DNA from: Microbacterium sp. | Lineage (GTDB): Bacteria; Actinomycetota; Actinomycetes; Actinomycetales; Microbacteriaceae | Assembly: GCA_031178475.1 (NCBI GenBank) | Contig: JAPSIX010000005.1 | Span: 1-35,440 of the forward strand | DNA: 35,440 nt | Direction of reading: 5' to 3' | Shown: positions 1-35,440 of the stretch, piece after piece | Layout: every line of letters starts with the position of its first letter | Position numbering within the stretch: position 1 is the first letter of the stretch | The notes under the pieces: model-generated | Seen by the model: the letters and a program-made list of their open reading frames with translations, nothing else | Told to the model about the DNA's origin: nothing | The model's database searches: none | Translations under genes and position numbers: made by a program

Positions 1-142
1 CCTCGATCGGTCCGAGTTCGTGCGGGACGTCTGATGCGTAGCTGGAGACCCACGGGCGAGGAGGCTGGAACGTGCTCACCCGCTCAGCTTAGGCGCGCGG
101 TCTTGACAGGCTGATGCGCGAGAGATCGGCGAGCCGTACGCG

Positions 143-367
143 ATGAGCGCCCCTGCCATCTCGCAGCATCTCCGCGTACTGGAGAAGGCCCGTCTCGTCG
201 AACGACACCGTCGGGCGCAGTGGCGCGTCTGCCGCATCTCGCCCGAGCCTCTGGAGGCGGCGGCGGAATGGGTGGCCAGGAACCGCCTCGAATGGCAGGC
301 GCGGTTCGACCTGCTGGACGAGGTGCTGACCGAGCTGGGGCGCACGCAGGAGGAGGATGAGCGATGA
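143..367 (+). pseudogene. ArsR-family HTH regulator, N-terminally truncated or frameshifted
   Basis: MSAPAISQHLRVLEKARLVERHRR... is the recognition-helix/wing half of an ArsR HTH. The usual N-terminal ALADPTRRxIL part is not in frame upstream. The gene overlaps the next CDS by ATGA. Confidence 0.55.
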
Positions 368-822
368 ATGTGTCGGAGCAGGAACGCGAGCTGATGATCG
401 TTCGTCGGCTCGCCGCCGCTCGCCAGCTGGTATGGCGGGCGTGGACGGACCCGGCGGTGATGGTGCGCTGGATGCACCCGCACGACGTCGGGACGGTCGA
501 AGGGAGTGTCGCGGTCGATCTTCGCGTCGGTGGTGACTACCGCTTCACGATGGTCGACGCGTCAGGGGTCGAGTATCCGAGCGGTGGCGAGTACATCGAG
601 GTGCGCGAGCCGGAGTCCCTGCGCTGCTCATGGGGCGCGCCGGGCGAGCCAGTGGCCGAGCTGAGCGTCGTGCTGAGGGAAATCGGCGAAGGCATCACCG
701 AGATGACCTTCCGCCTCGTCGGCCACCCCGACGACAGCGGCCGAGCAGACAGCGTCTGGGGCGGCTGGCGAGAGGCTCTGGATGAGCTGGCGGCAGAGGT
801 CGAGAGGACCGGGGATGGGTGA
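364..822 (+). CDS. SRPBCC / AHSA1-like (Activator of Hsp90 ATPase homologue) domain protein
   Basis: RRLAAARQLVWRAWTDPAVMVRWMHP...GGDYRFTMVD is typical of AHSA1. It is translationally coupled to an ArsR gene, a classic pair. Confidence 0.85.
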   Translation: MNVSEQERELMIVRRLAAARQLVWRAWTDPAVMVRWMHPHDVGTVEGSVAVDLRVGGDYRFTMVDASGVEYPSGGEYIEVREPESLRCSWGAPGEPVAELSVVLREIGEGITEMTFRLVGHPDDSGRADSVWGGWREALDELAAEVERTGDG

Positions 823-844
823 CGTCACGATCTAGACTGGGGGA

Positions 845-1144
845 GTGTCTGAAATCACCCCTGATCTCGTGCGCCATCTCGGCGTGCTCGCGCGCATCAA
901 GCTCACCGACGACGAGGTGACCACGCTCACCGGTCAGCTCGACGCCATCGTCGACAACATCGCGAAGGTGTCTGAGGTGGCGACGCCCGAAGTGCCGGCC
1001 ACCAGTCACCCGATCCCGTTGAGCAACGTGTTCCGTCCCGACGAGGTGGGGCAGACGCTCACGCTCGAGCAGACGCTGCACAACGCGCCGGACGCCGCCG
1101 ACGGCCGCTTCCGCGTGACCGCCATCCTGGGAGAAGAGCAGTGA
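845..1144 (+). CDS. gatC: Asp-tRNA(Asn)/Glu-tRNA(Gln) amidotransferase subunit GatC
   Basis: 99-aa protein with GatC-like [15 protein letters not shown]...[11 protein letters not shown] start, followed by gatA and gatB. Confidence 0.93.
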
Positions 1145-2655
1145 GCGACATCATCCGTCTCAGCGCCGCAGAACTCGGTGAGAAACTGGCCGCCGGCGAC
1201 CTCTCCAGTGTCGAGGCCACGCAGGCGCACCTCGACCGCATCGCCGCCGTCGACGGCGACGTGCACGCCTTCCTGCACGTCAACGAGCACGCCCTGGCAG
1301 CGGCTGCCGCGGTCGACGCACGCCGCGCCGCCGGGGAGCAGCTGGGCCCCATCGCTGGTGTGCCGCTGGCGGTCAAGGATGTGCTGGTCACCACCGACCA
1401 GCCGTCCACGAGCGGATCCCGGATCCTCGAGGGGTACATGTCGCCGTTCGACGCGACCGTCGTCGCGCGCTCGCGCGAGGCCGGGCTCGTGCCGCTGGGC
1501 AAGACGAACATGGACGAGTTCGCGATGGGCTCGTCCACCGAGCACTCCGCCTACGGCCCCACCCGCAACCCGTGGGATCTGGACCGGATCCCGGGTGGAT
1601 CCGGCGGCGGCTCCGCCGCGGCCGTCGCCGCCTTCGAGGCGCCGCTCGCCCTCGGCTCCGACACGGGCGGGTCGATCCGCCAGCCCGCGCATGTGACGGG
1701 CACGGTCGGCATCAAGCCGACGTACGGCGGGGTCAGCCGCTACGGCGCGATCGCGCTGGCATCCAGCCTCGACCAGGTCGGCCCTGTCACCCGCACGGTG
1801 CTCGATGCCGGCCTGCTGCACGACGTCATCGGCGGTCACGACCCGAAGGACTCCACCTCCCTCACCGACGAGTGGCCGTCCTTCGCTGCGGCGGCCCGCG
1901 AAGGGGCCACCGGTCAGGCGCTGAAGGGGCTCAAGGTCGGTGTGATCCAGGAGCTGCCGGACTCCGGGTTCCAGGCCGGCGTCGCGGCATCCTTCCACGC
2001 CTCGCTCGAGCTGATGCAGCAGCACGGAGCGGAGATCGTCGATATCTCGGCTCCGCACTTCGAGTACGGCGTCGCAGCGTATTACCTGATCCTGCCGGCG
2101 GAGGCCTCCAGCAACCTGGCGAAGTTCGACTCGGTGCGCTTCGGCCTGCGCGTCACTCCGGGCGGCAACCCCACTGTCGAGGATGTGATGTCCGCCACCC
2201 GCGAGGCCGGTTTCGGACCGGAGGTGAAGCGCCGCATCATCCTCGGCACCTACGCGCTCTCTGCCGGGTACTACGACGCCTACTACGGCAGCGCGCAGAA
2301 GGTGCGCACGCTGATCCAGCGCGACTTCGACGAGGCCTTCTCGCAGGTGGATGTCATCGCCACTCCGTCCGCGCCGACCACCGCGTTCAAGATCGGCGAG
2401 AAGATCGACGATCCGCTGCAGATGTACCTGAACGACCTGACCACGATCCCCGCGAACCTGGCCGGCGTACCCGGCATCTCCATCCCGTCGGGTCTGGCGG
2501 ACGAGGACGGGCTGCCGGTCGGCATCCAGTTCCTCGCCCCGGCACGCGAGGACGCGCGGCTGTACCGCGTGGGTGCCGCGCTAGAGGCGGCGCTCGTCGA
2601 CTCGTGGGGTGCACCGCTGCTGGACCGCATGCCCGCACTGGGAGGGAACCGCTGA
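1141..2655 (+). CDS. gatA: Asp-tRNA(Asn)/Glu-tRNA(Gln) amidotransferase subunit GatA
   Basis: Amidase signature [32 protein letters not shown]. Overlaps gatC (GTGA). Confidence 0.97.
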
Positions 2656-4184
2656 TGGCCGCCGCAAAGCTCATGGACTACGACAAGGCTCTCGAGCTGT
2701 TCGAGCCGGTGCTCGGCTTCGAGGTGCACGTCGAGCTGAACACGCGCACGAAGATGTTCTCCGACGCGCCGAACCCCGCGAACGACGAGTTCCACGGCGC
2801 GGAGCCGAACACGCTCATCGCGCCGGTCGATCTGGGTCTTCCCGGGTCGCTTCCCGTGGTCAACGAGACAGCCGTGCGGTCCTCGATCAGCCTCGGACTG
2901 GCGCTGGGCTGCTCGATCGCCGAGTCCAGCCGGTTCGCCCGGAAGAACTACTTCTACCCCGATCTCGGTAAGAACTATCAGATCTCGCAGTACGACGAGC
3001 CGATCGCCTTCGAGGGATCGGTCGAGGTCGAACTGGAGGACGGCACGCTGGTGACCGTCCCGATCGAGCGCGCGCACATGGAGGAGGACGCCGGCAAGCT
3101 CACGCACATGGGTGGCTCGACCGGGCGCATCCAGGGCGCCGAGTACTCACTGGTCGACTACAACCGCGCGGGTGTCCCGCTGGTCGAGATCGTCACCAAG
3201 CCGATCTTCGGCGCCGAGCACCGTGCTCCCGAGATCGCGAAAGCGTACGTGCAGACCATCCGCGACATCGTGCGGGGTCTCGGCATCTCCGAGGCCCGGC
3301 TGGAGCGCGGCAACCTGCGCTGCGATGCGAATGTGTCGCTGCGGCGTCGTGTCCCGGTCGGTGAGCCTGCCGAACCACTCGGCACCCGCACCGAGACCAA
3401 GAACGTCAACTCGATGCGCTCGGTCGAGCGCGCCGTTCGGTACGAGATCCAGCGCCAAGCGCAGATCCTCGCCGGTGGCGGCTCGATCATCCAGGAGACC
3501 CGGCACTGGCACGAGGACACCGGCGTGACCTCACCCGGCCGGCCGAAGTCGGATGCCGATGACTACCGCTACTTCCCGGAGCCCGACCTGCTTCCGGTGC
3601 AGCCCGCGCCCGAGCTGATCGAACAGCTGCGCGCTGCGCTGCCCGAGCAGCCTGTCGCCCGTCGGCGCCGTCTGATGGCGGAGTGGGGCTTCACCGACCT
3701 GGAGTTCCAGGACGTGCGCAACGGCGGGCTGCTGGGCGAGGTCGAGGCCACCATCGCGGCCGGAGCGTCTCCCTCGGCCGCACGCAAGTGGTGGACCGGC
3801 GAGATCACCCGCATCGCCAACGTCCAGGAGCGCGACGCCGCGACCTTGATCTCACCGGCGCACGTGGCCGAGCTGCAGCAGCTGATCGACGCGGGGACGC
3901 TGACGGACAAGCTCGCCCGGCAGGTGCTCGAGGGCGTCATCGCGGGTGAGGGCTCCCCGCAGGATGTCGTCGACGCGCGAGGGCTGGCTGTCGTCTCCGA
4001 CGACGGCGCGCTGATCGCCGCGATCGACGACGCACTGGCCGCGCAGCCCGACGTGCTCGCCAAGATCAAAGACGGCAAGGTTCAGGCCGCCGGTGCCATC
4101 ATCGGCGCGGTGATGAAGGCGATGAGGGGACAGGCGGACGCCGCGCGCGTGCGCGAGCTCATCCTGGAACGCGCCGCGCAGTAG
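2655..4184 (+). CDS. gatB: Asp-tRNA(Asn)/Glu-tRNA(Gln) amidotransferase subunit GatB
   Basis: [21 protein letters not shown]...[10 protein letters not shown]...WWTGEI. ATG at 2655 overlaps the gatA stop (TGATG). The listed 870-aa ORF is an upstream extension. Confidence 0.97.
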
Positions 4185-4236
4185 CACGGAAGGGGCATCG
4201 CGGCCCGGTGTCGGACCCCGTGGGGAGAATGGATGC

Positions 4237-5469
4237 ATGGGACGCGGTGACGGATCGGGGCGGCTGGTGTCGCCCGCTGACGCGGACGACACCGGCTCCG
4301 GCATCCTGCATGTTGACATGGACGCGTTCTACGCGGCCGTCGAGGTGCTGCACGACCCGTCGCTGCGCGGTCTGCCGCTGATCATCGGCGCGCCGGACGG
4401 CCGTTCGGTCGTCTCCAGCGCGTCGTATGAGGCGCGCCGGTACGGGGTGCGATCCGCCATGCCCGTCGCGCAGGCCATCCGTCTGTGTCCGACCGCGCGC
4501 ATCGTGCGACCCGACTTCTCTCGCTATCGTGCGGTCTCGACCAAGGTGATGGACATCTTCGGCGAGATCACACCGCTCGTCGAGCAGTTGTCCGTCGACG
4601 AGGCCTTCCTCGATGTGACCGGCGCCCGCCGGCTGTGGGGGAGACCGCGTGAGATCGGCGCTCTGGTCCGCCGCCGCATCGCCGACGAGGTCGGAATCAC
4701 CTGCAGCGTCGGCATCGCCGCGACCAAGCACGTGGCGAAGATCGCCTCGACCCTCGCCAAACCCGACGGGATGCTGGTCGTGGCCGCTTCCGACACCGTC
4801 GATTTCCTCGCACCGAGACCCGTCCGGGCGATGTGGGGTGTGGGGCCGAAGGCCGCCGAGACTCTCGAGTCCCGCGGCATCCGCCTCATCGGCGACATCC
4901 GCAGCGCGGATCCGTCCGTGCTGGAGCGTGCGGTCGGCGGCGCCCTCGCCGCGCGTCTGCGTGAGCTCGCCGCCGGCCGCGATCCCCGGTCGGTGCAGAC
5001 GCAGCGCATCGAGAAGAGCATCGGGCACGAGGAGACGTTCGAGCGGGACGTCCGCGATCGCGACCACCTCCACTCCGAACTGCTGCGGCTCTCGGATCGC
5101 GTCGCTGCGCGTCTGCGCGCTGCCGGGTGGGAGTCCGGTGCGGTGTCCATCAAGATCCGTTTCGCCGACTTCAGCACGCTGACCCGATCCCAGACGCTTG
5201 CCGAGCCGACCTCGGTGGGACAGCGGATCGGTGAGGTCGCGCGCAGCCTGTTCGATGACATCGCGCGGAACGACCCGGTTCGCCTCGTCGGCGTGCGCGC
5301 CGAGCGGCTGCATCCCGCCGGCGGTGCTCTCGGTCTATGGGACGAGGACGAAGACTGGCGACGGGTCGAGGGCGCCCTCGACCAGGCGAGATCGAAGTTC
5401 GGCACGACCATGATCACCCGTGCGCGCCACCTCGAGTCCGGTCACGGTCGAGCAGGTGGGTTAGCGTAG
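4237..5469 (+). CDS. dinB: DNA polymerase IV (Y-family)
   Basis: ILHVDMDAFYAAVEVLHDPSLRGLPLIIG...SVDEAFLDVTG...CSVGIAATKHVAKIAS. Confidence 0.96.
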   Translation: MGRGDGSGRLVSPADADDTGSGILHVDMDAFYAAVEVLHDPSLRGLPLIIGAPDGRSVVSSASYEARRYGVRSAMPVAQAIRLCPTARIVRPDFSRYRAVSTKVMDIFGEITPLVEQLSVDEAFLDVTGARRLWGRPREIGALVRRRIADEVGITCSVGIAATKHVAKIASTLAKPDGMLVVAASDTVDFLAPRPVRAMWGVGPKAAETLESRGIRLIGDIRSADPSVLERAVGGALAARLRELAAGRDPRSVQTQRIEKSIGHEETFERDVRDRDHLHSELLRLSDRVAARLRAAGWESGAVSIKIRFADFSTLTRSQTLAEPTSVGQRIGEVARSLFDDIARNDPVRLVGVRAERLHPAGGALGLWDEDEDWRRVEGALDQARSKFGTTMITRARHLESGHGRAGGLA

Positions 5470-5473
5470 CTGC

Positions 5474-5797
5474 ATGCCTCACATCGCACTCGAACTCGGC
5501 CAGTACGCCGCCTCCTTCGGGGTGACGAGCGCTTACGGCCAGACCCAGAAGGTCGACGACGCGGAGTTCACGCCCGTCGCGCTCACGCTCACCGGTTTCG
5601 GAGGCGGGAACATGGACGACACCGCCGGCGGCGGCGGAGGTGGGGGCGGCGTCGCCATCCCACTCGGCGTGTACGTGCGCCGCGAGGAGGGGCTGCGCTT
5701 CGAACCGAACTTCGTGTCGCTGCTGGCGGTGGCCATCCCGTTCGTGTGGGTCACCGGCCGCGCACTCACCCGCGTCATCCGTGCCGTCAAGAAGTAG
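5474..5797 (+). CDS. Small hypothetical protein with glycine run and C-terminal hydrophobic segment
   Basis: 107-aa ORF directly after dinB. GGGGGGGG tract, then FVSLLAVAIPFVWVTGRALTRVIRAVKK. TAGCGT -10-like box 6 nt before ATG. Confidence 0.6.
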   Translation: MPHIALELGQYAASFGVTSAYGQTQKVDDAEFTPVALTLTGFGGGNMDDTAGGGGGGGGVAIPLGVYVRREEGLRFEPNFVSLLAVAIPFVWVTGRALTRVIRAVKK

Positions 5798-6362
5798 CGA
5801 CCCGTTCGGCGACGCGCTGGCCGTCGCCGTGCAGCGCATCGGTGCGGCCGTCCGTGCCGTTGAAGCGGCGAACCCGGTGGTGCTGATCGACGGGCGAAGC
5901 GGCGCGGGCAAGAGCAGCCTGGCGACGCGCTTGCGCCGGTCCTGGCCCCTGACCGGTCCGGTGCAGGTGGTCGCACTGGATTCGATCTACCCCGGCTGGG
6001 ACGGACTTGCGGCCGGCGCAGAGACGGCGCGGGAGCGCATCCTCGTGCCACACGCGAGAGGGATGATCGGGATCTGGCGTCGATGGGACTGGGAACGAGA
6101 CGAAGAGGCCGAGGCCCACGCCGTCGACCCCGCACTGGCACTCATCGTGGAGGGATGCGGGGCGCTGACCGCGCGCTCGGCGCGGCTCGCTGATGTCACG
6201 GTGTGGGTGGACGGCCCCACCACCTCGCGTCGGCATCGTGCGCTCGAGCGCGACGGCGACGGTTTCCGCGGCCACTGGGACATGTGGGCGGCGCAGGAGG
6301 AACAGCACATCGCTCACCATGACCCGGTGTCGCTGGCGAAGGTGCGCGTGCAGACTCCCTAG
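5781..6362 (+). CDS. P-loop ATP-binding protein (uridine kinase / AAA-like)
   Basis: Walker A GRSGAGKSS, then VVALDSIYPGWDGL. Likely GTG start at 5781, overlapping the previous CDS; start uncertain. Confidence 0.7.
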   Translation: MPSRSSDPFGDALAVAVQRIGAAVRAVEAANPVVLIDGRSGAGKSSLATRLRRSWPLTGPVQVVALDSIYPGWDGLAAGAETARERILVPHARGMIGIWRRWDWERDEEAEAHAVDPALALIVEGCGALTARSARLADVTVWVDGPTTSRRHRALERDGDGFRGHWDMWAAQEEQHIAHHDPVSLAKVRVQTP

Positions 6363-6871
6363 ATCCAGGTGGGCTGGTCGAGACCGTCGCAGGCGTCCGC
6401 CGCGCGCACCAGCTGATCGAGGCGGTAGCCCAGCCAGTCGTACACGTCGCTGCGAGGATCGTCCTGATGCTCGTGCTCGGCGGTTCCGACGCCGAGGCGG
6501 GATGCCAGCACCAGGCGCAGCGCTGTGAGGGTGCGCAGCCAGGCGTCCAGGTCGGTGGCCGCGATGACGACATCCTGGCTGCGCAGTGGCTCCTTCCCGG
6601 CGCCGATGTGTGCGACGGCGCCTTCGGCGTGCGTGAGCGCAGCCCGAACAACGCCGACGTCGTTTACTCGGCGCTCGAGGATGGCCGAGCCGGTCGCTTC
6701 CCGGAAGGCGGCTGATGCCTGCTCGTCATCCGGGTACGGATCCGGCGTGAGCGCTGCAGTACCGGCATCCGGCGTGTCCTGTGCGTCCTCGAGGACCGCC
6801 ACCAGCTCGTCGAGCAGTTCCAGGAGGTGCCGGATCTCGATCACCGCGAACGGCAGCACAACGGGGTTCAC
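6359..6871 (-). CDS. DUF2017 family protein
   Basis: C-terminal part of the 329-aa ORF ([27 protein letters not shown]...). Immediately downstream of clpS with GTGA overlap, as is usual for DUF2017. Confidence 0.75.
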
Positions 6872-7158
6872 TGCGGCGCCCTCCTGATCGTCGCCCAGAG
6901 ACCATAGTCGTGCATCGCCTGCGCGTGCACTTCCATCGTCTCCCGCGGACCGGTGGCCACGACGGCGTGCCCCTCGTGATGCACGGTCAGCATGAGAGCG
7001 GTCGCGTGCTCGAGCGAGTAGCCGAAGTAGGTGCGGAACACCCGCACCACGTAGCTCATTAGGTTCACGGGGTCGTCCCACACGATCAGCTGCCACGGCA
7101 GCAGGGGAGCGACGGTCAGTTGCTCGTCGATGGTGGGGGCGGATGCCGGTGTGCTCAC
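6868..7158 (-). CDS. clpS: ATP-dependent Clp protease adaptor ClpS
   Basis: [50 protein letters not shown] start at 7158 (or 7164). Confidence 0.93.
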
Positions 7159-8012
7159 GCCCACCCCATTTCATGCAGCTGCTCGTCGTCGATTCCGTAG
7201 AAGTGCGCGATCTCGTGCACCAGCGTGGTGTGGATCTCATCGCGCAGCTCGTCCTCGGTCTCGCAGGCGGCGAGGTGGGCTCGGCGGTACACGACGATAC
7301 GGTCGGGCAGTTCGCCCAGCCCGTACTGCCCGCGCTCCGTGAGCGCAAGACCGTCGTAGATGCCGAACAGGTCCGCCCCGTCCTCGGGTTCGTCCTCGAC
7401 GACGAACACGACGTTGTCCAACCCGTCGACCATGTCGTCGGGCAGCCGGTCGAGCTCGTCGATCACGAGGGCCTCGAAGGCATCGGCATCCATCTGCATG
7501 CCGGCGGGGAGGTCGCGTTCCATGTGCACCCGGGGGCCGTGCAGCGAGAGGCCGGCATGCTCTTCGGCGACGACGAGCGAGCGGTGGAACTCGTCGTCGG
7601 GCGCGGGTCTCTCTTCGAAGCCGAGCGCGGCGTAGAAGGGGGCGTTCCACGGGATGTCTGCGTACGTGCGAAGGGTGATGCGGAGCGCGCCGCGACTGGT
7701 GGCCTCGCGGGCGGCTGCTTCGACGAGGGCGCGGCCGTGCCCGCGGCGGCTGTGGTCGGGCAGCACGGAGAGCTGTTCGAGGTGGGCGGTGTCGCCGTGC
7801 TGCAGCACGTGGGCGAAGCCGACCGGCTCCCCTCCGTCACTCTCCGAGACCACGAGCAGAAACCCGGAATCGCCGGCTCGGCTGCGCCCCGAAGGAGGGG
7901 CGCCCCAGTCGGCACCCTGGAAGACATCGGCGAAGAGCCCATCCGCGGCGCGCTCGATCTCGGCGAGCCGATCGAGGTCGGCGTCGAGGGCGCGGCGGAC
8001 GAACGAGGGCAT
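7155..8012 (-). CDS. GNAT acetyltransferase fused to zincin-like metallopeptidase (PF06262-like)
   Basis: N-terminal GNAT pattern ([23 protein letters not shown]) and C-terminal [24 protein letters not shown] (HExxH) in one uninterrupted frame. ATG at 8012. Confidence 0.85.
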
Positions 8013-8035
8013 GTCTTCGATGCTACTGAGAAGAA

Positions 8036-8069
8036 GGAGCCCGGCGGTCGCGACCGACCACCGGGCTCC
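8036..8069 (-). terminator. Intrinsic terminator-like hairpin after tRNA-His
   Basis: GGAGCCCGGCGGTCG-CGAC-CGACCACCGGGCTCC: 15-bp stem with one mismatch. Followed on the minus strand by TTCTTCT. Confidence 0.75.
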
Positions 8070-8074
8070 TGTTC

Positions 8075-8151
8075 TGGGGTGAGTAACGGGGCTTGAACCC
8101 GCGACCTCCTGGACCACAACCAGGCGCTCTACCGACTGAGCTATACCCACC
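8075..8151 (-). tRNA. tRNA-His (GTG)
   Basis: Minus strand GGTGGGTATAGCTCAGTCGGTAGAGCGCCTGGTTGTGGTCC...GGTTCAAGCCCCGTTACTCACCCCA. Encoded G-1 and CCA, anticodon GTG. Confidence 0.95.
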
Positions 8152-8186
8152 ATGCGCCCACCGGAGCGGGCAACCAGACGAGTCTA

Positions 8187-8813
8187 TTACATGTTGGGGA
8201 GGAACTCCGACACGGTGCGGGTGGCGATGTCGCGAGCCTCGTCGGAGGAGGGGCCAGGCTGCGAGATGAAGAGCGCTTCGCGGTAATAGCGCAGTTCGCG
8301 GATGGACTCGAGGATGTCGGCCAGCGCACGGTGGCCGCCGTCCTTCGCCGGTGCCTGGAAGAAGACGCGTGGGAACCAGCGACGGGCGAGTTCCTTGATG
8401 CTGGAAACGTCCACGTTGCGGTAGTGCAGGTACTGATCGATGTGGGGCATGTACCTGGCGAGGAACATCCGGTCGGTGCCGATCGTGTTGCCGGCCAGCG
8501 GAGCTCGGCGCTCGAGCGGCACGAACCGCTTGATGTACGCGAGCGTCTGCGCCTCGGCATCCGCCAGGGATACACCGTGGGGGATCTCCTCGAGCAGGCC
8601 GGAGGACCGATGCATCTCCGTCACGAACTCACCCATGTTCGCCAGCGCCGCTTCGCTCGGCTTGATCACCACCTGGAAGCCCGGGTCCAGCGGGTTCAGT
8701 TCGAAATCCGTGACCACGACGGCGATCTCGACCAGCTCGTCCACCGAGAGATCGAGGCCGGTCATCTCGCAGTCGATCCAGACCAGTCGATCGTTCTCGG
8801 ACGCAGAAACCAT
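8187..8813 (-). CDS. orn: Oligoribonuclease
   Basis: LVWIDCEMTGLDLSVDELVEIAVVVTDFELN (DEDDh). ATG at 8813. Confidence 0.97.
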   Translation of the reverse strand: MVSASENDRLVWIDCEMTGLDLSVDELVEIAVVVTDFELNPLDPGFQVVIKPSEAALANMGEFVTEMHRSSGLLEEIPHGVSLADAEAQTLAYIKRFVPLERRAPLAGNTIGTDRMFLARYMPHIDQYLHYRNVDVSSIKELARRWFPRVFFQAPAKDGGHRALADILESIRELRYYREALFISQPGPSSDEARDIATRTVSEFLPNM

Positions 8814-8877
8814 GTGGGCAATCCTATCGGCGCGTCCGACAGCACCACCTGCCGTCTGCGGACGGCGTCTGCGCATC

Positions 8878-8952
8878 TGGTCCCCCAGGCACGATTCGAA
8901 CGTGCGACCGGCGACTTAGAAGGTCGATGCTCTTCCGCTGAGCTACTGGGGG
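8878..8952 (-). tRNA. tRNA-Arg (TCT)
   Basis: Minus strand CCCCCAGTAGCTCAGCGGAAGAGCATCGACCTTCTAAGTCG...GTTCGAATCGTGCCTGGGGGACCA. Loop CTTCTAA, anticodon TCT. Confidence 0.9.
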
Positions 8953-8989
8953 TCGATGACTAGCGTACTCAGAGTCGGACGCTGGGGTG

Positions 8990-9253
8990 TCAATGCCGCA
9001 GCGCGGCGACAGCGTCGTCGGCATCCCAGAACTCGCCGACCAGCAGGAAGCGGCCCGAGGTGAGCTGCAGTCGCTCGGCGCGGTAGCGGATGCCGAGCGG
9101 GTCGGCTACGACCCGAAGGTGTCCGCGAATCGTGCCATGGTCGTCGACCACCCTCCACAGGTGATCGGCGGCGCGCTCCAGGTGCTCGTGCTGGGTGCGC
9201 AGAGCAGGGGTGTCCCACAGAACCGGGGGCAGAGTGCCGGTGAGTGCGGTCAT
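8990..9253 (-). CDS. Conserved hypothetical small protein
   Basis: MTALTGTLPPVLWDTPALRTQHEHLERAADHLWRVVDDHG..., with a good AAGGAG ribosome-binding site upstream. Confidence 0.6.
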   Translation of the reverse strand: MTALTGTLPPVLWDTPALRTQHEHLERAADHLWRVVDDHGTIRGHLRVVADPLGIRYRAERLQLTSGRFLLVGEFWDADDAVAALRH

Positions 9254-9336
9254 GTCGTCTCCTTCCTGCTTCGAAGATAGGGACGACGTCCGACATTCGG
9301 TGCGAACAGGATCGTGGCCGTCTCTACACTGTGCTG

Positions 9337-9960
9337 GTGACCTGGACCGTCTGGCTGTCGCTGCTGGCCGCATGCGTGGTGATCAGCCTCACCCCCGGCG
9401 CAGGCGCGATCAACACGATGAGCAACGCCCTCGCACAGGGGTGGCGTCGATCCGTGTGGGGTGTGCTGGGGCAGCAGGTGGCGCTCCTCGTGCACATCGG
9501 GGTCGTCGCCGCGGGCGTCGGGCTGATCGTGTCGCGGTCGCCGGCCCTGTTCGACACGATCCGCTATCTGGGCGCCGCGTACCTCGTGTATCTCGGCATC
9601 CGGCTCATGCTGGCCCGCCCCCAGCCGATCGCATCCGACGCGAAACCGGTGCCGGCCGAGCGGCGGTGGGGAATGTTCCGTCGCGGATTCTGGGTGAACC
9701 TGCTCAATCCCAAGGCGATCGTGTTCTTCCTCGCGTTCGTGCCTCAGTTCGTCCGGCTCGACCGGGAACCGCTGCCCCAGTACCTCATCTTCGCCGCGAC
9801 CGTCGTGGCGGTGGACGTCTTCGTGATGTGGTTCTTCTTCGCCGCTGCGGCGAAGTCGTTGCGGCGATTCACTCGGAGTACGCGGGGTCAGCGCATTCTG
9901 AACGTCGCGTTCGGGTGCCTGTTCATCGCGGTCGCCGTGCTGCTGCTCTTCGTGCACTGA
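9337..9960 (+). CDS. LysE/RhtB family translocator
   Basis: VVISLTPGAGAINTMSNALAQGWRRSVWGVLGQQ...LLNPKAIVFFLAFVPQFV. GTG 9337 (or 9331). Confidence 0.93.
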   Translation: MTWTVWLSLLAACVVISLTPGAGAINTMSNALAQGWRRSVWGVLGQQVALLVHIGVVAAGVGLIVSRSPALFDTIRYLGAAYLVYLGIRLMLARPQPIASDAKPVPAERRWGMFRRGFWVNLLNPKAIVFFLAFVPQFVRLDREPLPQYLIFAATVVAVDVFVMWFFFAAAAKSLRRFTRSTRGQRILNVAFGCLFIAVAVLLLFVH

Positions 9961-10011
9961 GCGTGCCCCGATCCCGTCCCACGGGCTCGATGAGGGCGTA
10001 GCGTGGATGCC

Positions 10012-10533
10012 ATGGAAACCTTCGTGCTCGCCGGCGGCTGCTTCTGGTGCTTGGATGCGGCTTACCGTCCGCTCCGCGGCGTCTCATCCGTCACATCCGG
10101 TTACACCGGCGGCTCCACGCCGCGCCCCAGCTATGAGCAGGTGTGCACCGGCACGACCGGGCATGCCGAGGCGGTGGCGGTCACGTTCGACCCCGATGTC
10201 ATTCCGTCGGAGGTGATCCTGGACGCGTTCTTCACGATGCACGACCCTCGCCAGCTCAATCGGCAGGGCAACGATGTGGGCACGCAGTACCGCAGCGCCA
10301 TGTTCCCCGCCGACGCGCGGCAGAGAGAGCTGTTCGAGCGGGCGATGCAGCGCGCCGCGACATTCTGGGACGGGCAGCCGGTGACGACCATCGAGCCGCT
10401 CGGTGACTTCTACGAGGCGGAGGAGTACCACCAGGACTTCTTCGCGAAGAACCCGACGCAGGGGTACTGTTTGGCCGTCGCCGTGCCGAAGGTGAACAAA
10501 GTCAGGGCGAAGTTCGCCGACTACCTCGCCTGA
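10012..10533 (+). CDS. msrA: Peptide-methionine (S)-S-oxide reductase
   Basis: VLAGGCFWCLDAAYRPLRGVSSVTSGYTGG...TGTTGHAEAVAVTFDP. Confidence 0.97.
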   Translation: METFVLAGGCFWCLDAAYRPLRGVSSVTSGYTGGSTPRPSYEQVCTGTTGHAEAVAVTFDPDVIPSEVILDAFFTMHDPRQLNRQGNDVGTQYRSAMFPADARQRELFERAMQRAATFWDGQPVTTIEPLGDFYEAEEYHQDFFAKNPTQGYCLAVAVPKVNKVRAKFADYLA

Positions 10534-10684
10534 GCTCGCCATCGTCTCCGACGCCATTCGCTCTGCACATCCGGCACTTCGATCGGTTTGTCCACCTCGC
10601 GTGTGATCCGGGTGACGGGCCGGGGGAGGGCGTGGGCACTCTGTAGTCATCCGGGCGCAGACCCGGGGCACAGAGAGTAAGAAC

Positions 10685-11239
10685 ATGAGCGACACTGTCA
10701 CCATCCACGGCAACCTCGGCAACGAGCCCGTGAAGAACACCACCACGGCGGGGGCCTCCGTCGTCAACTTCCGCGTCGCGTCGACCTCCGGGTACTGGGA
10801 CAGGCGCACCGGCAGCTGGGTCGATACCGGTACGAACTGGTACGACGTCGCGGCATACCGGCAGCTGGCCGACCATGCGAAGGCCTCGCTGCACAGCGGG
10901 GACCCGGTGATCATCACCGGCACCCTCCGGCTGAAGGAATGGGAGAGCAACGGCCGGCGAGGACTCAGTGCCGAGATCACCGCCGAGTCGATCGGGCACG
11001 ATCTGCGCCGGGGCACGAGCGCGTTCGCGCGCATTCCGCGGCCTGCGACGCAGACGGCGCAGGCCACGTCCTTCCCACAGGAGACACCGCCGCCGGCGGA
11101 GCGCGACGAGCACGGAACTCTCGTCGGCCCCGCGAACTGGAACGCCGCGGGCCTCGAGCCGCGTGACCCCGACGCTCAGGGTGGCGACGCGGAAGCGTAT
11201 GCCGAGGAGGAGGACGAGGTCGCCTTCGCGGCCGGCTGA
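10685..11239 (+). CDS. Single-stranded DNA-binding protein (paralogue type)
   Basis: OB-fold SSB pattern MSDTVTIHGNLGNEPVKN...VVNFRVAST...NWYDVAAYRQLADHAKASLHSGDPVIITGTL. Non-canonical C-terminus. Confidence 0.88.
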   Translation: MSDTVTIHGNLGNEPVKNTTTAGASVVNFRVASTSGYWDRRTGSWVDTGTNWYDVAAYRQLADHAKASLHSGDPVIITGTLRLKEWESNGRRGLSAEITAESIGHDLRRGTSAFARIPRPATQTAQATSFPQETPPPAERDEHGTLVGPANWNAAGLEPRDPDAQGGDAEAYAEEEDEVAFAAG

Positions 11240-11303
11240 TCCGGCAGGCAGGGCGCCGAGTACGGCGCCGCCCGGGAGCGGTGGGGCGCATAGACTACGG
11301 ACC

Positions 11304-11822
11304 GTGCTCCGTGGACCGTCCGACGCCGCCGCGCGCCCGCGCCGCTCCCGGCTCGTGTCCGCCGCATTCGCCTCCGCCCTGCTTGCGGGGGTGCTCTGCC
11401 TCGCCGCATGCACCGGTCAGCCGGAGGCACCGCCGACGGTGCCGGCCACTGCGCCGACGCCCTCGGCCGCGCCGACGGATGCGGCACCGGTGCTTGTCCC
11501 GGAGGGGAGCTCCACCGACAACCTCCCGCTTTTCACCGCGGTCACCGAACAGGTCTGGGCATCGGAGAACCGCGCGTCCGGGGGTGCGTACATCGACGCG
11601 CTCGTCGCGGCCGGATTCGATCGGGAGCGGATGCAGGTGACGGCAGACCGGTCGACCGTGGGAAACCCGGCCGAGAGCATCCAGTTCTCGGTCGCCTGGA
11701 ACGACGGCTCCTGCCTGATCGGGCAGGTGGGACCGTCCACCGGCGACCCGGTGACCGCTGTGATGCCCCAGCTCTCCGAGGGGCGCTGTCTGATCGGGAA
11801 GACCCGGCCCATCGACTGGTGA
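11304..11822 (+). CDS. Putative lipoprotein (DUF6993-like)
   Basis: GTG start, signal peptide with lipobox VLCLAAC, Pro/Ala linker, then a conserved domain. DUF name from memory. Confidence 0.7.
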   Translation: MLRGPSDAAARPRRSRLVSAAFASALLAGVLCLAACTGQPEAPPTVPATAPTPSAAPTDAAPVLVPEGSSTDNLPLFTAVTEQVWASENRASGGAYIDALVAAGFDRERMQVTADRSTVGNPAESIQFSVAWNDGSCLIGQVGPSTGDPVTAVMPQLSEGRCLIGKTRPIDW

Positions 11823-11919
11823 GCGGCTCACACCTGAATCGGAGGGTCAGGACGAGACGGGTAGGCTGGAGAGTCGGGGAGCCTGACCGCTGCCTGCTGA
11901 CAGTAAGGAGTGCTGCTTC

Positions 11920-13599
11920 GTGGCAGAGTACATCTATTCCATGGTGCGAGCCCGCAAGGCTGTGGGCGACAAGCTCATCCTCGACGACGTCACCATGGCG
12001 TTCCTTCCCGGTGCGAAGATCGGCATGGTGGGCCCGAACGGTGCCGGAAAGTCGACCATCCTCAAGATCATGGCCGGCTTGGACCAGCCGTCCAACGGGG
12101 AGGCGAAGCTCACCCCCGGCTACAGCGTCGGCATCCTCATGCAGGAGCCCGAGCTGGACGAGTCCAAGACGGTGCTGGAGAACATCCAGGACGGCGTGGC
12201 GATCAAGCCCAAGCTCGACCGGTTCAACGAGATCTCCGCGCTGATGGCCGACCCGGATGCCGACTTCGACACACTGCTCGCCGAGATGGGCGTGCTGCAG
12301 GAGGAGATCGACGCCGCCGACGGCTGGGACCTCGACTCGCAGCTCGAGCAGGCGATGGACGCGCTGCGCACCCCGCCCGGGGATGCCGAGATCGGTCCGC
12401 TCTCCGGTGGTGAGCGCCGCCGCGTGGCCCTGGCGAAGCTGCTGCTGCAGAAGCCCGACCTGCTGCTGCTCGACGAGCCCACGAACCACCTGGACGCCGA
12501 GAGCGTGCTCTGGCTCGAGCAGCACCTGCAGTCGTACAAGGGTGCTGTCATCGCGATCACCCACGACCGGTACTTCCTCGACAACGTCGCCGAATGGATC
12601 GCCGAAGTCGACCGTGGCCGCCTGATCGGCTACGAGGGCAACTACTCCACCTATCTGGAGAAGAAGGCAGAGCGACTCGACATCCAGGGCAAGAAGGACG
12701 CGAAGCTCGCCAAGCGGCTGAAGGACGAGCTCGAGTGGGTGCGCTCCAGCGCCAAGGGGCGCCAGACCAAGTCGAAGGCCCGTCTGGCTCGTTACGAGGA
12801 GATGGCGACGGAGGCGGAGCGCACGCGCAAGCTCGACTTCGAGGAGATCCAGATCCCGGCTGGCCCGCGTCTGGGCAGTGTCGTCATCGAGGCGAAGAAC
12901 CTGAAGAAGGGCTTCGGCGACCGCATGCTCATCGACGGGCTCGGCTTCAGCCTCCCGCCGAACGGCATCGTCGGCGTCATCGGCCCGAACGGCGTCGGCA
13001 AGACGACGCTGTTCAAGACGATCGTCGGTCTCGAGCCGCTCGACGGGGGAGACCTGAAGATCGGCGAGACGGTCAAGATCAGCTATGTCGACCAGTCGCG
13101 CGCGAACATCGACCCCGATAAGAGCCTGTGGGAGGTCGTGTCCGACGGGCTCGACATCATCACCGTCGGCAAGACCGAGATCCCCTCGCGCGCCTACGTG
13201 TCGAAGTTCGGGTTCAAGGGCCCCGACCAGCAGAAGAAGGCCGGCATCCTCTCCGGCGGTGAGCGCAACCGTCTGAACCTGGCGCTCACGCTCAAGGAGG
13301 GCGGCAACCTGCTGCTGCTCGACGAGCCGACCAACGACCTGGACGTCGAGACCCTCAGCTCGCTCGAGAACGCGCTGCTCGAGTTCCCCGGTTGCGCCGT
13401 CGTGATCACCCACGACCGGTGGTTCCTCGACCGCATCGCCACGCACATCCTCGCCTACGAGGGCACCGACGAGAACCCGGCCCAGTGGCACTGGTTCGAG
13501 GGCAACTTCGATGCGTACGAGCGGAACAAGATCGAGCGTATGGGACCGGACGCCGCGCGTCCTCACCGCACCACGCACCGCAAGCTCACCCGTGACTAA
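11920..13599 (+). CDS. ettA: Energy-dependent translational throttle protein EttA (ABC-F)
   Basis: AEYIYSMVRARKAVGDKLILDDV, two Walker A/ABC signatures, typical EttA length (559 aa). Confidence 0.95.
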   Translation: MAEYIYSMVRARKAVGDKLILDDVTMAFLPGAKIGMVGPNGAGKSTILKIMAGLDQPSNGEAKLTPGYSVGILMQEPELDESKTVLENIQDGVAIKPKLDRFNEISALMADPDADFDTLLAEMGVLQEEIDAADGWDLDSQLEQAMDALRTPPGDAEIGPLSGGERRRVALAKLLLQKPDLLLLDEPTNHLDAESVLWLEQHLQSYKGAVIAITHDRYFLDNVAEWIAEVDRGRLIGYEGNYSTYLEKKAERLDIQGKKDAKLAKRLKDELEWVRSSAKGRQTKSKARLARYEEMATEAERTRKLDFEEIQIPAGPRLGSVVIEAKNLKKGFGDRMLIDGLGFSLPPNGIVGVIGPNGVGKTTLFKTIVGLEPLDGGDLKIGETVKISYVDQSRANIDPDKSLWEVVSDGLDIITVGKTEIPSRAYVSKFGFKGPDQQKKAGILSGGERNRLNLALTLKEGGNLLLLDEPTNDLDVETLSSLENALLEFPGCAVVITHDRWFLDRIATHILAYEGTDENPAQWHWFEGNFDAYERNKIERMGPDAARPHRTTHRKLTRD

Positions 13600-14077
13600 C
13601 GCGGAGACGCAGCGTCTGCACGTTCCGATCCACCTTCGGTGGGGCGACCTCGACGCGTTCAATCACGTCAACAACACCTCGATGCTCAAGCTCCTTGAGG
13701 AGGCCCGCGTGCGGGCCTTCTGGAAGCCGGCTCCGGGGGAGGACGCCCCGCCGACGGCGCTGTTGGATTCCGGCGTCGAGCAGGGCGTGCTGACGCTGAT
13801 CGCCCGCCAGGAGATCGAGTACCTCGCGCCCGTGCCGTACCAGCGGCGACCGCTGGAGGTGCAGATGTGGTTCGGCAAGCTCGGCGGCTCCAGCCTCGAG
13901 GTCTGCTACGAGGTGTACAACCACCCCGAGAGCGACGGACGGATGCTGTATGCGCGGTCCACGGCCGTGATCGTCCTCGTCGATGCGGCCACCGGGCGAC
14001 CCACCCGGATCTCGCCGGAGATGCGTGACGCGTGGTCGCCGTACCTGGGGGATCCGATCGAGTACAACCGGCGCTGA
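13592..14077 (+). CDS. Acyl-CoA thioesterase, hotdog fold (4HBT)
   Basis: IHLRWGDLDAFNHVNNTSMLKLLEEARVRAF. GTG at 13592 overlaps the ettA end. Confidence 0.9.
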   Translation: MTNAETQRLHVPIHLRWGDLDAFNHVNNTSMLKLLEEARVRAFWKPAPGEDAPPTALLDSGVEQGVLTLIARQEIEYLAPVPYQRRPLEVQMWFGKLGGSSLEVCYEVYNHPESDGRMLYARSTAVIVLVDAATGRPTRISPEMRDAWSPYLGDPIEYNRR

Positions 14078-14103
14078 GACGGCGCCGGCCGGAAAGCCGC
14101 GGA

Positions 14104-14991
14104 TCAGCCCGTCGCGGGCACCCGGATCATGATCTCCTGCGCGACGCTCGCGATCAGCGTGCCGTCCTGCGTGTAGATGCGTCCGCTCGCGAGTCCGCGC
14201 CCGCCGCGCGCACTCGGTGACTCCTGCACGTACAGCAACCACTCGTCGACCCGGGCGAACCGGTGCCACCACATTGCATGGTCGAGGCTGGCCACCTTCA
14301 GCCCAGGCGTCTGCCAGGTCACCCCGTGCCGGCGCAGGATCGACTCCTGGATCGTCATGTCGCTGAGGTACGCCAGCGCGGCCCGGTGCAAGCCGGGGGA
14401 GTCGGGCATCGGTGCGCGCATCCGCATCCACACCGCCTGCCGGTGCACCCGCTCACCCGCAACCTCGACGAAGAGCGGGCCTTCGACGTGACGGACGTCG
14501 GCGGGCCGGTCCGCGAGAAGTCGCCCCGTGACGGGGTGCACATCGTCGATGAGCAGATCGTCGGACGGAACGTCCTCCGGTGCCGGGATTCCGTCAGGGA
14601 AGGGCTCCTGGTGCTCCACACCGCCGTCCTCGTCCTGGAAGGACGCGATCATCGAAAAGATCGGCACCCCGCCCTGGTACGCCTGCGAACGGCGGGTCGA
14701 GAACGAGCGGCCGTCGTGGATGCGGTCCACCGCGAACGTGATGCCGGCCGCGGCGTCGCCCGGTCGCAGGAAGTATCCATGCATCGAATGAGCGGTGCGC
14801 TCCTCGGGGAGGGTGCGCTCAGCAGCGATGAGCGACTGCGCCAGCACCTGGCCGCCATAGACCCTTCCGGTCGGCATAGCGTGCGAGCGGCCGGTGAAGA
14901 TGTCCTCGGTGGTCCGTGCTTCGGACGCGGCGAGGTCGAGAACGGCGAGGAGATCGTCGACGGATCGGCGGTCAGTCTCCTGGGCGGTCAT
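14104..14991 (-). CDS. tesB: Acyl-CoA thioesterase II
   Basis: RVYGGQVLAQSLIAAERTLPEERTAHSMHGYFLRPGD. Confidence 0.93.
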   Translation of the reverse strand: MTAQETDRRSVDDLLAVLDLAASEARTTEDIFTGRSHAMPTGRVYGGQVLAQSLIAAERTLPEERTAHSMHGYFLRPGDAAAGITFAVDRIHDGRSFSTRRSQAYQGGVPIFSMIASFQDEDGGVEHQEPFPDGIPAPEDVPSDDLLIDDVHPVTGRLLADRPADVRHVEGPLFVEVAGERVHRQAVWMRMRAPMPDSPGLHRAALAYLSDMTIQESILRRHGVTWQTPGLKVASLDHAMWWHRFARVDEWLLYVQESPSARGGRGLASGRIYTQDGTLIASVAQEIMIRVPATG

Positions 14992-14996
14992 GAGGC

Positions 14997-15003
14997 TAGT
15001 TTA
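14997..15003. promoter_or_regulatory. Overlapping divergent -10 boxes (TAGTTT / TAAACT) for tesB and 15010
   Basis: ATG-GAGGCT-AGTTTA pattern on the minus strand (TAAACT-N6-ATG 14991); TAGTTT-N7-GTG 15010 on the plus strand. Confidence 0.45.
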
Positions 15004-15009
15004 GAAGGA

Positions 15010-15669
15010 GTGACCAGACCTCTTGTTCTCGCCGACGCGCAGACCGCGCGCGATGTGCTGACCTTCGCCGGGCGGGCCGCGCAAGCGGGCTCGGAGGGCG
15101 TGCGTCTGCAGGCCTCGAACGGTGTGCTCGTGCTCACCGCGGCCGCGCTCGCGCCCGAGGGGCTGTTCGATCAGACCCCGACGGTGCTGGCGGTTCGCAT
15201 CGTGCGGGCCGACCCGGAGCTGCGCTGCGACATCGTCGTCGACTCCCTCACCGACGCTGAAGCGGAGAACGAACTGAGCCTTCCGGACGTCGGGCGCGCC
15301 CCGGCGTGGGCTGGCGTGTCGCCGCCGAGGGGAGGCTGGGAGTCGCACGCCGAACTGGCCGCGCAGACGATCGCCGAGCGGGCGCAATGGGGCATCTCGG
15401 CCGTCGCGCACGGGACACCTCCCGGAGCGGGGGAGGAAGCGGTGCGCACCCTCCGCGCACGCGTGTGGGGAGAGCCGGACGAGACCCTGCTCGGCCTCCC
15501 CAGAGGGGTCGCCTTCGCCGCCCACGCCTTCGGCTTCATCTCCGGGGCCGAGCAGGTGCGCATGACCGTGTCGGGACGGTGGACGCGGCTGGCCTTCCGC
15601 CGCGGCCATGTGCTCAGCCGCGGACCTGCCGTCACAGGCCTGACCGCGGTTCGCTCCACCGGCAGCTGA
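15010..15669 (+). CDS. Hypothetical protein
   Basis: GTG-start ORF in good coding context, no family recognised. Confidence 0.65.
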   Translation: MTRPLVLADAQTARDVLTFAGRAAQAGSEGVRLQASNGVLVLTAAALAPEGLFDQTPTVLAVRIVRADPELRCDIVVDSLTDAEAENELSLPDVGRAPAWAGVSPPRGGWESHAELAAQTIAERAQWGISAVAHGTPPGAGEEAVRTLRARVWGEPDETLLGLPRGVAFAAHAFGFISGAEQVRMTVSGRWTRLAFRRGHVLSRGPAVTGLTAVRSTGS

Positions 15670-15694
15670 TCGCGACCGTGCTCGCGCAGCGTCC

Positions 15695-16144
15695 TCATGC
15701 GGGCTCTGTGGGCTCCTGACCGGCGCGGGTCTCGAGCGTCGTCCGTCCAGCAGGCGCTGGTCCGATGCCGGACGGCTCGAAGGTGTTCACCATGGCATGG
15801 GCGGCGCGCTCCAGGTAGTCCCACAGTGTGGTCTCGTGCAGCGGCGACAGCTTCACCTCGTCCAGCGCGGTTCGCATGTGGCGCAGCCATCGATCGCGCG
15901 CATCAGGGTCGACGTGGAAGGGCACGTGCCGCATCCGCAATCGCGGATGGCCACGACGTTCGCCGTACGTCGACGGGCCGCCCCAGTACTGGGCCAGGAA
16001 CCAGGTGAGCCGCTCGGCGGCGGGCCCGAGATCCTCTTCGGGGTACATCGGCTTGAGCACCGGGTCGCGCGCGACTTCGCGGTAGAAGATCCGGACGATC
16101 TTCTCGAAGGTGGGATAGCCGCCCACCTCGTCGTAGAAGCTCAT
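15695..16144 (-). CDS. Group II truncated hemoglobin (globin)
   Basis: SFYDEVGGYPTFEKIVRIFYREVARDPVLKPMYPEEDLGPAAERLTWFLAQYWGGP...HPRLRMRH. Confidence 0.95.
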   Translation of the reverse strand: MSFYDEVGGYPTFEKIVRIFYREVARDPVLKPMYPEEDLGPAAERLTWFLAQYWGGPSTYGERRGHPRLRMRHVPFHVDPDARDRWLRHMRTALDEVKLSPLHETTLWDYLERAAHAMVNTFEPSGIGPAPAGRTTLETRAGQEPTEPA

Positions 16145-17217
16145 CGGTTGCCGCCCTCCTCGGTGCTGGACCTCTTGCGTCGCCAGATGCCCCGCTCGGC
16201 GACGGGCGGAACTCCGGTGACCGGGTTCGGTTTCGTCTTCGGCGGGTTGGCGCCGCGGACACGCCGTGCGCTGTCGGCGCCGGTCAGGGTCACGGCGTTC
16301 ATGCGGGGAACTGCCACCTGCTTCTCGACGAGCGCTTCCCGCAGTCGTCGGCGCAGTTCCTGCGACACGTCATCCATCGCGTTGGCGCGCGTCTTCATCA
16401 CCACGCGCAAGACCAGGGCGTCGCCGTCGATGGACTCCAGCCCCCAGACCTCCGGCTTGTCGATGATGCGGGTACGCCACTTCGGATCCTTGGCCAGCTC
16501 GTGAGCGGTGGCGAGCATCGTCGATTCGGCGACTTCCAGGTCAGCATCCGGCGCCACACCGAGGTCCACGATCGCGCGAGCCCAACCCTGCGACATGTTG
16601 CCGATCCGGGTGATCTCCCCGTTGCGGACGTACCAGAGGGTGCCGTTCACGTCGCGCACCTGTGTGATCCGGACGCTGACGTACTCCACGACCCCTGACG
16701 CCAGACCGACGTCCACGACGTCACCGATGCCGATCTGATCCTCGGCGACGATGAAGAGCCCGTTCAGAACGTCCTTGACGATGTTCTGTGCGCCGAAGCC
16801 GAGTCCGGCGCCGACGGCTGCGGTGAGCAGCGTGAGCGAGCCGAGCAGCGACGGCGCCAGGAAGTTGATGATCAGCAGGGCGGCGATCACCACGAGCATC
16901 ACGTTGACGATGTTCTGCAGGATCGAACCCAGAGTGCGGGTACGCTGCACGAGCCGCATGTCGGCGAGTGGGGAGCGCTCCAGCGCCTGCGTGTCGTCGA
17001 CCGCGGCCTTGTTCTTCGCGCTGTCCACGATGCGAGCGACCACCCGCCGGATCACGACCCGCAGGATCAGAGCGGCCAGCACGCAGGCGAGGACGATCAC
17101 GGCGACCATGACGGCCTTACCGCCGGCGTCGAGAAGACCGTTCAGTACCTGCTCCCACCAGCCGAGCTCGGACGTGGCGGGGTCGGCCTGCTCGGCCGCG
17201 AAACGGGGGGAGATCAC
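16141..17217 (-). CDS. MscS-family mechanosensitive ion channel
   Basis: AAVGAGLGFGAQNIVKDVLNGLFIVAEDQIGIGDVVDVG. GTG at 17217. Confidence 0.93.
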   Translation of the reverse strand: MISPRFAAEQADPATSELGWWEQVLNGLLDAGGKAVMVAVIVLACVLAALILRVVIRRVVARIVDSAKNKAAVDDTQALERSPLADMRLVQRTRTLGSILQNIVNVMLVVIAALLIINFLAPSLLGSLTLLTAAVGAGLGFGAQNIVKDVLNGLFIVAEDQIGIGDVVDVGLASGVVEYVSVRITQVRDVNGTLWYVRNGEITRIGNMSQGWARAIVDLGVAPDADLEVAESTMLATAHELAKDPKWRTRIIDKPEVWGLESIDGDALVLRVVMKTRANAMDDVSQELRRRLREALVEKQVAVPRMNAVTLTGADSARRVRGANPPKTKPNPVTGVPPVAERGIWRRKRSSTEEGGNR

Positions 17218-17233
17218 TCCCCGATCCTAACGA

Positions 17234-17268
17234 GAAGGCCTCCGCGCCGGCTGAGCGCAGAGGCCTTC
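17234..17268 (-). terminator. Terminator-like hairpin between pepN and mscS
   Basis: AAGGCCTCCGCGC...GCGCAGAGGCCTT: long stem with one mismatch downstream of pepN. Confidence 0.6.
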
Positions 17269-17282
17269 ATCGCCGCGGTGGA

Positions 17283-19862
17283 TCAGTCTTCGTCGTCCTC
17301 GGCGTCGCGAGCCTGGGCAGCCAGTGCCCGCTCCACGTCCGCGAGGTTCTCGGCGACCAGGCGGCGCAGCGCGGGCGGGGCGTCCTGGTGCGCGGCGAGC
17401 CACTCGCGTGTGGCGGTGCGCAGCTCGACGCTGGCCAGCGACCGCGGATAGAGCCCGACGATGAGGTAGTCGGCGATCTGGTACGTGCGGCCTTCCCAGA
17501 TGGGCAGCAGCATGTCGAAGTACTTCGGGATGAAATCTCCCAGCACATCCACCCCTGACGGGTGCACGAAGCCCAGGGCTGCGGAGCGCACGATCGTGTT
17601 CGGCAGATCGTCGCGGTCGATCAGCGCAGACCAGGCGGATTGCTTGGCCTCGGCGGTGGGCAGAGCGGCCCGCGCCTGGGCGGCGAACTCGGCACCCTTC
17701 GCGGTGTTGTCGGCAGCCAGCGCGGCGTCGATCGTCGAAGCGTCGGTCGCGCCCAGCGCGGCCAGGCCGACGAGCAGCTGCCAGGACAGGTCGGCGTCGA
17801 TCTCGAGCCCCGGAAGCGTCTCCTCACCTGAGCGGAGGCGTCCGATGATGCCGGCGTGCTCGGTCGTGACGGCCGAGTTGGCGAACGCGGTCACCAGCTG
17901 CAGCTGGATGTCGCTGCCGCCCTGCGCCTGCTGCGCCAGCGACCACAGCCGGTCGGCGACCTTCTCGCGCACCGCCGCGCGAGAAGCCGGGGCCACATAA
18001 CTGTGCGCGGCGAGCTGCAGCTGGGCGAGCGTCGTGCGTACGGTGGTCGATTCCGTCTCCCGGCCGATGTTGCCGAGCACGAGCTCGATGTAGTCGCGGG
18101 CCGAGCTCTCCGCGTCGCGGGTCTGGTCCCACGCCGCGCCCCAGACGAGAGAGCGGGCGAGCGGGTCGCTGATGTCGGACAGGTGCGCGATCGCGGTCTC
18201 GAGCGAGCGCTCGTCCAGGCGGATCTTCGCGTACGCGAGATCGTTGTCGTTGAGCAGCACCATGTCGGGGCGGCGGTGACCCTTGAGCTCGGGGATCTCG
18301 GTGCGGTCGCCGTCGACGTCCACTTCGACATAGTGGCTGCGGACGAGGGCCCCGTCGCGCAGGTCGTAGAACCCGATGCCGAGCCGGTGGGGTCGGATCG
18401 TGGGGTAATCGGCCGGTGCCGTCTGCGTCACCGCGAACCGGGTGATCGTGCCGTCGACGTCCTCGGCGATGACCGGAGCGAGCGTATTCACACCGGCGGT
18501 CTCCAGCCACTTCTTCGCCCAGGTCGACAGCTCGCGGCCGCTGGCAGCCTCGAGCTCGACGAGCAGGTCACTGAGCTCGGTGTTGCCCCAGGCGTGCTTC
18601 TGGAAGTAGTTCGAGACGCCGGCGAAGAACGCCTCGATGCCGACCCAGGCCGCGAGCTGCTTGAGAACCGAACCACCCTTCGCGTACGTGATGCCGTCGA
18701 AGTTGACCAGCACATCCTGCAGGTCGTTGATCTCGGCGACGATCGGGTGCGTGGAAGGAAGCTGATCCTGGCGGTACGCCCAGGTCTTCTCCATCGCGTT
18801 GAACGTCGTCCACGCCTCGGTCCACTCCGTGGCCTCCGCGGTGGCGATCGTCGACGCCCATTCGGCGAACGACTCATTCAGCCACAGGTCGTTCCACCAC
18901 TTCATGGTCACCAGGTCGCCGAACCACATGTGCGCGAGCTCGTGCAGGATCGTGACGACGCGGCGCTCCTTGACGGCATCCGTCACCTTGCTGCGGAAGA
19001 CGTACGTCTCGGTGAACGTGACCGCGCCCGCGTTCTCCATCGCGCCGGCATTGAACTCCGGGACGAAGAGCTGGTCGTACTTCGCGAACGGATAAGGCAC
19101 GCCGAACTTCGACTCGAAGTACTCGAACCCCTGTCGCGTCTTCTCGAAGATGTAGTCGGCATCGAGGTGCTGCCAGAGGCTCTTGCGGCCGTAGACGCCG
19201 AGGGGGATGACCCGTCCCGACGAGCTGGTCAGCTCCGAGAACGTGGCTTCGTACGGCCCGGCGATCAGCGCGGTGATGTACGAGGAGATCCGCGGGGTGG
19301 GTTCGAAGCCCCAGGTCGCGGTCTGCTGGCTGCCCGAGTCCGTCGACGCGTCGTGCACGATCGGCTCGGGGGTGGGCGAGTTGGAGACGACCTTCCATGC
19401 GGCGGGCGCCGTCACCGTGAACTGGAACGTCGCCTTGAGGTCGGGCTGCTCGAACACGGCGAAAACCCGGCGGGAGTCCGGCACCTCGAACTGGGAGTAC
19501 AGGTAGACCTCTCCGTCCACCGGGTCGACGAAGCGGTGCAGGCCCTCGCCGGTGTTCGTGTACAGACAGTCGGCGTCGACAATCAGGACGTTCTCGGCCT
19601 GCAGGTCCCGCAGGGCGATGCGCGAGTCACTGAAGACCTCATCCGGGTCCAGTTGCTCGCCGTTGAGCGTGATCTCACGCACATCGCGTGCGATCAGGTC
19701 GATGAATGTGAAGCTCCCCGGCTTGGCGGTGAAGCGGACGACGCTGCGCGACCCGAACACCTCATCGCCCTTGGTGAGGTCGAGCGCGACCTCGTAGGAC
19801 TGGGTGTCGATCACAGCGCGGCGTTCCTGCGCTTCGCTACGGGTGAGATTTTCTCCAGGCAC
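17283..19862 (-). CDS. pepN: Aminopeptidase N (M1)
   Basis: VPGENLTRSEAQERRAV..., GAMENAGAVTF, VVTILHELAHMWFGDLVTMKWWNDLWLNE (HExxH-18-E). Start GTG 19862 with GGGAG upstream. Confidence 0.95.
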   Translation of the reverse strand: MPGENLTRSEAQERRAVIDTQSYEVALDLTKGDEVFGSRSVVRFTAKPGSFTFIDLIARDVREITLNGEQLDPDEVFSDSRIALRDLQAENVLIVDADCLYTNTGEGLHRFVDPVDGEVYLYSQFEVPDSRRVFAVFEQPDLKATFQFTVTAPAAWKVVSNSPTPEPIVHDASTDSGSQQTATWGFEPTPRISSYITALIAGPYEATFSELTSSSGRVIPLGVYGRKSLWQHLDADYIFEKTRQGFEYFESKFGVPYPFAKYDQLFVPEFNAGAMENAGAVTFTETYVFRSKVTDAVKERRVVTILHELAHMWFGDLVTMKWWNDLWLNESFAEWASTIATAEATEWTEAWTTFNAMEKTWAYRQDQLPSTHPIVAEINDLQDVLVNFDGITYAKGGSVLKQLAAWVGIEAFFAGVSNYFQKHAWGNTELSDLLVELEAASGRELSTWAKKWLETAGVNTLAPVIAEDVDGTITRFAVTQTAPADYPTIRPHRLGIGFYDLRDGALVRSHYVEVDVDGDRTEIPELKGHRRPDMVLLNDNDLAYAKIRLDERSLETAIAHLSDISDPLARSLVWGAAWDQTRDAESSARDYIELVLGNIGRETESTTVRTTLAQLQLAAHSYVAPASRAAVREKVADRLWSLAQQAQGGSDIQLQLVTAFANSAVTTEHAGIIGRLRSGEETLPGLEIDADLSWQLLVGLAALGATDASTIDAALAADNTAKGAEFAAQARAALPTAEAKQSAWSALIDRDDLPNTIVRSAALGFVHPSGVDVLGDFIPKYFDMLLPIWEGRTYQIADYLIVGLYPRSLASVELRTATREWLAAHQDAPPALRRLVAENLADVERALAAQARDAEDDED

Positions 19863-19996
19863 AGCTTTCACTCCCAATGGTGAGGGGACGTCGCTCGTGT
19901 CGACACTGCTGGCGCCGACGACAACCCTCACAGCCTACGCCAGCGCGCCGGCTCGGCGAACGACTCAACGGCGGTTCATAGACAAGCGGTGGAAGG

Positions 19997-21190
19997 ATGG
20001 ATGCCGTGAATGCCTACGATTCCGCTGTCGTTCCCCACGCCTCCCGCGCAGCTGCGACCGGCGCCCCCCACATTGAGGAGCCGGTCGCGTACGACGGGAT
20101 CCTTCTGGCCGGGTTCGGCGGTCCCGAGGGGCAGGAGGACGTCATCCCCTTCCTGCGCAACGTCACGCGCGGTCGCGGCATCCCGGACGAGCGTCTCGAA
20201 GAAGTCGCACACCACTACCGCCACTTCGGGGGAGTGAGCCCGATCAACGCCCAGAACCGTGCACTGAAGCAGGCACTGGAGGCAGAGCTCGCGGCCCGCG
20301 GGATCGACCTGCCGGTGTACTGGGGCAACCGGAACTGGAGCCCGTACCTCGAGGAGGCGGTCGCCGACGCCGCCGCCAACGGCGACACCACCCTGCTGGC
20401 CTTCGCGACCAGCGCGTACAGCTCGTTCTCGAGCTGCCGCCAGTATCGCGAGGACTTCGCGCGCGTGCTGGACGGCACCGAGTTCGACGGCGTCGTCACC
20501 ATCGACAAGATCCGGCCGTTCTTCGACCACCCGGGTTTCGTACACGCGTTCGTCGACGGTGTGCGCGAGGCGGTGGGCGGATTCCTCGCGGACGGCATGG
20601 CTGCGGGCGACATCGAGGTGCTGTTCTCGACCCACAGCATCCCGACGGCCGATGCCCAGCGCTCGGGCCCCCGCGACGTCGACTGGGGCGAGGGCGGTGC
20701 GTACGCGGCCCAGCACGAGGCGGTCGCGGCATGGACGATGGCCGAGGTGGCTCGACAGCTGCCGGCCGCCGCGGACGTGCCGTGGGAACTGGTGTACCAG
20801 TCGCGTTCCGGCCCCCCGTCGCAGCCCTGGCTGGAGCCGGACGTGTGCGACGTCATCGAGACGCTCGGCGAACGGGGCCGCGGCGCGGTCGTCGTCGTGC
20901 CTGTCGGATTCATGAGCGATCACATGGAGGTGCTCTGGGACCTCGACACCGAGGCGAAGGAGGCCGCTGAGCAGGCGGGACTGCGTTTCGTGCGCACTCC
21001 GACGCCGGGCGTGTCGAGGCCGTTCGTCGCGGGCATCGTCGATCTGGTGCAGGAGCGGCTGGAAGGGCGGCCTGCCCAGCAGCGCGCGCACGTCACAGAC
21101 CTCGGCCCTTGGTATGACGTGTGCCGGCCGGGATGCTGCGAGAACGTGCGCGCCGGGTTCAAGCCCGCCGCCGCCGGACTCGCGCCCTGA
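19997..21190 (+). CDS. hemH: Ferrochelatase (coproporphyrin III type)
   Basis: GILLAGFGGPEGQEDVIPFLRNVTRGRGIP...VLFSTHSIP; C-terminal CRPGCCEN cysteine cluster. Confidence 0.94.
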   Translation: MDAVNAYDSAVVPHASRAAATGAPHIEEPVAYDGILLAGFGGPEGQEDVIPFLRNVTRGRGIPDERLEEVAHHYRHFGGVSPINAQNRALKQALEAELAARGIDLPVYWGNRNWSPYLEEAVADAAANGDTTLLAFATSAYSSFSSCRQYREDFARVLDGTEFDGVVTIDKIRPFFDHPGFVHAFVDGVREAVGGFLADGMAAGDIEVLFSTHSIPTADAQRSGPRDVDWGEGGAYAAQHEAVAAWTMAEVARQLPAAADVPWELVYQSRSGPPSQPWLEPDVCDVIETLGERGRGAVVVVPVGFMSDHMEVLWDLDTEAKEAAEQAGLRFVRTPTPGVSRPFVAGIVDLVQERLEGRPAQQRAHVTDLGPWYDVCRPGCCENVRAGFKPAAAGLAP

Positions 21191-21222
21191 TCGCTGCCCC
21201 TGGCCTGAATAGGATGGTGTCT

Positions 21223-21708
21223 ATGCGCATCCACATCGCCACCGATCACGCCGGTCTGGACTTCTCGACGCGGCTGCAGGAGCACCTGCGTGACGTGGGG
21301 CACGAGGTCGTCGACCACGGACCGGTCGAGTACGACGCCCTGGACGACTACCCATCCTTCTGCATCCGCGCCGCTCAGGCCGTGGTCGCCGATCAGGCGG
21401 CAGGCGTCGAGGCACTCGGAGTGGTGTTCGGCGGCTCGGGCAACGGAGAGCAGATCGCGGCGAACAAGGTGCGCGGCATCCGCGCCGCCCTCGTTTGGAA
21501 CCGTTCCACGGCCGAGCTTGCCCGCGAGCACAACGACGCGAACGTCATCTCGATCGGCGCGCGCCAGCACGACCTCGACGAGGTCATCGAGTTCATCGAC
21601 CTGTTCATCGCCACGCCGTTCCCGGGCGAGGAGCGCCACGTGCGGCGCATCCGCCAGATCGCCGATTTCGAGCGCGACGGTTCGCTGCTTCCCGACCCGA
21701 GAGCCTGA
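21223..21708 (+). CDS. rpiB: Ribose-5-phosphate isomerase B
   Basis: MRIHIATDHAGLDFSTRLQEHL...GVVFGGSGNGEQIAANKVRGIRAAL. Confidence 0.93.
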   Translation: MRIHIATDHAGLDFSTRLQEHLRDVGHEVVDHGPVEYDALDDYPSFCIRAAQAVVADQAAGVEALGVVFGGSGNGEQIAANKVRGIRAALVWNRSTAELAREHNDANVISIGARQHDLDEVIEFIDLFIATPFPGEERHVRRIRQIADFERDGSLLPDPRA

Positions 21709-21709
21709 C

Positions 21710-22708
21710 GTGCCAGAGGGTCATTCCGTCCACCGGATCGCCCGGCAGTTCGCGCGGAACTTCGTCGGTCGCCCCGTCTCTGCCTCCAGCCCCCAGGGCC
21801 GCTTCGCGGAGGGCGCGGCCGTGCTCGACGGCAGGGAGATGCTGCAGGCCAAGGCAGTGGGCAAGCAGATGTTCCTCGAGTTCGAGGGCGATATGTGGTT
21901 GCGGGTGCATCTCGGGTTGTACGGCGCATGGGACTTCTCGGGCGAGATCCTCGTCGATCCCACGATCGCTTCGGCGAACGGCCGGATGGGGCAGACCAAC
22001 CAGCGTGGCACGGACATCGACCAGCCGATCTTCGACGAGGCCGGAGAGAATTCGCTGAGCTCGATCGGCGCTCCCCGTCGTGCGCGCGTGCATGTGCGGA
22101 TGTCGGAGCAGACCAGCGGACTCGGCGACGAGGGCGACCAGTGGCCGCCACCGGTGGTCGGTCAGGTGCGGGTGCGGCTGCTCACCGAGATCACCTGCGC
22201 CGACCTGCGCGGACCGACCGCGTGCGCCCTGCAGACTCCCGACGAGATGCTGGCGACGATCGCGAAGCTTGGCCCCGACCCGCTGGTCGGTGACCCCGCC
22301 GAAGGTGAAGAGCGGTTCGTCACGGTGGTGCGTCGCAAGGCCACGCCGATCGCGCTGCTGCTCATGGACCAGGCGGTGGTCAGCGGCATCGGCAACGTGT
22401 ACCGGGCCGAGATGCTGTACCGGGCGCGACTGAATCCGCACACGCCGGGCCGCGACGTGCCAGAGGAGATCGTGCGCGAGCTGTGGCGCGACTGGGTGCG
22501 ACTGCTCGCGGTCGGGGTCGACACCGGCCAGATGATGACGATGGACGATCTCAGCGACGATGAGTACCGCGCCGCCATGGCCAGCCGCGATGATCGGCAC
22601 TGGGTCTATCACCGGGCGGGTCTGCCCTGCCGCGTGTGCGGCACCGAGATCGCACTCGAGGACATCGGCGCGCGCAAGCTGTACTGGTGCCCTTCCTGCC
22701 AGCGTTGA
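21710..22708 (+). CDS. Fpg/Nei family DNA glycosylase / endonuclease VIII
   Basis: VPEGHSVHRIARQF (Pro-Glu N-terminus), IGNVYRAEMLYRA, zinc finger CRVCGTEI...YWCPSCQR. Confidence 0.94.
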   Translation: MPEGHSVHRIARQFARNFVGRPVSASSPQGRFAEGAAVLDGREMLQAKAVGKQMFLEFEGDMWLRVHLGLYGAWDFSGEILVDPTIASANGRMGQTNQRGTDIDQPIFDEAGENSLSSIGAPRRARVHVRMSEQTSGLGDEGDQWPPPVVGQVRVRLLTEITCADLRGPTACALQTPDEMLATIAKLGPDPLVGDPAEGEERFVTVVRRKATPIALLLMDQAVVSGIGNVYRAEMLYRARLNPHTPGRDVPEEIVRELWRDWVRLLAVGVDTGQMMTMDDLSDDEYRAAMASRDDRHWVYHRAGLPCRVCGTEIALEDIGARKLYWCPSCQR

Positions 22709-22768
22709 CGGCGCGGCGCCAATAGTATTGCGCCAGTCCTTTCGCAACGACGCAAGACAGGAGACGCA

Positions 22769-24250
22769 ATGGATCTGGCCGCGCTCGAGGGAGCCCTCAA
22801 ATGGCTCAGCGACATCATCTGGGGCCCGTTCTTTCTCATCCCCTTGCTGCTGGGCACGGGGCTCTACCTGACCATCCGCCTCGGCGGTCTGCAGTTCATC
22901 CGCCTGGGAGCGGCGCTCCGGCTCGGGCTGTTCACCCGCCGGGATCCCCACGCCGACGGCGACATCTCCCAGTTCCAGGCGCTCACCACGGCATTGGCGG
23001 CGACCGTGGGAACCGGCAACATCGTGGGTGTCGCGACCGCGATCGGCATCGGCGGTCCCGGGGCGCTCTTCTGGATGTGGATCACGGGTCTCGTCGGCAT
23101 GGCGTCGAAGTACTCTGAGGCCTTCCTCGGCGTCCGCTTCCGCAAGACCGACGACGCGGGCGAGAAATCCGGCGGACCGCAGTACTACCTCGAGCGCGGC
23201 ATTCCCGGCCCGTTCGGCAAATTCCTCGCGTTGTTCTTCGCCGTCGCCGCCGTGATCGCCTCCTTCGGCATCGGCAACATGACCCAGGGCAACTCCATCG
23301 CCTCGAACATGGAGAACAGCTTCAACGTGCCCACATGGGTCAGTGGGATCGCGCTCACCGTGTTCGCGCTCCTCGTGCTCGTGGGCGGTATCAAATCGAT
23401 CGGCCGAGTGACCGCGGGTCTGGTGCCGATCATGATCATCTTCTACGTCCTCGGCGCGCTCTACATCCTCATCGCCAATGTCGACGCCCTGCCCGCCGCG
23501 ATCGCGCAGATCTTCACCGACGCGTTCACCGGCACCAGTGCGGTCGGCGGTTTCGCGGGATCCGCCATCATCATCGCCGTGCAGTACGGTGTCGCGCGCG
23601 GCATCTTCTCGAACGAATCCGGCATGGGCTCGGCCGCGATCGCCGCGGCCGCTGCGAAGACCAGCCACCCCGTGCGCCAGGGCCTGGTGTCGATGACGCA
23701 GACTTTCATCGACACGATCATCGTCGTCACCTGCACGGGCCTGGTCATCATCGCCACCGGCACGTGGGACGACATCGATCCCGCGACCAACGAGCAGATC
23801 AGCCCGGCGGTGATGACAGGCGAGGCGTTCGCGCACGGACTGCCCGGCGACTGGGGGCACTACATCGTCACCATCGGCCTGGTGATGTTCGCCGGTTCCA
23901 CGATCCTCGGCTGGTCTTACTACGGCGAGCGCAACATCGAGCGTCTCATCGGCCGGCGTGCGGTGATGCCGTTCCGCATCCTGTTCTCGCTGGTCGTGTT
24001 CATCGGCTGCACCGTGCAGCTCGGTGTCGTCTGGGCGTTCTCGGACGTGATGAACGGACTGATGGCGCTGCCGAACCTGATCGGCTTGCTCATCCTGTCG
24101 GGCCTCGTCGCGCGCGAGACCAAGAAGTACCTCGACAACGACCCGAAGCTGCGGGCGTCCACCGAGGAGGTGCACGCCTTCATGGCCGGCGACAAGGACT
24201 TCGAGGAGTGGAAGACGCAGGCGATCCCCGTGGTCGACGACAAACGCTGA
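22769..24250 (+). CDS. Alanine/glycine:cation symporter (AGCS family)
   Basis: GTGNIVGVATAIGIGGPGALFWMWITGLVGMASKYSEAFLGVRFR...SNESGMGSAAIAAAAAKT. Confidence 0.95.
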   Translation: MDLAALEGALKWLSDIIWGPFFLIPLLLGTGLYLTIRLGGLQFIRLGAALRLGLFTRRDPHADGDISQFQALTTALAATVGTGNIVGVATAIGIGGPGALFWMWITGLVGMASKYSEAFLGVRFRKTDDAGEKSGGPQYYLERGIPGPFGKFLALFFAVAAVIASFGIGNMTQGNSIASNMENSFNVPTWVSGIALTVFALLVLVGGIKSIGRVTAGLVPIMIIFYVLGALYILIANVDALPAAIAQIFTDAFTGTSAVGGFAGSAIIIAVQYGVARGIFSNESGMGSAAIAAAAAKTSHPVRQGLVSMTQTFIDTIIVVTCTGLVIIATGTWDDIDPATNEQISPAVMTGEAFAHGLPGDWGHYIVTIGLVMFAGSTILGWSYYGERNIERLIGRRAVMPFRILFSLVVFIGCTVQLGVVWAFSDVMNGLMALPNLIGLLILSGLVARETKKYLDNDPKLRASTEEVHAFMAGDKDFEEWKTQAIPVVDDKR

Positions 24251-24254
24251 CACA

Positions 24255-24298
24255 CCCGGCGGCGGGTACGACCCCAGCGCTCCCACCCCGTCGCCGGG
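24255..24298 (+). terminator. Possible hairpin after the AGCS gene
   Basis: CCCGGCGGCGGG ... CCCGTCGCCGGG, one mismatch, long loop (~20 nt). Confidence 0.35.
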
Positions 24299-24313
24299 CC
24301 GTAATCTGATGTC

Positions 24314-24955
24314 ATGCGCCAGAACCCGAGCTTCGCCATGACCGATGTCGCCGAACTGCGCAGGGTGATCGCGCAGAATCCGTGGGCCACGGCGGTCGCG
24401 GTGGGTGACGACGGCCTGGTCGCATCTCACTATCCGGTGCTGCTCGATCCGGAGCGGGATGACCTGACGGTGGTGGGCCACGTCGGCAAGCCCGACGACC
24501 AGGTGCTGCACCTGGGCCATCGTGAGCTGCTGCTGATCTTCCAAGGGCCGAACGGGTACATCTCACCGAGCTGGTATGGCGACGTGAAAGCTGTGCCGAC
24601 CTGGAATTACACCGCGGTGCACCTGGCGGGGATCCCTGAGATCGTCGACAGTCACGAGAACCTGAGGATCCTCGATGACCTGGTGACGCATTTCGAGCGG
24701 ATGCTGCCCCAGCCGCGTCTGATGTGGCAGCCGCCCAACACGGAGGAGTTGGTGCAGGCACTCGAGGCCGGCACGATCGGGTTCCGCCTGACACCGACCA
24801 GGGTGACGGCGAAGCGCAAACTCAGCCAGAACAAGCCAGACAGCATCGTGGAGAGCGTGATCGCCGAGCTGGACGGCGACGGGCAGTACGCCAACCCCGC
24901 TCTCGCCGCCGAGATGCGGCGCGCGCACGAGACGCGTCTGGCGCACCGCGGATGA
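24314..24955 (+). CDS. FMN-binding negative transcriptional regulator (PaiB family)
   Basis: GLVASHYPVLLDPERDDLTVVGHVGKPDDQ...FQGPNGYISPSWYGDVKAVPTWNYTAVHLAG. Confidence 0.9.
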   Translation: MRQNPSFAMTDVAELRRVIAQNPWATAVAVGDDGLVASHYPVLLDPERDDLTVVGHVGKPDDQVLHLGHRELLLIFQGPNGYISPSWYGDVKAVPTWNYTAVHLAGIPEIVDSHENLRILDDLVTHFERMLPQPRLMWQPPNTEELVQALEAGTIGFRLTPTRVTAKRKLSQNKPDSIVESVIAELDGDGQYANPALAAEMRRAHETRLAHRG

Positions 24956-26424
24956 GCCGGGATCTGCTGCTGCGCGCTGTGCGCGTGGCGGGGGAGTGGC
25001 GCGACCTGCTGCCGACCGATGAGCCGGTCGACATCCTGGTGCGGGAGGGGGTGATCGCCGACATCGCGCCGACGGGCAACCTGCGCACCGGCGGGGATGT
25101 GCTCGACGGCGACGGATGCTGGGTGGTGCCCGGCCTCTGGGACCATCACGTGCACACCGTGCAATGGGCGCTGGACGCGCAACGCACTCCACTGGGTGCG
25201 ATCACGACCGCGGCGGAGGCGGCCGCCGTCATGGCATCCGCCGCGCCGCTCGCCGACGGACGCCGGGTCGGAGCCGGATTCCGCGACGGGCTGTGGCCCG
25301 ACGAACCCGCTCTCAGGACCCTCGATGAGCGCACCGGAGACGTTCCGACCTATCTCGTCAACGCGGACGTGCACAGCGTGTGGTTGAACTCCGCGGCCTT
25401 CCGGCGCGAGGGCTTCTCTCCCACATCCGACGGCATGCTGCGTGAGGAGGACGCATTCGAGATCTCCCGCCGGCTGAACGCCGCGGATCCGGCGATGGCC
25501 GATGCCGCCGTGCAGGAGGCGGCACGCCGGGCGGCGGCACGCGGCGTGACCGGGCTGGTCGACTTCGACATGGGCTGGAACGCCGAGGCCTGGCAGCGGC
25601 GCTGCGCCGCCGGCTTCCGCACCCACCGGGTGCAGTTCGCCGTGTACCGCAGCGGATTGGAGCGCGCGATCGAGGAGGGGCTGCGCAGCGGCCTGGGGAT
25701 CGCCGGCACCGACGGCCTCGTGCATGTCGGGCCACTCAAGCTCATCAGCGACGGCTCCCTGGGCACGCGCACCGCGGCGTGCTCGCACGGCTACTCCGAC
25801 GACCCGGCCAATCACGGTGTGATGAACATCCCGCCGGACGAGCTGCGCGAGCTGCTCGCGCGCGCCACGGCATCCGGTTTCGACGTCGCCGTGCACGCCA
25901 TCGGCGACCTCGCCGTGGCCTCCGCCCTCGACGCCTTCACATTCACCGGCGCGCGGGGCACCATCGAGCACGCGCAGCTGGTGCGCCATGCCGATCTCGC
26001 CCGGTTCGCACGACTCGGCGTGGTCGCGAGCGTCCAGCCGCGCCACGCCGTGGACGATCGCGACCTCGCGCCGCTCCTCTGGAGCGATCAACAGGGCATC
26101 GCGTACCCGGCGGCCTCGCTGATCGCGGCCGGTGCGGCGGTGAGGTTCGGTTCCGACGCCCCGGTCGCACCACTGGATCCCTGGCTGACCATGGCGGCCG
26201 CGGTGACCCGTACCGGCGACGACCGCGAGCCGTGGCACCCCGAGGAGAGTCTGTCGCCGCGCATGGCGCTGCGCGCGAGCACCCGGCACGGGGCGGCGGA
26301 GATCTCGCCGGGCGCTCCCGCCGACCTGGTGCTGTGCGCCGCCGACCCTGACGACCCTGCCTCGCTCGAGCGGATGCCGGTGGCGGCCACCCTGCTCGCC
26401 GGACGTCCCACGTACGTGTCCTGA
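24952..26424 (+). CDS. Amidohydrolase family protein (YtcJ-like)
   Basis: WVVPGLWDHHVHTVQWAL...LISDGSLGTRTAACSHGYSDDP...FDVAVHAIGDLAV...RFGSDAPVAPLDPW. Confidence 0.9.
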   Translation: MSRDLLLRAVRVAGEWRDLLPTDEPVDILVREGVIADIAPTGNLRTGGDVLDGDGCWVVPGLWDHHVHTVQWALDAQRTPLGAITTAAEAAAVMASAAPLADGRRVGAGFRDGLWPDEPALRTLDERTGDVPTYLVNADVHSVWLNSAAFRREGFSPTSDGMLREEDAFEISRRLNAADPAMADAAVQEAARRAAARGVTGLVDFDMGWNAEAWQRRCAAGFRTHRVQFAVYRSGLERAIEEGLRSGLGIAGTDGLVHVGPLKLISDGSLGTRTAACSHGYSDDPANHGVMNIPPDELRELLARATASGFDVAVHAIGDLAVASALDAFTFTGARGTIEHAQLVRHADLARFARLGVVASVQPRHAVDDRDLAPLLWSDQQGIAYPAASLIAAGAAVRFGSDAPVAPLDPWLTMAAAVTRTGDDREPWHPEESLSPRMALRASTRHGAAEISPGAPADLVLCAADPDDPASLERMPVAATLLAGRPTYVS

Positions 26425-26440
26425 GCCGCCCCTGGACGCA

Positions 26441-26475
26441 CGGAACGCCCGGCGGCAGAGCCGCCGGGCGTTCCG
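26441..26475. terminator. Bidirectional terminator hairpin
   Basis: CGGAACGCCCGGCGG-CAGAG-CCGCCGGGCGTTCCG: perfect 15-bp stem between convergent genes. Confidence 0.85.
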
Positions 26476-26488
26476 GAGAGAGCGGTGG

Positions 26489-26974
26489 TCAGGCCGCGAT
26501 GTGCGAGACGAGGAACCAGCGATCCTTCTCGAGTCCGCGCATGATCTCGATCGCGACGTCCTGGCTGGTCAGATCGACCTCGTCCAGCCCGTCGATGGCG
26601 GCCTTGACGTCGACGAGGATCGCGTCGATGTCGCCGACGACAGCGCGCACCAGTTCGTCGGACTGGGTGAAGCCGGCAGGAACCGCGGTGCTGGCGGCCT
26701 TCTCGGCGACGGTGCTGACCCGTGCGTCGATGGGGAGGCCGAGCGCGACGATCCGTTCCGCGGCATTGTCGGCGAACTCACCGGCGTGGGCGACGATCGT
26801 GTCGAGCAGCTCGTGCACGCCGACGAAGTTCGCGCCGCGGACGTGCCAGTGCGCCTGCTTGCCGTTTACGGTCAGCGCCTGGAGGCCGAGGACCACGGGT
26901 GAGAGGAACTGCGCGGCGGCCGCGGCGACGGTCGGGTCGACGGCGGTGGTGGGAACGGTCTGTGCCTTGCTCAT
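26489..26974 (-). CDS. dps: Dps/ferritin-like DNA-binding protein
   Basis: QALTVNGKQAHWHVRGANFVGVHELLDTIVAHAGEFADNAAERIVALG. Confidence 0.94.
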   Translation of the reverse strand: MSKAQTVPTTAVDPTVAAAAAQFLSPVVLGLQALTVNGKQAHWHVRGANFVGVHELLDTIVAHAGEFADNAAERIVALGLPIDARVSTVAEKAASTAVPAGFTQSDELVRAVVGDIDAILVDVKAAIDGLDEVDLTSQDVAIEIMRGLEKDRWFLVSHIAA

Positions 26975-27100
26975 GGGGATCCTCCTGATATGTGGGCCTG
27001 ACAGGTTCAACGCTACTCAGCCGTGCGCATTCCGCAAGGAAGCGAAGGCAACGCTTACCGGCACCCGCGGGCACGGCATCCGGCCGGTATTCTCGCCTGC

Positions 27101-27637
27101 ATGACCGTCGCACCCGAAGCATCCGTCCTCGCCCTGCCCGGCAAGCGCCCTCAGCTCGCCGACGAGATCTTCGTGGCCGATGGTGCCCGCATCGTCGGGG
27201 ACGTGACCCTCGCGGAGGGCGCCAGCGTCTGGTACAACGCTGTGCTGCGGGCCGATTCGGCTCCGATCGTGGTCGGCGCGGGAAGCAACGTGCAGGACAA
27301 CGTCTCGGTGCACGTCGACAGCGGTCATGGCGTGGTGATCGGCGAGAAGGTCTCGATCGGGCACAACGCCGTGGTGCACGGCTGCGAGATCGGCGACGGG
27401 TCGCTGATCGGAATGGGCGCCGTGGTGCTGAGCGGGGCAGTCATCGGCGCCGGATGCCTCGTCGCCGGCGGTGCCGTGGTTCTCAGCGGCACGGTGGTTC
27501 CGGACGGCTCCCTGGTCGCCGGCGTCCCCGCGAAGGTGCGCCGTTCGCTGACCGAAGAGGAGCGCGCCGACCTCGTCAACAACGCCGAGATCTACCTGCG
27601 GCACGTGCAGACGCACCGTGGGTCGACAGTGGTCTGA
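27101..27637 (+). CDS. Gamma carbonic anhydrase-like hexapeptide-repeat protein
   Basis: Left-handed beta-helix pattern, DGARIVGDVTLAEGASVWYNAVLRAD...SIGHNAVVHGCEIGDGSLIGMGAVVLSGAVIG. Confidence 0.93.
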   Translation: MTVAPEASVLALPGKRPQLADEIFVADGARIVGDVTLAEGASVWYNAVLRADSAPIVVGAGSNVQDNVSVHVDSGHGVVIGEKVSIGHNAVVHGCEIGDGSLIGMGAVVLSGAVIGAGCLVAGGAVVLSGTVVPDGSLVAGVPAKVRRSLTEEERADLVNNAEIYLRHVQTHRGSTVV

Positions 27638-27639
27638 AC

Positions 27640-27716
27640 TGGTGGGGCGGGTGGGACTTGAACCCACGATCGTCGGGTTATGAGCCCGCTGCCTTGACCA
27701 GCTTGGCCACCGCCCC
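27640..27716 (-). tRNA. tRNA with CAT anticodon (elongator Met or Ile2, not resolved)
   Basis: Minus strand GGGGCGGTGGCCAAGCTGGTCAAGGCAGCGGGCTCATAACCCGACGATCGTGGGTTCAAGTCCCACCCGCCCCACCA. Confidence 0.93.
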
Positions 27717-27759
27717 GTGAGCTTCCAGCCTACCGGTGCTCCCGGCCTCGTCCGTGCGC

Positions 27760-28041
27760 TCAACCGTCACTCTGCTCGTGCCGTTCCTCGGGTTCGGGGG
27801 AGTCGATCACGCCGATTCCCACAGCCTGATGGTCGGGCTCAGGCTCCTCGCGCGGCGGCGCCTTGGGCTCCTCGCCGGGGTCCTTCTCGGTGCTCGGCTC
27901 GCTCAACTCCTCATTCGTGGGCTGCTGCGGGCGCTCCGGCCGCCCTTCAGCCTTCATCTGCTCGTCCTGAGTGTTCTCCGCCGTGTCGGCCCCCGAGTTC
28001 TCCTGAGCATTCTCGGAAGTGCTCTCGTCCTGCTGGTTCAT
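27760..28041 (-). CDS. Acidic low-complexity hypothetical protein
   Basis: 93-aa ORF MNQQDESTSENAQENSGADTAENTQDEQ... rich in E/D/Q/N/P. Confidence 0.55.
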   Translation of the reverse strand: MNQQDESTSENAQENSGADTAENTQDEQMKAEGRPERPQQPTNEELSEPSTEKDPGEEPKAPPREEPEPDHQAVGIGVIDSPEPEERHEQSDG

Positions 28042-28225
28042 GTCTGCTCCCTTCCGGGGCCACCGGCCCCACTGCACCGCAGAATAGGGCCCCGGTCGCC
28101 CCTGGATCGAGGGGCTCGACAAGTGGCGCGAAGCCGCGTAGCGAACTCGACGGGGACCCGTAGCATCCGGAGGCCGCCCAGGCAAGCATTTGGCGCGCTG
28201 GCACCATCACGGCCAGAGTCGAGAG

Positions 28226-29191
28226 GTGGAACAGAAGCGCAGAACCCTCGGTTTCATCGTGCGTCGCGTCGCGCGCGGCTTTTTCGGAACCGGAGCGGCG
28301 GACGCCGCGGCCGGGCTCGCCTTCTACACACTGCTGTCGATGTTCCCGGCACTGATCGCGGCGTTCTCCGTCATCGGTCTGTTCGGCGAGAAGCGCGGGG
28401 CAGCGCGCGCCGTTCTCGACGCGCTCAGCGAGGTCCTGGCGCCAGACACCGTCGACGCCGTCCGCGAGCCGATCCAGGCCGTCGCGAAGGCCTCCGGTGC
28501 CGGGTGGGTGCTCGTCATCGGCCTGGCCGTCGCGCTCTGGTCGGTCGCCCGTTACATCACCGCCTTCAGCCATGCGATGAATCGCATCTACGGCGTGCCC
28601 GAGGGGCGTCCGCTGTGGAAGGCCAAGCCGGCGCACCTTCTGCTCACGGCGGTCGTCTTCGTGCTCGTCCTCACGGCGACCGGGCTCGCCGCGATCAGTT
28701 GGCCGCTGGCGCAGTACATCGGCGATGCCATCGGGGCGGGGGAGAATGCTCTGACCGTGTGGCGGATCCTGCGGTGGCCCGCCGTGATCCTGCTGGTGAT
28801 GTTCGTGGTGGCGCTGCTCTATTACTTCGCGCCGAACGTCGAGCACCCGCGATTCCGGTGGATCAGCATCGGCGCCGCGCTCGCCCTGGTGGTTCTGGCC
28901 CTGGCATCCGCCGGCTTCGCGTTCTACGTCTCCCGGCTGGCGGACTACGACCGCGTCTACGGCTCCTTCGCCGGTGTGGTGATCCTGCTGCTCTGGCTGT
29001 GGATCGCGAACATGGCCCTGCTGATCGGCGCCCTCTTCGACGCGGAGATCGAGCGTGCCAGGGAGCTCAAGCAGGGCGAGCCCGCCGAACGCCGCATCCA
29101 GCTGCCGTTGCGCGACACCGACCGCATCGCCAACGTCGTGCGCCACGACCTCGAGGACGAGCAGACGGCTCGGCAGATCAAGAAGTCATGA
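28226..29191 (+). CDS. YihY/BrkB-family inner membrane protein
   Basis: DAAAGLAFYTLLSMFPALIAAFSVIGLF...YGSFAGVVILLLWLWIANMALLIGALFDAEIER. Start uncertain (GTG 28226). Confidence 0.93.
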   Translation: MEQKRRTLGFIVRRVARGFFGTGAADAAAGLAFYTLLSMFPALIAAFSVIGLFGEKRGAARAVLDALSEVLAPDTVDAVREPIQAVAKASGAGWVLVIGLAVALWSVARYITAFSHAMNRIYGVPEGRPLWKAKPAHLLLTAVVFVLVLTATGLAAISWPLAQYIGDAIGAGENALTVWRILRWPAVILLVMFVVALLYYFAPNVEHPRFRWISIGAALALVVLALASAGFAFYVSRLADYDRVYGSFAGVVILLLWLWIANMALLIGALFDAEIERARELKQGEPAERRIQLPLRDTDRIANVVRHDLEDEQTARQIKKS

Positions 29192-29401
29192 GCGCACATG
29201 TTCGGTGGGGTACCGGTCGCGGACGCGCTCGGTGAAGAACCTTCCGAGGCTCGCCGCCGCGATCAGCTCTCGATACACGGATGCCGGTACCGCGTAGTAC
29301 CGGTACACCTCACCGCCCGTGAACTCGATCTCCAGCGCAGCGGTCGCGCTGTCGTAGCCCACCCCGACGAGCGCGGACGACTCCACCGGTTGTCGCCTCA
29401 T
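29186..29401 (-). CDS. KTSC domain protein
   Basis: VESSALVGVGYDSATAALEIEFTGGEVYRYYAVPASVYRELIAAASLGRFF. Confidence 0.88.
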   Translation of the reverse strand: MRRQPVESSALVGVGYDSATAALEIEFTGGEVYRYYAVPASVYRELIAAASLGRFFTERVRDRYPTEHVRS

Positions 29402-30270
29402 GAGCCGCCCACCGGGCCGTCGCCGACGAGGCGCGCCAGCGCCACAGCGTCGTGCGGTGCGTGACCACGGGCGTCGTTGTCGAAGTAGACGTACACGTCG
29501 CGCTCGTCGCCGCCGGTGGCCCACGCGGTTGCGCGACCGGCCCAGATCTGCAACTCCTCGGGTGTGTACCCGCTGTGGTACAGCTCGGTCGAGCCGTGCA
29601 GACGCACGTAGACGAAATCAGCAGTGATGTCCTCGAAGAGCGGCCAGCGTCCCGCGGTGTCGGCGACCGTCATGGCGACGCCGTGTGAGCGCAGCAGATC
29701 GGCGAAACGAGGGTCGGCGAAGCTCGCCGACCGCGGCTCGATCGCGTGGCGGAGTGGCCGGTCCTCTTCGATCTCCAGCCACGCGCGCCCGTCGAGGCGC
29801 TCGTCGTGATTCCGCGCGATCGCGAGCGCCTCGCCGGTGGTCTGCGGGAGGGCGGCCAGGAACGCGGCGAGCAGGTCGGGTTCGAACTCCTGCCGCTCGG
29901 GCAGCTGCCACAGTATCGGGCCCAGTGCTGGTCCGAGCGCGAGCACGCCGGATGCCAGGAAGTTGGCCAGCGCCGCCCGCGCGTCGCGCAGACGCAGCAT
30001 GTGGGTGATATAGCGCGACCCCTTCACCGCGAACACGAAACCGGTCGGCACGCTCTCCCGCCACCGGCGGTAGCTCCCTGGGCGCTGCAGCGAGTAGAAC
30101 GAGCCGTTGAGCTCTGCCGTTGACATGGTCAGCCCGATGTGCTCGAGCTCGCGCCGCTGCGGCAGCCCTGGTGGGTAGAAGTCACCCCGCCATGACGGGT
30201 AGCGCCAGCCCGACGTGCCGACGCGCACCCGGCCGCGTCGATCCGCCTGCCCCTCGGCATCCGTCTCCAT
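29398..30270 (-). CDS. DUF72 family protein
   Basis: VRVGTSGWRYPSWRGDFYPPGLPQRRELEHIGLTMSTAELNGSFYSLQRP...FVYVRLHGS. ATGA overlap with the KTSC gene. Confidence 0.93.
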   Translation of the reverse strand: METDAEGQADRRGRVRVGTSGWRYPSWRGDFYPPGLPQRRELEHIGLTMSTAELNGSFYSLQRPGSYRRWRESVPTGFVFAVKGSRYITHMLRLRDARAALANFLASGVLALGPALGPILWQLPERQEFEPDLLAAFLAALPQTTGEALAIARNHDERLDGRAWLEIEEDRPLRHAIEPRSASFADPRFADLLRSHGVAMTVADTAGRWPLFEDITADFVYVRLHGSTELYHSGYTPEELQIWAGRATAWATGGDERDVYVYFDNDARGHAPHDAVALARLVGDGPVGGS

Positions 30271-30370
30271 CCCAGGATCGTAGGCAGCGCGACGATGGCG
30301 GACGCAACCCCCTTTCCTCGCCGCGGGCGGCACGGCATCATGAACTCGACCGCACACCGAGGAGGACGAC

Positions 30371-30598
30371 ATGACCGGATTCCCGCACGATCAGGCCGCC
30401 GGCGTTCCCGCGGACGACGTACCCGAGGCCGACCTGCTCGATCAGGAGCGAGCGGCGTGGGACGACACAACCGACGATCCGGAACGGCCGGTCGCCGACC
30501 CTCTACCGTCGACGGACGACATCGACGCCGACCCGGCGGACGTCATCGACCAGGCGCGTGAACTGCCCGAAGAGGACGACCCCCTGCCTGAGGAGTGA
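30371..30598 (+). CDS. Small acidic hypothetical protein
   Basis: 75-aa ORF, very Asp/Glu/Pro-rich, preceded by GAGGAGGACGAC. Confidence 0.55.
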   Translation: MTGFPHDQAAGVPADDVPEADLLDQERAAWDDTTDDPERPVADPLPSTDDIDADPADVIDQARELPEEDDPLPEE

Positions 30599-30610
30599 AC
30601 GAGCCGGGCG

Positions 30611-32608
30611 TCACATCACGTTGCCGATGTAGGAGTACTTGACGAACACCTCCGACGCGATGCCCGATTCCTCGAGCACACCCTGCAGGGCGCTCATCAT
30701 GTAGTTGGAATCCCAGCCCATGTAGAGGAAGTGGCTCTCGTCCAGCGCGTCCCAGTGACCCTTCCACGCCATCGCGTCGTAGATCGGCCCGCCGTGGCGT
30801 GCGCTGTACGCCACAGCGGCGCGGCGCTCGTCGGTCCACGCTCTGCGGAAGATGCGATTGAAGAGCGCCTTGACATCCTTGACCTCCCAGTGCTCCCCGC
30901 GGTACTCGACGTAGTCGAACTCACGCTCCCACCCGGCGGGCCACCCGCGGCGGCGCACGGCGTCAAGGATCGGCGTGAGACCGTCATCGTCGATCTCCGG
31001 CAGCGCCGGACGGGCCCAGATGCGCACGAACTCCGCCGCCAGCCGCACGGTGCGCTCGGCGATCGCCGCGGTGCCCCATCCCGGCAACTCCGCGAGCTCG
31101 CTGGTGGCGGGCACGGCGCTTCGCGCGTAGGCGCCGGTCTGCTTGTCGGGGAACGACCCGCCGAACACCCTCTCGCTGAGCGGCTGCTCGAGCAGCGTGA
31201 GGTTGCCCAGCGTAGGAGCGAGCGCGCGGTGGCTGTTCTGCTCGTCCTCGCTGTACTCGCTCCACTCCCGGATGCCGTCACCCGACCACGAGTCGGCGGG
31301 AGCGGCGGGCACGATGTGCTCGACATCGAAACCGGTGGGATCCTCCACACCCTCGATGCGGCTGAGCACGTACGCCGGATGCGGCAGCTCGCCGTACTTC
31401 AGAACGGCGCTGACGCGCTCGTCGGACGGCGTGATGCGCGCGACAGCGCGCATCAGCGAGTCTCGTCCCTCGGCGCGCGCCCGGCACAGCCGTGCGATCA
31501 GCCGGTCGGTCGGCAGCCCCACCACCGCCCGGCGCAGCAGCATCGCCTGCACCCACTCCAGAGTCTCGATCAGCTCGTCGCGTTCGATCAGTCCCGCCCG
31601 GTGGTCGCCGTACGCGCTCATGACCAGCGGGTGCGCGATGCGCCCGAAGGTGTTGACGTACGTCAGCTGACGGCGCACCTCCTCATCCGCTTCGCGGGAC
31701 GGGTCGAGCAGGATGCCGTAGATCTCGGCGTACTCCCGCCACACGGCGGCGTTCGAACGCAGGTGTGCGGCGTCCAGGCGCGGGAACCGCTCGCGGAACG
31801 CCGCGTAGACACCGTGTTCGCCGGCGGCGGCAACCTCTCGGCCGCCGGTCATGACCAGGTAGTGCCGCCAGAAGGCTCCGATGCTCTCGCCGGTGTGTCG
31901 TTCGATAGGCAGCCAGTACTCGTCCTCAACGGCGAGCTGCTCGGCGTGCGACAACCCCATGAGGATGTAGTTGTGGATCAGCTCGTGGTCGCGCAGCGGC
32001 TCACCCGTGGAGTTCAGGCTCTCGAAGATCTGCTGGGCGTTCGCACTGGCGCCGAGAGTGATGGACACATGCTCGAGCTTGCGCAGGCCCCGCCAGATCC
32101 GAGGTGCCTCGTCCGCCTGCACCTGACTGCGGAAGAACGCATAGTTGTCATCGAACCGCGACTCGCGGTCGGCGTCATCGCGCCGATCGAGCACCACGGA
32201 CTCATACAGGTCGGCCCAGGCGTCGTGCGGGCGCAGCTTCGTCCGGGCCGGGTCGTTCTCGCGCACCAGCACGCGCTGCAGCTCGGCTGCCAACGATGGG
32301 TCGCTGTCGCGCACGGCGTGATGCAGTGCCGCCACCAACAGCATGATCGTCGTGATGCGCTGCTGGCCGTCGATGAGGATCAGGTCGTCGCGCTCGGCAT
32401 CCTCGGCGGAGAGGATCGATCCGATGAAGTGCCGGTGCGCATCATCCTCACTCGCCACGGCCCGGATGTCGCTGAGCAGTTTCTCGCATCCGCCGATGTC
32501 CCAGCGGTACTGCCGCTGGTAGACCGGGACGACGATCGTCGTGGACGGTGACGACAGCCATTCGACGGTGCTGACTGCGTTCGCTTCGACATTGGTCGCC
32601 GTTGCCAT
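30611..32608 (-). CDS. DUF262 + DUF1524 protein (GmrSD-like)
   Basis: N-terminal VPVYQRQYRW...HFIGSIL...LILIDGQQRITTIMLL (DUF262). Central VEHIVPAAP...TLGNLTLLEQPL (DUF1524/HNH-like). Extra C-terminal module. Confidence 0.88.
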   Translation of the reverse strand: MATATNVEANAVSTVEWLSSPSTTIVVPVYQRQYRWDIGGCEKLLSDIRAVASEDDAHRHFIGSILSAEDAERDDLILIDGQQRITTIMLLVAALHHAVRDSDPSLAAELQRVLVRENDPARTKLRPHDAWADLYESVVLDRRDDADRESRFDDNYAFFRSQVQADEAPRIWRGLRKLEHVSITLGASANAQQIFESLNSTGEPLRDHELIHNYILMGLSHAEQLAVEDEYWLPIERHTGESIGAFWRHYLVMTGGREVAAAGEHGVYAAFRERFPRLDAAHLRSNAAVWREYAEIYGILLDPSREADEEVRRQLTYVNTFGRIAHPLVMSAYGDHRAGLIERDELIETLEWVQAMLLRRAVVGLPTDRLIARLCRARAEGRDSLMRAVARITPSDERVSAVLKYGELPHPAYVLSRIEGVEDPTGFDVEHIVPAAPADSWSGDGIREWSEYSEDEQNSHRALAPTLGNLTLLEQPLSERVFGGSFPDKQTGAYARSAVPATSELAELPGWGTAAIAERTVRLAAEFVRIWARPALPEIDDDGLTPILDAVRRRGWPAGWEREFDYVEYRGEHWEVKDVKALFNRIFRRAWTDERRAAVAYSARHGGPIYDAMAWKGHWDALDESHFLYMGWDSNYMMSALQGVLEESGIASEVFVKYSYIGNVM

Positions 32609-32713
32609 AACTGAGTGATGCCTCCGATTGGCGGGAAGACGTGGGCCGCCGCGTCGAGTCTAGTCGCCGTCTTTTCGCAGCCGCGGTGGCGCCAGGGCGC
32701 GCCGAGGAGCGCC

Positions 32714-32729
32714 AGGTAGGCTTGCCTAA
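32714..32729. promoter_or_regulatory. Candidate DtxR/IdeR-type iron box
   Basis: AGGTAGGCTTGCCTAA, containing the near-palindrome TAGGC-TT-GCCTA. Resembles TTAGGTTAGSCTAACCTAA with a 1-bp gap. Confidence 0.45.
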
Positions 32730-32769
32730 GTAGGGCCTGTAAAAACGTGCTGGCCCCTTACGAAAGGAC

Positions 32770-33555
32770 ATGGCTCAGATCATGGGATACATCAAGTCCG
32801 CAGCCCTGGAGGAGAAGGGCTTCGTCATCCTGGACCGCTATGACCAGGAGGTCGACCCCAAGGAGTGGCTCGACATCGAGTATGTCGACTGGAAGTCCTC
32901 GGGCGACACCCGCTTCGCCCCGCTCGCCAGCGCCAAGGGCGAGATCGAGTGCAACGGCTTCTGGAACCACAAGCCCCCGCGGACCGACAAGGACGGCGTG
33001 TGGATCGACTCGCAGGTCGAGAAGGCGCCGAACCTCACCCGCCGCGCCCAGGAGCCGGGTGCGAACGTCGGTCGCTGCCGGGTGATCGAACTGCAGCCCA
33101 CGCCCTACGGGGAGTGCCTGTACAACCTGCACCAGGACGACAACAACCGCCTCAACCCCGACGGCACCGGCTGGGTCGTTCGCGGCTTCTTCAACCTCAC
33201 CGACGACAAGGACAGCTATTTCGTCCTGCGCGAGAACCGCACCGACCCGAGCATCGAGTACCGCATCGCGCTGCCCGCCGGTGCCCAGCTCATCGTCGAC
33301 ACCCAGCGCCTGTGGCACGCGACCACGCACAACGGCAGCGAGCCGCGTTACTGCCTGATCACGTCGTGGACCTCCGGTCCTGAGCTGGACGCATACATCG
33401 AGAAGTACAACGGCACCGACCAGCACGAGCAGGTCGAGGTGTCGCAGGATGTGCTCGAAGCCGGCTACGCCGAGCAGGCCCGTCGCGACGCCGCCCGCGC
33501 CGCGTACTACGCCGCGAAGGGCCAGCAGGTCAAGCAGGCCATGAGCGAGGCCTGA
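32770..33555 (+). CDS. Uncharacterised protein with HxD...H...R signature (2OG-Fe(II) oxygenase-like)
   Basis: 261 aa, RBS GAAAGGA. LYNLHQDDNNR...LWHATTHNGSEPRYCLITS gives H121-x-D123, H183, R193. Confidence 0.75.
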   Translation: MAQIMGYIKSAALEEKGFVILDRYDQEVDPKEWLDIEYVDWKSSGDTRFAPLASAKGEIECNGFWNHKPPRTDKDGVWIDSQVEKAPNLTRRAQEPGANVGRCRVIELQPTPYGECLYNLHQDDNNRLNPDGTGWVVRGFFNLTDDKDSYFVLRENRTDPSIEYRIALPAGAQLIVDTQRLWHATTHNGSEPRYCLITSWTSGPELDAYIEKYNGTDQHEQVEVSQDVLEAGYAEQARRDAARAAYYAAKGQQVKQAMSEA

Positions 33556-33571
33556 TTCGTTCGTTCTTCCG

Positions 33572-33601
33572 GAGGCCCTGGTCCACGCGGACCGGGGCCT
33601 C
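33572..33601 (+). terminator. Intrinsic terminator-like hairpin
   Basis: GAGGCCCTGGTCC-ACGC-GGACCGGGGCCTC: 13-bp stem with one G-T pair just after the CDS. Confidence 0.75.
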
Positions 33602-33609
33602 TGTCGTCT

Positions 33610-33631
33610 GAAATCACACGCTTGTGATTTC
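33610..33631. promoter_or_regulatory. Perfect 9+9 bp operator-like palindrome
   Basis: GAAATCACA-CGCT-TGTGATTTC. Overlaps TTGTGA (33622-33627), 17 nt before GAGAAT (33645-33650). Confidence 0.6.
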
Positions 33632-33729
33632 GGCGGGTGTGGGTGAGAATAGGCCCATAACCGCATAGCTCGCCGCATCACTTCGGATCAGGTCGTAGGG
33701 GAAGACGTACCTGATGAAACGGAGAGATC

Positions 33730-34233
33730 ATGGCGACGGGATACGCACGCGGAGTGGTGTACATCCACTCCGCCCCTCGCGCGCTCTGCCCGCACCTCGA
33801 ATGGGCGGTCGGAGGCGCTATCGGTCGTGCCGTCAGCTTCGACTGGAGCGACCAGCCCGTTCAGGAGGGCACCCGGCGGGCGGAGTTCTACTGGGACGGC
33901 CCGGTCGGGACCGGCGCTGCACTGGCCACGGCGATCCGCGGCTGGGAGCATCTGCGCTTCGAGGTCACCGAGGACCCGACGCCGCGAAGCGATGGCGGGC
34001 GCTGGCTGCACACGCCCGACCTCGGCATCCACTACGCCCAGACGGATGCCGCGGGCAACATCGTCGTCGGTGAGGACCGCATCCGCTATGCGATGGAGAT
34101 CGCCGGCGGCAATGCGGTCGAGCTGCAGCGTGAGCTCGCGGTCGCGCTCGGCTCGGCCTGGGATGAGGAGCTGGAGCCCTTCCGCCACGCGAGCGACGAC
34201 GCACGCGTGGTGTGGCTGCACAAAGTGGGCTAG
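33730..34233 (+). CDS. DUF3145 family protein
   Basis: GYARGVVYIHSAPRALCPHLEWAVGGAIG...WSDQPVQEGTRRAEFYWDGPVGTGAALATAIRGWEHLRFEVTEDP. Confidence 0.9.
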   Translation: MATGYARGVVYIHSAPRALCPHLEWAVGGAIGRAVSFDWSDQPVQEGTRRAEFYWDGPVGTGAALATAIRGWEHLRFEVTEDPTPRSDGGRWLHTPDLGIHYAQTDAAGNIVVGEDRIRYAMEIAGGNAVELQRELAVALGSAWDEELEPFRHASDDARVVWLHKVG

Positions 34234-34313
34234 AAGACCTGCGGAGGAGGCGCGAGTACCGGCATCCGGTGAGTGATCCCGGGAGCCGAGAAGGCGAATC
34301 CTCCGCACATACG

Positions 34314-34345
34314 ACAGCGACCCCCGTTTCGACGGGGGTCGCTGT
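34314..34345. terminator. Terminator hairpin with TTCG loop between DUF3145 and fabF
   Basis: ACAGCGACCCCCGT-TTCG-ACGGGGGTCGCTGT: perfect 14-bp stem between convergent genes. Confidence 0.85.
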
Positions 34346-34352
34346 GCGTTGG

Positions 34353-35440
34353 TCAGGCGCTGCGGAACGCGACGACCGCGTTGTGTCCGCCGAAGCCGAA
34401 CGAGTTGCTGATGGCCAGCTGGTCTCCGTCGCCGAGTGGCTGCGGCTCGCCGGACAGCTTGAACGGAACGGCCGGATCGGGTTCTGTCATGTTGATCGTC
34501 GGCGGCGCGACCCGGTCCTGCAGGGCCAGAACCGTGAAGACCGCTTCGAGGGCTCCCGTGCCGCCGAGCAGGTGGCCGGTGGACGCCTTGGTCGCCGAGA
34601 CGGGGATGTCGTCGATGCGGTCGCCGAAGACGCGCTTGAGCGCCTCGTACTCGTTGGGATCGCCCACGGGCGTGGACGTGGCGTGCGCATTGATGTGGGT
34701 GACCTCGTCGGGGGAGGCTCCCGCCTGCTGCAGCGCCTGCTCCACGGCACGGGCGGCGCCGGCGCCCTCGGGGTCGTTCCCGGTGATGTGGTAGGAGTCG
34801 GCGGTGACGCCGCCGCCCACCAGATAGGCGTAGATCTTCGCGCCGCGAGCCAGCGCGTGCTCCTCGGTCTCCAGAACCAGGGCCGCGCCGCCCTCGCCCA
34901 TGACGAAGCCGTCGCGGTCGATGGCACCGGGTCGGGAGGCGCCCTCGGGGTCATCGTTACGGCGAGACAGTGCCTGTGCCGACGCGAACGACGCCATGGT
35001 GATGGGGTGGATCGCCGATTCCGCCCCGCCTGCGATCACCACGTCGGCGAGGCCGTCCTGCAGGTGCTCGTACGCGTTCGCGATGGACTCTGTGCTCGAC
35101 GCGCAGGCGCTGACGACTGTGCGGGCGAAGGCCTTGGCGTTGAACTGCAGGGATAGGTTGCCGGCGCCCGCGTTCGGCATGAGCATCGGCACCGTCAACG
35201 GCATCACACGCCGAGGACCCTTCTCACGGAGGGTGTCCCAGGCGTCCAGCAGTGTCCACACACCGCCGATGCCCGTGGCCCAGTCGACTCCGAGGCGTTC
35301 CGGGGCGACCTCAGGGGCACCGGCATCCTCCCATGCCTCACGCGCGGCGATCAGGGCGAACTGCGTCGACGGGTCGAGCCGCTTGGACTCGTGGCGTGGC
35401 AGCACCTCCTCCGGGCGCACCGACGCCTCAGCGGCGAACG
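34353..35440 (-). CDS. fabF: Beta-ketoacyl-ACP synthase II, 5' end outside window
   Basis: SACASSTESIANAYEHLQDGLADVVIAGGAESA (active-site Cys), NAHATSTPVGDPNE, ATKASTGHLLGGTG. Frame runs off the right edge. Confidence 0.95.
   Translation of the reverse strand, partial: FAAEASVRPEEVLPRHESKRLDPSTQFALIAAREAWEDAGAPEVAPERLGVDWATGIGGVWTLLDAWDTLREKGPRRVMPLTVPMLMPNAGAGNLSLQFNAKAFARTVVSACASSTESIANAYEHLQDGLADVVIAGGAESAIHPITMASFASAQALSRRNDDPEGASRPGAIDRDGFVMGEGGAALVLETEEHALARGAKIYAYLVGGGVTADSYHITGNDPEGAGAARAVEQALQQAGASPDEVTHINAHATSTPVGDPNEYEALKRVFGDRIDDIPVSATKASTGHLLGGTGALEAVFTVLALQDRVAPPTINMTEPDPAVPFKLSGEPQPLGDGDQLAISNSFGFGGHNAVVAFRSA

Follow-up and report, generated by a model that had tools for sequence, protein, structure and literature searches.

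The DUF262-DUF1524 gene analyzed here, labeled GMR, probably encodes a domesticated, non-cutting and NTP-switched sensor that works with, or regulates, an oxygenase gene (OXY), the two forming a chromosomal two-gene module. Loss of DNA cutting by GMR and its pairing with OXY are well supported by the comparison of orthologous loci; NTP switching, the ligand, the direction of control and the output are parts of this reading that we infer. Indeed, nuclease loss, vertical inheritance and a constant adjacency to OXY together suggest that GMR descends from a defence enzyme since converted to regulating or partnering OXY. The window, i.e., the whole stretch of DNA analyzed (35,440 nucleotides), is contig C160 of a partial MAG from the Microbacterium group (2.19 Mb, 320 contigs, 77% complete), in which GMR was the sole DUF262 gene found. 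The features discussed below are located in Table 1.

Table 1. Position of the GMR and OXY features in the window.
Feature	Position	Strand	Description
GMR ORF	30611..32608	(-)	665 aa, ATG start; DUF262, DUF1524 and C-terminal domain
DUF262 (GmrSD_N), aa 18-215	31964..32557	(-)	Pfam; invariant DGQQR at aa 80-84
DUF1524 (GmrSD_C), aa 417-525	31034..31360	(-)	Degenerate HNH site; Pfam and orthologue alignment
GMR C-terminal domain, aa ~540-665	30614..30991	(-)	Most constrained region; no Pfam family
His431 codon	31316..31318	(-)	General-base position; His here, replaced in some orthologues
Codon 478	31175..31177	(-)	Ser here; metal-ligand Asn position (GmrD N178 / SspE N676)
TAGACT	32657..32662	(-)	Candidate GMR -10 element (inferred); in most of 100 distinct intergenic regions
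GTAGGCTTGCCTAA	32716..32729	(+)	TTAGGN4CCTAA-like palindrome over candidate OXY -10; DtxR/IdeR-box-like, tentative
OXY leader hairpin GGGCCTGTAAAAACGTGCTGGCCC	32733..32756 (leader 32731-32769)	(+)	Adjoins the ribosome-binding site; covariation
OXY	32770..33555	(+)	Predicted 2OG-Fe(II) oxygenase (HxD...H...R), 261 aa; fold and motif

GMR domains and the HNH site

Both halves of GMR were recognized above the curated Pfam cut-offs, with GmrSD_N (PF03235) at E=2.7e-31 and 109.7 bits (cut-off 33.2) and GmrSD_C (PF07510) at E=1.2e-12 and 48.3 bits (cut-off 23), and the two-domain ORF described in an earlier note was confirmed at its exact coordinates. As this note had also proposed, the DUF262 module is intact, the DGQQR and YQRQYRW motifs being found in 124/124 distinct orthologues, and the additional C-terminal tail of about 110 residues is a real conserved domain, of ~125 aa as delimited here. 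According to the AlphaFold2 model (mean pLDDT 85.8), this domain adopts a beta-beta-alpha-alpha-beta-beta-alpha-beta arrangement with a pLDDT of ~84-91 over aa 580-650. It had no significant family among Pfam and PDB sequences; DUF7253 and HEPN gave weak matches only and were dropped. Other members of the superfamily carry AGT-like DNA_binding_1, DUF4268, DUF5655 or RAMA modules at their C-terminus, hence a variable C-terminal module is normal in this superfamily. The dN/dS ratio, computed from 27 independent close pairs, was 0.078 for the whole protein, 0.069 for DUF262, 0.113 for DUF1524 and 0.048 for the C-terminal domain. Judging from these ratios, GMR outside its nuclease site is not decaying and is under purifying selection.

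In GmrD, the nuclease domain is defined by the motifs (E/D)HxxPQ, L(G/A)NLxLLxxxN and NxxFxxKK, and residues D113, H114, N169 and N178 were predicted to be important (PMC4619093). In the GMR of the window, E430, H431 and N469 are present, Ser478 stands in place of the last Asn and the Asn of NxxFxxKK is lost, leaving the E/D-H-N-N catalytic motif incomplete. The earlier note had considered both DUF1524 Asn as replaced; this holds for position 478 and for the NxxFxxK Asn, but the structural Asn N469 (GNL) is intact in 124/124 orthologues. A profile alignment set N676 of SspE (GNLTLLPAVEN), the third HNH residue, against position 478 of GMR, where Ser, Ala or Thr is found; among the 124 orthologues this position is A in 85, T in 31, S in 5 and F, L or G in 1 each, and never N. 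Besides, His431 was swapped for 11 different residues in 21/124 orthologues, for which the family tree calls for at least 9 separate events; E430, N469 and K489 are retained. The proposed divergence of the nuclease site is thus borne out across the whole set of orthologues.

Experiments on related enzymes help to interpret these substitutions. With the N676A change, SspE could no longer nick DNA or confer resistance to phage (PMC9646914). In BrxU, D474A and H475A caused the loss of cutting with the NTPase kept (PMC8565348), which is, by analogy, a precedent for separating the two activities. With the N519A variant of BrxU, cutting persisted in vitro (PMC8565348); the alignment of this residue with GMR position 478 is uncertain. 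Outside the GMR-OXY clade, all 18 aligned relatives (14 from other Actinomycetota genomes and 4 from plasmids) keep E-H-N-N, i.e., the EH pair, the structural Asn and the last Asn. One of them, L119, shares 44% identity with GMR over its full length, and the plasmid-borne L289 (Roseicitreum) and L290 (Rhizobium) have the GMR C-terminal domain in common, with E-H-N-N intact in all three. L289 (6001-8025 of the Roseicitreum antarcticum plasmid pRA03) adjoins a type ISP RM gene, a methyltransferase gene and an integrase gene, and from its sequence and setting is a probable active defence version. Taken together with the SspE and BrxU mutant data, N519A included, the clade-wide loss of catalytic residues makes it likely, without proving it, that the GMR nuclease is inactive; residual or altered activity is possible given the purifying selection on DUF1524 and the conservation of E430 and N469.

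The supposition that GMR is a repurposed relative of GmrSD, SspE and BrxU is supported. Foldseek matched the model to DndI, SspE and BrxU, the SspE/DndI match having a probability of 1.00 and a TM of 0.36-0.48 by query length. The closest solved folds are those of the phosphorothioate-sensing SspE/DndI (PDB 9jfl, E=4.5e-14; 7drs, E=1.5e-13), which have the DGQQR NTPase module in common with GMR; in contrast to GMR, SspE keeps N676, needed for nicking and defence, and the C-terminal domains differ. With the type IV GmrSD enzymes (PF03235 and PF07510; Eco94GmrSD, BrxU), GMR has in common the DUF262-DUF1524 order, a fused C-terminal extension and the YQRxY, DGQQR and FESLN motifs, whereas it differs from them by its broken E/D-H-N-N, its vertical inheritance as a near-core gene, its oxygenase partner and the lack of a defence island. 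PADLOC Orf5 (PDLC02693) and HEC-06 match aa 5-532 of GMR (E of 2.5e-72 and 8.5e-42); aa 540-665 fall outside these models, and the defence role that they imply is unsupported for GMR.

Distribution and pairing with OXY

A GMR orthologue was found in 70/99 Microbacterium genomes, and GMR distances follow the distances computed for PepN, a core protein (Spearman 0.87). On the PepN tree, its presence pattern requires at least 6 changes (gains or losses), 4 of them forced by strongly supported branches. From these patterns, GMR is a vertically inherited gene with some losses, unlike a mobile defence gene. It should be noted that relatives were sampled and not taken exhaustively, and that gaps in draft genomes can distort presence and absence. 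In the window, GMR is surrounded by housekeeping genes (GatB, DNA polymerase IV, ferrochelatase, M1 aminopeptidase, FabF, DUF3145, DUF72 and others), a setting that is neither mobile nor a defence island. Among the ten other large ORFs of the window, itself part of an incomplete genome, no match was obtained with PADLOC defence models, no BREX model was found (the association that goes with BrxU) and no sspABCD/dndBCDE phosphorothioation gene was detected. The stand-alone phage-defence factor envisaged in the earlier note finds no support in such a near-core, species-tree-like distribution and housekeeping neighbors. Conversely, a universal syntenic core gene devoid of accessory distribution, which the note had named as an outcome against its own proposal, is largely what was observed considering the 70/99 occurrence and the synteny with DUF3145 and FabF, except for the gains or losses, which always involve OXY as well.

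Nor is GMR solitary, as had been stated: the oxygenase gene OXY, overlooked at that time, diverges from it. OXY has two in-frame ATGs at 32770-32784 (+), and relatives conserve the second (32782, MGYIKS); hence the protein is probably 257 aa long. Its predicted structure (pLDDT 86) is a double-stranded beta-helix, and H121, D123, H183 and R193 (HxD...H(x9)R) are invariant in 39 sequences, as in a 2OG-Fe(II) oxygenase. Foldseek matched it to proline and Asp/Asn hydroxylases, with the L-proline cis-4-hydroxylase 4p7w at E=1.6e-7. OXY resembles these Asp/Asn/Pro 2OG-Fe(II) hydroxylases (PF05118, 4p7w) in predicted fold and HxD...H...R motif but differs from them by its own leader hairpin and by the lack of any Pfam family at cut-off, the best match being PF05118 (Asp_Arg_Hydrox; E 0.024, in 3/39 members). 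It was not found in the plasmid and phage collections searched.

OXY is present in exactly the 70 of 99 Microbacterium genomes that carry GMR and missing from the same 29; for G023, the adjacent OXY lies beyond the contig end and only an OXY paralogue is visible. Within the family, GMR and the adjacent form of OXY occur both in the same 28/200 genomes, and 12 further genomes have only the paralogue OXY-2, without GMR. Barring the contig edge, no genome with GMR or adjacent OXY alone was encountered in the 99 genus and 200 family genomes. The two genes are adjacent and divergent in 78/80 loci. DUF3145 and FabF lie on the far side of OXY in Microbacterium loci, whereas the GMR-OXY pair stays intact amid different outer flanks in Herbiconiux, Agreia and Lacisediminihabitans. 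In genome G688 (contig C16, L307 2694-8283), about 2.7 kb of extra DNA separates OXY from GMR, both genes being retained. The OXY neighborhoods of distant Actinomycetota had neither GMR nor any common partner, and no description of the GMR-OXY pair was found in the literature.

Competing explanations and proposed mechanism

Because one deletion can remove adjacent genes, co-occurrence alone is no proof of a joint function, and GMR and OXY could be two ancestral chromosomal genes that merely stand side by side. Such a view fits with the apparent vertical inheritance of both genes and the ease with which adjacent genes are lost together. However, we consider it rather unlikely, since the divergent adjacency is held in Herbiconiux, Agreia and Lacisediminihabitans with no other common neighbor, G688 retains both genes despite the distance between them, and genomes with just one gene are absent from the genus and family sets apart from the single contig edge. 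GMR could also be an active, divergent type IV-like nuclease using another HNH metal ligand and still restricting modified phage DNA. The conservation of E430, N469 and K489, a well-predicted domain fold, purifying selection on DUF1524, the in vitro cutting by BrxU N519A (PMC8565348) and the match of PADLOC Orf5 and HEC-06 to most of its length all point in this direction. Nevertheless, the variety of residues (11) that stand in for the general-base His in 21 orthologues, in which the protein is otherwise intact, a position 478 that is neither Asn nor His in 124 orthologues, the lack of nearby defence genes in the window and near-core, vertical inheritance make an active nuclease improbable. 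A phage defence without cutting, in which GMR would sense modified DNA and block the phage by binding, NTP turnover or activation of OXY, would agree with the defence functions of SspE, DndI and BrxU, its relatives by fold, and with the type ISP RM, methyltransferase and integrase genes that neighbor the full-length relative L289. To this we give only a small probability, GMR being near-core, vertically transmitted in the genus and of low dN/dS, and OXY being missing from phage and plasmid collections.

In its simplest form, the history of the domesticated, OXY-associated sensor proposed above would be as follows. In an ancestor common to some of the Microbacteriaceae, a type IV-like enzyme bearing the GMR C-terminal domain would have been fixed beside OXY and would then have lost its nuclease activity, so that the HNH domain no longer cuts DNA. 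GMR would keep the DUF262 NTP-binding switch and the constrained C-terminal recognition domain, its ligand probably being DNA itself or else a mark carried by DNA or by a protein, and its conformation would be altered through NTP binding and hydrolysis. The output would be the control or partnering of OXY instead of cutting, exerted either through the intergenic region between the two genes, as repression or activation, or through direct GMR-OXY contact. A more specific, and improbable, version is a writer-reader pair, in which OXY would hydroxylate a chromosomal target (a DNA base or protein residue) and the nuclease-less GMR would read this mark via DUF262 and its C-terminal domain, NTP hydrolysis leading to a regulatory output; if true, a type IV restriction enzyme would here have been made into an epigenetic or post-translational system. 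Should the sensor reading hold, GMR would clearly exemplify how an enzyme of the type IV restriction/SspE type can be deprived of its nuclease and nevertheless remain under strong selection, inherited, non-mobile and tied to a 2OG-Fe(II) oxygenase. It makes the DUF262 NTP switch testable free of nuclease toxicity. This also calls for caution, as not every DUF262-DUF1524 gene may serve phage defence even though PADLOC models still match GMR. Besides, the oxygenase family and the covarying leader RNA brought to light here both lacked a match in the databases searched.

The GMR-OXY intergenic region

The TTAGGN4CCTAA-like palindrome that overlaps the candidate OXY -10 was found, with at most 1 mismatch, in 94/100 intergenic regions and in 0/100 shuffles. 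No perfect copy exists in the source genome (a partial MAG) and the motif overlaps a TANNNT -10 element; an IdeR box is hence only tentative, and regulation of OXY by IdeR in response to iron was not adopted.

Downstream of this element, the OXY leader forms a hairpin that in most sequences reads GGGCC-UGUUAAAACGUGCU-GGCCC, with a conserved AAAAC loop. Six of the 7 stem pairs are changed on both sides, i.e., covary, and the covariation score was 0.421, compared with 0.187 in shuffles, 0/500 of which scored as high. An Rfam search of the intergenic region returned chance matches only. A role of the hairpin as a target of GMR was not retained as the leading hypothesis, OXY-2 paralogues carrying it in the absence of GMR, which is thus not needed for the leader; on this sequence evidence, the hairpin belongs to OXY and not to GMR. 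It can be considered as a candidate cis-regulatory RNA specific to the oxygenase family. The covariance model found no such hairpin in the other Actinomycetota sampled, and its 35 hits across 150 family genomes lie without exception immediately upstream of OXY or OXY-2.
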